Assembly (NCBI RefSeq): GCF_032163395.1
Contig: NZ_CP119968.1
Coordinates: 2,506,001-2,570,000 of the forward strand
Reading direction: 5' to 3'
From: Gloeocapsopsis dulcis
GTDB taxonomy: Bacteria; Cyanobacteriota; Cyanobacteriia; Cyanobacteriales; Chroococcidiopsidaceae
Length of the DNA stretch: 64,000 nt
The notes beneath the pieces were generated by a model. That model worked only from the letters and a program-made list of their open reading frames with translations. It was not told the origin of the DNA and made no database searches. A program made the translations under genes and the position numbers. Numbering within the stretch: the stretch's first letter is position 1; every line of letters begins with the position of its first letter. Below, piece after piece: positions 1-64,000 of the stretch.

Positions 1-250
1 TAGGATGTCTTAATCTTTACTTCCATTGTTATAGGAATGATTATGATTAACTTATTTCTTTTGATTTTTTAACTTATATCCTGATTGATAAAGCTACTAC
101 AACTTAAATTTACGTGGCACATATAGCTCAACAAAATTCTTGAACCAAGCATAGGTTACATTCAGACAATACTCTGCTATCTCTATCATGTTGCAGATTC
201 TCGATGCAACTTATAAGTCAAGCGATCGCCTACTAGATGCAATGACCGAT

Positions 251-1840
251 TTAACCTACTGTAGGTGGATTTTTAGGCTCAACTCGCAGATTAGGTAATC
301 CGTCTAGCTTTTCCTGTGTGCATTCTCCAGGAAGGCTGGGGACAATGATTGTTAAACCTCCAGGAACACACTCAACGTCAATCGGTGTCTTACCCATTAA
401 TTCACCATCTACAACCACTCTTTGAGCTGGATTAGTCGAAATTTTTATGCTTCTAGCACGGAGAAAACCAGTATCAGGTCTGTTAGCAACTTCGCCACTA
501 TAAGCAGACTGTAGGAGATTATAAGCAGCAGCGATCGCACTAATTGTATTCGTCGGTGCAACAATGGTGACGTCTAGTAAACCATCATCAACTAATAACG
601 CTGCTGGTCCTTGGGCAAGTACAGAAGTTGGTGGCGCAGCATTGGCTACGGTAATGGCTGCAGCATTTAAGCTAATTACCTTGTCTTCAGTTTCAATGCG
701 TGTCTCGAAAAACTCAAGATTGCGTAATTCATGAATACCAGCTAGAACATACGCTAGCATGCCAAATCGATTCTTCACATCACGATGTGCTCGTTTTACA
801 GTTTCTGCCTCAAAGCCGATTCCAGCTAGCAAAACCATAGGTCTACCGTTACAATATGCAGCATCTACAATGCGTGTTTTACCGCCTAATATAGTTTGAC
901 AAGCTGCTGGAATTGTCACCGGAATGCCTAAAGCGGTTGCAAAAGCGTTAGCTGTACCGCGAGAAATGACACCCAATGGAATCCTTGTTCCAACAACGGC
1001 TTCTGCTGCTGCAGAAAGTGTCCCATCTCCACCAGATGCAATAATAATTTGCGCGCCTTGTTCTACGGCTTCTTTGGCTATTTCGTCAGCATCTTTATTG
1101 GGAGTTGTCATCCGAATATCAAGGTCAAATTCTGGCTCTAGTATGCTTTTAATTGTTACTAAGTCTTGTTTTGAGTCAGATTGACCGGCAACAGGATTAA
1201 AGATTAAACAAGCAGAACGAGTCAGTTTGTTTTTATAAGTAACTTGATTGCTAGAGGTAGATGAAGCAACAATTAATTGCTCGACGCGTTCGTTTTCTGT
1301 AACGAGTTGATGTTTAGCAATTAATCTGTATTGATATTCTTTAATAACTCGATGATGGCGATCGCTTAATTCATATAACTCTGCAGCCTGTGCATAGTCA
1401 TAATTAACGTATCCAGCATCGGCTTGCTTGATCTGAGGAACTTGGTTTTCTAATAAAGGTACCGCTGAGTCAATGCCTGATGTTATATTAAAATATGCTT
1501 CTCGCAGGTTCTCTTCATACTCACTATCTACATCTATTTGTTCGTTATAGGCAGGGAGACTTTCTACTTGTTTGCGATCTACACCTATAACAAAGACTTT
1601 TCGAGCCTCATAATCGATTCGAGTATATCCCACTGGAAGCATAACCTGTTTATTAAATACCCACAAACCAAAATCAACGACAAAGTAGCGAAAGTACCCC
1701 ATTTCATCTACTAAAATGTCCTTGATATAGCCAACTTTTTTCCCTGTTTTTTTTGTATAAACATTAAAGCCTATAAAATCTTTACCATCAAAGGATTCAA
1801 TATAATTCGGAGCAAAGTCCTTAATTCTTTTAAGGGGCAT
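251..1840 (-). CDS. PRC-barrel / diacylglycerol kinase-family lipid kinase fusion
   Basis: The protein has 529 residues in two parts. Residues about 8-90 resemble a PRC-barrel, with the phrase VGYIKDILVDEMGYFRYFVV. From about residue 209 to the end it is a YegS/DAGK-type lipid kinase: FNPVAG opens the nucleotide-binding fold, SGGDGT at 269-274 is the phosphate-binding motif, and SRGTANAFA follows. Such kinases phosphorylate diacylglycerol or related lipids with ATP; the substrate here is unknown. The start at 1840 was chosen because AGGAG lies 8 bases upstream; an earlier in-frame start at 1945 lacks one and adds a basic tail that is not conserved-looking. The linker at 100-208 is unassigned. 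The PRC domain may be a membrane or protein docking module, which is inference. Confidence 0.85.
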   Translation of the reverse strand: MPLKRIKDFAPNYIESFDGKDFIGFNVYTKKTGKKVGYIKDILVDEMGYFRYFVVDFGLWVFNKQVMLPVGYTRIDYEARKVFVIGVDRKQVESLPAYNEQIDVDSEYEENLREAYFNITSGIDSAVPLLENQVPQIKQADAGYVNYDYAQAAELYELSDRHHRVIKEYQYRLIAKHQLVTENERVEQLIVASSTSSNQVTYKNKLTRSACLIFNPVAGQSDSKQDLVTIKSILEPEFDLDIRMTTPNKDADEIAKEAVEQGAQIIIASGGDGTLSAAAEAVVGTRIPLGVISRGTANAFATALGIPVTIPAACQTILGGKTRIVDAAYCNGRPMVLLAGIGFEAETVKRAHRDVKNRFGMLAYVLAGIHELRNLEFFETRIETEDKVISLNAAAITVANAAPPTSVLAQGPAALLVDDGLLDVTIVAPTNTISAIAAAYNLLQSAYSGEVANRPDTGFLRARSIKISTNPAQRVVVDGELMGKTPIDVECVPGGLTIIVPSLPGECTQEKLDGLPNLRVEPKNPPTVG

Positions 1841-1960
1841 ACATTTAACTCCTAAATAGCTTTTACTAATATATTGGAAATTTTTATTTGTTATGCGTCG
1901 ATAACACCTTGTGAGTGTGCTGCAAGGTTTTAACAGGTAAATCAAACTAGATACTGGTTA

Positions 1961-2621
1961 TTAATCTATCGGACGTAATTGTGAAAGATTAAGCTTATCT
2001 GCATAGCTTTTATAAATCATCTGAGTTGATGTATCGCACCACTTAGCAATTACTGCGCTAGGAACTCCATTAAGCAGTTGCAGTGTAATAAAAGTATCTC
2101 TGCAATTGTAAGGCGTAGTGTTAGGTTTTATTAGATCTACAATTGTGTGCCAAGCACGTTTAGTAAAGTTGTTATAGTTAATCGGTTTACCAGTAGGCGA
2201 AGAGAAGACTAAAGTAGTAGGTTTAGCGTTTTCTGGTTTAATTGACAAGAGTAAAGACTGTACTTTCTTACTAACAGCGATCGCTTGCTTGAGGTTAGGG
2301 AGTCGATCGTCCAAAAACTTATCCCATAGTTGCCGTATTCCGATTTCTGCAACTTGTATCGGTAATACAACCTCTAAAACGGTTGTTTGCGACTTGCCAT
2401 ACTTCTGCAGAGTAGGATCTAAATCGATCAAAAGTAATATCGCTGTCTATGACTTGTGCTTTGGCTCTAGCAGCTTTAAGAGTGTCTCTAGAATCTTTAC
2501 CTATAGTCAGTGAGTAAGTTTTACCTTTTAGAGTCCATCGTAAGCGTAAGCTATCCCGAAATCGCTCGATAGTAATTTTGCCTAAGCGTTCTTTACCTGT
2601 AAATAAGTTGGATTGTGCCAT
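1961..2621 (-). pseudogene. Tyrosine recombinase (phage-type integrase), frameshifted and internally deleted
   Basis: Two overlapping reading frames together resemble one cyanobacterial integrase. The upstream part (2621 to about 2425) matches an arm-type DNA-binding N-terminus with GKTYSLTIGKDSRDTLKAAR. An apparent one-base insertion near 2424 shifts the frame; the other frame continues with DPTLQKYGKSQTTV. The C-terminal end keeps the catalytic region (YNCRDTFITLQLL, AKWCDTS and a terminal tyrosine in IYKSYAD). Only about 215 codons remain, against roughly 330-400 in intact relatives, so the middle of the protein, including the first catalytic arginine region, is missing. It lies 141 bases from the 3' end of tRNA-Asn, the usual position for an integrase of a tRNA-inserted element. 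It is inactive by any reading. Confidence 0.85.
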
Positions 2622-2702
2622 TCATTCTTGTATCTTAAAACTTAAGGTCTATTACCTGATACAAGTTTGATACAAGGTTTAAAGCTTGTCAACTTATCTA
2701 TC

Positions 2703-2727
2703 GGTTTGCCAGCGTCGCTGGCAAACC
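2703..2727. repeat. Near-perfect palindrome, 11-bp arms
   Basis: GGTTTGCCAGC at 2703-2713 and its reverse complement at 2717-2727 are separated by three bases. It lies between the tRNA-Asn 3' end and the broken integrase. There is no adjacent T-run on either strand, so a classical terminator is doubtful. It could be a processing or end site for the tRNA transcript, a mobile palindromic repeat, or a relic of the inserted element. Confidence 0.6.
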
Positions 2728-2762
2728 CTGTTAAGCCTTGATATATAGGTTGTTTTTTTAAA

Positions 2763-2834
2763 CTCCCCAGGTAGGATTCGAACCTACGACCAATCGGTTA
2801 ACAGCCGACCGCTCTACCACTGAGCTACTGAGGA
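2763..2834 (-). tRNA. tRNA-Asn (anticodon GTT)
   Basis: The reverse strand folds into a 72-nt cloverleaf. The acceptor arm TCCTCAG pairs with CTGGGGA, with discriminator G at 2763. The anticodon loop CTGTTAA gives anticodon GTT, and the T-arm contains GGTTCGAATCC. CCA is not encoded. The 3' end faces the decayed integrase, which suggests this gene was the attachment site of a lost element. Confidence 0.95.
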
Positions 2835-2974
2835 TTGCGAATTCCTATATTAATAGTAAACGATCATATTTGGCAAGTGTTTTCCAAGAAAAAACTATTC
2901 AGGCTCTTTTTTATAGCTAAGATTTCTTCTATACTTTAATCTAGCCTTCTTGCTAGCTGAGTGGGCAGCTTGAG

Positions 2975-3574
2975 CTATTTTTTCCCCATTCTCAGTTCTG
3001 ATAAGCGTTGTCGAGCTTTAGCATCTATAGAGTTTGCTAAAAAACGGCTAGGTGGTTGTCGGCAAGACTTATTTTTTTGTCGAACTCGGTGCGCTGCGGT
3101 CTGTACCTCAAACTTAAGTTGTGCGGCAGACAACCACTCTGCACCATAACCTACAACCGTTAACTGATGTGCCCTGTCTGAAGTAGCAACAATTATCCGA
3201 GAAGTTTGGGAGTAAGTCGGCAATTTGCTATTTTTGATTGTCGTCTTGATAGGTAAGGTTCCCCGCAGATATGGTCGAAAAGCAGCACATACCTTCTCTA
3301 TGTAAGTATCAGCGGTTTCTCCAAAACTAGTATAGTAAGCTGACAGACTTTCTGTAATGACTTCGTAGTTGCTACAAGTGTTTTGGTAGTGAGCATCAAA
3401 AACAACTTGAGTCACTATACCTTGATATGCACTATAGTTTGTTAGATCTTCAATAAGTTGCCAACGCGACGCTTCTAATCCCTCAGTGTCTCGGATCTTT
3501 TTTAAGCAAGACCAAGCACCAATTATATTGTAGCCGTCAACTAGGAGGACAGCTTGTGGTATGGAACGGGGCAT
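2975..3574 (-). CDS. NYN-domain ribonuclease, YacP/Rae1-like
   Basis: The 199-residue protein starts with the PIN-like NYN core: VLLVDGYNIIGAW carries the first acidic residue, VVFDAHYQ the second, and VATSDRAHQ the region of the third. This matches the YacP family, whose Bacillus member Rae1 cuts mRNA in a translation-dependent manner. The cyanobacterial role is not established. The C-terminal 40 residues are basic and could contact RNA. It stands alone on the minus strand, with the ABC ATPase gene ending upstream at 3734. Confidence 0.85.
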   Translation of the reverse strand: MPRSIPQAVLLVDGYNIIGAWSCLKKIRDTEGLEASRWQLIEDLTNYSAYQGIVTQVVFDAHYQNTCSNYEVITESLSAYYTSFGETADTYIEKVCAAFRPYLRGTLPIKTTIKNSKLPTYSQTSRIIVATSDRAHQLTVVGYGAEWLSAAQLKFEVQTAAHRVRQKNKSCRQPPSRFLANSIDAKARQRLSELRMGKK

Positions 3575-3733
3575 GATAAACAGTAAATATTGCTAAAGTT
3601 AACATTATTTATTCATATCTTAATAGTAATCGAGGTATATCCTATAACATTTCGGTAGATATACCAGTAATACAAAACAACCACGCTTTTAATGCATAGT
3701 TGTTTCTTTTTTCTCGGGGAAAGGGAAATTAGA

Positions 3734-4405
3734 TTATGATGCTAAGCCTACTTGCATCAAACGTTGTTGCAGCCGCTTAGGATCTCCACGATCTACTAAA
3801 AAGCCTTTTTCTAGAAGAAAAGCACCATCACAATAATTCAGTTCATCTAAGCGATGCGTTACCCACAACGCAGTCAAGTTACGACTTTTGACTAAACGTT
3901 TTACTTGTGCAACTAAGTCTAATTGGCTGTCTGGATCGAGTAAAGCCGTAGGTTCATCTAACAGTAATACTTCGCTTTGTCGTGCGATCGCACCTGCGAT
4001 CGCGACTCGTTGCTTTTGTCCGCCACTTAAAGCATAAATTGGTCTTCGCTGTAACTCTAATAAATTCACTGCTGATAGTGCTTCTGCAACACGATGACGT
4101 ACTTGGCTAGGAGATAATTTTTCCTCTACCAATCCAAAAGCAACATCAGCACCAACAGTTGGCATGACTAGTTGGTGGTCAGGGTTTTGAAACACAAAAC
4201 CCACTGGCGGCATAACATTAATCTCACCAGATTTCGGAGTTAATAAACCTGCTAGCAACCTTAGTAGAGTTGATTTGCCACTACCATTAGTCCCTAGCAG
4301 CATCCAAAACTCACCCTGAGGGACTTCTAAGGTACAAGACTTCAAAACATCCTCACCATTAGCCCAACTAAAACACAAATTCCGCACTTGAAGGGCATCA
4401 GCCAT
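3734..4405 (-). CDS. ABC transporter ATP-binding protein, ECF/CbiO type
   Basis: The 223-residue ATPase has Walker A GTNGSGKST (residues about 38-46), a Q-loop VFQNPDHQLVMPTV, signature LSGGQKQRVAIAGA, Walker B VLLLDEPTALLD and a switch histidine in WVTHRLDEL. The phrase NPDHQLV after the Q-loop is typical of energy-coupling-factor ATPases for cobalt, nickel or vitamins. No T component or S component is nearby, so the substrate cannot be assigned. It is separated by 20 bases from the UPF0367 gene upstream on the same strand, so the two may be co-transcribed. Confidence 0.85.
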   Translation of the reverse strand: MADALQVRNLCFSWANGEDVLKSCTLEVPQGEFWMLLGTNGSGKSTLLRLLAGLLTPKSGEINVMPPVGFVFQNPDHQLVMPTVGADVAFGLVEEKLSPSQVRHRVAEALSAVNLLELQRRPIYALSGGQKQRVAIAGAIARQSEVLLLDEPTALLDPDSQLDLVAQVKRLVKSRNLTALWVTHRLDELNYCDGAFLLEKGFLVDRGDPKRLQQRLMQVGLAS

Positions 4406-4425
4406 ATGACCACCAACTGTTAAGT

Positions 4426-4695
4426 TTATTCTGCTGCTAATGCAAAAAAGCCAGGCGGTCTACCGCCTGCAGCTGCACCTGTCTTCTGAGACATTTGGAC
4501 ACTAGAAATATCACTAGCTCGTACAGCCACTTTTTTTTCTGTTTGGCTCTCGCAGGTCAATTCTACGATTTCAGTACTACCAGACTGCATTGCTTGCACA
4601 AGCTTCAGATAAACAGCTTCTGCGTCTTCTGCAGCCTTGCGTTGCACGGACAGTGGAAAAGGGGTGTTTTTGAGCGTCAAATCAATGTTAAACAT
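4426..4695 (-). CDS. UPF0367 family protein
   Basis: The 89-residue protein matches the cyanobacterial and plastid UPF0367 family, recognisable by TPFPLSVQRK near the N-terminus, ELTCE followed by EKK in the middle, and a closing AAAGGRPPGFFALA. The function of the family is unknown. The start at 4695 (MFNIDLTL) fits the family length; an upstream ATG at 4719 would add eight residues. It sits just upstream of the ECF-type ATPase. Confidence 0.85.
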   Translation of the reverse strand: MFNIDLTLKNTPFPLSVQRKAAEDAEAVYLKLVQAMQSGSTEIVELTCESQTEKKVAVRASDISSVQMSQKTGAAAGGRPPGFFALAAE

Positions 4696-5022
4696 TGTAA
4701 CTATTTGTGTACTTAGCAATTGTAAATCTCATTCTCATTTTAACTACCCAAAGAGTCACAATAGGCAATAGTTGCTTATGTCAATCGATAGATGCCAAAT
4801 AATCTTGTCTATGAATTGCCGCATCTAGTTTAAATAAAGATTAAATTCTGTCAAGGATAGTGTCACAAAACAGCGTTTAATAGTAAAACTATGATTAGAA
4901 TAAGTTAAAGAATCGTAAACTAAGTTGACAAATCAACTCATATCCTGATCTGGGTAGTTGTAAAATTACTAGATAAGGGCAGACGGTTCTAGCATGAAAT
5001 TATAAGATCTGGAGTTTTTGCT
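4696..5022. other. Intergenic region between UPF0367 and psbD
   Basis: These 327 bases separate divergent genes and should hold the promoters of both. A TTGACA hexamer lies at 4925-4930, but no -10 box at normal spacing follows it, so I do not call a promoter. GGAG at 5011-5014, eight bases before the ATG at 5023, is the psbD ribosome-binding site. No repeat or small gene was seen. Confidence 0.5.
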
Positions 5023-6078
5023 ATGACAATAGCAGTAGGACAACCAGCGAGTCGAGGATGGTTTGACGTCATCGACGACTGGTTAAAAAGAGATCGCTTC
5101 GTATTCATCGGGTGGTCAGGAATATTGCTATTTCCCTGTGCGTATATGGCACTAGGGGGATGGCTAACAGGAACAACATTCGTAACGTCGTGGTACACAC
5201 ACGGAATAGCATCGTCATACTTAGAAGGATGCAACTTTCTGACAGTGGCAGTATCAACACCAGCAAACAGCATGGGACACTCATTGCTGTTCTTGTGGGG
5301 GCCAGAAGCACAGTGGGACTTCACGAGGTGGTGTCAAATGGGAGGACTATGGACATTCGTAGCACTCCACGGAGCATTTGCGCTGATCGGATTTATGCTA
5401 CGGCAATTTGAGATAGCGCGGCTAGTGGGAGTAAGACCATACAACGCATTAGCATTCAGCGCACCAATAGCAGTGTTTGTCAGCGTATTCTTGATGTACC
5501 CACTCGGACAATCAGGATGGTTTTTCGCGCCCAGCTTTGGAGTAGCAGCAATCTTCCGGTTCTTGCTATTTTTCCAAGGATTCCACAACTGGACACTCAA
5601 CCCATTTCATATGATGGGGGTAGCGGGAGTGCTAGGAGGAGCATTGCTGTGTGCGATTCACGGTGCGACAGTAGAAAACACGCTGTTTGAAGACGGCGAC
5701 AAAGCGAACACTTTCCGTGCGTTCAACCCCACCCAAGCGGAAGAAACCTACAGCATGGTGACAGCGAACCGCTTTTGGTCGCAAATCTTCGGTATTGCCT
5801 TTTCCAACAAGCGCTGGTTGCACTTTTTCATGTTGTTTGTGCCTGTGACAGGGTTATGGATGAGTGCGGTAGGTGTTGTTGGTTTAGCAGTGAACTTGCG
5901 GGCATATGACTTCGTTTCTCAGGAGTTGCGTGCCGCTGAAGACCCTGAGTTCGAGACGTTCTACACCAAAAACATTCTGCTCAATGAAGGTATTCGCGCT
6001 TGGATGGCTCCCCAAGACCAGCCTCATGAGCATTTCCAATTCCCTGAAGAAGTATTGCCTCGTGGTAATGCCTTGTAA
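5023..6078 (+). CDS. psbD: Photosystem II reaction-centre protein D2
   Basis: The 351-residue protein is full length, one residue shorter than the usual 352 because of a deletion near residue 8. Key residues are kept: tyrosine D in LMYPLGQS (residue 159), His in GFHNW, the chlorophyll-ligand His in NPFHMMG, the iron-ligand His in CAIHGAT and RWLHFF, and the C-terminus RGNAL. Unusual positions include Trp at 98 where most D2 proteins have Gly, Gly at 165 for Ser, and Lys in DGDKANTF. psbC does not follow; a terminator does, so this is a free-standing psbD (psbDII-like) and not the psbDC operon copy. Codon use changes abruptly near 5700: the upstream part prefers A-ending codons, the rest does not. 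Confidence 0.97.
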
Positions 6079-6107
6079 TCAGGCGGATTGAAACAGTAGC
6101 TTAGAAG

Positions 6108-6134
6108 TCCCTACCTTTTCTGGTAGGGATTTTT
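6108..6134 (+). terminator. Rho-independent terminator of psbD
   Basis: TCCCTACC and GGTAGGGA form an 8-bp stem around a TTTTCT loop, followed by five T. It begins 29 bases after the psbD stop and shows that transcription ends without psbC. Confidence 0.9.
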
Positions 6135-6253
6135 CTATTTATAGTCAAAATTAAGAAATCATGTGTTATCTTGAATAAGGTTGAACAAACCGAGAGTTAA
6201 ACACTCTGCCCTTTTGAGATTTAGTCCGGTCAGGCAACAAGGAGGTGATGCCC

Positions 6254-6325
6254 ATGATAGAAAGTAGTAAATGCGTGGGTCATCAGGTTGGAGCGAGCCG
6301 GCTGTGTGCCGGGGCTGTTCTCTAA
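6254..6325 (+). CDS. Possible 23-residue peptide
   Basis: GGAGG at 6241-6245 lies eight bases before the ATG at 6254, an ideal spacing. An in-frame ATG at 6248 is too close to the ribosome site. The frame encodes 23 residues starting MIESSKCVGHQVGAS and ending in a small hydrophobic tail, with two cysteines and no charged C-terminus. No homologous family is known to me. The strong ribosome site and the terminator 106 bases further on are the only support, so coding is plausible but unproven. Confidence 0.4.
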   Translation: MIESSKCVGHQVGASRLCAGAVL

Positions 6326-6430
6326 AAGTTAGCTTTAGTCTTATTTGATAGACTAAAACGACTCAATTAGCTAGGCTGATTTTCGGAGTTCCTTCCGGCA
6401 GTCTGGTTCCAATCTGAAGACCCAACTAGA

Positions 6431-6481
6431 CCGCTCTCACTTAGATCTCCTTGATCTCCTGTGAGAGCGGATAGTTTTTTT
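6431..6481 (+). terminator. Rho-independent terminator of the candidate RNA
   Basis: CCGCTCTCAC at 6431-6440 pairs perfectly with GTGAGAGCGG at 6461-6470, with a 20-base loop, followed after four bases by seven T. It is the strongest hairpin in the region and marks the end of a plus-strand transcript that contains no long gene. Confidence 0.85.
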
Positions 6482-6548
6482 GGGGTATTTGGTAATGGGT
6501 AATTAGTAATGATGTTCACTACCAATTACCTTTAGGGGTTACTTGAGT

Positions 6549-6704
6549 TCAACTAAGAGTATGCGCGATATCAGTATCAACTAGCAAGGTTGCAGCACCA
6601 GAAGTGTAACGGTTGTATTGGTTGCCATAAAGTGTAGTCGTCGCCTCAAACAACCATCCTTGCCCTGTCGAGATGATGGAGTCGCCAACATTGCCTTTGA
6701 CAAT
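6549..6704 (-). pseudogene. Severed C-terminal 51 codons of the RTX/FG-GAP protein
   Basis: Directly after the amber stop at 6705-6707 the same frame stays open for 51 codons to a TGA at 6549-6551. The encoded segment reads GNVGDSIISTGQGW, then TTTLYGNQYNRYTSGAATL and LLVDTDI, the usual C-terminal ending of cyanobacterial RTX/FG-GAP proteins as I know them. The natural stop is therefore 6549 and the TAG is an acquired nonsense codon, a sequencing error, or a read-through site. Confidence 0.75.
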
Positions 6705-9572
6705 CTATTGATTTGTAGTGTCCAACAGATTGAGTAAATCTAAGCGTGTCAGTTGCAGAGTATTACTGCCTGTACCCGTCAAGTCAATAATCTCAATGTC
6801 ACCAGCACCACCATAGAGCACATTGCGACCACCGCCACCACGTAGGGTAGTATTGCTAAGTCCGCCAATGAGTAAGTCATTGCCTACTGTTCCTTGATGA
6901 GTTACGCTTTCTGTGAAGTTTCGCCCATAAATGACGTAGCTTTCTCCGGCATTGATGCGACCATTAGGATCGGCAAAAGGAGCACCAACTATGATGTCAT
7001 CGTATCCATCACCGTTGACATCTCCTGCATTACTTACTGCCAAATTATTGCTATTAATCACAAAGCCATTGCTGCCGTCAATTGTTGTCAAATCAACACG
7101 GGCATCAAAGCTTGAGGTACCAAATAACACGTAGCTTTCTCTGCTAGGAAAACGACCACTGATAATAAGGTCATCAAACCCGTCACTGTTGACATCTCCT
7201 GCATTGCTCACTGCTAAATTGTTTCCCTCAACTACAAAGCCATTGCTGCCATCGAGAGTTGCGACGTCAACACGGGCATCAAATCCTGTTGCTTTGCCAA
7301 ATACTACATAACTTGCTTGCGCACCAAGAGCGTTAACAATGATGTCATCAAATCCATCACCATTGACATCTCCGGCATTACTTACTGAAATAGCAGAGGA
7401 GTAACTACTGATATCAAGTCCTTGAACAACAAAACCATTACTGCCATCGAGAGTTGCGACGTCAACACGAGCATCGAATCCTGTCGCTTTACCAAACACT
7501 ACATAGCTTTCTCGCCCACCAGAAGCATCGATAATGATGTCATCAAATCCATCCCAGTTGACATCTCCGGCATTACTTACTGAAATAGCAGCAGAGTAGT
7601 TGTAGATACTGATATCAAGTCCTTGAACAACAAAACCATTACTGCCATCAAGTGTGGCTAAATCAAGACGAGCATCAAATCCTCCGGCTTTGCCAAATAT
7701 CACATAGCTTTCGGCTGCAGATATTCGACCATAAAGATCAGCATCAGAAGTACCAATAATGATGTCATCAAACCCATCCCCGTTGACATCTCCTGCATTA
7801 CTTACTGAAAGTGGAAAGGAAATAGAGCCTAAGGCATCAACATTCTTCCCCTCGATCGCAAAACCGTTACTACCATCGAGAGTTGCTACGTTAACACGAG
7901 CATCGAATCCTGAAGCTTTGCCAAATACTAAGTATATTTGTGTTCCTGAGTTATATATGCGATTACCATAATCATCGACATGGTCACGAGAGGAACCACT
8001 CGTGCCAATCAAAACATCAGCAAAGCCATCACCATTGATATCGCCAGCACCACTCACTGTAATGTTAGAAAAGTTATAGTTATCAATTCCCTCAATGACA
8101 AAGCCATTGTTGCCATCAAGAGTTGCTAATTGTACATTGGCATCAATTTCAGAATTACCAAACACCACATAGCTGCGCGATAATCCTCTACGAATGATAT
8201 TGCCATCACCACCAATAATCAGGTCATCAAATCCATCACCATTGACATCTCCTGCATTGCTTACCGAGTCACCTGAAGGAAATCTAAAGTCGCCTTGAAG
8301 GACAAAGCCATTGCTACCATCAATTTCAAACAAAGACAAGTTGCCGCCGTTGTTATTCAAGCTAAAGTAAGAAGCATTCAAATTTAATAGTTGAGAGCTT
8401 TGAATAATTGCAATCAGTTCATCTGTTGCCCCTTGTTGCCTGTAATAAAGTGCTGTGCCGCTAGGTAAGCCTACTGGTGAAGCGGCTAAAACGTAATCTG
8501 AACGTCTGCCATTGAGCCGAATAATATCTTCGTCGGGATTGAAGTCTGTAATTAGAGCATAATCATTCAAACCAGGAGTTGTCGGGTTGCCGTCATTGTA
8601 AAAGACAGTCGTTGCACTACCCAAAATAAAGATATCGCTACCACTCCCACCAGTTAGCGTGTCTATTTCACCGATCCCACTATCTGTACCTGCAAGAATG
8701 TCATCCCCTGCACCACCATCAAGTGAGTCATTACCAGCTTTACCTCGTAAAGTGTTGTTAGATGAATTTCCAATAATTATGTTGTTTAGGCGGTTGCCTG
8801 TACCATCAATTCCAGAACTGAACACTGTTTGTTCGTCAACTTCTTGTTCGGCAAGTATGAGGTTTTCTATGTTATCTCCCAAAGAATAGCTGTTGTAAGC
8901 AATAACTGTATCTATACCTGCATTGGGTGCTTCAGTGATGCGATCGCCCGACTCAACTACGATGTATGTATCATTGCCATCACCGCCAATTAAGATATCT
9001 GGATCTCCGTCTCCATAAAAAAAGAGAAAGTCATATAAAAAGAAACTCCGACGAATGTAAACATCACTAGCTATGAGAGTATCGTCACCATCACCACCAT
9101 AGAGGATGTCGCTACCATTTCCACCGTCGAGAGTGTCGTTACCTACCCTGCCAAAGAGAGTATCATTTCCCTCACCGCCAAAGAGAGCATTGTTACCACG
9201 ATTACCAATGATTCGGTTGTTAAGTCCATTGCCTGAACCACTGATATTTCGATTTCCAGTGAGCGTGAGATTTTCAACGTTATCGGGAAGACTGTAACCT
9301 ATCGAAGAGCGTACGGTATCTATCCCCGCATTAGCAGCTTCAACTACAACGTCTCCAACATTATTGATAATATAGACATCATTTCCTACACCACCAATGA
9401 GTGAGTCAATTCCTGCCCCACCATTGAGGGTATCGTTACCACTTCCACCGTAAAGCGTGTCATTACCTGCTAATCCCAGCAGTAAATCATTGCCAGCTAA
9501 GCCAAAAATCGTATCAGCAAATCGTGTGCCCACTAAGGTATCGTTGCCTGGGGTGCCTCGGATGATTGCCAT
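6705..9572 (-). CDS. RTX calcium-binding and FG-GAP repeat protein
   Basis: The 955-residue protein has two repeat blocks. Residues 1 to about 320 contain RTX nonapeptides such as GGSGNDTLNGGAG, interleaved with segments of the type GIDTVRSSIGYSLPDNVENLTL. Residues about 420-900 contain seven FG-GAP units, each with a calcium loop of the form DVNGDGFDD, which suggests a seven-bladed propeller. It closes with another short RTX stretch. No signal peptide is present, so export by a type I secretion system is expected, though no exporter genes are nearby. The reading frame stops at an amber codon, but homologous sequence continues for 51 codons. One calcium loop has Trp in place of Gly (DVNWDGFDD). 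Confidence 0.9.
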   Translation of the reverse strand: MAIIRGTPGNDTLVGTRFADTIFGLAGNDLLLGLAGNDTLYGGSGNDTLNGGAGIDSLIGGVGNDVYIINNVGDVVVEAANAGIDTVRSSIGYSLPDNVENLTLTGNRNISGSGNGLNNRIIGNRGNNALFGGEGNDTLFGRVGNDTLDGGNGSDILYGGDGDDTLIASDVYIRRSFFLYDFLFFYGDGDPDILIGGDGNDTYIVVESGDRITEAPNAGIDTVIAYNSYSLGDNIENLILAEQEVDEQTVFSSGIDGTGNRLNNIIIGNSSNNTLRGKAGNDSLDGGAGDDILAGTDSGIGEIDTLTGGSGSDIFILGSATTVFYNDGNPTTPGLNDYALITDFNPDEDIIRLNGRRSDYVLAASPVGLPSGTALYYRQQGATDELIAIIQSSQLLNLNASYFSLNNNGGNLSLFEIDGSNGFVLQGDFRFPSGDSVSNAGDVNGDGFDDLIIGGDGNIIRRGLSRSYVVFGNSEIDANVQLATLDGNNGFVIEGIDNYNFSNITVSGAGDINGDGFADVLIGTSGSSRDHVDDYGNRIYNSGTQIYLVFGKASGFDARVNVATLDGSNGFAIEGKNVDALGSISFPLSVSNAGDVNGDGFDDIIIGTSDADLYGRISAAESYVIFGKAGGFDARLDLATLDGSNGFVVQGLDISIYNYSAAISVSNAGDVNWDGFDDIIIDASGGRESYVVFGKATGFDARVDVATLDGSNGFVVQGLDISSYSSAISVSNAGDVNGDGFDDIIVNALGAQASYVVFGKATGFDARVDVATLDGSNGFVVEGNNLAVSNAGDVNSDGFDDLIISGRFPSRESYVLFGTSSFDARVDLTTIDGSNGFVINSNNLAVSNAGDVNGDGYDDIIVGAPFADPNGRINAGESYVIYGRNFTESVTHQGTVGNDLLIGGLSNTTLRGGGGRNVLYGGAGDIEIIDLTGTGSNTLQLTRLDLLNLLDTTNQ
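6980..8260 (-). repeat. Tandem FG-GAP coding repeats
   Basis: Seven units of roughly 130-210 bases each encode the phrase VSNAGDVNGDGFDDIII or a close variant. Neighbouring units are alike at DNA level, for example the two that share ATGTCATCAAATCCATC on the plus strand near 7340 and 7530. The high similarity suggests recent duplication or conversion and makes the region prone to recombination and misassembly. Confidence 0.75.
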
Positions 9573-10014
9573 AATAATTCCTTACACTAAGTTTGCATAA
9601 AATAAAACTAAATAACTTGCTATTAATTTAGGCAAATACTCAAAAAAGTGTGTTTTTTTCTTGTTAGAAAGTATGCAAGTTAAATGTTTGTACATTGATC
9701 CTTTTTTCAAGAAAAGTTGAGGCTTTCCTTCTAATATTTAGAATAGATGAAAAAGCACAGTGTAATATAAATTTTTAGTAAAGTTAAATCACGTAAAAGG
9801 CAGTAGTATAAAGCTTTGGGAGGTTTTAAGCTAGATAAAAACTAACAAAATTGTTTGTGATTTGAGTCAGTGATAGGTGCGATCGCGATCGCTATAAGGC
9901 ATAAATTAAAGAAAAAGCGATCGCACTGACTTAGGTGCAACAAATAAAGAGTCACACAACAATGAGACTCTTTCATAACTACTTCGTAACTACAGCACAG
10001 TTAGTAGAATTGAG
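9573..10014. other. Intergenic region with an inverted HIP1 pair
   Basis: This holds the upstream region of the RTX gene and the downstream region of the small ribbon-helix-helix gene. GTGCGATCGC at 9877-9886 and GCGATCGCAC at 9917-9926 are inverted copies around an AT-rich 30-base spacer and could form a hairpin. No further gene was seen. Confidence 0.5.
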
Positions 10015-10161
10015 CTACGTATTAGTTTTAACTTTAGCATTTCTAATGAGTTGCCTCATTGTTGCTGCTAAACTTAACCCTGAAGCTTCTGCCAGCTTTT
10101 CTAGTTTCTCTTTTTCCACATCATCAAGCCTAAGAGTTAAACTGTGCTTTTTCTCATTCAT
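10015..10161 (-). CDS. Small ribbon-helix-helix (CopG-like) DNA-binding protein
   Basis: A 48-codon frame starts at ATG 10161 and ends at TAG 10015. The protein reads KHSLTLRLDDVEKEKLEKLA, then a turn ASG and a second helix LSLAATMRQLIRNA, followed by a short basic tail. This is the beta-strand plus two-helix pattern of CopG/Arc-type repressors and antitoxins: residues about 5-12 form the strand and 13-42 the helices. No toxin gene adjoins it. An opposite-strand open frame over the same bases looks like a low-complexity shadow. The assignment rests on pattern alone. Confidence 0.7.
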   Translation of the reverse strand: MNEKKHSLTLRLDDVEKEKLEKLAEASGLSLAATMRQLIRNAKVKTNT

Positions 10162-10182
10162 AACTGTGTTCCACTGTGCCAA

Positions 10183-10202
10183 TATGGTATCATTATGGCA
10201 TA
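10183..10202. promoter_or_regulatory. Possible operator upstream of the ribbon-helix-helix gene
   Basis: TATGGTATCATTATGGCATA is an imperfect 20-base dyad (14 of 20 positions symmetric) lying 21 bases upstream of the gene start. Ribbon-helix-helix repressors often bind such dyads in their own promoter, so autoregulation is possible but inferred. Confidence 0.3.
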
Positions 10203-10270
10203 GCTTATGAAGCTATAAGCTTGACTCCTTGTCAATTGTGTTAGCTAGTTTGAATAAATAGCTAACAGCC

Positions 10271-12082
10271 TTAGTAGCGGAATACGGTTCTTAATACACC
10301 AATGACAATGTCATCATTATTTGCATTGTGGTTTGGTGCAGTTAACCAAATCACACCTGGAGTAATTTGGATATTGTCTGTTAGCTGATATCTATAGAAC
10401 GCTTCGAGGTGGAGTGAAGTATCAGGATCAGCTTGTCCACCGTTCAGAGTACTTGAGATTTCTGTAACTTTGGGTTCCATGCCTACAAAAATACCGCCCA
10501 AGTTTCCTTCTCTGCCTAGGTTAGGGAAAGCTAGCCCTACTCCCCAGTTCCAAACAGCTGCGTCTCCTCTACCAATATAGCGCTGGTTAGCATATCCTAC
10601 CCAACCACTAACTGCTAAGTTAGAGCCAAGTCCTAGTGTTCCGGATACGCCATAAGCATTAATTGAAACAGGTCTACCAAAAGTGTCATTTGACAAGTTA
10701 CTACCAGTACTTGTACCAAAAGGAATAAACTCTGGATTGAGTTGTGGATCTAAGCCTTCACCAAAGAAGAACGAACGGCTGTAACTATTGATGTATGTTA
10801 GTCCAATTCTGGCATTATCACTAGGACTAAAAATGACCTGTGCTAAAGCACCATAGTTACCATCGAACAAACCATTTTTTTCGTTAGGTCTTCCTGCATT
10901 AACGCTAGGAACAAGATAACCCAAATTTAATTCCAAGTTGTCACTAAAGAGGTGTCTTATACCCAATCCAGAACCACCACTATAGTTATAAATTGGATTA
11001 CGCAGCGCAAACAGCGAAACAGCACCACCGTCAAAGTAGGGGTTAAGTTGAGAAGAAGCATCTAAGTCAACAAAACCGTTACCCACACCTGCAAGGTAGA
11101 CGTTTGTTCTAGAAGTGATAGGAAAGCGATACCGCAATAATGCGAGTCCGAGGTCATTACCACTGTCACCGTCAAATTCTACCCGACCTTCATTTGTGAG
11201 TGTAGGACCACTGTTTGTTCCACCAAGTGGAACGATATTGTTTCCTTGTAAACGCGTCGTTAACAAATCTGCACCAGTAAAACTTGTCTCTAAGTTAAGG
11301 CGCGTTCGTTGACCCAAGGTAGGAATGCGATCAATCGGTTCTCCTGCTGCATTATCTCCAGCTAGAACACTAATCGCACCTACAACAATTTCGCCGTTTA
11401 GCCGCGTTGTTGTCGAAAATTGATTTGCTTCAAGTTCAGCAACTTGGGCTTCTAAAGTATCTACACGACCGCGTATTGTCGCAAGTTCTCCAGCAAATTC
11501 CTCTTGCAATCGACGCAAGACGTCTAAATCTGCTCTCGTGACTTGATTAGCAGCTGCAGTAGCAATTAACTCATTAACTCGATCTAAACAAGCATTTAAA
11601 CCAGCAGCAAATTCATATCGGGTTAATGCGCGATTACCTCGATATGTCCCATCAGGATAACCAGCTATGCAGCCATAGCGTTCAACTAATGACTGTAATG
11701 CTTGAAATGCCCAATCGGTAGGTTGCACATCGGATAGTTGCGACACAGAGGTAACTTGTGCCATCGGTTGATTATTGTTTGCAGCCAATACATTGACCGA
11801 CAAATTATCAGTTTCTAATGAACTTGTAGTAGATATATTATTAGCTTGCGCTGCAGAGTTATCGGCTATAAAGACTGGTTTTTTTGCTTGAGGCGTTGAT
11901 TGAATTGTTAAGTTTTGCTGAGACTTCCTCAGCACATCTGCTTGTTCTTTTGCAATACTTGACTCAGTAAATATTTCAATATTCTCCTGAATATCTTGAG
12001 CAAATGTGGGAACTATTCCAATTAAATTTGCAGCTATAACAGTTGCCAGTGGTCCTAAAACGTAATGTAGTTTTTTTTTCAT
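10271..12082 (-). CDS. SLH-domain OprB-type outer-membrane porin (iron uptake porin type)
   Basis: The 603-residue protein begins with a signal peptide (MKKKLHYVLGPLATVIAANL, cleavage near TFAQ). Residues about 110-165 form an SLH domain (DVQPTDWAFQALQSLVERYG, YPDGTYRGNRALTRYEFAAG). This is followed by a coiled-coil stretch (LEAQVAELEANQ) and a C-terminal OprB-like beta-barrel that ends VLRTVFRY. Proteins of this type are the main cyanobacterial outer-membrane porins and several conduct inorganic ions, including iron. The start at 12082 has AGAGGAG just upstream. The upstream frame to 12160 lacks such a site. Confidence 0.93.
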   Translation of the reverse strand: MKKKLHYVLGPLATVIAANLIGIVPTFAQDIQENIEIFTESSIAKEQADVLRKSQQNLTIQSTPQAKKPVFIADNSAAQANNISTTSSLETDNLSVNVLAANNNQPMAQVTSVSQLSDVQPTDWAFQALQSLVERYGCIAGYPDGTYRGNRALTRYEFAAGLNACLDRVNELIATAAANQVTRADLDVLRRLQEEFAGELATIRGRVDTLEAQVAELEANQFSTTTRLNGEIVVGAISVLAGDNAAGEPIDRIPTLGQRTRLNLETSFTGADLLTTRLQGNNIVPLGGTNSGPTLTNEGRVEFDGDSGNDLGLALLRYRFPITSRTNVYLAGVGNGFVDLDASSQLNPYFDGGAVSLFALRNPIYNYSGGSGLGIRHLFSDNLELNLGYLVPSVNAGRPNEKNGLFDGNYGALAQVIFSPSDNARIGLTYINSYSRSFFFGEGLDPQLNPEFIPFGTSTGSNLSNDTFGRPVSINAYGVSGTLGLGSNLAVSGWVGYANQRYIGRGDAAVWNWGVGLAFPNLGREGNLGGIFVGMEPKVTEISSTLNGGQADPDTSLHLEAFYRYQLTDNIQITPGVIWLTAPNHNANNDDIVIGVLRTVFRY

Positions 12083-12449
12083 TTCTCCTCTTTTACTCTG
12101 CTTAATTAAGCTGCGTGCCAGCAAAAACAGAGTAACACCTTTATTGAAAATTACACGCAAGAATCTGCCTGAGAGGCCTTGTTGGTTTTGGCTTACAGGA
12201 ATACTTTATATTGAATCACTGACCTAATTCTATAAATGTTAGTCTGTTTACATTATCAACACTTTACAAAAATAAAACTTTAGGAGTGTTGTTAGAAGAC
12301 AAGCAAATTAATAACTATTGGTATAGAATAATGTTAATAATCTGAAATCACTTCTTGAGTTTACTAAAATAGCTAAGAGATCTCAACATCTATCTTAAGA
12401 TTGATAGTAATTTAGTTTTTTTTTGTTGTGATTAATTATTATATAGTAA
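12083..12449. other. Intergenic region upstream of the porin
   Basis: This AT-rich stretch should contain the porin promoter on the minus strand. I see no convincing -35/-10 pair, dyad or small gene. From about 12450 on the plus strand recognisable but decayed symporter sequence begins. Confidence 0.4.
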
Positions 12450-12980
12450 AGGTAAATCAAGTTTAGAAAGTAGCAAATCGTACTTTCTTGGTGGTAGTGG
12501 AATTGGTTGGATGGCAATTGGGGCTAGTTTGTTTGCTAGCAATATTTCTGCAGAACACTTTATTGGGTTAGCTGGTACAGGAGCAAGTTCAGGTTTAGCA
12601 GTAGGGCAATTTGAATAGATTGCTTGTTTTATGTTGCTGCTATTAGGGTGGCTGTTTGTACCTTTTTATATACGTACTGACGTGTTTACTATGCCTGAGT
12701 TTTTAGAAAAGCTTTTAACTCGCAATGCCGTACGTATTTATCTACAGTTTCCTTAATTGCATACATTTTTACCAAGATTAGCGTAGCAGTTTACGCTGGA
12801 GCACTCGTACTGCAAACGATTCTCGGATGGAATATTTGGTTAGGTGCAATTGTCTTAATTGTGGCGACAGGGATATACACAGTTTTTGGTGGTTTGCGTG
12901 CAGTCCTTTACACAGACTTTCTGCAAGCATTTATCCTCATTGGTGGTGGAATTTTTCTAACAGCGATCGCAAATGATTAA
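12450..12980 (+). pseudogene. Sodium:solute symporter (SSS family), decayed
   Basis: Conceptual translation from about 12450 gives [20 protein letters not shown] and then [18 protein letters not shown], the N-terminal helices of a sodium/sugar symporter. A TAG at 12616-12618 interrupts it. The frame then continues with FVPFYIRTDVFTMPEFLEK. Near 12750 the frame shifts, and another frame carries ISVAVYAGALVLQTILGW and YTVFGGLRAVLYTDFLQAF up to a stop at 12978. The first residues and most of the C-terminal half are absent. It precedes a second decayed gene on the same strand, so both probably belonged to one sugar or polyol unit. Confidence 0.85.
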
Positions 12981-13009
12981 GGGAAAGAGATATTTCTCTT
13001 TCCTACGCT

Positions 13010-13411
13010 ATGTCCTCTTTGAAATGTAGTGTCAGAATAAATCAAGTAGTGCGAGTTGGACTAATTGGATATGGCATGGCTGGGGAAGTATTTCATGCAC
13101 CCGCGATCGCAGTTATACCAGAACTTAAGTTAACCAAAGTCGTAGAACGACACGGTACTAAATGTCAAGCCCGCTACCCTGGAGTAGAAACGGTTAATAG
13201 TGCTGAGGAACTCCTGATAGATCCGAGTATTGATCTTGTTGTCGTTACCACACCAAATACTTCGCACTTCGAGTTAGTCCAAAAAGCATTACTCGCAAAC
13301 AAACACGTCGTTGTCGAAAAGCCTTTTACACAAACGTCACAATAAGCGACTGAGTTAATTGATCTAGCACAACAGGGTGATCGCCTTTACCTATCAACTA
13401 AACTCGATTAG
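13010..13411 (+). pseudogene. Gfo/Idh/MocA-family oxidoreductase, N-terminal remnant
   Basis: The first 111 codons encode the Rossmann half of a Gfo/Idh/MocA dehydrogenase: VRVGLIGYGMAGEVFHAP with the dinucleotide loop, SIDLVVVTTPNTSHFEL and the catalytic-region phrase VVVEKPFT. A TAA at 13343-13345 stands where GAA would be expected. The frame then continues ATELIDLAQQGDRLYLST to a second stop at 13409. Relatives have about 330-370 residues, so two thirds is lost. It lies 29 bases after the symporter remnant. Confidence 0.85.
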
Positions 13412-13521
13412 CTAGTTCTTGTAACAGAAGCCTCTCCCGAATTTCTTGCACGGGTAATGCTGAACGAAAAGTTCGTTTGAGTTGGTCAAAATAAGCCTCA
13501 GCATTAGTACCGATTTTAGCT

Positions 13522-14814
13522 TTAACTTAGATTGATTGCTTCTTCTGGACCAACTATTGATATATAAGGAGTTAGAAAATAACGACACGCAGCTTGTTGT
13601 AACTGGGTAGCAGTTACTGCTGCAATTTGTTGCTGAAATTGCGTATCAAATTCAATTCCTAATCCTAAAGCCTCGTACCAGCCGTAGGCTTGAGCAATCT
13701 GAGCATTTGTTTGTTTACTCAAAGCATATTGCCCAAGTATTTTATTTTTAGCAGCTTGCAGTGCATATTCTTCTAGTGGTTGCGTGCAGAGCAGTTCAAC
13801 TTCTGTTCTTAGTCCATTGAGGGCGATCGCGGTATTTTCGGGGGCTGTTCCGATATAAACAACAAAGGGCGCAATTCCTTGACGTGTGGGATAGAAGGCG
13901 GAAACATCATAAGCAAGTCCCCGCTTTTCACGCAACTCTACAAATAGACGACTTGAAAGTCCATTACCCAAATACGTAGATAGTAACTTCAAAGCAACAT
14001 AATCACTTTGCTGTACGGATGGGGCAAGATACCCTAACATCACAATCGATTGCTGAGTGGATTGAGATTTGTTGATTTGATATGGCTGTGGCTCAATGTG
14101 AGGTAATTGCAACACAGGTAACGGAGTCGTAGGATTCTGCCAATCGCCAAAAACCTTTTCAATTGCGGCTACGGCTTCTGTTGCAGTAATACGACCTGTA
14201 ATACTAATAACCAGATTATCGGGACGAAAATATGTTTGATGATACTTAATTAAATCATCACGACAAAGATTTGCTACTGTTGCTTCGGTTCCCAATCCTG
14301 ATGATGCATAAGGATGGTTTTGATACATTGCTTGCCTTAATTGGTCGAACGCAACAGTAAATGGCTGTTCTTGCTGTGAACGAATGCTTTGCATCAACCA
14401 CCGTCGTTCTAACTCAACTTCAAGTTCGGGAAACGAAGGCGATCGCAATAATTCTGCAGCTAGGGCTAAAATCTCCAGAAAATCTGAGCTAACAGTCTTC
14501 AAACTCAGTAAAAAATAATCAGCAGATGCATCCGTACCTAAACTTGCTCCCACCGATTCTACTTGCTCCGCAATTTCCAACGAAGAGAGGTTTTGCGTTC
14601 CTTTGGTCAATACAGAAGCGAGTAAATGAACTAATCCTGATTGCTGGGTTGCTTCACGGCAACTTCCAGCTTTTACAAATATTCTTGCAGCAACAATATC
14701 TGCTGCTGGATTTTCAGTTACAAGTACGACAATGCCATTACTTAAAACCGTGCGGGTAATCTGTTTATTTGGCTGCGAGGCGATCGCGATGTATTGTCCG
14801 TTATCCGTTTTCAT
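13522..14814 (-). CDS. M16-family peptidase-like protein, non-catalytic partner
   Basis: The 430-residue protein has the M16 fold (insulinase/processing peptidase family), with VLSNGIVVLVTENPAADIVA at the start and GLSSRLFVELREKRGLAYDV in the C-terminal half. The zinc motif HxxEH is not intact: the corresponding segment is SGLVHLLASVLTKGT, lacking the Glu-His pair. Such proteins pair with a catalytic M16 subunit, as in bacterial and mitochondrial heterodimers. The catalytic candidate is the gene immediately upstream (14919-16187), 104 bases away on the same strand. Confidence 0.9.
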   Translation of the reverse strand: MKTDNGQYIAIASQPNKQITRTVLSNGIVVLVTENPAADIVAARIFVKAGSCREATQQSGLVHLLASVLTKGTQNLSSLEIAEQVESVGASLGTDASADYFLLSLKTVSSDFLEILALAAELLRSPSFPELEVELERRWLMQSIRSQQEQPFTVAFDQLRQAMYQNHPYASSGLGTEATVANLCRDDLIKYHQTYFRPDNLVISITGRITATEAVAAIEKVFGDWQNPTTPLPVLQLPHIEPQPYQINKSQSTQQSIVMLGYLAPSVQQSDYVALKLLSTYLGNGLSSRLFVELREKRGLAYDVSAFYPTRQGIAPFVVYIGTAPENTAIALNGLRTEVELLCTQPLEEYALQAAKNKILGQYALSKQTNAQIAQAYGWYEALGLGIEFDTQFQQQIAAVTATQLQQAACRYFLTPYISIVGPEEAINLS

Positions 14815-14918
14815 CTGTCTGTTCGTGCAATATGAGGAGCGAAGAGCTAGGGAAAGTGATTAGTGACTAGTGGTGTTTATCTTCCCCTGACCTCTGATCC
14901 CTGACCCCTTACTTTAGG

Positions 14919-16187
14919 CTAGCAAGGTTTGAGTACTGTAACTGCATAAGAATATGGTGAAAGATATTGTTGTGTTAACAACTGAAGCTCTTTTGCTTGA
15001 AAAGACTGGATTTGTTCAGGATAGATAACTGCTAACTCTGCTTGCGCAATTGTATTGTAGTAACCATAAAGCCCTGCCATCTGGTTAGGAGTTTCGGTTG
15101 AAAACGCATAATCGTTACAGAGTAATCGTTTACACCGCGCCAGTTCTCCTGGAGTCACGAGGGTTGTTTGCAAATCTTCTAAGTGTGTGCGAATTAATGA
15201 TTCTACCCGTTCTAAGTTTTCTGGTTCTAACCAAGCAGTAATTGTAAATAAACTGGAATCGCGCTGGAGCGAGAAATTACTCGCAATTCCTTGAACCAAG
15301 TGCTGTTCTTCGCGTAACTCGCGCACTAAGCGTGATGAGCGCCCTTCGGAAAGTAATACCGAAAGTAGATCTAAACCATATGCATTGCGTAACTGATCTA
15401 CTCCTGGTCCTGTCCAAGCCATTAACAATCGTGCTTGCTCTAGTCTAGGTAAATAGATTTCTTGACGGCGAATTCCTGCAAGTAATGGTTCCGCCAGCGC
15501 AATTTCAGTTTGCGGACACTCACTGCGCGGCACAAAATCCTGAAAAGCTTGACTAACAATCTTAATTGCAGGTTCTTGGGCAATACCACCGACAATGACT
15601 ACAGTCATATTTTCTGGTTGATAGTGCGCGTGATGAAAACAACGCATTGCTTCAGGTGAGTGCTGCAGCAAGTCTGTCTCGCTACCTAATACCGAACGCC
15701 CGTAAGGATGTTGCTGGTAAATACTCTCGCCTAGGGCCTGAAAGCCTATCCAATCGGGATCGTCATACGCGCAACGAATTTCCTCAAGAACAACATCACG
15801 TTCTCTCATAAATTCTTCTTCAGGAATTGCCGCATTGAGGAGTAATTCTGCTAGGTATGGTAGTGTATCTTCCAGGTATGGTGCAGCAGTTGTCAAGAAG
15901 AAATGAGCATAGTCATGACTTGTGGCTGCATTTGTCGTTCCTCCTAAGTTTTCGATCGCGTAATCAAAGACTCCTGGAGGTATCACTGAGGTGCCTTTAA
16001 AAATCATGTGTTCGAGAAAATGCGCCATACCATACCACGGTTCTGGTTCGCGTATTGCACCAGCACGTACCCATACATCTACGACTACGACGGGAGTAGC
16101 AGGTATATATTGATGAATAATTGTTAAACCATTGTCTAGCTGAAAAACAGCTGCTGGAAATACTGGAGTAGTCAGCAATGGAGACAA
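14919..16187 (-). CDS. M16-family zinc peptidase, catalytic subunit
   Basis: The 422-residue protein has the inverted zinc motif in MAHFLEHMIFKGT (HxxEH) near residue 60 and the downstream Glu in ERDVVLEEIRCAYDD, so it is probably active. The C-terminal half has the R/Y-type substrate region GRSSRLVRELREEQHLVQG. It probably works as a heterodimer with the 430-residue partner that follows. The only usable start in the open frame is TTG at 16187, with no clear ribosome site, so the exact N-terminus is uncertain by a few residues. No signal peptide is seen, which suggests a cytoplasmic location. Confidence 0.9.
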   Translation of the reverse strand: MSPLLTTPVFPAAVFQLDNGLTIIHQYIPATPVVVVDVWVRAGAIREPEPWYGMAHFLEHMIFKGTSVIPPGVFDYAIENLGGTTNAATSHDYAHFFLTTAAPYLEDTLPYLAELLLNAAIPEEEFMRERDVVLEEIRCAYDDPDWIGFQALGESIYQQHPYGRSVLGSETDLLQHSPEAMRCFHHAHYQPENMTVVIVGGIAQEPAIKIVSQAFQDFVPRSECPQTEIALAEPLLAGIRRQEIYLPRLEQARLLMAWTGPGVDQLRNAYGLDLLSVLLSEGRSSRLVRELREEQHLVQGIASNFSLQRDSSLFTITAWLEPENLERVESLIRTHLEDLQTTLVTPGELARCKRLLCNDYAFSTETPNQMAGLYGYYNTIAQAELAVIYPEQIQSFQAKELQLLTQQYLSPYSYAVTVLKPC

Positions 16188-16219
16188 AGTAGCGCAACTT
16201 GAATCAGAATTTAATTATC

Positions 16220-16365
16220 CTAACGTATCCTGGATAACAATTTCGCAGCAATTGATACAGCAAATAGAAATACCTCTCCCAATTCGCGTAATCTTGCGGC
16301 TAGACGTTCAGCCCGTTGCCTTTGGTAGCGATCGCCTTGCGCGTATATCAATACAAAATCCCACG
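16220..16365 (-). pseudogene. Possible C-terminal gene remnant, unknown family
   Basis: A minus-strand frame without a start codon reads FVLIYAQGDRYQRQRAERLA followed by ARLRELG and stops at 16220. The Arg/Glu-rich helix resembles the tails of several cyanobacterial proteins, including some Uma2 nucleases, but the match is too short to name. It lies in the gap upstream of the M16 peptidase. Confidence 0.25.
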
Positions 16366-16583
16366 TTGCACATTTCCAGACACATATTGCCCTCTATCTT
16401 AATGTGTGCAATATTGTAGTGTTTATTATCCTGTACTGTTTTGCGTTAAAGTGACGACAAAGGGCAAGAGTACAGAAGCTAAGGAATTAGGGGATACTAA
16501 TTTATAGCAGAAATTAAATGAAGTAGTCTAAAAATTTAATTTCTCATTAAATTTAAGTAGAATTAGCGGTGTTAGGAGGCACT
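16366..16583. other. Non-coding gap before the lipid-type gene cluster
   Basis: Together with the remnant at 16220-16365 this fills the 396 bases between the divergent M16 and fatty acid hydroxylase genes. It should contain promoters for both. AGGAGG at 16574-16579 is the ribosome site for the gene at 16584. No other element was recognised. Confidence 0.4.
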
Positions 16584-17087
16584 ATGTTTGCTTTACACGG
16601 CGTATTTGTTGGAATTCTCTGTTTTATTCTGGCGTTTGTCTTAGCAAGTCTGGTGGAATACTGGCTGCATCGTTTGATGCACGTTTCGCATCGGATTGGC
16701 GAACGCCATCGAGATCATCACCGCCGCAATGAAGGGCAGGGAGTAATCTGGGAATTTCGGGATTATGTGCGTGGTAGCTTTATTGTCATGGTTGCCGTAT
16801 TTTTCCTTTCTTTAGAAGCCGGAATTGGCTGGTTTTTGGGAGGATTAATTTATGCTGCTTTCTCAGCTTATGCGCATCAATTGCAGCATGAAAACCCAAC
16901 CAAGTGCTTTTGGATGAAAATGCCAGTTCACTATGTCCATCATAAATACGGAATGTGGCATCACAACTTTGGTTTAGCTGTAGATTGGTGGGATCGCGTT
17001 TTTGGAACTTACAAGCCTGTAGAATGGCTCACCGAAGAGGAACTGACTCAACCTGAACGCGGTTATTTGCAGTTGCGGTGGTGGTAA
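16584..17087 (+). CDS. Fatty acid hydroxylase superfamily (di-iron) membrane protein
   Basis: The 167-residue protein carries the histidine clusters of the fatty acid hydroxylase/sterol desaturase superfamily: HRLMH, HRDHH, HQLQH and HYVHH with a further WHHNFG. These bind the di-iron centre. Hydrophobic segments lie at about residues 5-25 and 75-95. At this length it is near small hydroxylases such as CrtZ-type carotene hydroxylases or lipid hydroxylases; the substrate is not determined. ATG 16584 was preferred to an upstream GTG because AGGAGG ends five bases before it. It opens a run of five genes on the same strand. Confidence 0.85.
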   Translation: MFALHGVFVGILCFILAFVLASLVEYWLHRLMHVSHRIGERHRDHHRRNEGQGVIWEFRDYVRGSFIVMVAVFFLSLEAGIGWFLGGLIYAAFSAYAHQLQHENPTKCFWMKMPVHYVHHKYGMWHHNFGLAVDWWDRVFGTYKPVEWLTEEELTQPERGYLQLRWW

Positions 17088-17228
17088 TTATAGAAATTGA
17101 CAACGATGGGAATATCTTAAAACAAAGCCTAATCAATAAAGAATTTGTTATTTTTGTTGGTTGCAGAGGTTAGTGGTGCTATTGTTCCTACAACATTTGC
17201 AATTTTTTTCAATATAGGGGCATAAGCT

Positions 17229-17549
17229 GTGAAATACTTCCGCGAGGCAAAAGCCCACTTTGTTGCCAGCCACCAGCACCCAATTAATCAATTTCTGCAT
17301 CACTTGACGAATTTAGTTGCGATCGCTGCTGTCGTCTTTTTGTTCTATGATTGGCGACTCACAATAGTCTGCTTGGTTTTGACCCAAGTTTTTGCCCTAG
17401 GAGGTCATGCCTTTTTTGAAAAGAATGAACCTGCATTTGTCAAGTATCCAGGGATAACAATTTTAGCCTCAATGCAGTGGTCATTTGAGAATTGGTTTGG
17501 TTTACGCCAAGTATTGCAGCACTTTCAGCAAAAAGCTCTGAGTGATTAG
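17229..17549 (+). CDS. Mpo1-like (DUF962-type) small membrane protein
   Basis: The 106-residue protein contains HPINQFLHHLTNLVAI near residues 17-32, a transmembrane segment, and GHAFFEKNEPAFVKYPG, the conserved pattern of Mpo1/DUF962 proteins. Yeast Mpo1 is an iron-dependent dioxygenase that shortens 2-hydroxy fatty acids by one carbon. The preceding gene is a hydroxylase, which fits a route through hydroxylated acyl chains, but this link is inference. The start is GTG at 17229 with AGGGG upstream. Confidence 0.75.
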   Translation: MKYFREAKAHFVASHQHPINQFLHHLTNLVAIAAVVFLFYDWRLTIVCLVLTQVFALGGHAFFEKNEPAFVKYPGITILASMQWSFENWFGLRQVLQHFQQKALSD

Positions 17550-17587
17550 GAATTAGTAAAAATAACTATTGACTTTAAGGATAATTC

Positions 17588-18985
17588 ATGTACCAAGGTT
17601 TACCAGTTATTGATGCAGATGCCCACAAGCTCGAAAATCCATTGGTAATGCGAGATTATATCGAGCCAAAGTATCGCGATCGCATTGGTTTAGTGATTGA
17701 TAGTCTCGGCGATCAAAGGGCTAGAATAATTGACTTTAACCCTGCAAGCGGAAAAAACGACTTGATGCGGATGTTCCCCCAGCCCCAGGGAATGGGTAAA
17801 GGTGGTTTTCGTAATTTACATCCTGACACCACGTTAGGAGCAATGTTCAATCGCGTACGAATTGAACACATGGATCGCGAAGGCATTGACGTTCATGTCA
17901 TTTTTGGTACGCTGAATTTAATCTTTTCAAGCATTCTGGATAAAGATTTAGCGATCGCACTATGCCGTGCATATAACAGTTATATGGCAGATGACTGCCG
18001 TGGCTACGATAACCGCTTGAAACCAATCGGCGTAATTCCGCTACAAGATGTTGATGCTGCAGTTGCAGAGATGCATCGTTGCGTTAACGAACTGGGGATG
18101 ATTAGCGTTGCTGTTGCCCCAAATATGCCAATTCCGCACCCGAAAGCACCTGAAGCGTTTCCCGATATCCGCAGTTGCAAAACAATTAGCCATCCTGACT
18201 TTCGCCCCATTCTTCAAGCGGCGGTTGATTTAAATATTGGCTTGGGAATACATGGCGGACCTGGTTCTTACATGGTCGGTGGAATTTCTGATTATACCGA
18301 AACTTTTGTTCTCACTCACATTTTTGTGCAGCGCAACCAACAACAGCTAGCATTAGCACGGATGATATTTGATGGTGCATTCGAGCAATTTCCTACCCTG
18401 CGCGTCGGATTTTTAGAAGGTGGTTGTGGTTGGGTTCCCGATTTAGCCCATGCTTTCCACGAACATTGGGAAAAGCGCATTCGTGACTTCGACCCAAAAC
18501 ATCCCTATCGCCCGTCGTTGATGGAATTTACCAAGTTAATGATTCAGGAACGCGGGACACACAATAATGTTAACTTAATTAGTCAAGCGAAAAACCTATT
18601 CGATTTATTGTGGAATACGCAGCACGATCCCGCCAAGATTGATGATGCAAGTTTGTACGAACACTACGACTTGCGTCACCGCGATCCCTTAGAGTACTTT
18701 GAACGCGGACAAATTTTCACTTCGTTTGAATCTGACGATCCTGGTCCTGCATATCTGCATATTGCCATGGGTGAAATCGGCAAACACCTTGCTTGCTTCT
18801 CCGGCGATTATGGTCATTGGGATGGCGTACTACAAAATTGCGTCCACGATGCCGCAACAGTTGCAGATTATGATCGCGAACACTTAGGGTTACTTCTCGG
18901 TGGTAATGCCTTAGCATTATACGGCGATCGCTTGCGTCAATCGTTGCCAATTCCCCTATTAACACAAACAGCATTAACTAACTAG
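17588..18985 (+). CDS. Amidohydrolase-family protein (amidohydrolase 2 type)
   Basis: The 465-residue protein starts VIDADAHKLENPLVMRDYIE, typical of amidohydrolase-2 proteins in which an Asp-x-His replaces the usual HxH. Other metal or active-site candidates are the His in GLGIHGGPGSYM, FLEGGCGWVPDLAHAFHEHW and FSGDYGHWDG near the C-terminus. The family includes decarboxylases such as ACMSD and hydrolases, so the reaction is open. AAGGA is seven bases before the start. It follows the Mpo1-like gene by 38 bases and so is probably co-transcribed. Confidence 0.85.
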   Translation: MYQGLPVIDADAHKLENPLVMRDYIEPKYRDRIGLVIDSLGDQRARIIDFNPASGKNDLMRMFPQPQGMGKGGFRNLHPDTTLGAMFNRVRIEHMDREGIDVHVIFGTLNLIFSSILDKDLAIALCRAYNSYMADDCRGYDNRLKPIGVIPLQDVDAAVAEMHRCVNELGMISVAVAPNMPIPHPKAPEAFPDIRSCKTISHPDFRPILQAAVDLNIGLGIHGGPGSYMVGGISDYTETFVLTHIFVQRNQQQLALARMIFDGAFEQFPTLRVGFLEGGCGWVPDLAHAFHEHWEKRIRDFDPKHPYRPSLMEFTKLMIQERGTHNNVNLISQAKNLFDLLWNTQHDPAKIDDASLYEHYDLRHRDPLEYFERGQIFTSFESDDPGPAYLHIAMGEIGKHLACFSGDYGHWDGVLQNCVHDAATVADYDREHLGLLLGGNALALYGDRLRQSLPIPLLTQTALTN

Positions 18986-19174
18986 GGATCAGGGATCAGG
19001 AATCAGCGAATGTTGTACCTGTGAGAATATTCCAACTTATCCTAGTATTAGAATATTCTAGAAGCTCAAAGCCATTGCCCAACTAGCTTTTAACCCTGAA
19101 CCGCAGATCTGCGCTAGCGTTCCCTGATCTCTGAACTCTGACCCCTAACCCCTGCTATAGCCCCCTAAAAAATA
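18986..19174. repeat. Intergenic stretch made of short dispersed repeats
   Basis: The gap contains GGGATCAGGGATCAGGAATC just after the amidohydrolase stop and TGATCTCTGAACTCTGACCC with CCTAACCCCT near its end. Similar CTGACCCCT-type strings recur in other gaps of this window (near 14896, 28555 and 36700). Their function is unknown. Confidence 0.55.
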
Positions 19175-20764
19175 ATGCGAGTACTACTGTTATATCCGCT
19201 TTTCCCCAAATCTTTCTGGTCATTTGATCGCGCACTAGAACTCATTGGACGTAAAGTTTCTCTACCCCCGTTGGGGATGATTACTGTAGCAGCGATTTTG
19301 CCTCAAACCTGGGAGTTCCGCTTAGTAGATCGCAATGTATGTGAGGAAACCGAAGCTGATTGGGCTTGGGCGGATTTAGTGATTATTTCGGGGATGATTG
19401 TCCAAAAACCCGATATGCTGCATCTCATTTATGAGGCAAAGCGACGGAGTAAATTGGTAGCGGTGGGTGGTCCCTATGTCACTTCTGTTCCTGACGCAGC
19501 GCAGGAAGCAGGGGCAGATTTTCTCGTTTTAGATGAAGGCGAAATTACTTTACCATTTCTTGTTGCTGCGCTCGAACGCGGTGAAACTTCAGGAATCTTC
19601 ACCGCCAAAGGAGAAAAGCCCGATGTTACAGGTACACCAATTCCGAGATTTGATCTTTTAGATCTCAATGCCTATAACGAAATGTCAGTGCAATTTTCGC
19701 GGGGCTGTCCTTTTCAGTGCGAATTCTGCGACATTATTGTGCTGTATGGGCGCAAACCTCGTACCAAGACCCCAGCACAACTAATCGCTGAGTTACAGAC
19801 ACTTTATGATTTAGGCTGGCGGCGTTCAGTTTTTATGGTCGATGACAACTTTATTGGTAACAAGCGGAATGTCAAGCTGTTGCTGCGCGAACTTGGTCCT
19901 TGGATGGCAGAACACCAGTATCCTTTTCGCCTTGCCACTGAAGCATCGGTAGATTTGGCACAAGATGACGAGTTATTAGCATTGATGGTTGCGGCGAACT
20001 TTACTTCGGTATTTTTGGGAATTGAAACACCGGATACAGACAGCCTTGCCCTAACTCACAAGTTTCAAAATACGCGCAATTCGTTGATCGAATCGGTTCA
20101 GAAAATTAACCAAGCAGGCTTGAGTGTCATGGCGGGTTTTATTTTGGGATTTGATGACGAAAAACCTGGGGCAGGCGATCGCATTATCGATTTTGTCGAA
20201 GCGACAGCAATTCCCAAAGCGATGTTTGGGCTATTACAAGCACTACCAAATACTGCATTATGGCAACGACTACAAAAAGAAGGACGACTTTTAGAGGCGA
20301 AGCAAGAAACTGAAGGTCATCAGATGACTCTTACTAATTTTGTTCCTACACGCCCTTTGCCAGAACTCGCCCGCGAGTATGTTAGTTGCTTTTGGGAACT
20401 GTATGAACCTCGTCGCTATCTATCAAGAGTATACCGTCACTTTATGGCAATGAAGCCAGCCCCGCATAAAGCACCCTTTCGGATGTTGGAACTTATTGAG
20501 ATGCGAGCAGTATTTATTATCTGCTGGCGACAGGGTTTTAAACGTAATACTCGGTTTCAGTTCTGGAAACAGCTATTTGGCATAATGCGGCATAACCCAG
20601 GTGTATTTGTTCCCTATTTGAGTAATTGCGCATTAATTGAACACTTTATTCAGTATCGACAAATTGTTCGCGATGAAATCGAAGCACAATTAGCTACATT
20701 GGTGAAAGAGGAATCAAGGGAAGATATGGCAGTGAAAACATATGCTGGGTCATCGAAGCAGTAG
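19175..20764 (+). CDS. B12-binding-domain radical SAM protein
   Basis: The 529-residue protein has an N-terminal cobalamin-binding-like domain (residues about 1-150, with LPPLGMITVAAILP and AVGGPYVTSVPDAAQEAGAD). A radical SAM core follows with the cluster motif CPFQCEFCDI near residue 180 and the phrase FLGIETPD. The C-terminal 180 residues include a DUF4070-like region with PAPHKAPFRM. This architecture occurs in HpnJ-like and other lipid- or hopanoid-modifying methyltransferases and ring-forming enzymes; the substrate here is unknown. It is the fourth gene of the co-directional cluster. Confidence 0.9.
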   Translation: MRVLLLYPLFPKSFWSFDRALELIGRKVSLPPLGMITVAAILPQTWEFRLVDRNVCEETEADWAWADLVIISGMIVQKPDMLHLIYEAKRRSKLVAVGGPYVTSVPDAAQEAGADFLVLDEGEITLPFLVAALERGETSGIFTAKGEKPDVTGTPIPRFDLLDLNAYNEMSVQFSRGCPFQCEFCDIIVLYGRKPRTKTPAQLIAELQTLYDLGWRRSVFMVDDNFIGNKRNVKLLLRELGPWMAEHQYPFRLATEASVDLAQDDELLALMVAANFTSVFLGIETPDTDSLALTHKFQNTRNSLIESVQKINQAGLSVMAGFILGFDDEKPGAGDRIIDFVEATAIPKAMFGLLQALPNTALWQRLQKEGRLLEAKQETEGHQMTLTNFVPTRPLPELAREYVSCFWELYEPRRYLSRVYRHFMAMKPAPHKAPFRMLELIEMRAVFIICWRQGFKRNTRFQFWKQLFGIMRHNPGVFVPYLSNCALIEHFIQYRQIVRDEIEAQLATLVKEESREDMAVKTYAGSSKQ

Positions 20765-20832
20765 TGCTGACTGACGGAGGGCAGGCAAGAGCTTGTCCCA
20801 CTTTTACTACAATAATATTTATCCTTGTTTTC

Positions 20833-22074
20833 ATGGTTTCAGTTGCTCGAAAAAATCTCCTAGAAGATCTGCCGCGCTTTCTTGTTGCCCAAGCAGGAAT
20901 CATGTTTGCAGTAAGTCTAGTGACGATTCAAACAGGGATTTTTAACGGCTTTACGCGATCGACTACACAGATTATTGAACACTCGCAAGCAGATATCTGG
21001 GTCACTTCCGAGAGTATCGTGCATCTGGAATTATCTTTACCTATCCCTGCAAGCAAAGTTAATGACGCGCAAAAAGTTACTGGTGTCGCAAGTGCCGAAC
21101 CTTTGATGCTTAAAGGTGCAATTTGGCGTAACTCGTTGCAAGAGATTGTTTTAGTGCGAATTATTGGCTTTGATCCCAATGGACAATTATTCACACCCAA
21201 AAACGTTACTCAAGGAAACATCAGTGCTTTAGCGCAACCTTATACGGTGATAGTGGATGGCACAAATCTAGCTACACTCAATGTACATAAAGTTGGAGAA
21301 CTTGAGGAAATTGCTACTTTGCCAGCACGGGTAGTTGGTTTAACTCAAGGAAATCGCTCAATTATCTCCAATCCTTTTATTTTTACTTCTCTAGCAAATG
21401 CCAACACCTACGCGAACTCTGGTCAAAATGCTACTTTATCGTGCAAATTACAAGCTGGTTCGTCAGATATTCAATGTACTAATGTATATACCCAGCCGGA
21501 TCCTGATACGACTCCTGCACCCAAGCCGTTAGCAGCATCCGACTTAATTACCCATGTCCTAATTCAGGCACAGCCAGGAGAAAATTTACAAGTACTTAAG
21601 CAAAGGATAGAAACTGCACTACCCAATACCCGTGCTTTTACTCAAGCAGAACTCATTAGATACAATCAACAATTTTGGCAGCAACGTACAGGAATTGGAT
21701 TTATTTTAGGTCTGAGTACAGTTGTCGGTGTTATTGTCGGAGTCGTTGTTGTCGGGCAAATTCTCTATTCTTCGGTTACAGACCATTTAAAAGAATTTGG
21801 TACGCTTAAAGCAATGGGTGCTTCCGACTGGAAAATTTATAGTGTTATTGTCGAGCAATCCTTGTGGATGGCAATTTTAGGATATGTGCCAAGCATGATC
21901 TTGTGCTATGGCGTGGGGGCTTGGACAATGGCAACACAGGGAATTATGATTTTGATTACTCCTGTGAGTGCGATCGCAATTTTTGGTGTCACAGTTTTAA
22001 TGTGCGTTGGTTCTGCAGCATTTGCAATTCAAAAAGTGACTCGTGTCGATCCGGCGATCGTCTTCAAAGCATAA
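20833..22074 (+). CDS. DevC/MacB-type ABC exporter permease (FtsX family)
   Basis: The 413-residue protein has an N-terminal membrane segment (FLVAQAGIMFAVSLVTIQTG), a large periplasmic MacB-like domain from about residues 45-290, and three C-terminal membrane helices containing KEFGTLKAMGAS, the FtsX permease signature. DevC-type permeases work with a DevA ATPase and DevB adaptor to export glycolipids or other envelope compounds; neither partner is within this window. The start at 20833 was chosen because the upstream frame to 20764 includes a repeat-like AGAGCTTGTCCCAC string and no membrane protein features. Confidence 0.85.
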   Translation: MVSVARKNLLEDLPRFLVAQAGIMFAVSLVTIQTGIFNGFTRSTTQIIEHSQADIWVTSESIVHLELSLPIPASKVNDAQKVTGVASAEPLMLKGAIWRNSLQEIVLVRIIGFDPNGQLFTPKNVTQGNISALAQPYTVIVDGTNLATLNVHKVGELEEIATLPARVVGLTQGNRSIISNPFIFTSLANANTYANSGQNATLSCKLQAGSSDIQCTNVYTQPDPDTTPAPKPLAASDLITHVLIQAQPGENLQVLKQRIETALPNTRAFTQAELIRYNQQFWQQRTGIGFILGLSTVVGVIVGVVVVGQILYSSVTDHLKEFGTLKAMGASDWKIYSVIVEQSLWMAILGYVPSMILCYGVGAWTMATQGIMILITPVSAIAIFGVTVLMCVGSAAFAIQKVTRVDPAIVFKA

Positions 22075-22179
22075 TTAAAATGACTAGTGACTAGTGAAAA
22101 GTAAATCATAACTAACAACTAGCCACTAGCCACTCAATGATAGTCGGTTATTCAGCCGGAGATGATCTAACGCTAAAAA

Positions 22180-22482
22180 CTACTTCTTCTCATCCTCATA
22201 ATACATAGGTGGCTCAACCGGAAAGTTGTCTAACCTACCTGACTCATCGATAACATAACCATCGGTGGTGGGTAATCCACTTCCTTCCTCTTGTTCTTCC
22301 AATGCCTCAACTTCGTGGACACTTTTTTCTGTGTCTGTATTAGCTGGTATGACAGCATCTGGGGGATTAACATCCGTTGTTTGTGCCGTTTGCACGCCAT
22401 AGTGATTATCGCCTGGTGCGCCTCTTCCTGGCTCAGCTTCACGAGGATCTTCTGGTAGTACTTGTTTGGGTTCGTTACTCAT
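22180..22482 (-). CDS. Acidic conserved hypothetical protein
   Basis: The 100-residue protein is rich in Glu, Asp and Pro and probably disordered: EPKQVLPEDPREAEPGRGAP near the start, VEALEEQEEGSG in the middle and YVIDESGRLDNFPVEPPMYY near the end. The C-terminal part looks like the conserved portion. No domain is recognised. It is a single gene between the DevC-like permease (convergent) and the SDR gene. Confidence 0.65.
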   Translation of the reverse strand: MSNEPKQVLPEDPREAEPGRGAPGDNHYGVQTAQTTDVNPPDAVIPANTDTEKSVHEVEALEEQEEGSGLPTTDGYVIDESGRLDNFPVEPPMYYEDEKK

Positions 22483-22633
22483 AATGATTTAGTCTCTACT
22501 GCAAACTTAAATGGCTTGAGTCTATTCAATTACCTCAATTCCTTTGAAAATATCTCATTCTGTATTTTGCTTATCTCTTTCGTAGGGATTAAATTCAGGT
22601 GAATTCAATTGATAGCCTTTTTCCCTTGTCATT

Positions 22634-23653
22634 TTAAGCATTGTTGCCAGGTAGCAACGCCTTTAAAACTGTAGCAACTCCTAATGTTGCAGCCGCCACA
22701 GCACTCCACTTGAGTGGTGGATTCTTATCTAGCCAGTCGGTGAAACTTGGTATTGTTAAATTGCTGAAGTCTCCTTCTACTCTGTTATAGCCTTCAATAG
22801 GTTCAAATACATTGTCTGGTGCGTCTTCTGACTTTGGTTCATCGGTACGTTGTCCAGGAAAACCGATTAGCACTAATAACGCATCAAATAGTTGTGGCGA
22901 AACTTTTTGCAGCAGATCAACTACCTTCCCAACATCTCCGACAATGAAATCGCGTGTTGGATGCTCAGCAGCATACAAAATAGCATCTGCAACCAGACTT
23001 GGCTGATAGTATGGCGGTACTCCAGTCGGCTTTACACCCAGTTTAGTGCGGACTTTATTGTAGTAAGGCGTATTAATTACCGAAGGCATGATGTTTGTCA
23101 CGCTGATCGGAATACCTTCGTGCATTAACTCCACACGCAAAGATTCTAAAAGTCCTTCTACACCGTGTTTTGACGCAGAATAAGGGCTTTGTAATGGTAT
23201 TGCGCGTCTTGCTTCTACCGAGGAAATGTGAATCAGCGCCCCGCGTCCTTCACGCTTTAGGTGCGGCAATGCAGCCATTGCACCGTATGCTTGTCCTGTG
23301 AGGTTAACATCAATGACGCGCTTAAATTCTTCTGGAGTGATTTTCTCAAATGGCGCTAGTACACCTGTAGCAGCCGCATGAACCCAAGTGTCTAATCTAC
23401 CGTAAATTTGTACAGCTTTATCAGCGATCGCTTTTACCTGCTCAAAATCACTCACATCTGCAAGCACATAGATTGCATCACCACCCATACGTTGAATCTC
23501 TTCTACGAGCGATCGCAATCCCGATTCAGTTCGTGCAGCTATAACAACTTTTGCTCCACGCTTGGCAAATTGCAATGCTGTTTCTCTACCAATTCCACTA
23601 GAAGCACCGACGATTGCTACGACTTGTTGATTTATTGGTTTAAGTTGAGTCAC
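22634..23653 (-). CDS. Short-chain dehydrogenase/reductase with C-terminal membrane anchor
   Basis: The 339-residue protein has the classical SDR features: cofactor loop GASSGIG near residue 15, active-site serine in ISSVEA and the YSASK catalytic pair. A C-terminal extension ends with a hydrophobic helix (WSAVAAATLGVATVLKALL), suggesting a membrane anchor. The substrate is unknown. The start is GTG at 23653 with AGGAG six bases upstream. A further GTG at 23677 is in frame but has no such site. Confidence 0.88.
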   Translation of the reverse strand: MTQLKPINQQVVAIVGASSGIGRETALQFAKRGAKVVIAARTESGLRSLVEEIQRMGGDAIYVLADVSDFEQVKAIADKAVQIYGRLDTWVHAAATGVLAPFEKITPEEFKRVIDVNLTGQAYGAMAALPHLKREGRGALIHISSVEARRAIPLQSPYSASKHGVEGLLESLRVELMHEGIPISVTNIMPSVINTPYYNKVRTKLGVKPTGVPPYYQPSLVADAILYAAEHPTRDFIVGDVGKVVDLLQKVSPQLFDALLVLIGFPGQRTDEPKSEDAPDNVFEPIEGYNRVEGDFSNLTIPSFTDWLDKNPPLKWSAVAAATLGVATVLKALLPGNNA

Positions 23654-23876
23654 TTTTACTCCTAAATTTTTCTGCACCCTAATTGCTTCCTTAGGTAAGG
23701 AAGTTTTGTGAACTTTTATTAATTAAATTAGAAAAAATTTAAGGAGCTAGACATCAGCCATAAGGTTGACAAATAGGAAAATCAAGTTTAAAGTTTTGAG
23801 TTTTGAGTTTTGAATTATGAGTTAACTCATCGATAAATCTCAGTTATGGAATAATTTGTGATTAACTCAACATTTA

Positions 23877-24413
23877 TCACTCCTCAGTTTCTAGTTTCGC
23901 GCGATACTTTGATTTGAGAAGTTGTCCCCAGCGGCGATCGTAAGGATGAACTTGCGTTGTCTGATTGCTATCTTGAAACACAGGACGCCCTTCATTGATC
24001 CATTGAAAGATACTACCTTCAAGGTTGTATACGTGCTTGTAACCAGCTTCTGCTAATTTTGTTGCAATTTTCGCGCTACGATAGCCTACCGAGCAATAGA
24101 CGACAATCGGCGTATCCTGCGATTGAGTTAAATCTGATAAGTCAGGTTGCTGCGGATCGATGCGCTGTGCTTGTTGCAGATGACTGAGTTGGTATTCGGC
24201 TGCATCGCGGGCATCAAGGAGAACAGGCTGTGGCTTCTGCGAGTTCTGCCATTGTGCTAGTTCTTGGGTAGTCAACCATTGAACTGTGGGAAACTTACGC
24301 CTAATTAAATGTTTCAAAATCCGAAAAGCAAGCGATCGCCAACTAAACAACCCCACAATACCTAGAAGTAGTGCCGCGCCCAAAATCATCTTGCTATCAA
24401 TCTCATTCGTCAT
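23877..24413 (-). CDS. Rhodanese-domain protein, membrane-anchored
   Basis: The 178-residue protein has an N-terminal hydrophobic segment (MILGAALLLGIVGLFSW) and a rhodanese domain from about residue 45. The domain has VLLDARDAAEYQLSHLQQA, and the catalytic cysteine is in VVYCSVGYRSAKIA, followed by GYKHVYNLEGSIFQW. Single-domain rhodaneses carry sulfur as a cysteine persulfide; the physiological acceptor is unknown. It is transcribed away from the small membrane protein gene at 24476. Confidence 0.88.
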   Translation of the reverse strand: MTNEIDSKMILGAALLLGIVGLFSWRSLAFRILKHLIRRKFPTVQWLTTQELAQWQNSQKPQPVLLDARDAAEYQLSHLQQAQRIDPQQPDLSDLTQSQDTPIVVYCSVGYRSAKIATKLAEAGYKHVYNLEGSIFQWINEGRPVFQDSNQTTQVHPYDRRWGQLLKSKYRAKLETEE

Positions 24414-24475
24414 GACGTTATAGGCGATCGCTCGTCACCTTGATTATTACGAAAAGTTTAATATTGTGTGAGCGA

Positions 24476-24868
24476 ATGTTTGATGAACAGCAATCAATGT
24501 TAGGATTTGGCAACTTAGATCGTCTAGGTAACTTAATGTTTGACTTCAACACTCTTACAGAGCTTTCACGTACTCACTGCATTGCCCTGTGTGCAGTTTT
24601 AGTTCCTGCCAATTTGATTGCTACCTCGCTAACAATGCTACTGACAGCGCTGCGGCGTCCCTTATCTCAGGTATGGCAATCAGCAGGAATTGCTAGTATC
24701 TTTGCTGTGTTGATGTTGCTGCACGTCTGGACTTGGTTCGCAATTGGAGTTGTGATGGCTCCAACTTATATATTACTGTGGTTAGCGAGCACCTGTTTAT
24801 TAACTAACCTAGGATCAATTATTGTTGCTAGACGCTTTGCAGGAAAACACTCTCTAGCAGCACAATAA
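24476..24868 (+). CDS. Conserved hypothetical membrane protein
   Basis: The 130-residue protein has two to three hydrophobic segments: CIALCAVLVPANLIATSLTM, SIFAVLMLLHVWTWFAIGVV and APTYILLWLASTCLLT. The N-terminal 30 residues are polar. I do not recognise a family. The start at 24476 (MFDEQQS) is one of three in-frame candidates; the TTG at 24440 and the ATG at 24497 remain possible. Confidence 0.6.
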   Translation: MFDEQQSMLGFGNLDRLGNLMFDFNTLTELSRTHCIALCAVLVPANLIATSLTMLLTALRRPLSQVWQSAGIASIFAVLMLLHVWTWFAIGVVMAPTYILLWLASTCLLTNLGSIIVARRFAGKHSLAAQ

Positions 24869-25275
24869 TGCGCGATCACTACTAGTTCAAGATAACTGCC
24901 GCAATTCAAGAAGTTATTTTGAGCTAAATTTAGTCAGCTTCTAAGATAGTTTTGTGCCATTAAATTACTTCAAATAAGTAATACATTTAATATCACCCCT
25001 TATTTAAATCGTTGTATCAACACTCAGCCACAACCGCCCGTCACTCATTGTTGTTCCTGCCATTAGCCGTAATTAAAATATTAAACTATATAGTTAAACA
25101 ATATAACTTACGCAACCCTGAAAATGGGAATAAGTAGCATGAACCAATTACCAGTTAGCGTAATCTAGATTACCTTACAGTTTAAATACTTAGACTTTTA
25201 GGTATAGAACTAGCGATAGATGAAGAAACAAAAGCTTAAAGATTAATTTCAGTATATAAGTTTACTGAAATTTCC
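24869..25275. other. AT-rich gap, nothing recognised
   Basis: These 407 bases between two plus-strand genes hold no start-supported frame, hairpin with T-run or known motif. The promoter of the methyltransferase gene at 25276 presumably lies at its right end. Confidence 0.4.
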
Positions 25276-25989
25276 ATGCTCACTTCACCTCAGCTACTAA
25301 AAGATATTTTCTTTTGTCCAGAAGAGTCTGATTTTTATGCATTTTGCATAGAATCATTAGTGTTAAACAATTGTCCTGCTTCAAAAACAATAGTTGAGTT
25401 TGGCTCAGGTGATGGTAGTCCAGTCATCAAATCATTACTAAGAACAAGATTTCCTGGTACAGTCCATGGATTTGAAATCAACAATTTAGCTTACGAAGCT
25501 GCTAAATCTAAAATAGAAGCATTTGAATTAGCGAGTAATTATGCAATACATAACGCATCATTTTTTGATGCGCCACCTAAAGCTGAATATTTAATCTCAA
25601 ATCCGCCCTATCTTCCTGCTAGAGATAACAAAATTTATCAACCGTTTCTTCATGGAGGACTAGACGGAATTACTATCACAAAAAAACTTTTATCTTTGGA
25701 TTACGAGAATGTATTAGTAATGATTGCTAGTTACTCCAATCCAGAAAGTTTAATCGATTACGCAATAACCAAAGGGTATGGTGTTGCTAATTTTATAGTT
25801 TCACCTTTAAAATTTGGTTACTACAGTTCTGATCCTAAAGTACAACAAAGAATTACCGAATTGAGAAAAAACAATCAGGCTTTTTACTCAGATAAAATCT
25901 ATATGCTAGCAGGTGTTTTATTTACAAAACAACATAGACTAACATCAGATTTGTCTAAAGAATTACTGCAACTTATGACAGCTTTATAA
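25276..25989 (+). CDS. SAM-dependent methyltransferase with NPPY motif
   Basis: The 237-residue protein has the SAM-binding loop VEFGSGDGSP near residue 40, the acidic residue GFEINN about 25 residues on, and SNPPYLPA near residue 110. NPPY is characteristic of amino-group methyltransferases such as HemK/PrmC and N6-adenine enzymes. It lacks an obvious PrmC N-terminal helical domain, so the target is uncertain. Codon use is AT-rich compared with neighbours and the gene is isolated, which may indicate acquisition by transfer. Confidence 0.75.
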   Translation: MLTSPQLLKDIFFCPEESDFYAFCIESLVLNNCPASKTIVEFGSGDGSPVIKSLLRTRFPGTVHGFEINNLAYEAAKSKIEAFELASNYAIHNASFFDAPPKAEYLISNPPYLPARDNKIYQPFLHGGLDGITITKKLLSLDYENVLVMIASYSNPESLIDYAITKGYGVANFIVSPLKFGYYSSDPKVQQRITELRKNNQAFYSDKIYMLAGVLFTKQHRLTSDLSKELLQLMTAL

Positions 25990-26013
25990 ATTCTTCTGCT
26001 ATTAATTAGCCCT

Positions 26014-26056
26014 AAAATTACGTCCCCTTTTGTTAATAATTAGGGGACGTAATTTT
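26014..26056. terminator. Bidirectional rho-independent terminator
   Basis: AAAATTACGTCCCC at 26014-26027 is perfectly complementary to GGGGACGTAATTTT at 26043-26056. The A-run and T-run at the two ends serve both strands. It sits between the convergent methyltransferase and iron-containing redox enzyme genes. Confidence 0.9.
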
Positions 26057-26058
26057 GT

Positions 26059-27117
26059 TTATTTGACCGCCATGCGATCAGCTTCCTTTGCCGATCGCAC
26101 GATCGCTTCGCCAGCGCGATCGCCCATTAGTTTTTCTTGATCGTATCCTAGCAAGATTTCCCAAGCTTGTTCGGGGTACTTATCGGCGAGTGGTAAAGCG
26201 ACATCATCCAACATCCAACGTCCGTGACGTTCGTCTTCCCGAATGTGCAACTCCCAGTAACCCATTGCAGCTTGAGAGACTCCCAAGCGTTGGGCGGCTG
26301 TAAGATAGTTACGATAAGCCGCAGGTCCTGCTACTTCAAAATACGTTAGTCCACCGTTATAGCGCAGGAAATAACGCTTGCATTCTGTAACTAGAAAGTT
26401 GTGGTTAGCACTAGCTAGCACTTCCCAAGGGACTAAATCAAAGTATGCTTCTGGTTCAGTGTTCATGCCAAACTCAGACAGCATCTGGGCAAAATAAGTA
26501 GAGTGCTTGCGCGATAAGCGACCATTACCATATTCTTCGATTAAAACTCTGGTAAGCGTTGCTTGTACTTCATTTGCTGCACCACCAAGAATCCGAGAAA
26601 GGCGGCTTCCTTCTACCAAGCCATCAAAGGAACCAATGGCGAGTATCCGGCGATAGCCTGCTTCAGTAGTTTGTTCGCGGATGTAACGGCTATCTTCAGA
26701 TAAAGGTGGATCGAGATCACGCGCACCGCGTTCAGCTAACCCTTGCTTCACATCTTCTTGTTGAAGTGCAGCAACATCAAGTTGTGCCAGTTCCCACGCT
26801 TGCCAAGGTACTTCAATGCGATCGCGCACATTACGTAAGTAAGCCGAACGTTCGTTAGTATAGTGCCGCAAATCGTCGTACCAGAACAACTTCAAGCGGT
26901 TAATTCGATACAACACGCGCTGTAAAAAACGATGGGCTGCTGCATCACCAGATCCGGCGTCATAGGCATCTTGGATGGCGCGCTCAAGCGATGCTTCAAA
27001 TTGACTGGCAAGTTCGGGTTGTACTGCCAGTTTTTCATCTAAATCTATCACGTCGAGCAGTTCTATAAATTGCTGCTCGGCTTTATTGTATGCGGTTTGG
27101 TTAGTCTGTGTAATCAT
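26059..27117 (-). CDS. Iron-containing redox enzyme family protein (heme-oxygenase-like fold)
   Basis: The 352-residue protein is alpha-helical and carries the carboxylate/histidine motif ELHIREDERHGRWMLDD near the C-terminus, with earlier candidates VLIEEYGNGRLSRKHS. This pattern fits the heme-oxygenase-like di-iron oxidase/oxygenase group. Members cut C-C bonds or oxidise amines or fatty acids; the substrate is unknown. The start at 27117 (MITQTNQTAYN) has GAGG close upstream; the frame extends to 27192 without a better site. It is divergent from the epimerase gene at 27284. Confidence 0.75.
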   Translation of the reverse strand: MITQTNQTAYNKAEQQFIELLDVIDLDEKLAVQPELASQFEASLERAIQDAYDAGSGDAAAHRFLQRVLYRINRLKLFWYDDLRHYTNERSAYLRNVRDRIEVPWQAWELAQLDVAALQQEDVKQGLAERGARDLDPPLSEDSRYIREQTTEAGYRRILAIGSFDGLVEGSRLSRILGGAANEVQATLTRVLIEEYGNGRLSRKHSTYFAQMLSEFGMNTEPEAYFDLVPWEVLASANHNFLVTECKRYFLRYNGGLTYFEVAGPAAYRNYLTAAQRLGVSQAAMGYWELHIREDERHGRWMLDDVALPLADKYPEQAWEILLGYDQEKLMGDRAGEAIVRSAKEADRMAVK

Positions 27118-27283
27118 CGCCTCAGCGGTAATGCTTTGGATAACATTGAACAAGTAACTACAATTGTCCGTAACGATCGCGTTGCAATACATCCACTCTG
27201 GAGGTAGATCGTCGAAGACACAAGAAAAATGATAGATTCACTTTGGAGCAATTGTTGAGATGACACCAGTTGGTGCAGATTAA

Positions 27284-28204
27284 ATGAAAGTAGCAATTAC
27301 AGGAGCCACAGGATTTGTCGGGAGTCTCTTGGTAGAACGCCTCCACGCCCAAGGCGAGCAAGTACTAGTTTTTACGCGCAATCCTACAAGCGCCCAACGA
27401 GTTTTTCCCAAAGAAGCTTATCCTAATGTCGAAATCGTTGCCTATAACCCTACTGAATCAGGTTCTTGGCAAAACGCGATCGCTGGTTGTGATGCGGTTG
27501 TCAATCTTGCCGGAGAATCGATCGCCGAAGGACGTTGGACACCACAGCGCAAGCAGGAAATTTTCAAAAGTCGCCAACTTGGTACCCAAAAAATTGTCGA
27601 AGCGATCGCCAAAGCAAACCCTAAACCCAAAGTTTTAGTCAATGCTTCTGCCATTGGCTACTATGGCACAAGTGAAACGGATACTTTTGATGAATCGAGT
27701 TCCTCTGGTAATGATTTTTTAGCAGAAGTTTGTCGTGCCTGGGAAACTGAGGCACAAAAAGTCTTAGATTATGATGTTCGCTTAGTTATCTTAAGATTTG
27801 GTATTGTTTTAGGAATGGGTGGGGCGATCACACGAATGGAAACTCCCTTCAAACTCTTTGCTGGTGGTCCAATTGGCAGTGGTCGTCAGTGGTTTTCCTG
27901 GATTCACCGCGATGACTTAGTTAGTTTAATTATTGTAGCAATCCAACGCGAAGATATTCAGGGTGTTCTCAACGCTACCGCACCTAATCCTGTACGGATG
28001 GCAGAATTTTGTCAAACGATGGGAGAAGTCATGAATCGTCCTTCTTGGCTACCAGTTCCTGGTTTTGCAATTGAGGCACTTTTAGGAGATGGCGCAATTG
28101 TTGTTTTAGAAGGACAAAAAGTTCTACCAAAACGGGCACAAGCTTATAATTTTGAGTTTCAGTACCCAAATGTTAAGCAAGCGTTAGCAGATATTTTGGT
28201 GTAA
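27284..28204 (+). CDS. TIGR01777-type epimerase/SDR protein
   Basis: The 306-residue protein starts MKVAITGATGFVGSLLVERL with the extended-SDR glycine motif. It continues with AVVNLAGESIAEGRWT, VNASAIGYYG and a C-terminal DUF1731-like segment (VRMAEFCQTMGEVMNRPSWL and VLPKRAQAY). This is the TIGR01777 family (SulA/YfcH-like), widely conserved in cyanobacteria and plastids with no settled substrate. It is a single gene with a convergent neighbour six bases downstream. Confidence 0.9.
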   Translation: MKVAITGATGFVGSLLVERLHAQGEQVLVFTRNPTSAQRVFPKEAYPNVEIVAYNPTESGSWQNAIAGCDAVVNLAGESIAEGRWTPQRKQEIFKSRQLGTQKIVEAIAKANPKPKVLVNASAIGYYGTSETDTFDESSSSGNDFLAEVCRAWETEAQKVLDYDVRLVILRFGIVLGMGGAITRMETPFKLFAGGPIGSGRQWFSWIHRDDLVSLIIVAIQREDIQGVLNATAPNPVRMAEFCQTMGEVMNRPSWLPVPGFAIEALLGDGAIVVLEGQKVLPKRAQAYNFEFQYPNVKQALADILV

Positions 28205-28209
28205 GACTT

Positions 28210-28467
28210 TTAGTTTTTGAGCTGTTGGCGTGAGTCTAATCGCTTGAATATCCAACTCGTTAGCCCACTAATAATTGAACCAGCCATCAGGATGCCGATC
28301 GCAGGCGTAAACACTGGCTGCCATAATTTATACCATAGGTCTAACCCCAGGGGAATATGGAGTGTATGACCAATAACTGCGATCGCAAGCCAAAAAAAAC
28401 TGAGTAAAACCAGGAAAAAATCGGCGACTAAGGCAGTATTTAACCAATTAAGTAGTTTATCTTTCAT
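28210..28467 (-). CDS. Small conserved membrane protein
   Basis: The 85-residue protein has two hydrophobic segments (DFFLVLLSFFWLAIAVIG and PVFTPAIGILMAGSIISGL) joined by a short loop, and a basic C-terminus. No family name is recognised. It converges on the epimerase gene, with only six bases between the stops. Confidence 0.7.
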   Translation of the reverse strand: MKDKLLNWLNTALVADFFLVLLSFFWLAIAVIGHTLHIPLGLDLWYKLWQPVFTPAIGILMAGSIISGLTSWIFKRLDSRQQLKN

Positions 28468-28580
28468 TTATTTAAAAATCATCACACCTCTTAACCACAG
28501 AAGTTAGGTACTGATAGCTAGAAGGAACTTTTTCGTCAATCTTTTAACCCCTAGCCCCAGCCTCTAATCTCCGATCCCTT

Positions 28581-29000
28581 TTAATTAAACAACCAGTTTT
28601 GTACTCGTTGCAGACTTTTCCACTCAGGCTTGCGAGTTAAACCATCATCAATACTTTGTTTAATTTCATCTCGCATCTCTGAGTCAATCATAATTAATTG
28701 CATTGCATGATCAATGTGTTCCCGTACTCCTTTTTGACCTGTTTCTAACATGGCAACCGCAAGATTCACGCGGGCTTGAGGATCGTGCGGTTGCAGCTTT
28801 ACTGCTTTTTGTGCTGCTTTGTACGCCGAGTTGGGTTTGTCATTTAGTAAATAAATCCACGCTAAACACGTCCAAGCCGCACTGCTTTTGGGAGCGCGAT
28901 CGCAAAGTTCTTGAAAAACTGGGATCAAAGTTGCTGGATCTTCACCAGCTTTATAACGTTCTATCGCAGTTTCAAATAGAGAGTCTACCGTTTCTGTCAT
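28581..29000 (-). CDS. TPR-repeat protein
   Basis: The 139-residue protein consists of tetratricopeptide helices: SAAWTCLAWIYLLNDKPNSA and YKAAQKAVKLQPHDPQARVN are clear repeat units. The C-terminal part includes EIKQSIDDGLTRKPEW. TPR proteins act as adaptors; the partner is unknown. It lies between two minus-strand genes with gaps over 100 bases. Confidence 0.82.
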   Translation of the reverse strand: MTETVDSLFETAIERYKAGEDPATLIPVFQELCDRAPKSSAAWTCLAWIYLLNDKPNSAYKAAQKAVKLQPHDPQARVNLAVAMLETGQKGVREHIDHAMQLIMIDSEMRDEIKQSIDDGLTRKPEWKSLQRVQNWLFN

Positions 29001-29037
29001 TACTAAATAACTGGGTGAAAATAAACGTAACTAAAGA

Positions 29038-29150
29038 CTGGTAATTGGCGAAGCCGCCGCATGCCGCCTGTGGGTTTCCAGGCGGAACGGCGGTAATTGG
29101 TAACTGGTCATCGAAAGCATCTCTAATACCTATTACCCATTACCTACCCT
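29038..29150. repeat. Intergenic repeat cluster with hairpin
   Basis: GGTAATTGGCGAAGCCGCCG opens the cluster. A hairpin follows, made of CCGCCTG and CAGGCGG around GTGGGTTTC, flanked by a second CGCCG/CGGCG pair. GGTAATTGGTAACTGG and ATTACCCATTACC come after it. The latter strings recur elsewhere in the window. This looks like a mobile or amplified intergenic palindrome rather than a terminator, because no T-run follows. Confidence 0.55.
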
Positions 29151-29175
29151 AAATTCTGACAAAATATCAACTTAA

Positions 29176-29529
29176 TTAAACTCCAAACGATTTACCGCAA
29201 CCACAAGTTTGGTTAGCGTTGGGGTTGGTAAATTGAAAGCCGCCACCAATCATAGCATCGCTATAGTCGAGCATTAAACCATAGAGATACAACATACTTT
29301 TGCGATCGCAGACAATTTTGAAGCCGTCGTAGTCATAGACTTCATCATCGCTACGGATTTTGCTGGGATCTTCAAAATCCATCATGTAGGACATTCCCGA
29401 ACAGCCGCCTTGACGAACACCAACTCGTAAACACAAATCTTTACCTTGTCGGTCGCGCAGAAACGTTACTTGGCGTAAAGCTGCTTCACTGAGTAGAATA
29501 CCGCGTTGTTGTGATGGTGCTTGTACCAT
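29176..29529 (-). CDS. Iron-sulfur cluster assembly protein, IscA/SufA/HesB family
   Basis: The 117-residue protein has the three conserved cysteines of A-type carriers, one in GGCSGMSY and two in the C-terminal TCGCGKSF. It also has the opening phrase [14 protein letters not shown]. These proteins carry iron or 2Fe-2S/4Fe-4S clusters to apo-targets. AGGAG lies upstream of the ATG at 29529. No suf or isc genes adjoin it, as is common in cyanobacteria. Confidence 0.93.
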
Positions 29530-29614
29530 AATTCAATCAAACTCCTGATAGACTTTTAGCGTAAACTTATGTCAGCTTTTGTGTTTATTTTAACGGCTGC
29601 TTAGATACAAAGGT

Positions 29615-29782
29615 TTGAAGAATTTGCTTTGCTCCTTTAAAAGCACTCCAAAGGTTTCTATCCTAGATATTGATGGGTTAAATACATACAAGATTTTTGA
29701 CCCTCAAACAGCAGAGGCTTGTAAAAAGGCTCTCAAAGTAATGCTTCACAATCGCATTGTTCTGGTTAGCTTGGTTATATGA
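29615..29782 (+). CDS. Possible small gene overlapping the next start (ATGA)
   Basis: An open frame of 55 codons runs from TTG 29615 to TGA 29780-29782, and the stop overlaps the ATG at 29779 of the following gene in an ATGA arrangement. The protein reads VSILDIDGLNTYKIFDPQTA and AEACKKALKVML near its end. There is no ATG. TTG is preceded by AAGG at very short spacing, and the frame is closed upstream at 29591. It is either a coupled small gene with an unusual start or a remnant of a longer gene. Confidence 0.35.
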   Translation: MKNLLCSFKSTPKVSILDIDGLNTYKIFDPQTAEACKKALKVMLHNRIVLVSLVI

Positions 29783-31410
29783 CAATGTCCTTAAATTGCT
29801 CTACCCGTCGTCGGCTACAAAAATTAAATCAGATCTCCAGTGTCTGGGAAGGAGATCGGCGTCCTTTGTCAGCTCACAAAGACTCAGAAGTACAAGGTGA
29901 ATGCATCTTGTGGGTAGACGGTTCGCAAGGCGTTGTTAGGGCGATGGATGTAGTCGCCCCAGAAAGTGGTCCAGAAGCTGTTGTGCGTACCCTGCTGCGG
30001 GCAATGGAACATCCCAATACTCCAGCCAAACCTGCACGTCCTCAAAAAATTGTCGTCAGCGATCGCGAATTACAATTCTTCTTGCGTGGTGTCCTTCAAG
30101 AACTCGAAATTGTGATTGACTATGTACCACAATTGCCACTCATTAACGAACTGTATCGTGGATTCCAAGAAGTGAGAGGCGAGTATACACCCGAACTACC
30201 ACCACAGTTTGCTGAACCACTTAAGAAAAAAGCCCTAGAAATATGGCAAGCTGCACCTTGGGAGTTGCTCGAAGAACATCAAATTTTGGCAATTGAGCTA
30301 AATCAAAACGATGTTGGTACACTTTATGCTTCGGTTATGGGAATGTTGGGAATGGAGTATGGAATTTTGTTCTATCGCTCTCAAGATTCACTGCGACGAT
30401 TTCGAGCTTCGGTTTTGTCTGAAGAAGAATCTCCAGAATTGTTAGAAGAAGCTTTTTTGAAGCAGGATTGTTTATTTTTAACGTTTGAACAAACAGCAGA
30501 CGAAGAAGATGAGGAAATCGATATTATCGATTTAGCAGATTTGCCAATAAGCCAAATTCAGCCTTCGTTTGGCATTATTCACCCGCTTGAAGGATTGCGT
30601 GCAGTACTCTATGAAGAAGAAGCAGCAGCAGTATTTCTCGCGCTGGACGTCCTCGCCCGATTTATCCGCAGTAAACGCCGTCAATTGAATGCAGAAGTGT
30701 TTCCAACTTTAAGCGATCGCTATCGTATTGCTTTACCAAAAAATAAAACTCGCAAAAGTGTGCAGGTTGATGTCACTGTTAACACGATGCCAGAATTGGC
30801 AGCAGAGTTAGAAGAAATGGCAGGTTTTAGCGATGACGAGGAGTTTGTGGTCGATGATGTACCAAGCTTAGGAACACTCAGAGATGATTTGATTCCTGAA
30901 GACTCTTTTCTTAGTCTTGGCGTCATCTCTTGGGAAATGGTAGAGCATTTGCGGGAAACTGTGACACATTTTGCCCAACCTGGAGAAATGTCCTCTGGAG
31001 GAGACGGCTTACCAGTTATTTTAATTCAAACCTCTCGTCCCAAAGCCAAAAATTTAATTGAAGCAATTCAAACAACTGGAGGACTTAAAGGTATTGGATT
31101 TAATCCTGGGGCAGACGTCTTTGGTGGCGATCGCTACGACTTAGGCGTTCTTCAAACTGAAAATGGAGAGTTATTTCTCTTTGGTGAATTTTTAGAAGAC
31201 GATCCCGTTCATGTTGCTGCTCGCAAAAAGTGGGACGAACGCTGTAAAAAAACTAAAGGCTACTGTGGTTTAATCATTGCCCGTGGCTTAATGGGTGCTT
31301 CGCGGGGACAACCACAATTACGCGACATGATGGCATTATTTGAAGCGCGATCGCTTTCACCGCAGGATTTAGGCATTGGTACGCTGCAACTCATGCCGCA
31401 ATTTGAATAA
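29779..31410 (+). CDS. Conserved cyanobacterial hypothetical protein (DUF6930-like N-terminus)
   Basis: The 543-residue protein has no motif that identifies a reaction. Residues about 40-130 (WVDGSQGVVRAMDVVAPESG, KIVVSDRELQFFLRGVL) resemble the DUF6930-type region found in several bacterial proteins of unknown role. There is an acidic stretch (TADEEDEEIDIIDLADL) and a C-terminal part with DLGVLQTENGELFLFGEF. It is soluble by composition. The first ATG is used; a second at codon 3 is equally possible. No ribosome site is visible, which fits coupling to the small frame upstream. Confidence 0.75.
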   Translation: MTMSLNCSTRRRLQKLNQISSVWEGDRRPLSAHKDSEVQGECILWVDGSQGVVRAMDVVAPESGPEAVVRTLLRAMEHPNTPAKPARPQKIVVSDRELQFFLRGVLQELEIVIDYVPQLPLINELYRGFQEVRGEYTPELPPQFAEPLKKKALEIWQAAPWELLEEHQILAIELNQNDVGTLYASVMGMLGMEYGILFYRSQDSLRRFRASVLSEEESPELLEEAFLKQDCLFLTFEQTADEEDEEIDIIDLADLPISQIQPSFGIIHPLEGLRAVLYEEEAAAVFLALDVLARFIRSKRRQLNAEVFPTLSDRYRIALPKNKTRKSVQVDVTVNTMPELAAELEEMAGFSDDEEFVVDDVPSLGTLRDDLIPEDSFLSLGVISWEMVEHLRETVTHFAQPGEMSSGGDGLPVILIQTSRPKAKNLIEAIQTTGGLKGIGFNPGADVFGGDRYDLGVLQTENGELFLFGEFLEDDPVHVAARKKWDERCKKTKGYCGLIIARGLMGASRGQPQLRDMMALFEARSLSPQDLGIGTLQLMPQFE

Positions 31411-31477
31411 GGGAAAGAGAAAGCAATGGCAAAATAAATACTACTAGGTCGGATTACGGTGAAGCAGGGTTATCAAG

Positions 31478-32080
31478 ATGACAACGTTACTCATTCAAAC
31501 GGAAAGCATTCCTCTGAAAGTCAACTTCCCTGCAATGGTTAAGATGACTGAAGGGCAGTTTTATGAATTTTGTCAGGCTAATCGAGATCTCCGCATTGAG
31601 CGCACCGCGACTGGAGACGTTGTCATCATGCCACCCGCTTTTTCAGATACTGGCAACCGCAACTTTAATATTGCTGCACAGCTTGGAAATTGGACAGAGC
31701 AAGATGATACAGGAGTAGGCTTTGACTCTAGCGCAGGTTTTACCCTTCCCAATGGAGCTATCCGATCGCCCGATGCATCCTGGATTAAGCGCAATCGTTG
31801 GGCTGCCTTGACGGAAGAGCAGAAAGCTTCATTTGCGCCCATTTGTCCAGATTTTGTTATAAAACTGCGTTCTGCTAGCGATACTCTCAGTGAATTGCAA
31901 TTCAAAATACAGGAATACATCAATAATGGCGCAGTCTTGGGTTGGCTAATTGATCGCAAAAATCGCACGGTGCATATTTATCGTCCCGATCGAGCACCTG
32001 AAATTTTAGATCGCCCTGAAATTGTTAGCGCTGATCCAGATCTACCTGGATTTACCTTACAGACGGTAAAGATTTGGTAA
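31478..32080 (+). CDS. Uma2-family (DUF820) PD-(D/E)XK nuclease-like protein
   Basis: The 200-residue protein has the Uma2 signature: TGDVVIMPPAFSDTGNRN, then RSPDASWIKRNRW with the first catalytic Asp, DFVIKLRSASD, and ELQFKIQEYINNGAVLGWLI with the downstream acidic/basic pair. The family is greatly expanded in cyanobacteria; nuclease activity is predicted from fold and the biological role is not known. It follows the 543-residue gene by 67 bases. Confidence 0.9.
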   Translation: MTTLLIQTESIPLKVNFPAMVKMTEGQFYEFCQANRDLRIERTATGDVVIMPPAFSDTGNRNFNIAAQLGNWTEQDDTGVGFDSSAGFTLPNGAIRSPDASWIKRNRWAALTEEQKASFAPICPDFVIKLRSASDTLSELQFKIQEYINNGAVLGWLIDRKNRTVHIYRPDRAPEILDRPEIVSADPDLPGFTLQTVKIW

Positions 32081-32299
32081 AAATTCTGTTTGAGCAAAGT
32101 CGCCACTCACAAATTCAGATATCATTGCATTTATGGTAGTTGCAAAGAAAGGTAGCACCAGAGTTGCAAAAACGAGTGTTTGCAGCACAATAAACTAGTT
32201 CAACAACCGCGACGCTCATAAATATCAAAAATGCTTGTATGCCATTAGAAAAGTAGCGATGGACAAGCAAGCGAACTAATAAGAACAGTCATTAAATTC

Positions 32300-33016
32300 T
32301 TAAGTCACAATAGTTACTTCCCCAGTATCGAGATCGTAGCGTCCCCCTGCAATTTTCAATTTGCCCTCTTCTACTAATCCAGTTAAAAGCTCTGATTGCT
32401 TCAGCTTGGTAACTTGATATCGAACATTCGCTACTACTGCATTCTCAACCAAATCTCCTAGTTGACCTTTTACCTCGGTCACCGCTGGTTTAATTGCTTT
32501 AGCGAAAGAGCCAATTTTACCAGGGAGCGGCTTATCTTGTACTGCTGCTGTGACTGCACCGCATCTTTCATGACCTAGCACCATAATTAGGGGAGTACCC
32601 AATAATGCTGCGGCATATTCAAGGCTGCCCAGCGCCTCATCCGTGACGATATTCCCCGCAATGCGAACGTCAAACAAATCCCCAATTCCCTGATCGAAGA
32701 TAATTTCCGCAGGTACTCGCGAATCGGCGCAACTGAGTAAAGTTGCAAATGGATGCTGTACTGTAGCAACTTCTTGCAAACGTATCTGTGATTGGTGGGG
32801 ATACTCAGGTTTGTGCTGGATAAACCGTTTATTCCCATTCAGCAATTTTTGTAGTGCTGCATCAGGACTATCAGGCTCGGTATCTGATGCAGCCGCCTCA
32901 GCTGGCTGAGCGTACCAAAATACGCTACCTGTAGCAGCAGCTGTAAGAGTAACTCCGCCAATGCCTACGAACTTTAAGAAGTCCCGCCGACCAATAAATC
33001 CATTTATCCGGCTCAT
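32300..33016 (-). CDS. Beta-carbonic anhydrase with twin-arginine signal
   Basis: The 238-residue protein begins with a Tat-type signal (GRRDFLKFVGIGGVTLTAAA) and so is probably periplasmic. The zinc site is complete: Cys-x-Asp-x-Arg in LLSCADSRVPAE and the His-Cys pair in GHERCGAV. It interconverts CO2 and bicarbonate. Start 33016 has AGGA six bases upstream. It lies 38 bases after sbtB and forms a unit with sbtA-sbtB, consistent with bicarbonate supply or CO2 recapture next to the transporter. Confidence 0.92.
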   Translation of the reverse strand: MSRINGFIGRRDFLKFVGIGGVTLTAAATGSVFWYAQPAEAAASDTEPDSPDAALQKLLNGNKRFIQHKPEYPHQSQIRLQEVATVQHPFATLLSCADSRVPAEIIFDQGIGDLFDVRIAGNIVTDEALGSLEYAAALLGTPLIMVLGHERCGAVTAAVQDKPLPGKIGSFAKAIKPAVTEVKGQLGDLVENAVVANVRYQVTKLKQSELLTGLVEEGKLKIAGGRYDLDTGEVTIVT

Positions 33017-33054
33017 ATCTTTCCTCAATCCCCTTCTTTAGAACCCAACACTTA

Positions 33055-33351
33055 TTAAAGAGAGGCAACACACCTGACAGATCTAATTTCCAGTGCGTCA
33101 GAAATATAACATGCACCCCCAAATTTATTTAGGATTGGTCTGATGTTTTCCACGACCGTCTTGACTTTATCTGGTAGGCAGAAAGCTATTACATAAACAT
33201 TGTCAAGCTCAGTTGCTTCTATTCTGCGACTTTTACTGACTACATTCCGAATGACAGTGTGTTCAGTCACGCCTGCCTTATGTAAACCATCTAAAATTTT
33301 TGCCAGTTCTATTGAATCAGTAGTGATTTCTATTCTTTTTGCTGGGTGCAT
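33055..33351 (-). CDS. sbtB: SbtB, PII-like regulator of the bicarbonate transporter
   Basis: The 98-residue protein shows the PII-like layout (KRIEITTDSIELAKILDGLH, a short T-loop region SRRIEATELD, NKFGGACYISDALEI) and directly follows sbtA, four bases after its stop. SbtB proteins form trimers, bind adenine nucleotides including cAMP, and bind SbtA. The C-terminus here is RSVRCVASL and lacks the CGPEGC tail with the redox cysteine pair seen in Synechocystis SbtB, so it belongs to a shorter variant. The start at 33351 is preferred to 33405, which would overlap sbtA. Confidence 0.85.
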   Translation of the reverse strand: MHPAKRIEITTDSIELAKILDGLHKAGVTEHTVIRNVVSKSRRIEATELDNVYVIAFCLPDKVKTVVENIRPILNKFGGACYISDALEIRSVRCVASL

Positions 33352-33355
33352 AATT

Positions 33356-34333
33356 TTATCTCCATAGCATCTCGATGCCGTACAGATATAAAGGAATACC
33401 AACAATGATATTGAAGGGAAATGTCAGCGCTAAAGCGGCAGTAACGTACAAACTGGGATTAGCTTCAGGAAGGGTCAACCTCATGGCAGCCGGAACCGCT
33501 ATGTAAGATGCACTCGCACACAGCACTGAAAATAAAAGGGCATTTCCTTGCGGCATACCAATCAGTTTAGCTAAAAGTATGCCGATCGCTGCATTGACTA
33601 GCGGTGTCAAGATAGAAAAGGAGATCAAGAATGGACCTGTTTTACCAAGGTCTTTAATTCTTGCAGCAGCCACCAGTCCCATATCTAATAAAAAGAACGT
33701 TAGAACTCCGTAAAATATTTCTTGGGTAAATGGCTCTTCTAACTTCCAACCTTTTTCGCCTGTCAGTGCACCGATGACAAGGCTTCCAACTAAGAGAAAA
33801 ACAGAACTGTTTAGAAAAGCTTCTCTCAAAACTTCAGACCAAGAAAAATCACCATCTTGTTTGTCTATGGCAAATAACTTCACCAGAAGTAAACCCACAA
33901 TAATGGCTGGAGATTCCATTAAGGCTAAAGCTGCTACCATGTACCCACTAAAATCTATGCCAAGTTCGTTTAAGAAAGAACCAGCGGTGATAAAGGTAAC
34001 TGCACTAATGGAACCATAAGTAGCGGCGATCGCCGCAGCATTGTATAAGTCCAGTTTAACTTTGAGAATGAAGAATGTGTAGATTGGTACAATGCAAGCC
34101 ATCATGATGGCTGCCAAGAGGGTGAGTACCACTTCTTGGCTAACACCGCTTTTGACAAGTTCACTTCCTCCTTTGAACCCAATAGCCAATAGAAGGTAAA
34201 GAGAGAAGAGTTTGGGCAAAGGCTGAGGAATTTCGAGATCCGACTTGAGAAAGACAGCCAACATTCCGAGAAAAAAGAAGAGTACTGGCGGACTCAGAAT
34301 GTTAGAAGCGATCAGACCTACATCCATTTCCAC
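33356..34333 (-). CDS. sbtA: SbtA, sodium-dependent bicarbonate transporter
   Basis: The 325-residue membrane protein belongs to the SbtA/DUF897 family: NILSPPVLFFFLGMLAVFLK at the start, GFKGGSELVKSGV, YMVAALALMESPAIIVGLLL and LCASASYIAVPAAMRLTLPE. About ten hydrophobic segments in two inverted halves are visible. It imports bicarbonate with sodium and is inhibited by SbtB at low-energy or dark states in known systems. A dyad upstream at 34405-34420 may serve its regulation. Confidence 0.93.
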   Translation of the reverse strand: MEMDVGLIASNILSPPVLFFFLGMLAVFLKSDLEIPQPLPKLFSLYLLLAIGFKGGSELVKSGVSQEVVLTLLAAIMMACIVPIYTFFILKVKLDLYNAAAIAATYGSISAVTFITAGSFLNELGIDFSGYMVAALALMESPAIIVGLLLVKLFAIDKQDGDFSWSEVLREAFLNSSVFLLVGSLVIGALTGEKGWKLEEPFTQEIFYGVLTFFLLDMGLVAAARIKDLGKTGPFLISFSILTPLVNAAIGILLAKLIGMPQGNALLFSVLCASASYIAVPAAMRLTLPEANPSLYVTAALALTFPFNIIVGIPLYLYGIEMLWR

Positions 34334-34712
34334 CTCTTTTTATATGTGTGGAAACAGAAACACAAAAAAAATTTAGTCATTAACAGACACGTATACGATA
34401 TTTATGACAACTGTATGTCAAACTTTTCTTTATCCCCATCAAAAAGCAAAATACCACTTTTGACAGCTAGCAGTGCGCTAAAAATCTAATCTACAGCACC
34501 TAATAAAACGTTTATTAATTTTATTTATACTTCTTTATATTTAAGACAAATATATAAAACTTAAAAAAGCAACTACTACCTGACAACTGTGACTCCCCAT
34601 TCCCTGTTGCCTACCCTCACTGTTGAAAAATTGCGATCACTCCAAATCAGATCAAATATCTCCTCTCCTTCAGATTAAAATATGTAAAGAAAATGTGAGA
34701 AGGATAGACTGA
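34334..34712. promoter_or_regulatory. Divergent promoter region of sbtA and zeta-carotene desaturase
   Basis: This 379-base region separates two divergent genes. It contains the dyad TGACA-N6-TGTCA at 34405-34420 and the 8-base palindrome CGTATACG at 34390-34397, both within 90 bases of the sbtA start. These are candidate LysR-type sites (CcmR/CmpR regulate sbtA in other strains), but their consensus was not convincingly matched. AAGGA precedes the start at 34713. Confidence 0.5.
34405..34420. promoter_or_regulatory. Perfect-arm dyad upstream of sbtA
   Basis: TGACAACTGTATGTCA has perfect 5-base arms around six bases and sits 72 bases from the sbtA start codon, a usual operator distance. The binding protein is unknown. 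Confidence 0.4.
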
Positions 34713-36176
34713 ATGCGCGTTGCAATCGTCGGAGCGGGGTTGGCTGGGCTAGCAACCGCCGTAGATTTGGCAGATGCTGGTTGGGAAGTAGAAATTTTTG
34801 AATCTCGCCCGTTTGTTGGTGGTAAAGTCGGCAGTTGGGTAGATGCCGATGGTAATCATGTTGAAATGGGGTTACACGTTTTTTTCGGTAACTACTACCA
34901 ATTGTTTGAATTGATGCGAAAAGTAGGAGCCGATCAAAATCTCCGCCTCAAAGAACATATCCACACATTTATTAACAAAGGAGGAAAAACGGGGGCTTTA
35001 GATTTTCGTTTTCTTACCGGCGCACCTTTCAATGGCTTAAAAGCCTTTTTCACCACATCACAACTATCGGTACAAGACAAAATCCAAAATGCGATCGCAC
35101 TCGGTACAAGTCCCATTGTGCGTGGGTTGGTAGACTTCGACGGGGCAATGACAACAATCCGGAATTTAGATAATGTCAGCTTTGCTGATTGGTTCCGCCG
35201 TCAGGGAGGTTCACAAGGTAGCTTAGAGCGGATGTGGAATCCAATTGCTTACGCCCTAGGCTTCATCGATACCGAAAATATTTCAGCGCGGTGTATGCTG
35301 ACAATCTTTCAAATGTTTGCCGCACGTACCGAAGCATCAGTGTTGCGAATGCTCGAAGGTTCGCCTTATGAATACTTGCACAAGCCAATTATTGATTATT
35401 TAGAAGCACGGGGAGCCAAAATCTATACTCGTCGCCGCGTCCGAGAAATTCAGTTTACTGAAGCACCTACTCGTGTCACAGGATTAGTTATTGCGCAAGG
35501 CGACACTGAAGAACTAATTACTGCGGATGCTTACGTGTGTGCCTGTGACGTACCAGGAATTCAGCGGCTGATACCACAAAAATGGCGCAAGTGGTCAGAA
35601 TTTGACAATATTTATAAATTAGATACAGTTCCAGTTGCTACTGTACAGCTACGATTTGATGGTTGGGTGACAGAATTACACAATGCCACTGAACGCCAGC
35701 AACTCGACCATGCTGCGGGGATGGATAACTTGCTATATACTCCTGATGCGGATTTCTCTTGCTTTGCTGACTTAGCCTTAACTAGTCCTAGCGATTATTA
35801 TCGTGAAGACCAAGGGTCATTGATGCAACTTGTACTGACTCCTGGAGATCCTTTTATCAAACAAAGCAACGAGGCGATCGCCCACCATGTCTTACAGCAA
35901 GTTCGCGAATTATTTCCCTCGTCGCGCAACTTGAATATGACGTGGTATAACGTCGTCAAACTAGCACAATCACTCTATCGCGAAGCCCCTGGAATGGACC
36001 CATATCGTCCACCCCAAAAAACACCTGTGGAAAACTTTTTTCTCGCGGGTAGTTACACCCAGCAAGATTATATCGATAGTATGGAAGGCGCTACTCTTTC
36101 TGGACGCCGTGCGGCTCAAGCAATTTTGGAAAGCATAATAGCCGTTAGTCCCCAACCTTCAATGGTTGGCAGTTAA
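34713..36176 (+). CDS. zds: Zeta-carotene desaturase (9,9'-di-cis-zeta-carotene desaturase)
   Basis: The 487-residue protein begins with the FAD-binding loop [20 protein letters not shown]. It contains [36 protein letters not shown] and [20 protein letters not shown], all typical of plant-type CrtQ/Zds. It converts zeta-carotene through neurosporene to lycopene at the thylakoid membrane with plastoquinone as acceptor. Length equals that of other cyanobacterial Zds. The SRPBCC gene follows after 29 bases, the usual cyanobacterial arrangement. Confidence 0.95.
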
Positions 36177-36205
36177 ACCACAGCAAACGCAAAGGAATAT
36201 ATCGA

Positions 36206-36655
36206 ATGCCAGATTGGTTAGAGCATAGCGTGCAGGTTGAGGTAGAAGTCCCGATTGACTTCGTGTGGAGTTTGTGGTCTGATCTCGAGCAAATGCCTCA
36301 GTGGATGAAGTGGATTTCATCGGTTCAGGTTTTAGAAGATAATCCCGAACTCTCGCGGTGGAAACTTAATACTGGGGGACTAGAATTCACTTGGCTATCG
36401 CGAATTCTCAAAATGGTACCCCAGCAAATTATTCAATGGGAATCAGTTGATGGCTTACCCAACCGTGGCGCAATTCGCTTTTACGATCGCCACAATAGCA
36501 GTATCGTCAAACTTTCCATTTCCTACGCGATCCCTGGTATCTTAGGTAAAATTATGGATAATCTATTCCTCGGTCGCGCGGTTGAATCGACGATCAAAGC
36601 AGATTTAGAACGTTTCCGCGATTATGCACTCCAAGCACAAGCCGCACAAAAATAA
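36206..36655 (+). CDS. SRPBCC / polyketide-cyclase-like (COQ10-type) protein
   Basis: The 149-residue protein starts LEHSVQVEVEVPIDFVWSLW with SDLEQMPQWMKWISSVQVLE, the START-like SRPBCC pattern. Such proteins bind hydrophobic ligands in a deep pocket. Its conserved place behind zeta-carotene desaturase suggests handling of carotenoid or quinone, but this is inference from context. AAGGA lies upstream of the ATG. Confidence 0.85.
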   Translation: MPDWLEHSVQVEVEVPIDFVWSLWSDLEQMPQWMKWISSVQVLEDNPELSRWKLNTGGLEFTWLSRILKMVPQQIIQWESVDGLPNRGAIRFYDRHNSSIVKLSISYAIPGILGKIMDNLFLGRAVESTIKADLERFRDYALQAQAAQK

Positions 36656-36712
36656 ATCCGCAAAAGGGGTTAGGTGTCAAAGAAATTCTCTGAACCCTGA
36701 TCCCGCTTAAAT

Positions 36713-36952
36713 TTACCAAGTCGGATCGCTAAACAAATTAATAACTAATTCATCGCATCCAGGTGGTACTGAAGTTATACAAGCTCGAATTGTGTCGCCA
36801 TCTTCTAGTTCTACTTCACAAGCGTGACACGAACCCATTAAACAGCCAGTAGGAATTGTTACCCCTGCGCGTTCTGCAACGTCTAATAACAGTTCGCCCA
36901 CTGTAGCTGTAACCGTCACATCATCTGGGAGAAAATGTATTTTCACTGCCAT
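36713..36952 (-). CDS. Small 2Fe-2S ferredoxin
   Basis: The 79-residue protein has the plant-type cluster ligands Cys-x5-Cys-x2-Cys in TGCLMGSCHACEVELEDG and a fourth cysteine in RACITSVPPG. The loop has one residue more than in classical ferredoxins. It starts six bases after the cobQ stop on the same strand, so translation may be coupled. Its redox partner is unknown; a link to cobalamin synthesis is only suggested by position. Confidence 0.88.
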   Translation of the reverse strand: MAVKIHFLPDDVTVTATVGELLLDVAERAGVTIPTGCLMGSCHACEVELEDGDTIRACITSVPPGCDELVINLFSDPTW

Positions 36953-36958
36953 GACTTT

Positions 36959-38443
36959 TTAAGACGGCAAAATCTTTGTCAAATCTAAATTTGCTTCTAC
37001 AACAGCAGCAAGTGTATTTAAGATCATTTCGCGCTGCTTACGGTAGTTGGAAACACCTGTAGGTAGAGATTTTAAACCACGTTGTTGTCGCAAGCGATTT
37101 AACCAAGCGCGTCGCCAAGCCCCGTTATCGAAAATACCATGTAAGTAAGTACCCCATACAGATTGATAATTATCGACTAAACCTAAGCTAGAGTCATCAA
37201 ATAAAGCTTGATAAGTATTAGGTGCTGTATCTGGAGATTCTACTAAGCGCGATCGCCCTTGATGAATTTCGTACCCCGCCACGGGTAATCCGACTTGCGG
37301 AAAATTAGAGACAACTTGTCGTTGTCGTGCTACTTTTTGCCCAGTAATGACAGTTTGAATTGGTAGTAAGCTTAATCCCTTAAATCTCCCTGCTTCACCT
37401 TCAACTCCTTCAGGATCAGCTAGAAATTTACCGAGCATTTGAAAGCCACCACAGATTCCTAATACAGTACCACCCGCTGCTGCATACTTTTGAATTGCTT
37501 CTGCCATTCCGGTCCTTTGTAAAATTAACAAATCAGCAATTGTTGTTTTTGAACCTGGAATAATCACAGCATCAGGATGTCCTAATTCTTGCTTAGGGCT
37601 AATATATTTGAGCAATACACTCGGTTCGGCTTCTAATGGATCAAAATCGGTAAAGTTAGAAATTCGGGGTAGCCGGATAACTGCAATTTCTAGTTCGCCC
37701 TGCTCTTTGTACGGCTTGCGTTCAAGTAAGTCTAGCGAATCTTCTGCTGGAAAAACTTCTTCAATCCAGGGAATAACACCCAATACAGGAATTCCTGTGC
37801 GTTCTTCCAACCATTGAATACCTGAGTTTAAAAGCGATCGCTGTCCGCGAAATTTATTAATAACAACACCGCGAATTAACGCTCTTTCCTCTGGTTCAAG
37901 TAATTCTAAAGTTCCTATCACATGGGCAAAAGCACCACCTCGATCAATGTCAACAACCAGCAAAGTAGCAGCATTTAAGTGTTTTGCTACCCGCATATTT
38001 GTCAGATCGCGATGCTTGAGGTTAATTTCTGCAGGACTCCCCGCACCTTCACAAACAAGTAAGTCAAATTCTGCTGCTAAGTGTTGTAAGGATTCTGTAA
38101 TTGCTTGCCAACCTATATCAAAATACTGTTCGTAGTAATCACTTGCAGTCACTTTCCCTACAGCTTTGCCCTTCAAAATTACTTGAGAGGTCATATTACC
38201 TTGGGGCTTGAGGAGAATGGGATTCATATCTACTGTTGGTGTTACTCCTGCAGCCCAAGCCTGTACTGCTTGTGCATAACCAATTTCGCCCCCACCAGTG
38301 GTGACATAGGAATTTAAAGCCATATTTTGCCCTTTAAAGGGCGCAACCCGCCAGCCACGTCGCGCCAGAATACGACATATAGCTGCACTAAGGAGCGATT
38401 TTCCAGCGTGGGATGTGGTTCCTACCACCATAATTGCTTTCAT
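36959..38443 (-). CDS. cobQ: Cobyric acid synthase
   Basis: The 494-residue protein begins MVVGTTSHAGKSLLSAAICR (ATP-binding P-loop variant). It contains VCEGAGSPAEINL and LLVVDIDRGGAFAHVIGTLE of the synthetase domain. The C-terminal glutaminase has the nucleophile in VLGICGGFQMLG and the His in YEIHQGRS. It amidates adenosylcobyrinic a,c-diamide at four carboxylates in cobalamin (or pseudocobalamin) synthesis. Length agrees with the family. A ferredoxin gene follows. Confidence 0.95.
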   Translation of the reverse strand: MKAIMVVGTTSHAGKSLLSAAICRILARRGWRVAPFKGQNMALNSYVTTGGGEIGYAQAVQAWAAGVTPTVDMNPILLKPQGNMTSQVILKGKAVGKVTASDYYEQYFDIGWQAITESLQHLAAEFDLLVCEGAGSPAEINLKHRDLTNMRVAKHLNAATLLVVDIDRGGAFAHVIGTLELLEPEERALIRGVVINKFRGQRSLLNSGIQWLEERTGIPVLGVIPWIEEVFPAEDSLDLLERKPYKEQGELEIAVIRLPRISNFTDFDPLEAEPSVLLKYISPKQELGHPDAVIIPGSKTTIADLLILQRTGMAEAIQKYAAAGGTVLGICGGFQMLGKFLADPEGVEGEAGRFKGLSLLPIQTVITGQKVARQRQVVSNFPQVGLPVAGYEIHQGRSRLVESPDTAPNTYQALFDDSSLGLVDNYQSVWGTYLHGIFDNGAWRRAWLNRLRQQRGLKSLPTGVSNYRKQREMILNTLAAVVEANLDLTKILPS

Positions 38444-38681
38444 AAGGGGCGTTTAGCTTAAGAAGTTAAAAAGTGAGATATCAGGTTGGCTGTGGTTATA
38501 ACACACGTAGGTGAGCATAATGAGGAACAGAATGACAGGGTGACGGGGAGTGGGGACTCACAACTTAAAATGACCAATTACCAACCTTTTATTTAAGTTT
38601 ATTTTCACCTACTTGCTTCAGTTTCGTTTCTTATTTTTCCCTTTTCCGGCTCACTTTTAACTGCTTGTAAAGTAATTTGAA

Positions 38682-39074
38682 TCAAAATGGCAGTCGCAAC
38701 CAGCGGTTGAGCGTGTTGATTAGGCGATCGCGAGGTGTCGGCTCCCACGTCCCTTGTTCTTCTAGCACTTGACGACCTAGCGGTGTTAAGCGAAAACTAT
38801 CTGTAATTCCCTGTCCATCAACTTCCCGCCGCAATACTCCAACTTGGACTAACCACAGTAACGCATTTTCTACTGATAATTCAGATAAAGGACGTTTGGT
38901 ATAGCCGTGCTGTACTCCTGTCGTGGCGATCGCACCCACTGGAACACTTTGATAGCGCATCGTTTCAAATAAATGCCGTTGAAAGGGAGAACAGACAAGG
39001 GACACTTTTGCTCTTTTTATTGTCTTGCTCGGATAAAAAACTTTTTTGGGAGTTTTGGGTTCAGCAATTGACAT
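38682..39074 (-). CDS. Npun_F0494-type conserved cyanobacterial protein
   Basis: The 130-residue protein has a basic N-terminus and a probable winged-helix-like core: FQRHLFETMRYQSVPVGAI, SVENALLWLVQVGVLRREVD and SFRLTPLGRQVLEEQG. It resembles the small cyanobacterial family annotated as Npun_F0494, of unknown function; I recall the name from memory, so the label is moderately certain. It may bind DNA or RNA. No operon partner is present. Confidence 0.65.
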   Translation of the reverse strand: MSIAEPKTPKKVFYPSKTIKRAKVSLVCSPFQRHLFETMRYQSVPVGAIATTGVQHGYTKRPLSELSVENALLWLVQVGVLRREVDGQGITDSFRLTPLGRQVLEEQGTWEPTPRDRLINTLNRWLRLPF

Positions 39075-39457
39075 TTTGTATCTATTAATACAATTTCTGC
39101 AAAAAATACCGTTAACAATATTTTGTGTGGTTAAGTATCTATTTTAAACAGTAGTTGCTCAATACTGAAACCCTCATCATATGTTGTAGAAGCAGATCAG
39201 TAATATAGTCTAGGGTACTGCATAAAATACCATTATATTTGTAAGGATTGTACTCACAGCAAGTGGTAGCTTTGTGATAGTTTTCAGTGAAATTGCGCAT
39301 GACAAAAAGTGAGAGTATATCTAAATTTGTGTTGTAGCTAAGTTATATAGACAAAGCTATAAAATTATGATTTACTACTTGCTAATTTACATTTCTGATT
39401 TAAGCATTGAGACAGCCATAACCTACCTCGCAAGATGTAGTAAGAACAATTAAATAG
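39075..39457. promoter_or_regulatory. Promoter region of the guanidine operon
   Basis: This 383-base AT-rich region lies between the divergent Npun_F0494-type gene and the riboswitch. The promoter of the riboswitch transcript must lie at its right end, upstream of about 39455, but I see no clear -35/-10 pair and no convincing GTA-N8-TAC (NtcA) site. No gene was found. Confidence 0.45.
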
Positions 39458-39582
39458 CTTCTAGGGTTCCGGTTTAAACTGTCAGAATTATTGGAAATTT
39501 AAATGCCTGGTCCAAGAGAAGCAGCCAGCCTGGAAGTCAAAACAACTGGGCGGTACACGGCGGGAAAAAAGCCCGGGAGAGA
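39458..39582 (+). promoter_or_regulatory. Guanidine-I (ykkC) riboswitch aptamer
   Basis: The leader has the conserved blocks of the guanidine-I aptamer in the right order: CTAGGGTTCCGG at 39461-39472, CTGGTCCAAGAGA near 39513, and ACACGGCGGG with AAAAGCCCGGGAGA up to 39580. These are, from memory of the family, the invariant parts of the ykkC class that bind guanidinium. It lies 96 bases upstream of a guanidine hydrolase gene, which agrees with the ligand. The start and end are approximate. Confidence 0.92.
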
Positions 39583-39628
39583 CACAAAACAGTACAACTG
39601 CTGTGATTGGCTGTCCGGGCTTTTGTAT
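39567..39628 (+). terminator. Riboswitch-controlled terminator
   Basis: AAAAGCCCGG at 39567-39576, part of the aptamer core, is perfectly complementary to CCGGGCTTTT at 39615-39624. Pairing them gives a terminator stem ending in a T-rich run. Because the left arm is needed in the folded aptamer, guanidinium binding should block the terminator and switch the operon on. The mechanism is inferred from base pairing. Confidence 0.82.
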
Positions 39629-39677
39629 TGCTGGAAGTAATTATCTGGTTGTAACTTTAAACTTGCAGGATAGAGAC

Positions 39678-40856
39678 ATGACACAAGGCGAACGCCCTTC
39701 CGAACAGAATTCTACTGAAGCACAAAGAGCTTTAGAAAAAGAAACTCAGTTATCTTTTACAGGCTGGCAACAAGAAGTTTCGCGTGGTTTAGAGTTTGGG
39801 TTAGAAGCTGCAGAAAGCATTCGCGATCGCACAATTTCCACATTCTCGCGTGGTGAATTACCTCACTATGCAGGTATCAATACTTTCCTGAAAGCACCTT
39901 ACATCGAAGATGTCCGTAAAGTAGGCGAATATGACGTGGCGATCGTTGGCGTGCCTCACGATTCAGGGACTACTTATCGCCCAGGAACGCGATTTGGTCC
40001 GCAGGGCATTCGTCGCATTTCCGCTTTGTATACTCCATACAACTTTGAACTCGGCGTCGATTTACGCGAACAAATAACTTTGTGTGATGTTGGCGATGTT
40101 TTCACAATTCCTGGTAACAACGAGAAATCTTTTGACCAAATTTCTAAAGGTATTGCTCACATTTTTGGTTCGGGTGCTTTTCCGATTATTTTAGGAGGAG
40201 ATCATTCAATTGGTTTTCCTACAGTTAGAGGAGTTTGCCGTCACCTAGGTGATAAAAAAGTAGGAATTATTCACTTTGATCGCCACGTAGACACCCAAGA
40301 GACAGATTTAGATGAAAGAATGCATACCTGTCCGTGGTTCCATGCAACAAATATTAAAAATGCTCCCGCAAAAAACTTAGTGCAATTGGGAATTGGTGGC
40401 TGGCAAGTTCCGCGTGCGGGTGTTAAGGTGTGCCGCGATCGCGCTACCAATATTCTCACCGTTACTGATATTACCGAAATGGGCTTAGATGCAGCAGTGG
40501 AATTTGCCCTAGAACGAGCGTTAGATGGTACTGACTGCGTTTACATTAGCTTTGATATTGACTGTATTGATGCTGGGTTTGTCCCTGGAACAGGTTGGCC
40601 TGAACCTGGTGGTTTATTACCAAGAGAAGCACTTTATCTCCTCGGTAAAATTGTCCAAAAAGCCCCAGTGTGCGGTTTAGAAGTCGTTGAAGTTTCTCCA
40701 CCTTACGATGTCAGCGACATGACTGCATTAATGGCAACTCGCGTAATTTGCGATACAATGGCGCATTTAGTCATCTCAGGTCAATTACCTCGCAAAGAGA
40801 AACCAGCTTACATCCATCCTGAAGCAACACCAGAAGTCATCAGTGAGTGGCAGTAG
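39678..40856 (+). CDS. gdmH: Nickel-dependent guanidine hydrolase (agmatinase/ureohydrolase family)
   Basis: The 392-residue protein is an arginase-fold enzyme with metal ligands in ILGGDHSIGFP, HFDRHVDTQETD and SFDIDCIDAGF. It differs from agmatinases by FDRHVDTQETDLDERMHTCP in place of the FDAHxD pattern and by an N-terminal extension of about 60 residues. These features match Synechocystis Sll1077/GdmH as I remember it, which splits guanidine into urea and ammonium with two nickel ions. The riboswitch upstream and the nickel chaperones downstream strongly support this over agmatinase. Start 39678 has AGGATAGAG upstream; the open frame extends to 39603 through the terminator, where no start fits. 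Confidence 0.92.
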   Translation: MTQGERPSEQNSTEAQRALEKETQLSFTGWQQEVSRGLEFGLEAAESIRDRTISTFSRGELPHYAGINTFLKAPYIEDVRKVGEYDVAIVGVPHDSGTTYRPGTRFGPQGIRRISALYTPYNFELGVDLREQITLCDVGDVFTIPGNNEKSFDQISKGIAHIFGSGAFPIILGGDHSIGFPTVRGVCRHLGDKKVGIIHFDRHVDTQETDLDERMHTCPWFHATNIKNAPAKNLVQLGIGGWQVPRAGVKVCRDRATNILTVTDITEMGLDAAVEFALERALDGTDCVYISFDIDCIDAGFVPGTGWPEPGGLLPREALYLLGKIVQKAPVCGLEVVEVSPPYDVSDMTALMATRVICDTMAHLVISGQLPRKEKPAYIHPEATPEVISEWQ

Positions 40857-40859
40857 AAG

Positions 40860-41240
40860 ATGCATGAAACTGATATGACCAAAGCGTTGCTTTTAACGCT
40901 GAAAGATTGGTGGGAAGCACACTCAGAGCCAAAAATTTCCTGTATTCATCTCATTGTCGGCAAATTCACTTGCGTTGAGCCTGTTAGTTTGCAGTTTGCT
41001 TTTGAGGTACAAACTCAAAATACATTTTTGGCAGAAGCCAAATTAAGCATTAAAGAAACACCTTTAATAGCCTTTTGTCACCATTGCCAACAAGAATATC
41101 ATCCTGAAATTGGCATTCAATATGCTTGTCCTCAATGTCATTCTCCCATGGAAGACATTCGTTCGGGGCGCGAACTCAAAATCGACCGTGTTGAATACTC
41201 AACTAACACCATAGAGGATACTTATGCACCAAACTTTTGA
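40860..41240 (+). CDS. ghaA: HypA-like nickel chaperone of the guanidine hydrolase (GhaA)
   Basis: The 126-residue protein starts Met-His-Glu, the nickel-binding N-terminus of HypA, and has a zinc site with two CxxC pairs ([19 protein letters not shown]). It begins three bases after the gdmH stop. Known GdmH enzymes need HypA/HypB-like helper proteins named GhaA and GhaB for nickel insertion. There are no hydrogenase genes in the window, so a role in hydrogenase maturation is unlikely for this copy. Confidence 0.88.
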
Positions 41241-41934
41241 TGCTGCATTAGGCATTAACCTACTCCATGCTAATCAGCAAGGCGCAGAACACAATCGCGC
41301 TCATTTCGATCAGTGGGGAATTATTTGCCTAAATGTTATGAGTAGCCCTGGCGCGGGGAAAACTGTTTTATTAGAGAGAACTTTAGCAGCTTTGAGCAAT
41401 GAATTTAAAATTGCTGTCATTGAAGGAGACATGACTACCGAATTAGATGCGGATCGCTTGCGTCAATACAATGTTCCTGTAATTGCGATTAATACGGGAC
41501 GTTCTTGTCATCTCGATTCCAAAATGGTCGCAGGCGGAATTCACCGCCTTGAACACGAATACAATCCACCAGATTTTGATTTATTACTGGTGGAGAACGT
41601 AGGCAACTTAGTTTGTCCAGCTGAATTTGAAGTAGGAGAACATGCCAAAGTCGCGTTATTGAGCATTACCGAGGGAGAAGATAAACCATTAAAGTATCCT
41701 GTCATGTTTCAGGAGGCAGATTGTTTACTGATTACAAAAACTGACTTAGCTCCTTATTTGGAAACCAACATGAGTCAAATTGAGGCAAATGTCCGTCAAA
41801 TGAACCCTCACGTCAAAATTATTCCAGTTTCTGCTAAAACTAACGATGGTTTAGAAGAATGGTTTGATTGGATACGAAATATTGTACGACCAAATACCAC
41901 AAAATCAGTGATGAACTTAGCTACCCAAAGATAA
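41224..41934 (+). CDS. ghaB: HypB-like GTPase of the guanidine hydrolase (GhaB)
   Basis: The 236-residue protein has the SIMIBI GTPase motifs: P-loop SSPGAGKT near residue 40, [13 protein letters not shown], the metal-site region [29 protein letters not shown] and the guanine-specificity motif TKTDLAPYL. The N-terminal poly-His tail of many HypB proteins is absent. It overlaps the ghaA end by 17 bases. It should deliver nickel to the hydrolase together with GhaA. Confidence 0.9.
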
Positions 41935-42023
41935 CTAAAACATAAATAGATTGCTAGTAACTTCAATGATTACTAGCATCTGTACTTTTAATTTACTTCT
42001 TACAAATTCTATAGATAAAAACA

Positions 42024-43055
42024 ATGAAAGCACATAAAATATTGTCGCTTATAAGCGTATTTTTAGTAAGTTTAATCGTTACTGTTAGTTGTACCCCATC
42101 ACAACAAGCCTCTAATACTACTAATACTACCGCAACAGGTGTACCAGTTCAAATGGGTTATAGCGGTTGGCCTGGGTGGTTTCCTTGGGCAGTTGCCAAT
42201 GAACAAAATTTATTTGCTGAAAATAACGTCCAAGTAAATCTGAGATGGTTCGATGGTTACTTGGATTCTATGAATGCTATGAATGCAGGTCAGTTAGATG
42301 CTAACTGCCAAACTTTAGACCAAACAATTAGTTCAGTATCAAATGGCTCCGATCAAGTTGTTGTTTTAGTTAACGATAACTCTACTGGTAACGACAAAGT
42401 TGTTGTTCGTGAAGGCATTAATAATATTACTGACTTGAGAGGTAAAAAAGTTGCCGCAGAAGAAGGAACGGTAGATCATTACCTATTACTTTTAGGAATG
42501 AAAGAAGCTGGCATGACCCAAGCAGATATTGATTTTCTACCTTTAGAAACCGGTGCAGCAGCAGCAGCCTTTGCTGCAGGAAGAGTTGATGCAGCAGCAG
42601 TTTATGCACCGTTTACAACTAAAGCCTTAGAACGCCCTGGTAGCAAAGAGTTATTCAGTTCCAAAGACTTTCCTGGGGCAATTCCAGACCATTTAGTTGT
42701 CAGCCGTAGAATGATCAATGAGCGTCCGCAAGATGTACAAGCACTTGTAAATACATGGTTTGATACTTTAGATTTCGTGCAAGCAAACCAAGAAAAATCT
42801 CTTGAAATTATGGCTCAGAGAGCTGGCGTTTCAGTTGAAAACTACAAAACTTATGATGCAGGTACGACAATCTTCACTGCACAACAAAATTTACAAGCTT
42901 TTCAACCAGGAAATGACATGAAGTCTTTACAATATACAGCAAAAGAAATTAATAATTTTCTTTTGGAAGCTGACTTAATCAAGCGTACTCCAGACTTATC
43001 ACGTATGTTTGACGATCGCTTTGTGAAAGCTTATGCTGCTTCTCACAAAGGTTAG
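42024..43055 (+). CDS. ABC transporter substrate-binding lipoprotein, probable guanidine importer
   Basis: The 343-residue protein has a lipoprotein signal with lipobox VTVSC near residue 23. It is followed by a NitT/TauT (SsuA-like) binding fold: MGYSGWPGWFPWAVANEQNL, RWFDGYLDSMNAMNAGQLDA and AAFAAGRVDAAAVYAPFTT. By position it matches Synechocystis Sll1080. The Trp-rich YSGWPGW segment could line the ligand site. Guanidine as ligand is inferred from operon membership. Confidence 0.85.
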   Translation: MKAHKILSLISVFLVSLIVTVSCTPSQQASNTTNTTATGVPVQMGYSGWPGWFPWAVANEQNLFAENNVQVNLRWFDGYLDSMNAMNAGQLDANCQTLDQTISSVSNGSDQVVVLVNDNSTGNDKVVVREGINNITDLRGKKVAAEEGTVDHYLLLLGMKEAGMTQADIDFLPLETGAAAAAFAAGRVDAAAVYAPFTTKALERPGSKELFSSKDFPGAIPDHLVVSRRMINERPQDVQALVNTWFDTLDFVQANQEKSLEIMAQRAGVSVENYKTYDAGTTIFTAQQNLQAFQPGNDMKSLQYTAKEINNFLLEADLIKRTPDLSRMFDDRFVKAYAASHKG

Positions 43056-43151
43056 TCATATCTTTAGAAAGTTTTGAGTTTTGAATGCGCGAGTTTTGCT
43101 CAGAAAACTCTTAAACTTTCTAAACTCAACACTCAACACTCAACACTTTTT

Positions 43152-43970
43152 ATGAATTCTCCCCCTCCACATAAAATGTTGCCACCAACTGTTTTTTGGC
43201 GCATTGATGAAGACATTCCTCAGTCCTTAAATTGGACATTAATGTTTTTATCGATTGCAATACCTTTTGGATTATGGTGGATTATTTCAAATTCTGGGGT
43301 AGTAGATTCTTTATTTTTACCTACTCCTTTTGTTGTTGGCGAAGCATTTTTACGGTTATGGCAAAATGGGACTTTACCTGAAGACATAGGTGCTAGCATT
43401 TTTCGAGTTCTGGGTGGTTTTTTGCTCGCAGCTATAGTTTCAATTCCATTAGGTATTTTGATGGGTACATTTAATAGTATTCGTGCCTTAATGGAACCTG
43501 TCATTGGTATTGTTCGCTATATGCCAGCACCTGCATTTATTCCTTTACTGATTCTCTATTTTGGATTAGGCGAATTACCTAAAATTCTCTTAATTTTTAT
43601 TGGAACCTTATTTTTTAATACCTTAATGGTAATGGATGCAGTAAAGTTCGTTCCTAAAGAATTAGTAGAGATAACATATACACTGGGAGGATTGCGAAAA
43701 CAAGTTTTACTTCAAGTCATTACTCCCTATGTTTTACCAAGTATTATTGATTCCTGCCGCGTGAACATGGCAGCTTCATGGAATTTGGTGATTGTGGCAG
43801 AATTGATCGCTGCTACCACAGGTTTAGGACGTAGAATTAGTATAGCTCAAAGGTATTTAAGAACTGATGAAATTTTTGCTGGAATAATTGTTATTGGTAT
43901 TATTGGTCTAACTATTGATTTATTTTTTCGTTTACTTTTAAGAGTTTCTGGTCGTTGGGTAAGTAAATAG
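43152..43970 (+). CDS. ABC transporter permease, probable guanidine importer
   Basis: The 272-residue protein is a NitT/TauT-type permease with about six membrane segments and the EAA-type loop ELVEITYTLGGLRKQVLLQV. GASIFRVLGGFLLAAIVSIP precedes it. The start at 43152 was preferred to an upstream one at 43074, because the extra 26 codons translate the simple repeat CTCAACACTCAACACTCAAC, which is intergenic elsewhere in this window. It sits between the binding protein and the ATPase. Confidence 0.88.
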   Translation: MNSPPPHKMLPPTVFWRIDEDIPQSLNWTLMFLSIAIPFGLWWIISNSGVVDSLFLPTPFVVGEAFLRLWQNGTLPEDIGASIFRVLGGFLLAAIVSIPLGILMGTFNSIRALMEPVIGIVRYMPAPAFIPLLILYFGLGELPKILLIFIGTLFFNTLMVMDAVKFVPKELVEITYTLGGLRKQVLLQVITPYVLPSIIDSCRVNMAASWNLVIVAELIAATTGLGRRISIAQRYLRTDEIFAGIIVIGIIGLTIDLFFRLLLRVSGRWVSK

Positions 43971-43996
43971 TTTATTAGTAAGATAAAGGGTAGTTT

Positions 43997-44773
43997 ATGA
44001 ATTTATCAGTTCATAGCTTGTACAAACATTTTAAGACTAAACAAGGAACATTAGTCGCGCTGCAAAATATTAATTTAAAAATTGAGCAAGGTGAGTTTGT
44101 TTGTGCTGTTGGGGCTTCGGGTTCAGGGAAATCAACTTTACTCCGGTTAATTGCAGGGTTAGATACTCCGACGTCGGGTGAAATTACAGTTAACGGGGTT
44201 TCTGTGACAGGACCAGGAGCTGATCGAGGAATGGTATTTCAAAAGTATACGCTTTATCCGTGGATGAGCGTAGCGCAAAACGTCGGCTTTGGATTAAAGT
44301 TGCAAGGTGTTCCTACTACTAAACGACGCGAACAAATTGCGTACTATTTGGATATTGTAGGATTAACTCAATTTGCCCATGCTCTACCCAAGGAACTGTC
44401 TGGAGGAATGCAGCAGCGTGTTGCGATCGCACGGGCTTTAGCATCGCAACCAAGAATATTACTCATGGATGAACCGTTTGGTGCTTTGGATGCTCAAACA
44501 AAAGAGAAAATGCAACAATTCCTATTAGAGTTATGGCAGCGTACGGGAACAACAATTTTAATGATTACTCATGATGTGGAAGAAGCACTTTTTCTTTCGC
44601 AGCGCCTCTATGTCATGTCTTCTCGCCCTGGCACAATTAAAACTGAAGTGAACATGGATTTACCAGGCGATCGCACTTATCACTCGAAAAAGCATTCCAT
44701 TTTTCAGGATCGCAAAGAAATGGTGCTTGATTTACTTCGCAATGAGGGAATACCAGAAGTCGTACCTTGCTAA
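43997..44773 (+). CDS. ABC transporter ATP-binding protein, probable guanidine importer
   Basis: The 258-residue ATPase has Walker [10 protein letters not shown], the Q-loop [13 protein letters not shown], signature [14 protein letters not shown], Walker [13 protein letters not shown] and the switch His in MITHDVEEA. It is the NrtD/SsuB/TauB type, consistent with the permease. It ends the six-gene unit and is followed after 25 bases by a terminator. Confidence 0.9.
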
Positions 44774-44798
44774 TTATACAATTTGATAATTTATCACA

Positions 44799-44829
44799 CC
44801 TCATTTCCTAGTAGAAATGAGGAATTTTT
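44799..44829 (+). terminator. Rho-independent terminator of the guanidine operon
   Basis: CCTCATTTC at 44799-44807 pairs with GAAATGAGG at 44814-44822, with loop CTAGTA, followed by AATTTTT. It marks the end of the operon. Confidence 0.88.
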
Positions 44830-44916
44830 ATTATTCCTATGGCATTCAGTTAAAAGTATAAGTTTTTCTGTAGGTAGTGAAGATGTGTCAGTTACTATGA
44901 GCATTTCCAATTCGTT

Positions 44917-45876
44917 TTACCTAGAAGCTTCTGCTAATTCTGCTTCTCGGCGTCTTGGAACTTCATAAGTCATAAAATCGTATGCCGTTTCTGTGCTAGG
45001 AAAAATTGCCCGCGCTTCTTGGAGTAAATCTTTTAATCCTATGGCATTTCCTGGAGCATAGCGGGGACTAAAATGTGTCATAATCAACAACTTAGCTTGA
45101 GCAGCCAAAGCAGTTTGTGCTGCCATTGTTGAGGTAGAATGCAAGCGTTGAAAAGCAAGTTCGGCATCCTGGTGAGAAAAAGTTGCCTCGTGAATTAAAA
45201 CATCTGCGTCTTGAGCTAAGACTACTGCGTTATCGCAATAAATTGTATCTGTACAATAGGCAATTTTGCGCCCGATCTCTGGTGAGCCGCATAACTCTGT
45301 CCCATTGACTGTACGTCCATCGAGGAGTGTGACAGTTTCTCCCCGTTTCAGTTGACCGTAAATCCTTCCTGGAGGAATTGCTAGTGCTTTGGCTTTTTCG
45401 ACATCAAATCTTCCTGGACGATCTTTTTCTGCAATGCGATAGCCAAAAGTGGTAACACGATGTTCCAAGCGTTCGCAAGTTACCGTAAATTCATCATCTT
45501 CATAGACAACACCAGGTTGTACAGTATGCACTTGAATGCTGTAGGCTAAGTGAGTAGAAGAATACCGACTACACGCTCGCAAGTATTCATCTAACTTGGG
45601 TGGACCATAAACATCGATTTTTTTTGTATTGCCAGCTAATCCACAGGTCGCTAAAAGACCCATTAAGCCAAAAATGTGATCTCCATGCAAGTGGGTGATA
45701 AAAATGCGCGAGAGTTGGCTGATTTTGAGATCGCTGCGTAAAATTTGATGTTGTGTACCTTCCCCACAGTCAAACAACCACATTTCAGCTCTTTGCGGTA
45801 AACGCAGCGCCACGCTAGAGACATTACGCGATCGCGTAGGGACACCGGAACTTGTTCCTAAAAATGTAATCTGCAC
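44917..45876 (-). CDS. rnz: Ribonuclease Z (tRNase Z)
   Basis: The 319-residue protein is a short-form ELAC-type RNase Z. It has the metal motif FITHLHGDHIFG (HxHxDH), a flexible-arm region around residues 160-200 (GRIYGQLKRGETVTLLDGRT), AYCTDTIYCDN and the C-terminal LIMTHFSPRYAP. It trims tRNA 3' trailers. The start is GTG at 45876 because no ATG is available. It is divergent from the SpoIID-like gene. Confidence 0.95.
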   Translation of the reverse strand: MQITFLGTSSGVPTRSRNVSSVALRLPQRAEMWLFDCGEGTQHQILRSDLKISQLSRIFITHLHGDHIFGLMGLLATCGLAGNTKKIDVYGPPKLDEYLRACSRYSSTHLAYSIQVHTVQPGVVYEDDEFTVTCERLEHRVTTFGYRIAEKDRPGRFDVEKAKALAIPPGRIYGQLKRGETVTLLDGRTVNGTELCGSPEIGRKIAYCTDTIYCDNAVVLAQDADVLIHEATFSHQDAELAFQRLHSTSTMAAQTALAAQAKLLIMTHFSPRYAPGNAIGLKDLLQEARAIFPSTETAYDFMTYEVPRRREAELAEASR

Positions 45877-46073
45877 AAAAAATCTGGCAACCTATCTACA
45901 GAATTATGCGACTTCTTTATCTATAGTGGCACGACTAGAGGAGAAAACTAATTATAGATTTTGATTACTGCAAAAACACCCTTGCTTCGCTTATACTGGT
46001 TTATTTGAAAATTCAGATTCACAAATTCCTATTTCACTCTCGCCAAAACAAAATAAATTGTCAGGATACCAGC

Positions 46074-47198
46074 ATGAGATTTAAATTTCTATCTTTATTA
46101 TCCGTTCAAAGACGCTTCTGGGGATTTTCAACCTTGTTTTGGATCGTGCTAATTGCTCCTGCAAATGCTGCTATGGAAATTCGAGTAGCCATTGAACAAG
46201 GTGTCGAGCAAGTGAAGGTTGGTAGTTCTACAACTGCAACAGTACGCGATTACAGAAGCGGCAAACCTTTAGGACAGCTGGCGGCAATGAATGCATTTTA
46301 TGCCCAACCCGATCCGGCTGGGGTTGCCTTGGCGCAAGTACAATCTTCGGCAGTATGGGTTGAGCCAAGTGAAAAGGGCTATGTTTTTATTGGCGATCGC
46401 TGGTATCGAGGCAAAACTTTGTTGCTACCTACACAACAAGGAGTCACTGCGGTTAACTATGTTGACTTAGAACAATATCTTTACAGCGTTCTCGGCGGAG
46501 AAATGAATGGTAATTGGCACCAAGAAGCTTTAAAAGCCCAAGCTGTTGCTGCGCGTACTTATGCAGTCTACAAGCGAGAAAATGAAAGCAACGGTGTTTA
46601 TGATGTCGTTAATACGCAATCATCACAAGTTTATAAAGGTATTGCTAGCGAGTCACCTGGTACTCATGCTGCGGTAAATGCCACCGCAGGACAAATCTTG
46701 ACTTACAACAATAAAGCGATTCTTGCGGCATTTCATGCGTGTTCTGGCGGTCATACAGAAAACGTTGAAGATGTGTGGTCGCAACCATTACCATACTTGC
46801 GGGGAGTGGCTGGCTATGATGACAATGTTAATGCTTGTCAGTGGGTAAAGACAGTTACTGGAGTAGAGCTAAATCAAAAAATTACAGGAATTGGCACTAT
46901 CCAAGCTTTAACTCCCGTTTTAAGTCCTTATGGTAGTATCAAAAGCCTGAAATTTGTCGGCGATCGCGGTACGCGAGAATTGCGAGGAGACGCTTTACGG
47001 ACAGCACTTGGTTTAAGAAGTACGCGCTTTACAATCACTGCTGAACCTTTGGGTTTACGCTTTAATGGTCGTGGTTGGGGTCATGGCTTAGGTATGAGTC
47101 AATGGGGAGCTTATAACTTAGCGCAGCAGGGAGTGAGATACGAGCAAATTCTAGCCCACTATTATCGCGGTGCTAGTATAGCTAAGCTGGAACAGTAG
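46074..47198 (+). CDS. SpoIID/LytB-domain exported protein
   Basis: The 374-residue protein has a signal segment (FWGFSTLFWIVLIAPANA). The SpoIID domain contains LEQYLYSVLGGEMNGNWHQE, ALKAQAVAARTYAVYKRENE, AAFHACSGGHTENVEDVW and the closing GRGWGHGLGMSQWGAYNLAQ. SpoIID proteins cut stem-peptide-free glycan strands as lytic transglycosylases; the cyanobacterial members are probably cell-wall hydrolases. Start 46074 has AGGA upstream. Confidence 0.92.
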   Translation: MRFKFLSLLSVQRRFWGFSTLFWIVLIAPANAAMEIRVAIEQGVEQVKVGSSTTATVRDYRSGKPLGQLAAMNAFYAQPDPAGVALAQVQSSAVWVEPSEKGYVFIGDRWYRGKTLLLPTQQGVTAVNYVDLEQYLYSVLGGEMNGNWHQEALKAQAVAARTYAVYKRENESNGVYDVVNTQSSQVYKGIASESPGTHAAVNATAGQILTYNNKAILAAFHACSGGHTENVEDVWSQPLPYLRGVAGYDDNVNACQWVKTVTGVELNQKITGIGTIQALTPVLSPYGSIKSLKFVGDRGTRELRGDALRTALGLRSTRFTITAEPLGLRFNGRGWGHGLGMSQWGAYNLAQQGVRYEQILAHYYRGASIAKLEQ

Positions 47199-47315
47199 CT
47201 TAAAGACATACTTGAGCTTTGTACAGATTGGTAATGGGAACCAATTAGCAAGTTCCCAACCTGATTTCTAACTCGTCTACTAACCCTTTCGCTCCACAAA
47301 CAACTTTCGTTTCAT

Positions 47316-48299
47316 TTAATTATTTATCTTTAGTTGTAGTTGACTTATGTGTAATAACGTCACTTCCCAAACTAAGCGGGGTTGTACGTAGGAGCTTAAG
47401 TATTTCTTGGCTTGCTCTAAATGTGGTAAAGGTGAGTGTTGCAGTTCTCCTGCTAAAAACTGCTGCCAATAACAGTGTTGCAGGTAATCTAACAACCATA
47501 ATTGAGCTTCTGTATCTAAAGTTTTATCAATTTGTTTTGCTAATTCTAAGGCATTGTGCAATGAGTGCGGAGGATAAGTGACAGATGCAAGTAACTCACG
47601 AGGAATTGTTTGGAGTTGCTGAGTTCCGGTGATCGCTTCTCCTGGACTTCCTTGAGCGATCGCTAATACAACAGGCGATGTCTGTAAAATTTCTTCATGA
47701 CCAGTTTGCTGTAAAACTTGTGCCATCTGATCCCGATCAAGACGATAAAACGGAATTCGCTGACACCGAGATACTAATGTTGGTAGTAAAGATTCCACTG
47801 CAGGGGCGATCAAAATAATTGTTGCTAATCCTGGTTCTTCTAATGTTTTGAGCAAAGCATTTGCAGCAGCTTCTGCCATTGTTTCTGCTTGTTTGATCGC
47901 AACAATATTTCTCGGCGCTTCTAGAGGAGAACGACTGAGAAACTGCGATATTTCCCGAATTTGCTCGGTGCGAATAATGGGAGGTGCTTTGCGTTTTACT
48001 CCAGCAGCTGCGGCTTCTGCTGCTGTTAGTCGCTGTCCTTGATGCAAATAAGTAGGTTGTACCCATAAAACATCTGGATGGTTTCCTAATTGTAAGCGTT
48101 GTTTGATTTGCTGCTGCTTGTCTGGTGCAGCATTTGTACAGCATATTTGCGCGATAAAGCACTGTGCTGTTAAGCTACGTCCTACCCCTGGTGGACCAAC
48201 AAACAAATAAGCTGGAGCAATTCGCTGGCGGTTGACAGCTTGTGTCAGAAACTCAATTGCTGGCGCTTGTCCAATAACGGATGTGAAAAAAGGGGACAC
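47316..48299 (-). CDS. holB: DNA polymerase III delta prime subunit
   Basis: The 327-residue protein resembles the clamp-loader delta prime family. FVGPPGVGRSLTAQCFIAQI has a degenerate P-loop, AAANALLKTLEEP is the characteristic motif and LVSRCQRIPF the SRC arginine finger. No zinc-ribbon cysteines beyond ICCTNAAP are clear. It opens the clamp loader for the sliding clamp. The tmk gene lies 49 bases upstream on the same strand, the usual tmk-holB pairing. Its start is GTG. Confidence 0.92.
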   Translation of the reverse strand: MSPFFTSVIGQAPAIEFLTQAVNRQRIAPAYLFVGPPGVGRSLTAQCFIAQICCTNAAPDKQQQIKQRLQLGNHPDVLWVQPTYLHQGQRLTAAEAAAAGVKRKAPPIIRTEQIREISQFLSRSPLEAPRNIVAIKQAETMAEAAANALLKTLEEPGLATIILIAPAVESLLPTLVSRCQRIPFYRLDRDQMAQVLQQTGHEEILQTSPVVLAIAQGSPGEAITGTQQLQTIPRELLASVTYPPHSLHNALELAKQIDKTLDTEAQLWLLDYLQHCYWQQFLAGELQHSPLPHLEQAKKYLSSYVQPRLVWEVTLLHISQLQLKINN

Positions 48300-48348
48300 G
48301 GGGAATAGTGTTTAGTGACTAGTGGCTGGTGAAGACTTTTTAAATTTG

Positions 48349-48987
48349 TCAACCTTGATTTTTGATTTCGGGGAAGCGTTGCAGTAAGATTTGCTGAATT
48401 TGTTTTTGGACTTCGGCTTCATTACAACTTGCATCTATTCTCACTATACGCTGTGGGTTGGCTTGAGCTAATTCTGTGTAGCCTTGTTGAACGCGGCGAT
48501 GAAAGTCTATCTTTTCTTGCTCAATACGATCGCCTCCGCTTGCACCTTGTTGTTTTCTTGCTAAACTCACAGTGACATCAATATCTAACCAGAGAGTTAA
48601 ATCGCTTTCTAGCCCACCAGTTGCAATATTATTTAACTGTTCAATTAAACTGCGGCTTAGACCTCGACCGTAGCCTTGATAAGCCATCGTAGAATCAACA
48701 TAGCGATCGCACAAAATCATCATCCCGTTTGCTAGTTCTGGTTTCAGTACCTCTTCTACGTGCTGGGCGCGATCTGCTGCATACAATAACAACTCGGTAG
48801 AATTACAAATCGGCTGTTTTGGTGTAGTTAACAATAACTGGCGTAGCTCCGAACCTAAATGAGTTCCTCCTGGTTCGCGGGTAACGATAACGGATAAAGA
48901 CGACTTTAACCACTGATGCGATCGCTGCAACTGTGTTGTTTTACCACAACCTTCCACACCTTCAAATACAATTAATCTACCCTTCAT
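48349..48987 (-). CDS. tmk: Thymidylate kinase
   Basis: The 212-residue protein has the P-loop VFEGVEGCGKTTQL near residue 8, the DR motif in LCDRYVDSTMAYQGYGRGL and the lid region QQGASGGDRIEQEKIDFHRR. It phosphorylates dTMP to dTDP. It heads a tmk-holB unit. Confidence 0.95.
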   Translation of the reverse strand: MKGRLIVFEGVEGCGKTTQLQRSHQWLKSSLSVIVTREPGGTHLGSELRQLLLTTPKQPICNSTELLLYAADRAQHVEEVLKPELANGMMILCDRYVDSTMAYQGYGRGLSRSLIEQLNNIATGGLESDLTLWLDIDVTVSLARKQQGASGGDRIEQEKIDFHRRVQQGYTELAQANPQRIVRIDASCNEAEVQKQIQQILLQRFPEIKNQG

Positions 48988-49163
48988 GCACTTAACTTAA
49001 TTTTTACTCTATATAATTTATACAAAAGTTGCAAAAACTGTAGAAACTGCACTTGGCAATCAGCTAATTGCTAATTTAGCCACCAAAATATTTCCTAAGC
49101 CTTCATCTTTTGCAATCGTCGGATATTATATAATCGACGCGTTTCTCCTAGCGAGGAGTATAT

Positions 49164-49511
49164 ATGGCTCGCTATACTAGCTGGTTTACTTTTGAAGTTC
49201 CGCCTACACCTTTACAGCAGTTGCTTGCAGAGGTTTTGCAAGCTTGCAATCTGGAGGTTGTATATCATACAAGTGACTACATAATGGCACAGGAAATTCC
49301 TGGAAACACTACGTTTGCCAGGTTGGTAGTTGTAGAAATACTAACTGATAAAACACTGAATACAACAACAGAAGCTCGGATAAATGTTGTGGTCAAAAAT
49401 GAAGAATTGCCATTGCAGATGAATAATCATTGTTACCAGATGTTTCAACAAGTAAATCAGGCGATCGCAGACAATCGTCAGTGGCAGTTAATAGAAAGTA
49501 TCTGTGGCTGA
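49164..49511 (+). CDS. Conserved cyanobacterial hypothetical protein
   Basis: The 115-residue protein reads MARYTSWFTFEVPPTPLQQL at the start and NHCYQMFQQVNQAIADNRQW near the end. It looks like a small alpha/beta soluble protein. I know no function. A GGAG site lies upstream of the ATG. It is divergent from tmk. Confidence 0.7.
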   Translation: MARYTSWFTFEVPPTPLQQLLAEVLQACNLEVVYHTSDYIMAQEIPGNTTFARLVVVEILTDKTLNTTTEARINVVVKNEELPLQMNNHCYQMFQQVNQAIADNRQWQLIESICG

Positions 49512-49688
49512 ACCAAAGAATGCTTGGTGCACGATCCTGCTAGATTAACAAAGTCCAGATGGTGCGCGGACTTATTGATCGGGTTCTCACTTTAAGTGCG
49601 AAAGCATACTTGGTTCAGATAGCCGCGATTTTATTCAGAGGATATCTCATCTTTAGTGAGATGCCATCATAGTTGTTGCTAGCATCGT

Positions 49689-50111
49689 TTAGTCTTCAAA
49701 TTCAGGCATCATATTTGGACCAATAAGAGTGACATCATACTCGTCTAAAGGTCCAGAAGGCATGGTATCTTTGCTTAGCAAGTAATAAATCGCTCGGACT
49801 TGAGGACCAAATACGATCTCATCCTCATTTTTTAGGTCGTGGGCAGGAATTTTACGACCATTAATCAGTAATCCATTGGCACTAGGTTTCCCCTTAGAAT
49901 CGCCATCAATAATGCGATAGTAAAAGCTGCCATCTTCACGTGGTAACCTCACCAAGGTAGCATGACGCCGAGAAACAAACTGCGAGAACAAGCGGATATC
50001 GCAGCGGGCATCTCTGCCAATAGAATACACAGGAGCGTCTAGACTAAATTCTTTACGTCCCTGATCGTCTTCAACAATCAGTATATGGTTCTGATTAGAT
50101 TGTAAAGCCAT
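49689..50111 (-). CDS. FHA-domain protein
   Basis: The 140-residue protein is essentially one forkhead-associated domain: APVYSIGRDARCDIRL, FVSRRHATLVRL and ANGLLINGRKIPAHDLKNED, with the phosphothreonine-binding Arg, Ser and Arg/His. Such proteins read phosphothreonine signals from Ser/Thr kinases; the partner is unknown. ATG 50111 was preferred to a GTG at 50135, though neither has a clear ribosome site. Confidence 0.9.
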   Translation of the reverse strand: MALQSNQNHILIVEDDQGRKEFSLDAPVYSIGRDARCDIRLFSQFVSRRHATLVRLPREDGSFYYRIIDGDSKGKPSANGLLINGRKIPAHDLKNEDEIVFGPQVRAIYYLLSKDTMPSGPLDEYDVTLIGPNMMPEFED

Positions 50112-50340
50112 TGAAGCATCGGTTAGTAAAATCACTCAATCAATTATTATCGCTTTAGTTATACGAGCTATTGATCGCTAATACAGATGCGCTCTGTACA
50201 GAAAATTATTGAATCAGCTTAACTTAGGTTGATTGTACTCGACATTGTGTCTCCTGAATGAAACTAAGGTAGTCTCTATATTCATCAGTGGTAATTAGTA
50301 AGCCTTTGCGACTTAGTAACATAAAGTAACACTAGAGTAG

Positions 50341-52782
50341 TTACAAATCTTTTATCTTAACCCTCGCCCCTTTCTTGTGAAACCGACGCAACAATAAAGA
50401 GTTAGTGACGACGCTAATAGAGCTAAATGCCATCAATGCCCCAGCAGCAGCGGGACTAAGAACAAACCCAAAACCAGGTAACAAAGCGCCAGCGGCGATT
50501 GGGATTCCGAGTGTGTTGTAGGCAAATGCCCAAAACAAGTTCTGACGAATTTTATTAAAAGTTGCACGACTTAACTCAATTGCGACAACTACATCAGTTA
50601 AGCTATCTCGCATGAGGACAATTTCTGCAGTTTCCATCGCGACATCAGTACCTGTTTTCAAGGCAATGCCTACATCCGCTTGTGACAAGGCAGGAGTATC
50701 GTTAATGCCATCTCCTACCATAGCGACTAGATGGCGTTGAGATTGCAATTGAGAAATTGCTGCTGCTTTTTCGTCAGGGCGTACGTTAGCAAAGATGTCT
50801 TGTGAATCTATGCCGAGTTGAAGGGCGATCACCTCTGCAACTTCTTGTCGATCTCCAGTTAAGATCGCGACTTGTAGACCAATTTGTCGTAATTTATCTA
50901 CTGTTGCTTTGGCATCTGCTCTTAAAGTATCTGTGAGGGCGATTAACCCTACAAGTTGGTTGTCTACTGCTACGTAAACAACTGTTTTCCCGTTAGATGT
51001 CAGCGACTGACTGATTTGTTGTGCAGCTTCATCAATCACAACTGAATGCTGTACAAGCCATTCTTGATTACCTAATAACACATTATTGTGACCTGCAACT
51101 TGCGCAGATACTCCTAAACCTGGTTCCATGTAAAAATCTTGGGCAGCTAATGGAGATAAATTGTGCTGTTGCGCTGCTTGTTGAATTGCGGTTGCTAGAG
51201 GATGCGCGTTGCCACTTTCTACTGCTGCTGCTAATTGGAGAAGATGTTGAGTAGAAGATATTGATTCTTGTCCCTGTCTTAGCGGAATACAGTCACTCAC
51301 ATGCGCCAGCCCAGTCGTGAGAGTACCAGTTTTATCAAACACCACTGTAGTAAGTCGATGGACTCTTTCTAATACTTCACCACCTTTGATTAATAATCCA
51401 CGTTCTGCGCCTACTCCTGTACCAACGAGAATTGCTGTTGGTGTAGCAAGTCCTAAAGCACAAGGACACGCTACAACCATTACGGCGATCGCTAGTTTTA
51501 AACTCAGTAGTAATGGCGATTGTGCGATCGCGTGGGTAGTATGTACCTGATGCAGGGATTTGTGTCCCAGATAGGCGAGGTGATGAGGTTGTGTCGCGAT
51601 ATCAGACCAAATATGAGTTCCGATGAAGTACCAAAACACAAATGTTAATATGGCAGAGGTTAACACTCCGTAGGTAAAGTATCCTGCGACTGTATCTGCT
51701 AATTTTTGGACTGGTGCTTTCCGTGTTTGTGCGGCTTCTACCAGAGTAACTATCTGGGCAAGTGTCGTATTTTTTCCCGTCCGAGTTGCCCGTAGCGCAA
51801 TTGTTCCTGCTTGATTGATTGTCCCAGCAGCGACCTGATCTCCAGGCTGCTTGCTAACAGGCATTGCTTCCCCAGTCAACATTGATTCATTTACTGTTGT
51901 TTTACCAGCAACGACCTCACCATCAACAGGAATTTTGTCTCCTGGTAAAACTTGTAACCATTCACCTACTCGTACGCGATCGGCAGGAATTTCGACACTC
52001 TCGCGTCCTGCAGCAGTTGTCGGATCGGCAATCAAGCGGGCAACTTGCGGCTGCAGTGCTAGTAATTCGCGAAAAGCTAATGCTGCACGTCCTCGGGCTT
52101 GTTGCTCTAATGTCCTTCCCAATAGGATAAAGCCCAATAGCATCACGGGTTCATCGAAAAAGCAATCCCACCCTAGTTGCGGAAAAAGAAGTGCTACCAA
52201 ACTTGCTGTATAAGCTGTCAGTGTTCCCAATCCGACTAAGGTATTCATGTTGGGTGCGTTGCGCCGCAAGCCCCGCCAACCATCAAGCAAAATTGGGCGT
52301 CCTGGTCCAATTAAGGTTGCAGTTGCTAGTCCAAAGTGCAGCCAAATATTGTGTAACATTGGTGGCGCCGGCAAACCCCACTCGCTGAAATGCCCCAAGC
52401 TAGACAATACAAGCAAAATGCTAGCGACAATCAACTGTTTAAGGGCTGATTGCATTTCCTGGCGGTGTCGTGATGGTTCAACGACACTAGTATCAGGTTC
52501 TCCCTGAGCATAACGTGGTTGAGTAGGAAAGCCAGCCGCTGTTAAATTCTCAGCAAGTTCTGCTGCATCAACGGCACCTGCGGCACACTCGACAACGGCA
52601 ACTTCCGTAACTAAGTTGACACACGCAGACAGTACACTTTGATTTTGGACTAACTGACTTTCAACAACCTTGACACAGCCAGCACACTTCATTCCTTGGA
52701 TATCGAGTGTGATGGTTTCTGTTGCTTGAGTGGCGCTATTGGCTATGGACTGCGGCGGCTCGGTTTTTGGGACAAGTTGCAT
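50341..52782 (-). CDS. Copper-type heavy-metal P-type ATPase (CopA/PacS/CtaA family)
   Basis: The 813-residue pump has an N-terminal heavy-metal domain with GMKCAGCVKVVES (CxxC) and a degenerate second half. About eight membrane helices follow, with the ion-binding CPC in VACPCALGLATPTAI. It also has the actuator TGE motif in ESMLTGEAMPVSK, phosphorylation site DKTGTLTTG, the HP motif in NAHPLATA and GDGINDTPALSQADVGIA. The CPC motif and the CxxC type point to Cu(I) or Ag(I). Whether it is the plasma-membrane or thylakoid pump cannot be told from sequence. Confidence 0.93.
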   Translation of the reverse strand: MQLVPKTEPPQSIANSATQATETITLDIQGMKCAGCVKVVESQLVQNQSVLSACVNLVTEVAVVECAAGAVDAAELAENLTAAGFPTQPRYAQGEPDTSVVEPSRHRQEMQSALKQLIVASILLVLSSLGHFSEWGLPAPPMLHNIWLHFGLATATLIGPGRPILLDGWRGLRRNAPNMNTLVGLGTLTAYTASLVALLFPQLGWDCFFDEPVMLLGFILLGRTLEQQARGRAALAFRELLALQPQVARLIADPTTAAGRESVEIPADRVRVGEWLQVLPGDKIPVDGEVVAGKTTVNESMLTGEAMPVSKQPGDQVAAGTINQAGTIALRATRTGKNTTLAQIVTLVEAAQTRKAPVQKLADTVAGYFTYGVLTSAILTFVFWYFIGTHIWSDIATQPHHLAYLGHKSLHQVHTTHAIAQSPLLLSLKLAIAVMVVACPCALGLATPTAILVGTGVGAERGLLIKGGEVLERVHRLTTVVFDKTGTLTTGLAHVSDCIPLRQGQESISSTQHLLQLAAAVESGNAHPLATAIQQAAQQHNLSPLAAQDFYMEPGLGVSAQVAGHNNVLLGNQEWLVQHSVVIDEAAQQISQSLTSNGKTVVYVAVDNQLVGLIALTDTLRADAKATVDKLRQIGLQVAILTGDRQEVAEVIALQLGIDSQDIFANVRPDEKAAAISQLQSQRHLVAMVGDGINDTPALSQADVGIALKTGTDVAMETAEIVLMRDSLTDVVVAIELSRATFNKIRQNLFWAFAYNTLGIPIAAGALLPGFGFVLSPAAAGALMAFSSISVVTNSLLLRRFHKKGARVKIKDL

Positions 52783-52852
52783 ACAGAGTTGGCTATCAAC
52801 ACATAACCACTGTAGCGTTTAGGCAAGAGGTAACGGTAGTCAAAGTCAGAAT

Positions 52853-53386
52853 TTAGGAGATCCGGAGGAGTTCTACATCAAAGACGAGAGTTGCATTTGG
52901 AGGAATAACTCCACCTGCACCACGCGCACCGTAACCGAGTTCGGGAGGAATGATTAATTGGCGACGTCCGCCGACTTTCATTGTACTTAGTCCTTCGTCC
53001 CAACCTTTGATCACTTGTCCAGCACCGAGTTTGAAGCTAAACGGGCGATTGCGATCGCGCGAACTATCAAACTTACTACCGTCTTCTAGAGTTCCGGTGT
53101 AGTGAACTACGACTGTTTGTCCAGCTTTAGGTGTTGCACCATCGCCTTCTTGAATATCGACATATTTAAGCCCAGAGGGCGTTGTGACAACGTTTTCATC
53201 AGACATCATGTTGTTATTCGCTAAATTATTTTCTACGCTAGTCGCGTTGCTTGGCGCAACTATTTCTTTTGCTGGTTGATTTTGTGTGATCTCTGCGATC
53301 GCCGAGGGCGAAGTACTAAACTGTGCTACTACCAAAACTACAAAGCAAACAACTACGAAACTCAAGCTGATTAGAATTTCTCTCAA
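52853..53386 (-). CDS. FKBP-type peptidyl-prolyl isomerase, membrane-anchored or exported
   Basis: The 177-residue protein has an N-terminal hydrophobic segment ([17 protein letters not shown]) and a C-terminal FKBP domain: [40 protein letters not shown] and [20 protein letters not shown]. It speeds prolyl isomerisation of exported or lumenal proteins. The start is TTG at 53386 with GGAGG eight bases upstream. Confidence 0.93.
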
Positions 53387-53630
53387 AAGTCAGTCCTCCA
53401 TCAGCAACAATATATTCAACAGATTCAACCTGTTCTAGTTTATGTCAAAACAAGCCCTTGGCTAGCAGCTAAGCCTTGTAGAGGAATCTGAAGGCTTGAG
53501 ACAATGCCAAGTTTTATTCAACGGACCCATTAAGCAAGTTTAGTTAAACCTGCTAGTTTAGCAACTGATAGTAGTTGTGTGTATTGCTACCTTTAACTTA
53601 AGCTGGGGTGCGATCTCAATGTTGGTAGTA

Positions 53631-53960
53631 CTACATTCCCCGCCATAATTTATTCTCTAAATCGCGCACTTGGCGTTCTAGGCGATCAATCCGCCCCCGC
53701 AATTCATCCATTTCAGCTTGGCGAGGTACACCCAAGTCCTGCAGCATATTGCGCATTTGACGCTGCATCTGTTCTTCAATGTTACCTTGATCTGATTTGA
53801 GTTGTTGCATCAAGTTGTCAATGAACTCTTTAGCCTGATCTGGGCGAAGTTTACCGTCTTTAACTAATTCATCACTCACTTCCCGCAGCTTTTCTGCTAC
53901 CAATGATGTTGTGCCTATACCAACCATTAATAGCTGTTTAATCCAGTTGTTGCTTTCCAT
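53631..53960 (-). CDS. Phasin-like / coiled-coil conserved protein
   Basis: The 109-residue protein is helical: a short hydrophobic segment LLMVGIGTTSLVAEKLREVS is followed by a long coiled coil ending ELRGRIDRLERQVRDLENKL. It resembles cyanobacterial phasin-family or poly(3-hydroxybutyrate)-granule-like proteins, but no granule genes adjoin it. The start at 53960 (MESNNWIK) fits the conserved length; the open frame extends to 54059. Confidence 0.7.
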   Translation of the reverse strand: MESNNWIKQLLMVGIGTTSLVAEKLREVSDELVKDGKLRPDQAKEFIDNLMQQLKSDQGNIEEQMQRQMRNMLQDLGVPRQAEMDELRGRIDRLERQVRDLENKLWRGM

Positions 53961-54202
53961 GCTATCTTGCGGTGTCCAATCAATAAGATGAAGTAAAACG
54001 TTAGGGTTTAGGGATGAGTTGCCCCAAGAATATAATGATATTAATTTATCCCTCGTCATTAGATTAAAGAAAATTATTTCTCTGACCTTTGACCATCGTT
54101 TGTTAAAGCTATGCTTGAAGCGTAAACCCTAAGCGCTTGTAGTTCTATTGTGGCAAATTTACAGCTGCGCTTATAGCTACTGCAAGAGAGAAAATAGCTA
54201 AG

Positions 54203-54508
54203 ATGGTGATTGAGTTACTTAAGTATCAAGTAGACCCAGATTTGCGCGAACAATATTTACAATTAGATGCAGAGGTCTGGACGAAAGCTTTAGCTCAGTG
54301 TCCTGGGTTTCTAGGAAAAGAAGTTTGGCTAAATCCAGAGGAAACATCAGAAGTTGTTTTCATCATTCGCTGGGCGACGAAAGAAGACTGGAAATCTATT
54401 CCTAAAGAGTTACTTCATCAGGTAGAACAAAAATTTGCGCAACAAATGGGTCGCACTTATCAAATTGTAGAGTCTGCTGAGTACCAAGTTTATACACCTG
54501 CAAATTAA
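54203..54508 (+). CDS. TIGR03792 family protein (ABM-like fold)
   Basis: The 101-residue protein starts MVIELLKYQVDPDLREQYLQ and contains KALAQCPGFLGKEVWLNPEE and FIIRWATKEDWKSIPKELLH. This matches the small cyanobacterial TIGR03792 family, which resembles dimeric alpha+beta-barrel monooxygenase-type proteins. The function is not known. The next gene follows 44 bases downstream on the same strand. Confidence 0.85.
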   Translation: MVIELLKYQVDPDLREQYLQLDAEVWTKALAQCPGFLGKEVWLNPEETSEVVFIIRWATKEDWKSIPKELLHQVEQKFAQQMGRTYQIVESAEYQVYTPAN

Positions 54509-54552
54509 GCGCGATCGCTGCTCCTTGTTGACCATTAAATTAACTACAATCA

Positions 54553-54909
54553 ATGCCACATTGTCCTCGTTGTCATCAATCGGTTGATGCACAAGCTGTT
54601 ACTTGTCCTTTTTGCCGTACACCGCTGAAAGCCTATGGACATCCAGGAATTCCTTTACACCGTGCTGCTGGAGATACTTACTTGTGTGATAGCTGTACTT
54701 ACCACCTGGACGATACATGTAATTTTCCGCAGCGCCCTTTTGCCAAAGAGTGTACGCTCTATCAAGATGTGACCCAAGCTCAACTAAGAGCATCACAGCA
54801 AACCTATAAAAGTAGTTTTGGTGCTAGTCTCCGTAGCTGGCTCAAACAATACCAATTTTGGCTATTAATTCTTGGTTTACTCTTGCTAAGTTTTTTGATT
54901 GTTTTGTAA
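54553..54909 (+). CDS. Zinc-ribbon protein with C-terminal membrane helix
   Basis: The 118-residue protein has two cysteine pairs at the N-terminus (HCPRCHQSV, VTCPFCRTP) forming a zinc ribbon. A second Cys/His set follows (YLCDSCTYHLDDTCNFPQRP) and then a membrane helix at the end (FWLLILGLLLLSFLIVL). The family is known in cyanobacteria without a function. It probably sits in a membrane with the zinc domains in the cytoplasm. Confidence 0.82.
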   Translation: MPHCPRCHQSVDAQAVTCPFCRTPLKAYGHPGIPLHRAAGDTYLCDSCTYHLDDTCNFPQRPFAKECTLYQDVTQAQLRASQQTYKSSFGASLRSWLKQYQFWLLILGLLLLSFLIVL

Positions 54910-54943
54910 ATTGGGATGAGGCAATTGGTACTGAGAAATTCAC

Positions 54944-56140
54944 TCACCTCTCACCCTTAGTTATGACTTCCCGAATTTTCTGTGCAGTTGCAGGTGCTAG
55001 TAAAACCCCGTTGCGGTAGTGCCCAGTCGCCAATAAAATATTGCTAAAACCATGCGATTCAATTACTGGTGCTGGGCGTCCTTCAGGGCGTGGGCGTAAA
55101 CCTGACCAAGTGCGGATAATTTTAGCTGCGGCTAAAGCAGGACAAAACGTGATCGCTTGCTGTCTTACTTGCTCTAATTGGGCAGGGTTTGCAATGATTT
55201 GTCTATCTGTAGGGAACTCTACAGTAGCACCAATCCAATAATCTGTAATTGGCTGACTACCTATACGAGGTACGACATGAACATCATCTCCTGTGATAAC
55301 AGGTTGAAAATTTGGATCGCCTAAAGGTTGATTGACCTGTAAATGAAGTGCTTGACCAAGTACAGGTTTAATGTCTACCACTGGTGTTGGTTGTATTTGA
55401 GGCGAATTTGGAGATGATATGGCGATTTTGGTGAGATCAGCATCCGGAGAAAATTGTTGTCTGGATTGTAAGTGCGTCGAACCTGTACCTGCAGCGATGA
55501 CTAGCCAATCAACATTTTGAATTTCACTGAATTTAGCCTTTTCAACAGTACTTGTGGTATCGATGTAAAGATACATTTGCTGCTGGGCAGCATCGAAATG
55601 ATAGCCAGCAACTTTGACACCAAAATGAAATTGAACTCCTTTACGCTGCGCGGCTTCTACCAAAGCTAGAGTAAGGGGTATAGGTTCAACTTGGCGATCT
55701 TGTGGCGAATAAATTGCTGCGACGATCTTTTCACTGTTGAGATGTGGACACCGCAATTGTAATTGCGCAGCGTTCCAAATTTCTAATTGCCATCCTTGAG
55801 CTGAACGAACTGCGGCTAACTTTTCCCAATCTGCTAAATCCTCTTCCTGGAAACACAGCATCAGAATACCCTGTCGATTAAGAGGAATCCGGCGCATAGT
55901 AAGCGCTTCTAGCTCTGGAATGAGTGTTTCATAGCGGTTGATACTTGTAGAGCGCATCTGCCACGCATTACCTTTAATTTTGTGGCTAATAGCTCCCATT
56001 AATACACCCAGCGCCGCACCTGTTGCTGCTTGGGCTGGTGGCTGTTGATCGACGACTGTAACTTTAAGTCCAGATAAACTTAGTTCGTAGGCGATCGCTG
56101 CTCCAACAACACCACATCCAACGATCAATACATGACTCAT
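54944..56140 (-). CDS. FAD-dependent amino-acid oxidase-like protein (ThiO/DadA type)
   Basis: The 398-residue protein has the FAD loop LIVGCGVVGAAIAYELSLSG and continues as a DAO-family oxidase, with WSGLRPRPEGRPAPVI and the C-terminal ATGHYRNGVLLAPATA. The closing motif with Gly-His-Tyr-Arg-Asn-Gly is typical of glycine oxidase ThiO, which makes the imine for thiamine thiazole synthesis. No thi genes are nearby, so D-amino acid or other amine substrates remain possible. Confidence 0.85.
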   Translation of the reverse strand: MSHVLIVGCGVVGAAIAYELSLSGLKVTVVDQQPPAQAATGAALGVLMGAISHKIKGNAWQMRSTSINRYETLIPELEALTMRRIPLNRQGILMLCFQEEDLADWEKLAAVRSAQGWQLEIWNAAQLQLRCPHLNSEKIVAAIYSPQDRQVEPIPLTLALVEAAQRKGVQFHFGVKVAGYHFDAAQQQMYLYIDTTSTVEKAKFSEIQNVDWLVIAAGTGSTHLQSRQQFSPDADLTKIAISSPNSPQIQPTPVVDIKPVLGQALHLQVNQPLGDPNFQPVITGDDVHVVPRIGSQPITDYWIGATVEFPTDRQIIANPAQLEQVRQQAITFCPALAAAKIIRTWSGLRPRPEGRPAPVIESHGFSNILLATGHYRNGVLLAPATAQKIREVITKGER

Positions 56141-56348
56141 GACAGTTCGAGAAAGAACGTTAGAGCAAAGGAAGCAAAGGAGATAGAACGGGGTGACTGG
56201 GAGAGAGAAAGTTATGAGTTTTCAGTGTTGAGCTGAAGAGAGTTATGAGTGTTGAGTTAAGAAGATTCTTTTAATTCAAAACTCAAAATTCAAAATTCAT
56301 AACTCTTTAGGACTCACCCCTCACCCCTCACTCCTAGCTGCTAGTTAA

Positions 56349-56825
56349 TTACGCTTCACTTTCTTGCGGTAAAACCGTCGGTTTAGGAATCAACTGCAAA
56401 AAGCTGTCGATATCGGCTAAGGCTTCTCTGGAGTTGAGTGTTGCTTTTTGATAATCTGCGGCTTCTGCGGCTTGTTCAATTTTGACTAAATGGTCAAACA
56501 AACTCCGTGTCGCTTCCCGTGCTTGTGATTGATCTTGCGGAAGCAGATTGCGAGCGACATAAGTCATTTTAAGTCGCATTTCTCCTCCAGGACCGTGAAT
56601 GAAGTTACTCACATCGATCCAATCGCGTCGTTTAATCAACGTAATGAGTTCATTATCTAGGCGATCGCGTAAAGTAACAATGTCGGGAACATATTGCTGA
56701 ATTTGCTCTACTTGCGCTGCGGTGTAAGTTGGAGGTGCTTTTGCAACGCTGGGGCTACTGCAACTAACAAGAAACGTTGTCACGATAACTAAAATCAATG
56801 ACAGAATTGACCGATAACGCGCCAT
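56349..56825 (-). CDS. psbQ: Photosystem II protein PsbQ (CyanoQ)
   Basis: The 158-residue protein has a lipoprotein signal with lipobox FLVSC near residue 20. A four-helix domain follows with VPDIVTLRDRLDNELITLIK, RRDWIDVSNFIHGPGGEMRL and ADIDSFLQLIP. This is the cyanobacterial PsbQ lipoprotein of the lumenal side of photosystem II. The start at 56825 (MARYRS) gives a proper signal peptide; the frame runs open to 56885. Confidence 0.92.
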   Translation of the reverse strand: MARYRSILSLILVIVTTFLVSCSSPSVAKAPPTYTAAQVEQIQQYVPDIVTLRDRLDNELITLIKRRDWIDVSNFIHGPGGEMRLKMTYVARNLLPQDQSQAREATRSLFDHLVKIEQAAEAADYQKATLNSREALADIDSFLQLIPKPTVLPQESEA

Positions 56826-57143
56826 AATCTGACTATACTTTTGTCTGCTGATGAACAGTGTCATTTTAGATCGCTGGTGCAACAATCAATTGCTATTGTC
56901 TTGCTGAAATGGATTTTTAGTCTCCTACTGCGAGAGGTATGTTCTCAAAGTGCAAGTCGATTATTATTTATTTTCTGGAGTATCAATATTTACTAACATC
57001 GAGTGAGCGATCGCTTTTAGGATTGGCAGCAATTGCTAAATTGATAAAGGATTGTTAAGCTAGAAAGTTATAGAGTAAGCTTTCTAGCGGTTTTCTGTCG
57101 TCCTTTTCACTACACTAGACTCAAAATCCAGGAGAGTTCCCGC
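56826..57143. other. Intergenic region between psbQ and the 57144 gene
   Basis: These 318 bases separate divergent genes. A 9-bp stem lies at 57059-57088, listed separately, and AGGAG at 57131-57135 serves the GTG start at 57144. Nothing else was recognised. Confidence 0.4.
57059..57095 (+). terminator. Possible attenuator hairpin in the leader of the 57144 gene
   Basis: GCTAGAAAG at 57059-57067 pairs with CTTTCTAGC at 57080-57088, followed by GGTTTTCT. As it stands upstream of a gene on the plus strand it could be an attenuator, but the T-run is weak. Confidence 0.3.
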
Positions 57144-57569
57144 GTGAACGCAGTTGAGCAAGCCACTAATTTGGAACTTACTAGTAAAATTGCGACAGTC
57201 GTCAATCTTTTTAAATCAGAGTTTCCTGACGTAAGAGCCGATCTCAAACCGTGGACGAATGACCCAGATACTAGAGAGTTGGTTGATCCCGATTCTATCG
57301 ATATTGGTTTTCATTTTCCTGGTGTAAGTCGATCATTGCAAAGTCGTAGTATCTTGCTCCAAATCCGCTTTCATCAAGATCTCTTAAATGGCGATCGCAC
57401 TTGTATTGGTGTAGAAGCTGCAGGTTTCGATTATCGTGGTAAGCAATGGCGTCTTTCCACTGTAGAAAACTGGAGTTTCGTTGGTGTTCAACCTTCCCCC
57501 GAAGCTGGAGAAAAGTTGAAATCATTTTGCCGCAAACTTATTCAAGTGTTTAATCAACCAACTGTATAA
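57144..57569 (+). CDS. Conserved cyanobacterial hypothetical protein
   Basis: The 141-residue protein contains FKSEFPDVRADLKPWTNDPD, SIDIGFHFPGVSRSLQSRS and GFDYRGKQWRLSTVENWSFV. It appears soluble and globular. I do not know a function. The start is GTG at 57144 with AGGAG upstream. Confidence 0.7.
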   Translation: MNAVEQATNLELTSKIATVVNLFKSEFPDVRADLKPWTNDPDTRELVDPDSIDIGFHFPGVSRSLQSRSILLQIRFHQDLLNGDRTCIGVEAAGFDYRGKQWRLSTVENWSFVGVQPSPEAGEKLKSFCRKLIQVFNQPTV

Positions 57570-57613
57570 AAGCGGTAACTGGTAATAAATTCAAAGAATT
57601 TCCTCATCCCTTC

Positions 57614-58027
57614 CTAGTTGCCTGCCGTTTGACTACCACATGCGCCACAGTAAGGTGAGTTATAGGTATCCTGGCGTTTACCAAATAATGTATAGCGATG
57701 ATCGCGAACTTGGTCGTAAATGCGATCGCCTACCCATTTCACACCAGGCAATCCTCGATAAGCTTCAACAAACAAATTACCCATTGGTAGCACGCGTCCA
57801 ATTTCTTCGACTGCCGCCGTGCCTTGCCAACGACGCCCAGGTGCGTCAGCGTCCAGTAAAATAACACCTAATTCACAATCTTCTGGTGTGATGCCCCAAG
57901 GTTGGAGTGTTACTTGATCTTGCATGGGTACGTAACGAAACATCTGTCCTTTATCAAAGCTTTCTAATAGCTGGACAAAAGTTACGCAAAGATTGCAATT
58001 GCCGTCGTAGATGACGTAGTAATTCAT
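57614..58027 (-). CDS. Thiol-disulfide oxidoreductase DCC family protein (DUF393)
   Basis: The 137-residue protein opens YYVIYDGNCNLCVTFVQLLE, with the D-x-x-C-x-x-C motif that defines the DCC family, and contains VEEIGRVLPMGN and VKWVGDRIYDQVRDHRY. A predicted thioredoxin-like redox protein; its partner is unknown. It ends with a CGAC pair, which may be a second cysteine couple. Confidence 0.88.
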   Translation of the reverse strand: MNYYVIYDGNCNLCVTFVQLLESFDKGQMFRYVPMQDQVTLQPWGITPEDCELGVILLDADAPGRRWQGTAAVEEIGRVLPMGNLFVEAYRGLPGVKWVGDRIYDQVRDHRYTLFGKRQDTYNSPYCGACGSQTAGN

Positions 58028-58551
58028 GAAATCAGTTTTCTACTGTTGAAGTTACATTTCTATTTTTAAGCTTATTTACCTCACCTTGTAAATCTTTCTC
58101 TGGGTTATTTGTAGCTCTTTCGCAGAGTTATGAATCTTCAAGAGGTTTGAGTTAACCAAATTTAAAACTTTGAAGCACAAAGTTGGGTTATGAAAATAAT
58201 ATTTTTCTTTATTATTGGCGATCGCAGGATAAATAACTATACTTGCACAAGTAGGATTTGGGTGCTGCAAAGTTCAATTAGCTGTTTTCTTTCAATATAC
58301 TAAAAAACATAAAAACTATTTCACTACGATAGCTATTTGAACAATCTCTTAAAAGTAAGTTACTTACTTTTAAGTACGTACTTACTATTTTTGTCCACGT
58401 GTTTTAATATAGTAACAGAAGCAACTAATAATATTTTTCTTGTAAGAGCTTAATCAAGCCACATTTATCAAAGTAAATCAACATTGACACTATAACTAAC
58501 TGTCAACATCTTTACCAACAAAATTGAGAATACAGCTCAGGAGGTAAAAAT
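58028..58551. promoter_or_regulatory. Long regulatory gap upstream of pirin
   Basis: This 524-base AT-rich region separates the divergent DCC gene and pirin. Its notable content is the double palindrome at 58349-58384. AGGAGG at 58540-58545 is the pirin ribosome site. Open frames in it are low-complexity and unsupported. Confidence 0.5.
58349..58384. promoter_or_regulatory. Overlapping palindromes, probable operator
   Basis: TTAAAAGTAAGT at 58349-58360 and ACTTACTTTTAA at 58362-58373 are perfect inverted 12-base arms around one T. Overlapping their end, TAAGTACGTACTTA at 58371-58384 is a perfect 14-base palindrome. Repeated TACTTAC half-sites resemble operators of HxlR/QorR-type or related redox repressors. 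No regulator gene is nearby. It lies about 170 bases from the pirin start. Confidence 0.6.
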
Positions 58552-59265
58552 ATGACCCAAAACACAACTACCAATATCATTCATGATAGAAATGCCCGTG
58601 GTCGTACTCGGATGGGTTGGTTAGATAGTCAGCATACCTTTTCCTTTGGTAGTTTTTACGATCCGGCACGAATGGGATTTCGTTCTTTACGAGTAATTAA
58701 TGACGATCGCGTTGTTCCTGGTGCGGGTTTTCCCATGCATAGTCACCGCGACATGGAAATTTTTACCTATGTTTTAGAAGGTGCATTAGAGCATCAGGAT
58801 AGCTTGGGTAACGGCGCAATCATTTCTCCAGGGGAAGCACAAATTATGAGTGCAGGTACTGGAATTACTCACAGCGAGTTTAATCCGTCAAAAACTGAAC
58901 CTGTACATTTTTTACAAATCTGGATTCTTCCTGATACCCAAAGATTACAACCTCGATATGAGCAAAAAGCGTTTCCTTTAGAACAGCGGCGTGGTAACTT
59001 ACGTTTAATTGCTGCTAAAGATGGACGCGATGGCGCAGTTACAATTCACCAAGATGTTGATTTGTATACTTCTGTTCTGGAAAAAGGTGATGTTTTGCAT
59101 TATCATCTTAAGCCAAATCGATATGCTTGGTTACAGGTGGCGCAAGGGATTATATCTCTCAACAATCAGGAACTTCGTGCAGGAGATGGAGTGCAAATGT
59201 ATGGGGGAGAATTAGAAATTAGTACTGATATTGGTGCAGAAATTCTGTTGTTTGATCTTGCGTAA
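58552..59265 (+). CDS. Pirin-family bicupin protein (YhaK-like)
   Basis: The 237-residue protein has the pirin pattern: DPARMGFRSLRVINDDRVVP, the metal ligands in HSHRDMEIFTYVLEGALEHQ, and the third His and the Glu in GTGITHSEFNPSK. Bacterial pirins bind iron and may act as quercetinase-like dioxygenases or redox sensors; the substrate is unknown. A strong AGGAGG site precedes the start, and a palindromic operator lies further upstream. A terminator follows. Confidence 0.92.
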   Translation: MTQNTTTNIIHDRNARGRTRMGWLDSQHTFSFGSFYDPARMGFRSLRVINDDRVVPGAGFPMHSHRDMEIFTYVLEGALEHQDSLGNGAIISPGEAQIMSAGTGITHSEFNPSKTEPVHFLQIWILPDTQRLQPRYEQKAFPLEQRRGNLRLIAAKDGRDGAVTIHQDVDLYTSVLEKGDVLHYHLKPNRYAWLQVAQGIISLNNQELRAGDGVQMYGGELEISTDIGAEILLFDLA

Positions 59266-59299
59266 TCTCAAAGATGCAAACATAGAAAACTAGATTGAG

Positions 59300-59325
59300 G
59301 GGTGAGTTTTTACTCACCCTATTTA
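59300..59325 (+). terminator. Rho-independent terminator of pirin
   Basis: GGGTGAGT at 59300-59307 pairs with ACTCACCC at 59312-59319 around TTTT, followed by TATTTAA. It begins 34 bases after the pirin stop. Confidence 0.8.
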
Positions 59326-59356
59326 ATATTTATGAGGTAATAGTGATGTAATCACA

Positions 59357-59647
59357 GTGATAATTATCTTTGTAGTTGAGCCAGAACGCCAGCAAGAACT
59401 CATTGATCCTATCAAGGAATACGTAGGTGTAGGATTACAAAATCTTGGGCTAATTTTTACTAGTTTTCATCGTTCTCTTGATGGTACACTTACAATGAAT
59501 TATTGATAATGGTGTAGCTTGGCAGATTTTGAGTTGCTGCTGCAAGATCCGAAATACAAACCTTTGAGCCAATGTTGGCAAGGTTTAGCAGAAAATGAGT
59601 TTCCTTTATATGAAGTCGTATCTACTCAATCTGCTAATAATTATTAA
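59357..59647 (+). pseudogene. Antibiotic-biosynthesis-monooxygenase (ABM)-type gene, frameshifted
   Basis: From a GTG at 59357 the translation reads IIFVVEPERQQELIDPIKEY and IFTSFHRSLDGTLTMNY, then stops at about 59505. A second frame continues with SLADFELLLQDPKYKPLSQC and ENEFPLYEVVST to a stop at 59645. Together they form a normal-length ABM-domain protein with a frameshift close to its middle. The order of the pieces and the matching length support decay of one gene and not two separate genes. Confidence 0.7.
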
Positions 59648-59677
59648 AATAATTCTATTTGGACAAGGTAAGTACTC

Positions 59678-60073
59678 ATGGAAGTCAACTCTGCTTATAC
59701 AAGATTGCTCGTTTCTGATCTTAAAGCCTGCTTTCTTTTCTATAAAGATGTTATGGAATTTAAAGTTAATATAGAAGATGAGAAAAGTGGCTATGCTGAG
59801 TTTCAAGTTGGTGGAATGAAACTGAGTTTATTTAGGCGACAAGAAATGGCAGAAATAATTAGAACAATTGATAAACCAACTGAAGCAGAATGCCAAGATA
59901 AAGTAGCTTTAATTTTTACTGTACGTGATGTAGATCAAGAGTATCACCGTTTGTTGCATAAAAACATTAACTTTGTTACGGAACCTATGAATAATACAGA
60001 TTATAGTATTAAAACAGTGTATCTACGAGATCCTGACGGCAACTTGATTGGATTGTATCAATTTTTAGATTAG
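59678..60073 (+). CDS. VOC-family (glyoxalase/bleomycin-resistance-like) protein
   Basis: The 131-residue protein has the two-module VOC fold: YTRLLVSDLKACFLFYKDVM, GYAEFQVGGMKLSLF, ALIFTVRDVDQEYHRLL and VYLRDPDGNLIGLYQFL. The final Glu of the metal set is replaced by Leu-Tyr-Gln, and a His is absent at the first position, so classical glyoxalase chemistry is unlikely. The role is unknown. Confidence 0.88.
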   Translation: MEVNSAYTRLLVSDLKACFLFYKDVMEFKVNIEDEKSGYAEFQVGGMKLSLFRRQEMAEIIRTIDKPTEAECQDKVALIFTVRDVDQEYHRLLHKNINFVTEPMNNTDYSIKTVYLRDPDGNLIGLYQFLD

Positions 60074-60129
60074 AATTTGCTATTTCTGCTTTACTCAAAA
60101 TTATAGTAGAAAATGAGCATTTTGATGAG

Positions 60130-60252
60130 ATGAGTACATCAAAGGAACAATTCAATATTGAAGAAATAAGTAGCGATCGCATTAAAGCTTTGAGCGATGA
60201 TTTTTTTTGCGATCGTGCTTACTTTTATTTGAAACAGCTAAATGCTAGGTAA
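60130..60252 (+). CDS. Possible small protein or gene fragment
   Basis: A 40-codon frame begins at ATG 60130: MSTSKEQFNIEEISSDRIKA, ending YFYLKQLNAR. The same frame is open upstream of the ATG through ISALLKIIVENEHFDE and overlaps the end of the VOC gene, so this may be the C-terminal part of a lost gene. No family is recognised. There is no clear ribosome site. Confidence 0.3.
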   Translation: MSTSKEQFNIEEISSDRIKALSDDFFCDRAYFYLKQLNAR

Positions 60253-60268
60253 GTTACAAAGATGAGGT

Positions 60269-60946
60269 TTATAGATATTGGTCAATATCAATTTTTGCGC
60301 GTGCGTAGTGAATTCGTAGCACCAGTCCCAAAGTTATTTGCTTCATTATCCAATAAAAGATGGTAAGGATAATAAAGATAATAAACATTACAAAGAGTGG
60401 GCGTTGCTCAGTTAAATCATTAACTGTTCTGAGTAAAACACTACCAGGTTCTGTCACTAAATCCCAACTATTAAAGCGGCGAAATCTCCCAAGATAAACT
60501 CCAACTGCACACAATGCATGGGCGATGAGTTCTCCCCAAACAACAAACTGCCTTGCTCCCTGATGTCTTAAGTAATAACCTTGATTAATCAAAGAAACGA
60601 CATAAGCTTCAAAACCAATTAGCATTGCAAATAGATGCACAGGGATCACAAACAGCGTAATTACCCAAGGAGATAATCCAGGGCGTATTCCGCGAACAAG
60701 ATGAATGATATCTGTAAGGACGTAAGGGGCATTGGGCAGAAAAGCCACAAAAACAACGAAGATTATCCACCATACCAAGGAACGAGAGCGTGTTTTACGC
60801 CGAAATAGCCAAAAGCTAAGTGCTAGAGGAATAAAAGCTAAAAACAAGTTCCACAGAATCCAGCCACTGTAGATTGCATCAAAGGCGCGTACTAGCTGCG
60901 TAGATAATTCTGTAAATACCCTGGTTGCAAAAATGTGATTCTCCAT
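60269..60946 (-). CDS. DUF1361 membrane protein
   Basis: The 225-residue protein has about six membrane helices and the DUF1361 core WWIIFVVFVAFLPNAPYVLT with DIIHLVRGIRPGLSPW. The function of the family is unknown. It is isolated on the minus strand. Confidence 0.85.
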   Translation of the reverse strand: MENHIFATRVFTELSTQLVRAFDAIYSGWILWNLFLAFIPLALSFWLFRRKTRSRSLVWWIIFVVFVAFLPNAPYVLTDIIHLVRGIRPGLSPWVITLFVIPVHLFAMLIGFEAYVVSLINQGYYLRHQGARQFVVWGELIAHALCAVGVYLGRFRRFNSWDLVTEPGSVLLRTVNDLTEQRPLFVMFIIFIILTIFYWIMKQITLGLVLRIHYARAKIDIDQYL

Positions 60947-61257
60947 CTTAGCTACAATAGTCTTAATCTTGTTCTCCCTAGATTAACCTCTATTTAAGAT
61001 GGTTCCAGAAACAAAGTTAAGCTCCCTTGTTATGGAGTACGAATGAATTCGCTGCTATATAAACAAAGTGCACCTCTATGAAATTTTGAGTTTTGAGTTT
61101 TGTTCGCGTCAGCGTGCCGGAGGCAATTATTGAAGAAAATAACTCATAACTCAACACTTAACACTCATCGCTCTCTTAAGCACAAAACTTAAAACTTGGT
61201 TCGGGTAGCCCCGACTTTAGTCGCAGGGCATCTGTGATTTATGCAGAGGTCTAGTGT
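60947..61257. repeat. Gap with dispersed repeats
   Basis: This stretch contains TTGAGTTTTGAGTTTTG near 61088, ATAACTCATAACTCAACACT near 61140 and AGCGTGCCGGAGGCA near 61110. Similar strings occur near 23795, 43072 and 56210. Apart from these repeats I see nothing in it. Confidence 0.5.
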
Positions 61258-61530
61258 TTACACAAAAATAAAGCCTCGTGCAAAACTTACGTTGGTAGAA
61301 TCTTGCACTACGCCGATCGCATCATTACCGAAGAAAATTGCCATATCAAGTGCATTACTGCAAAACCAGTTCCCCGATCATAACGAGTATTGGTGAGAAG
61401 CTCCCTTTACTCGAATATAATCATATCGCCAGTCAAAATCGGTAATCCGAGCATAGCCGTCTCCTCGGTAGAAGACATTTGAATTGCCCAAGATAGAGCT
61501 ATTTTGACAATACGGATGACTTTCACTACA
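61258..61530 (-). pseudogene. C-terminal remnant of an RTX protein
   Basis: The minus strand reads NVFYRGDGYARITDFDWRYD and YIRVKGASHQYSL, then a TGA at 61378-61380. It goes on in the same frame with ALDMAIFFGNDAIGVVQDST and FARGFIFV to a natural stop at 61258. This is the usual C-terminal end of cyanobacterial RTX calcium-binding proteins (ITDF..YDxIRxKG, IGVVQD). The rest of the gene, including the start, is gone; the sequence upstream of about 61530 is unrelated. Confidence 0.7.
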
Positions 61531-61612
61531 AACACCATAAACTGTATTTCACAAGCTTTGAGAGATTTTGTTTTGCTTGACTTCGCGACAAACTTATTTA
61601 ATTCAAAATCAT

Positions 61613-62791
61613 ATGAAAACTTGGTTACAACCTCCACGGCTGCGAATTGGTGAAGATAGTGAAGGAGAACGCCACGCTACTTGGTTAGAACTATTCTATG
61701 ACTTGGTGTTTGTAGTTGCAGTACGTCAACTAGCACACAATCTCAACGATGATGTCTCGTTCTCAGGATTTTGTGGCTTTGTCGTTTTGTTTATTCCCGT
61801 GTGGTGGTCGTGGATTGGCACGACACTGTATGCGAACCGTTTTGATACCGACGACATGGTACATCGCATCATCACCGCAATGCAAGTGCTGGCGATCGCA
61901 GCTTTAGCCGTAAATATACATCATGGTTTAGCCGAAAATGCACCAGGGTTTGCACTTGCTTATGCTGCTGGGCGTGCGTTACTGGTTTTGGAGTATATTC
62001 GTGCGGGTAGACACGTCACTGCTGCGCGATCGCTAACAAACTACTATGCTAGAGGTTTCGCTTTTGCCGCGTTGCTTTGGCTAGTATCGGCATTTATTAC
62101 ACCACCACTACGTTTTATTCTTTGGGCATTAGGATTAATCATCGACTTTGCCACACCGTTAACTGCCAGAAAATTTGTTGCCGGATTACTTCCCCATGCT
62201 TCCCACTTACCTGAACGCTTCGGGTTGTTTACAATCATTGTTTTAGGTGAAGCGATTATTGCTGTCGTTGATGGTGTTGCTGAGCAAGAATGGGACATTG
62301 GCAGTGCGATCGCTGCGGCTTTCGGCTTGAGTATTGCTTTTAGCTTGTGGTGGCTTTACTTTGATAATATTGGGGTCTCGGCAGTTCAGCGGGCGCGTAA
62401 CGAGGGACGCATTGCAGTTTTGAATGCATGGCTATACACGCATCTACCACTAGTAATTGGTATTGCCGCTACTGGAGTTGGTGTCGAACAAGTTCTATTA
62501 ACTGAAGCTAATGTAGCGTTACCTACTCCTCAGCGTTGGTTACTTTGCGGCGCAGTCGCGTTATGCTTGCTTGCTTTAGGAATCTTACACCACACTGGCA
62601 CGATCATTTACTGCAAAATCAGAACCAAGTATCGTCTCTTTGCGGCGGCGATAGTGTTACTGATCGGTTTAGTTGGTGTGGGTTGGTTGCCGATTGTGGT
62701 CATTGGGTTAGTTGCGATCGTCTGTGGAACACAAGTTATGCAAGATATGATGCAAAGTCGTCCATTTACGCGCTTGAGCGATCCAGAGTAA
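61613..62791 (+). CDS. Low temperature requirement protein A (LtrA) family membrane protein
   Basis: The 392-residue protein begins with a soluble stretch and HATWLELFYDLVFVVAVRQL, the LtrA signature. About ten membrane helices follow, and near the middle it has ERFGLFTIIVLGEAIIAVVD. LtrA was described in Listeria as needed for growth in the cold; its biochemical role is unknown. The ATG at 61613 (MKTWLQPPRLR) fits the family start; the frame is open to 61568. Confidence 0.88.
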   Translation: MKTWLQPPRLRIGEDSEGERHATWLELFYDLVFVVAVRQLAHNLNDDVSFSGFCGFVVLFIPVWWSWIGTTLYANRFDTDDMVHRIITAMQVLAIAALAVNIHHGLAENAPGFALAYAAGRALLVLEYIRAGRHVTAARSLTNYYARGFAFAALLWLVSAFITPPLRFILWALGLIIDFATPLTARKFVAGLLPHASHLPERFGLFTIIVLGEAIIAVVDGVAEQEWDIGSAIAAAFGLSIAFSLWWLYFDNIGVSAVQRARNEGRIAVLNAWLYTHLPLVIGIAATGVGVEQVLLTEANVALPTPQRWLLCGAVALCLLALGILHHTGTIIYCKIRTKYRLFAAAIVLLIGLVGVGWLPIVVIGLVAIVCGTQVMQDMMQSRPFTRLSDPE

Positions 62792-63047
62792 TAATGACTT
62801 TCTACACGTTATAGAAAAATATTACAAAAAAAGCAACATTCTAATAACTATACAGTAATACTTAAAATAGCATAAAACTGGCAGTGGCTCAAACACTGGA
62901 AAATCGTTGATTTATACCTGACTATGACTGCAAATCGGTTAGATCAGTTGTGGCGGGCTGTACCTTCCCAAATTATGGTGCGTTGAGAGCGTTTCTGTTA
63001 TAGAGCGATCGCGCTTTGCTGATTAGATTAGGATTTTAGTTTATCGT

Positions 63048-63917
63048 TCAGACCGCTTCCATCTCGGCGATACAATGCTGTAACAAATGTTGCATTTTAT
63101 CAGCATCGGCATGGTGTCTGCGTCCGTGACCTGGTAATACCCACTCAAAAGCGTATTCCGTCAACTTCCACATTGATTTGATTTGTTCTGACCAAGAGTA
63201 CCAGCAAACATCGTGCCAAGCAACGAGTGAATTGCGATTATCTGACCAAGCCAGGTGATCTCCGGTAAAGAGAAACTTCTTGTAGAGTAGAACTGTGTGA
63301 CCTCTAGTATGTCCAGGAACAGGGATAATGAGCAAGTCTGAGGCGAGTTGAAACGGTTCTGAACCTGTTAGTTGAATTTCTACGTTGCGAGTATTAGAGG
63401 TAATATCGTCACGATGAAGAATGCGATCGCACTGAAAATGCTCGTGGTACTTCTGATGATCGGCAACATCATCTTTGTGCGTTAAGTATAAATGTCGAAT
63501 TCCTCCCAGTTTCTCGATTTGCTTCACCAATGGCGGTGTAAACCGAGGGGAATCTATCATGACATTACCTTCAGGGCGAATAATCAAGTAACTTGCTGCA
63601 CCGTAGGAATTTTCTGCATGGTAGCCGCAGTGGTAAACATTCTCGGCGACTGGAATGGGAAAACTTTGCTGTGCTTCTTTAATATCGTGTGGCTTCTCGA
63701 TCGTCCCAATCGAACTTGTCGGACACGCTAAGAGTGCTTGCAGCGATCGCAGTCGCTCACCTTCATTCGCTGGCTGATGATAAACTGCTGACTGTCCTCC
63801 TAAACGACTAAATACCTCTGGAGTCATCCAACGACAAGTATCGCAATCAATACAGGTGCTATCAACATAAAAATCTCCCTTGACGTTTTGTGGGCGACGC
63901 TGATTTAAGTGAGCCAT
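63048..63917 (-). CDS. Ferredoxin / metallo-beta-lactamase-fold fusion protein
   Basis: The 289-residue protein has an N-terminal ferredoxin-like part (residues about 15-70) with cysteines in STCIDCDTCRWMTPEVF and a later ALLACPTSSIG, suggesting a 3Fe-4S or 4Fe-4S cluster. A metallo-beta-lactamase domain follows: LYLTHKDDVADHQKYHEHFQ is the metal loop with the first His replaced by Lys-Asp-Asp spacing (THxDDxxDH type). VPGHTRGHTVLLYKKFLFTG and LPGHGRRH give the other ligands. The reaction is unknown. It may couple a redox centre to a hydrolase or oxygen-reactive di-iron site. Confidence 0.88.
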   Translation of the reverse strand: MAHLNQRRPQNVKGDFYVDSTCIDCDTCRWMTPEVFSRLGGQSAVYHQPANEGERLRSLQALLACPTSSIGTIEKPHDIKEAQQSFPIPVAENVYHCGYHAENSYGAASYLIIRPEGNVMIDSPRFTPPLVKQIEKLGGIRHLYLTHKDDVADHQKYHEHFQCDRILHRDDITSNTRNVEIQLTGSEPFQLASDLLIIPVPGHTRGHTVLLYKKFLFTGDHLAWSDNRNSLVAWHDVCWYSWSEQIKSMWKLTEYAFEWVLPGHGRRHHADADKMQHLLQHCIAEMEAV

Positions 63918-64000
63918 AATTACACCTCTGGGACACAGTAAGATAGCAAAATCACTGTCTATTCCTAAACTAGCGCACTTGACATCAGCTTGCTTTTTTG

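Follow-up and report, generated by a model that had tools for sequence, protein, structure and literature searches.

A predicted guanidine assimilation operon in the cyanobacterium Gloeocapsopsis dulcis and the varied importers of its relatives

In Synechocystis sp. PCC 6803, the gene set sll1077-sll1082 has been described as gdmH-ghaA-ghaB with an ABC importer and a guanidine-I riboswitch in front (PMC8390497, PMC10094980), and precedents for such a guanidine unit in Synechocystis and the marine picocyanobacteria are given in PMC8390497, PMC12186494, PMC10119275 and PMC10094980. By these accounts, the operon reported here from Gloeocapsopsis dulcis, which has the same genes, is not new. In the window (the whole stretch of DNA analysed, 64,000 nucleotides of contig NZ_CP119968.1), one strand carries in order an aptamer, an overlapping terminator, the enzyme, two chaperones, the importer and a final terminator, and we suggest that these almost certainly make up a cyanobacterial operon for the sensing, import and nickel-enzyme splitting of guanidine. 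The initial annotation had proposed such a unit for guanidine sensing, uptake and breakdown, and the match to GdmH, the residues of the enzyme and the match to RF00442 lend it support. It had also expected standard annotation to mislabel the genes, as proved to be the case: their NCBIfam names are agmatinase (TIGR01230), HypA, HypB and aliphatic sulfonate binding protein. The locus confirms a published guanidine system in another cyanobacterial genus, where standard models still label it as agmatinase, hydrogenase maturation and sulfonate transport. Its features are as follows.

39450..39581, + strand: guanidine-I riboswitch aptamer (RF00442; cmscan 73.6 bits, gathering threshold 63)
39567..39624, + strand: expression platform, a predicted intrinsic terminator (fold of 39560-39630)
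39678..40856, + strand: gdmH, putative Ni-dependent guanidine hydrolase of the arginase fold, 392 aa (phmmer to 7esr_A; PF00491)
40860..41240, + strand: ghaA, HypA-like nickel chaperone (PF01155, 104.8 bits; MHE start, CHHC/CPQC motifs)
41224..41934, + strand: ghaB, HypB-like GTPase (TIGR00073, 309.9 bits; PF02492; SPGAGKT, SCH and NLVC motifs)
41946..41983, + strand: hairpin in the ghaB-SBP1 gap (fold of 41936-42000)
42024..43055, + strand: SBP1, lipoprotein substrate-binding protein of type 1, first importer gene (TIGR01728, SsuA family)
43152..43970, + strand: ABC permease, type 1 (PF00528; tree)
43997..44773, + strand: ABC ATPase, type 1 (PF00005; tree)
44799..44822, + strand: intrinsic terminator at the operon end (9-pair stem, then AATTTTTATT; fold of 44776-44840, z -3.87)

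We propose that guanidinium would bind the aptamer, hold its last helix closed and block the leader terminator, allowing the operon to be read. The lipoprotein would capture guanidinium for import by the ABC pair, GhaA and GhaB would load nickel into GdmH, GdmH would convert guanidine to urea and ammonium, and the genome's own urease would complete the breakdown.

The leader and the transcription unit

The claim of a guanidine-I aptamer held in a covariance search against RF00442 (E 3.4e-11, Rfam search of the whole window), and the leader (39080-39680) has a mean column identity of 96% in an alignment with two congeneric genomes. The leader terminator folds at -26.6 kcal/mol (39560-39630; z -3.67, equalled by 0 of 200 shuffles), and by the predicted pair positions its 5' arm (39567-39576) shares bases with the 3' strand of the last helix in the aptamer. 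Because the arm is shared with this helix, ligand binding should open the terminator, making the leader an ON switch; the overlapping terminator, itself a prediction, would be its ligand-switchable expression platform. A sub-threshold aptamer, of 41 bits, was seen in another genome (G016, locus L026).

That the genes lie on one strand with short gaps proved right for the strand, but not wholly for the gaps, since 89 bases separate the hypB-like gene from that of the binding protein and 96 bases the latter from the permease gene, distances that are not very short. Of 80 named loci, 49 have all six genes on a single strand, and contig ends truncate several of the remaining 31. The hairpin in the first of these gaps is equalled by 0 of 200 shuffles (z -5.25). 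At the end of the operon, the hairpin and T tail that had been read as a terminator are present; the whole scan returned 5 terminator-like sites, as against 5.2 in shuffles, so that the scan alone is no evidence for this one. An NtcA-like site (GTAN8TAC) at 39078 was rejected as evidence, since the window has 14 such matches where 12.3 are expected, and no promoter is claimed from a sigma-70 scan that found 11 candidates, against 16.2 in shuffles.

The enzyme and its nickel chaperones

The start of gdmH is most likely the ATG at 39678, as the resulting 392 residues equal the chain length of 7esr; a longer mechanical open reading frame, from a GTG at 39603, starts within the leader terminator. 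The product matches the arginase domain, the expected motif FDRHVDTQETD occupies residues 200-210, and H176, D201, H203, D205, D293 and D295, presumably the six residues that coordinate metal in the arginase fold, are all present. The nearest solved relative is Sll1077 (7ESR/7OI1; phmmer E 7.1e-233, residues 12-392 aligned to 12-392); 9FEK, a Nitrospira guanidinase (PMC11410670), follows at E 3.4e-176, and other ureohydrolases among the matches listed reach 7.5e-48 at best. According to PMC11410670, guanidinases are marked by a set of Thr, His, Trp and Glu, at 105, 222, 313 and 344 in N. inopinata. By alignment and offset these fall at 99, 216, 307 and 338 of our enzyme, and each is present in all 89 aligned rows (an alignment that includes two genomes twice), whereas Thr replaces the Trp in all 5 usable other ureohydrolases compared. 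At least 44 of 292 phylum genomes contain a full-length relative at 82-100% identity and 2 more contain fragments at 82-85%, the remaining matches being at most 34% identical, all among the matches listed. The phmmer and phylum searches thus point to orthology with Sll1077 and not with agmatinases. As the enzyme groups with GdmH and the leader passes RF00442, both ways in which the annotation could have failed, through an agmatinase or an unmatched aptamer, are set aside as far as sequence tells.

The HypA- and HypB-like proteins also proved to be as described, matching PF01155 (HypA) and PF02492 (CobW/HypB) and carrying MHE, CHHC/CPQC, SPGAGKT, SCH and NLVC, presumably the metal and family motifs of HypA and HypB; their genes overlap by 17 bases. 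Among 19 genomes of the family, HypA was found in the same 13 as GdmH and in none of the 6 that lack GdmH, an agreement of profiles that rests on few independent losses, while urease is kept in 4 of these 6, so that the family provides a natural test of whether the chaperones belong to GdmH. Urease alpha occurs in 17 of the 19, and the NiFe hydrogenase large subunit (PF00374) in 3. Two genomes of the same genus as the window (G014 and G015) carry a further HypA, which lies in a hox/hyp-like locus, although PF00374 has no match there. Apparent hydrogenase subunit fragments occur in G014, and PF00374 can therefore miss decayed copies.

Two other readings bear on these genes. The enzyme might be an agmatinase in an operon for polyamine or arginine breakdown, as its 176.5 bits to TIGR01230, slightly above the cut-off of 174.3, would have it; the far stronger match to Sll1077 than to any other listed ureohydrolase, the guanidinase Trp and the guanidine-I aptamer that precedes the gene make this hardly credible. 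It is also very improbable, though both pass their cut-offs (TIGR00100 for HypA, TIGR00073 for HypB), that ghaA and ghaB serve the maturation of hydrogenase or urease, as such genes ordinarily do, and are no more than neighbours of gdmH. The G. dulcis genome has a urease; PF00374 found no match in it, and ghaA is its sole PF01155 match; four family genomes keep urease with no HypA detected, and the three with a NiFe large subunit all own a second HypA near that subunit.

The importer and the history of the locus

The permease most likely starts at the ATG at 43152, the mechanical open reading frame beginning at a TTG at 43074. Profile searches match the three frames to an NMT1-type binding protein, a BPD_transp_1 permease and an ABC ATPase; a NitT/TauT-type ABC importer had been anticipated, the importer is of the SsuA/TauA type, and all three genes lie within the riboswitch operon. 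An alignment of 69 SBP rows shows Cys23 of SBP1 to be one of the positions with at least 97% conservation. NCBIfam assigns SBP1 to the aliphatic sulfonate family, and the five solved relatives listed include no protein named as a guanidine binder; from position and comparison we infer that the importer is specific for guanidine and that SBP1 is a probable guanidinium binder. At some loci no such importer accompanies gdmH, ghaA and ghaB in the DNA examined, and at L139 a single sodium:solute symporter gene follows gdmH-ghaA-ghaB.

A second guanidine-I riboswitch in the G. dulcis genome precedes a stand-alone paralogous importer (type 2), beside urate genes, and importer types differ between operons whose GdmH proteins are sisters. 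Three species of g5, a related genus with the genes of the carboxylase route (urea carboxylase-like enzyme, carboxyguanidine deiminase), have a decayed operon of which SBP1 alone is intact, under purifying selection (dN/dS 0.07-0.10), with no riboswitch, enzyme, chaperones or neighbouring permease detectable beside it.

Might the importer instead carry taurine, sulfonate, nitrate, urea or a substituted guanidine, with guanidine serving only to co-regulate it? The named solved relatives, at low similarity, do bind sulfonates, nitrate or taurine. However, the importer stays behind a guanidine-I riboswitch even when alone, both where the genome has GdmH and where it has carboxylase-route genes, and a putative ligand loop has a nearly invariant E146/E147, where SsuA and the nitrate protein have QK, a change that would suit a cation; we regard another substrate as unlikely. 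Slightly less likely still is that the genus regained the operon by horizontal transfer, the second importer being a relic of an old one, as was prompted by a tree of GdmH rows only, in which GdmH of the genus falls outside its family's group. The deep forks of this tree are weak, and the operon adjoins the Npun_F0494 gene, a place conserved in the family: of 11 family genomes searched, 7 have the riboswitch beside that gene and 3 more a decayed operon there, G009 being the only one in which riboswitch and gene stand apart. As the place is conserved, with the decayed copy in g5 lying there too, regain was set aside.

These comparisons with relatives suggest that the importer part of the operon is open to exchange, to doubling and to retention of a portion by itself. 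Tentatively, and at somewhat short of an even chance, guanidine importers may be exchangeable parts in this family, SBP1 and SBP2 (the binding protein of the second riboswitch locus) may share one permease/ATPase core, and SBP1 of g5, intact and under purifying selection in an otherwise decayed operon, may have been recruited to the type 2 importer. The stand-alone type 2 importer of g5, perhaps with this recruited SBP1, would then now feed the carboxylase route. The orphan binding protein provides a handle, its ligand and partner permease being directly testable. The literature searched yielded no earlier report of this importer history, part of which recent work from 2025 may already cover.

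Besides the genes it shares with sll1077-sll1082 of Synechocystis, G. dulcis carries the second riboswitch and stand-alone importer. The guanidine carboxylase route likewise has a guanidine-I riboswitch in front, but proceeds by ATP-dependent carboxylation and not hydrolysis, and it is absent from the window. Metformin hydrolase MefH is likewise described as a Ni-dependent ureohydrolase loaded by HypA/HypB (PMC11399263), but is heteromeric, acts on another substrate and is far less similar to our enzyme (E 5.2e-41). The guanidinase operon of Nitrospira inopinata, with the related enzyme 9FEK, is described in PMC12186494 as standing under a guanidine riboswitch; its predicted importer is an APC permease, whereas G. 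dulcis has an ABC importer together with ghaA and ghaB.

Operon layout and identity of the enzyme

The initial annotation had read a one-strand unit running from a guanidine-I aptamer through an enzyme, HypA- and HypB-like proteins and an importer to a terminator, and all of these parts do lie on the forward strand, between 39450 and 44822.

Features of the guanidine operon (window coordinates)
39450-39581, + strand, guanidine-I aptamer (RF00442)
39567-39624, + strand, leader intrinsic terminator (fold of 39560-39630)
39678-40856, + strand, gdmH, nickel-dependent guanidine hydrolase, 392 residues
40860-41240, + strand, ghaA, HypA-like nickel chaperone
41224-41934, + strand, ghaB, HypB-like nickel chaperone
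42024-43055, + strand, lipoprotein binding protein gene (SBP1)
43152-43970, + strand, permease gene
43997-44773, + strand, ATPase gene
44799-44822, + strand, hairpin and T tail at the operon end

An Rfam search of the whole window upheld the proposed aptamer, with a covariance match of 73.6 bits against a gathering threshold of 63. The stretch 39560-39630 folds at -26.6 kcal/mol (z -3.67; none of 200 shuffles matched this), and in the predicted pairs the 5' arm of the terminator (39567-39576) shares bases with the 3' strand of the aptamer's final helix. Given this overlap and the known behaviour of the riboswitch class, guanidine would close the aptamer and so let transcription pass the leader terminator. 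Mean column identity of the leader is 96% in an alignment with two congeneric genomes. A further, strong hairpin in the gap between ghaB and the binding protein gene (41946-41983, z -5.25) could attenuate or trim the message.

The best match of the enzyme is Sll1077 of Synechocystis (7ESR, 7OI1; E 7.1e-233, residues 12-392 on 12-392), followed by a Nitrospira guanidinase (9FEK, E 3.4e-176), whereas the next ureohydrolase reaches merely E 7.5e-48. For the Nitrospira enzyme, excerpts of PMC11410670 name Thr105, His222, Trp313 and Glu344 as possibly important for guanidine. They align at a constant offset with T99, H216, W307 and E338 of the window enzyme, whose equivalents each occur in 89 of 89 rows of the aligned GdmH set, a set that counts two genomes twice (loci L075/L071 and L138/L074). 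An alignment check of the earlier claim that the enzyme is GdmH and not an agmatinase found the guanidinase Trp present and Thr in its place in all five other ureohydrolases of the phylum compared (a sixth row, L167, left out); these keep the metal ligands and have DAH versus DRH. Among 292 phylum genomes, at least 44 carry a full-length relative at 82-100% identity and at least two carry fragments at 82-85%, while the remaining matches listed are at most 34% identical. Because of the Sll1077 match, the guanidinase residues and this identity gap, the enzyme is, by its sequence, GdmH, despite scoring 176.5 with the NCBIfam agmatinase model, barely over the cut-off of 174.3; the mislabelling that had been foreseen would thus occur.

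Nickel chaperones across the family

The proteins described as HypA- and HypB-like do carry metal and GTPase motifs, namely an MHE start and CHHC/CPQC in GhaA, and SPGAGKT, SCH and NLVC in GhaB. HypA (PF01155) was found in 13 of the 19 family genomes and GdmH in the identical 13, counting two assemblies in which gdmH is fragmented (G004 and G018). Urease alpha is present in 17 of the 19, including four genomes (G011, G012, G013 and G016) that lack a HypA match in the profile search. In the window's own genome, HypA and urease each matched once, and a search of it with the NiFe hydrogenase large subunit profile (PF00374) gave no match; three of the 19 genomes have such a subunit, all with a second HypA nearby. 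As HypA tracks GdmH and urease persists without HypA, the data fit chaperones that would be dedicated to GdmH.

Counting against dedication, the HypA absences stem from few lineages, and two of the six HypA-less genomes are incomplete (65% and 84%). Moreover, two genomes of the window's genus, G014 and G015, have a second HypA beside hox-like, HypB and HypF genes with no PF00374 match (L161 in G014; L160 879-12416 in G015). In G014 this locus also contains short frames that by eye resemble pieces of hydrogenase subunits, so decayed hydrogenases can slip past the PF00374 search. By reading of the sequence, hoxE-like and hoxF-like genes are present at both loci.

Proposed loss, exchange and duplication of importers

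Of 11 family genomes searched, 7 have the riboswitch next to Npun_F0494, and in G009 the two are separated. Both riboswitch and importer persist at the Npun_F0494 site in G016, which gave no GdmH or HypA match in the family genome search and carries a further binding protein of the SBP kind elsewhere. In the three genomes of a related genus, g5 (G011, G012 and G013), the interval between Npun_F0494 and RNase Z holds solely SBP1 intact, 86-87% identical to that of the window (L156 3385-5370; L158 4099-6001; L157 about 4180-6130, as reverse complement). Upstream of it are worn relics of the leader, gdmH (within 39713-39824, window coordinates) and hypB (within 41334-41389 and 41795-41905); at E ≤0.05 there are 10 relic matches in the three genomes, three of them to the leader, versus four across all 20 shuffled sets. 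No remains of the permease or ATPase of this importer (type 1) were found by translated search at the three loci, nor by DNA search in the downstream stretch of two of them. The orphan SBP1 is under purifying selection, with dN/dS of 0.07-0.10 among the three species versus 0.08-0.11 for in-operon copies.

All three g5 genomes also have a stand-alone type 2 importer preceded by a riboswitch, and on the boldest reading the orphan SBP1 may now serve its permease and ATPase. In each of the three, the other guanidine-I aptamer precedes a gene pair, labelled by NCBIfam in G013 as urea-amidolyase-associated proteins (counterparts in G012 and G011 94-98% identical), and a urea carboxylase-like gene comes next in G013 and G012, the G011 stretch covered ending too early; we take this set to be the guanidine carboxylase route. 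Such an assignment is in line with excerpts of PMC12186494.

A second guanidine-I aptamer, scoring 75.9 bits, lies at C1:5284480-5284627 of the window's genome. It leads a locus with a stand-alone paralogous importer at C1:5284480-5287670 (L003 5481-8671), and a strong terminator-like fold follows the aptamer (L003 5600-5680, -34.4 kcal/mol, z -5.09). Against their counterparts in the window operon, the three importer proteins show 60, 65 and 66% identity. The importer's neighbours on the opposite strand match HpxO (an FAD-dependent urate hydroxylase), a xanthine permease and hydroxyisourate hydrolase, and a SelD-fusion gene lies upstream; both features recur in the g5 genomes and G015, and neither was found on the 7,344-base contig of the G014 copy.

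A 63-row tree built on joined permease and ATPase sequences places the window importer with those of G014, G015, G001 and G016 (99/97). Importers that stand alone in the window's genus and in g5 form one group (100/99), within a 21-row clade (100/100) that also encloses importers located inside the operons of G002 and G007-G010. The GdmH proteins of G001 and G002 are sisters (100/94, GdmH tree) and their operons both adjoin Npun_F0494, yet the importers differ in type; we take one importer to have replaced another in an operon that stayed in place, though an ancestor with both types, followed by loss of different copies, would also fit.

Among the best 80 of 447 loci, all six operon genes lie on one strand in 49, several of the others being truncated by contig ends, and HypA is near gdmH in 75; the L129 importer is divergent, and some loci have gdmH, ghaA and ghaB with no such importer within the stretch covered. 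At L139 (7104-9708) these three genes are followed on the same strand by a sodium:solute symporter gene in the ABC importer's stead, possibly another guanidine carrier. G003 has a second, broken guanidine operon (L063 5514-7641), with an aptamer below threshold (59.4 bits), a gdmH fragment, a permease in two pieces and a near full-length ATPase.

Relation to known guanidine operons

In the excerpts of these sources consulted, guanidine degradation by Sll1077 is demonstrated and operons with hypA, hypB and sll1080-1082 are noted (PMC8390497); the names GdmH, GhaA and GhaB and the importer Sll1080-1082 are given (PMC10094980); a single guanidine-I-controlled operon is described as comprising guanidinase, nickel-delivery proteins and an ABC importer (PMC12186494); and marine Synechococcus and Prochlorococcus are credited with a like cluster containing hypA/hypB plus a TauABC-like importer, with a riboswitch in Synechococcus (PMC10119275). 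Since the same gene set is published there, the window operon is a further example of an operon already described and the unit is not new. We read its history as the guanidine system coming apart into sensing, breakdown and import components, and found no prior report of this importer history in the open-licence literature. Beyond the published operon, this reading adds the loss of the enzymes where carboxylase genes are present, the two importer types at the same operon position, an importer doubled, and a binding protein kept alone. With Synechocystis sll1077-1082, as excerpted, the window operon shares the enzyme, the hypA/hypB-like genes and the importer genes, and it most likely works as published for that organism.
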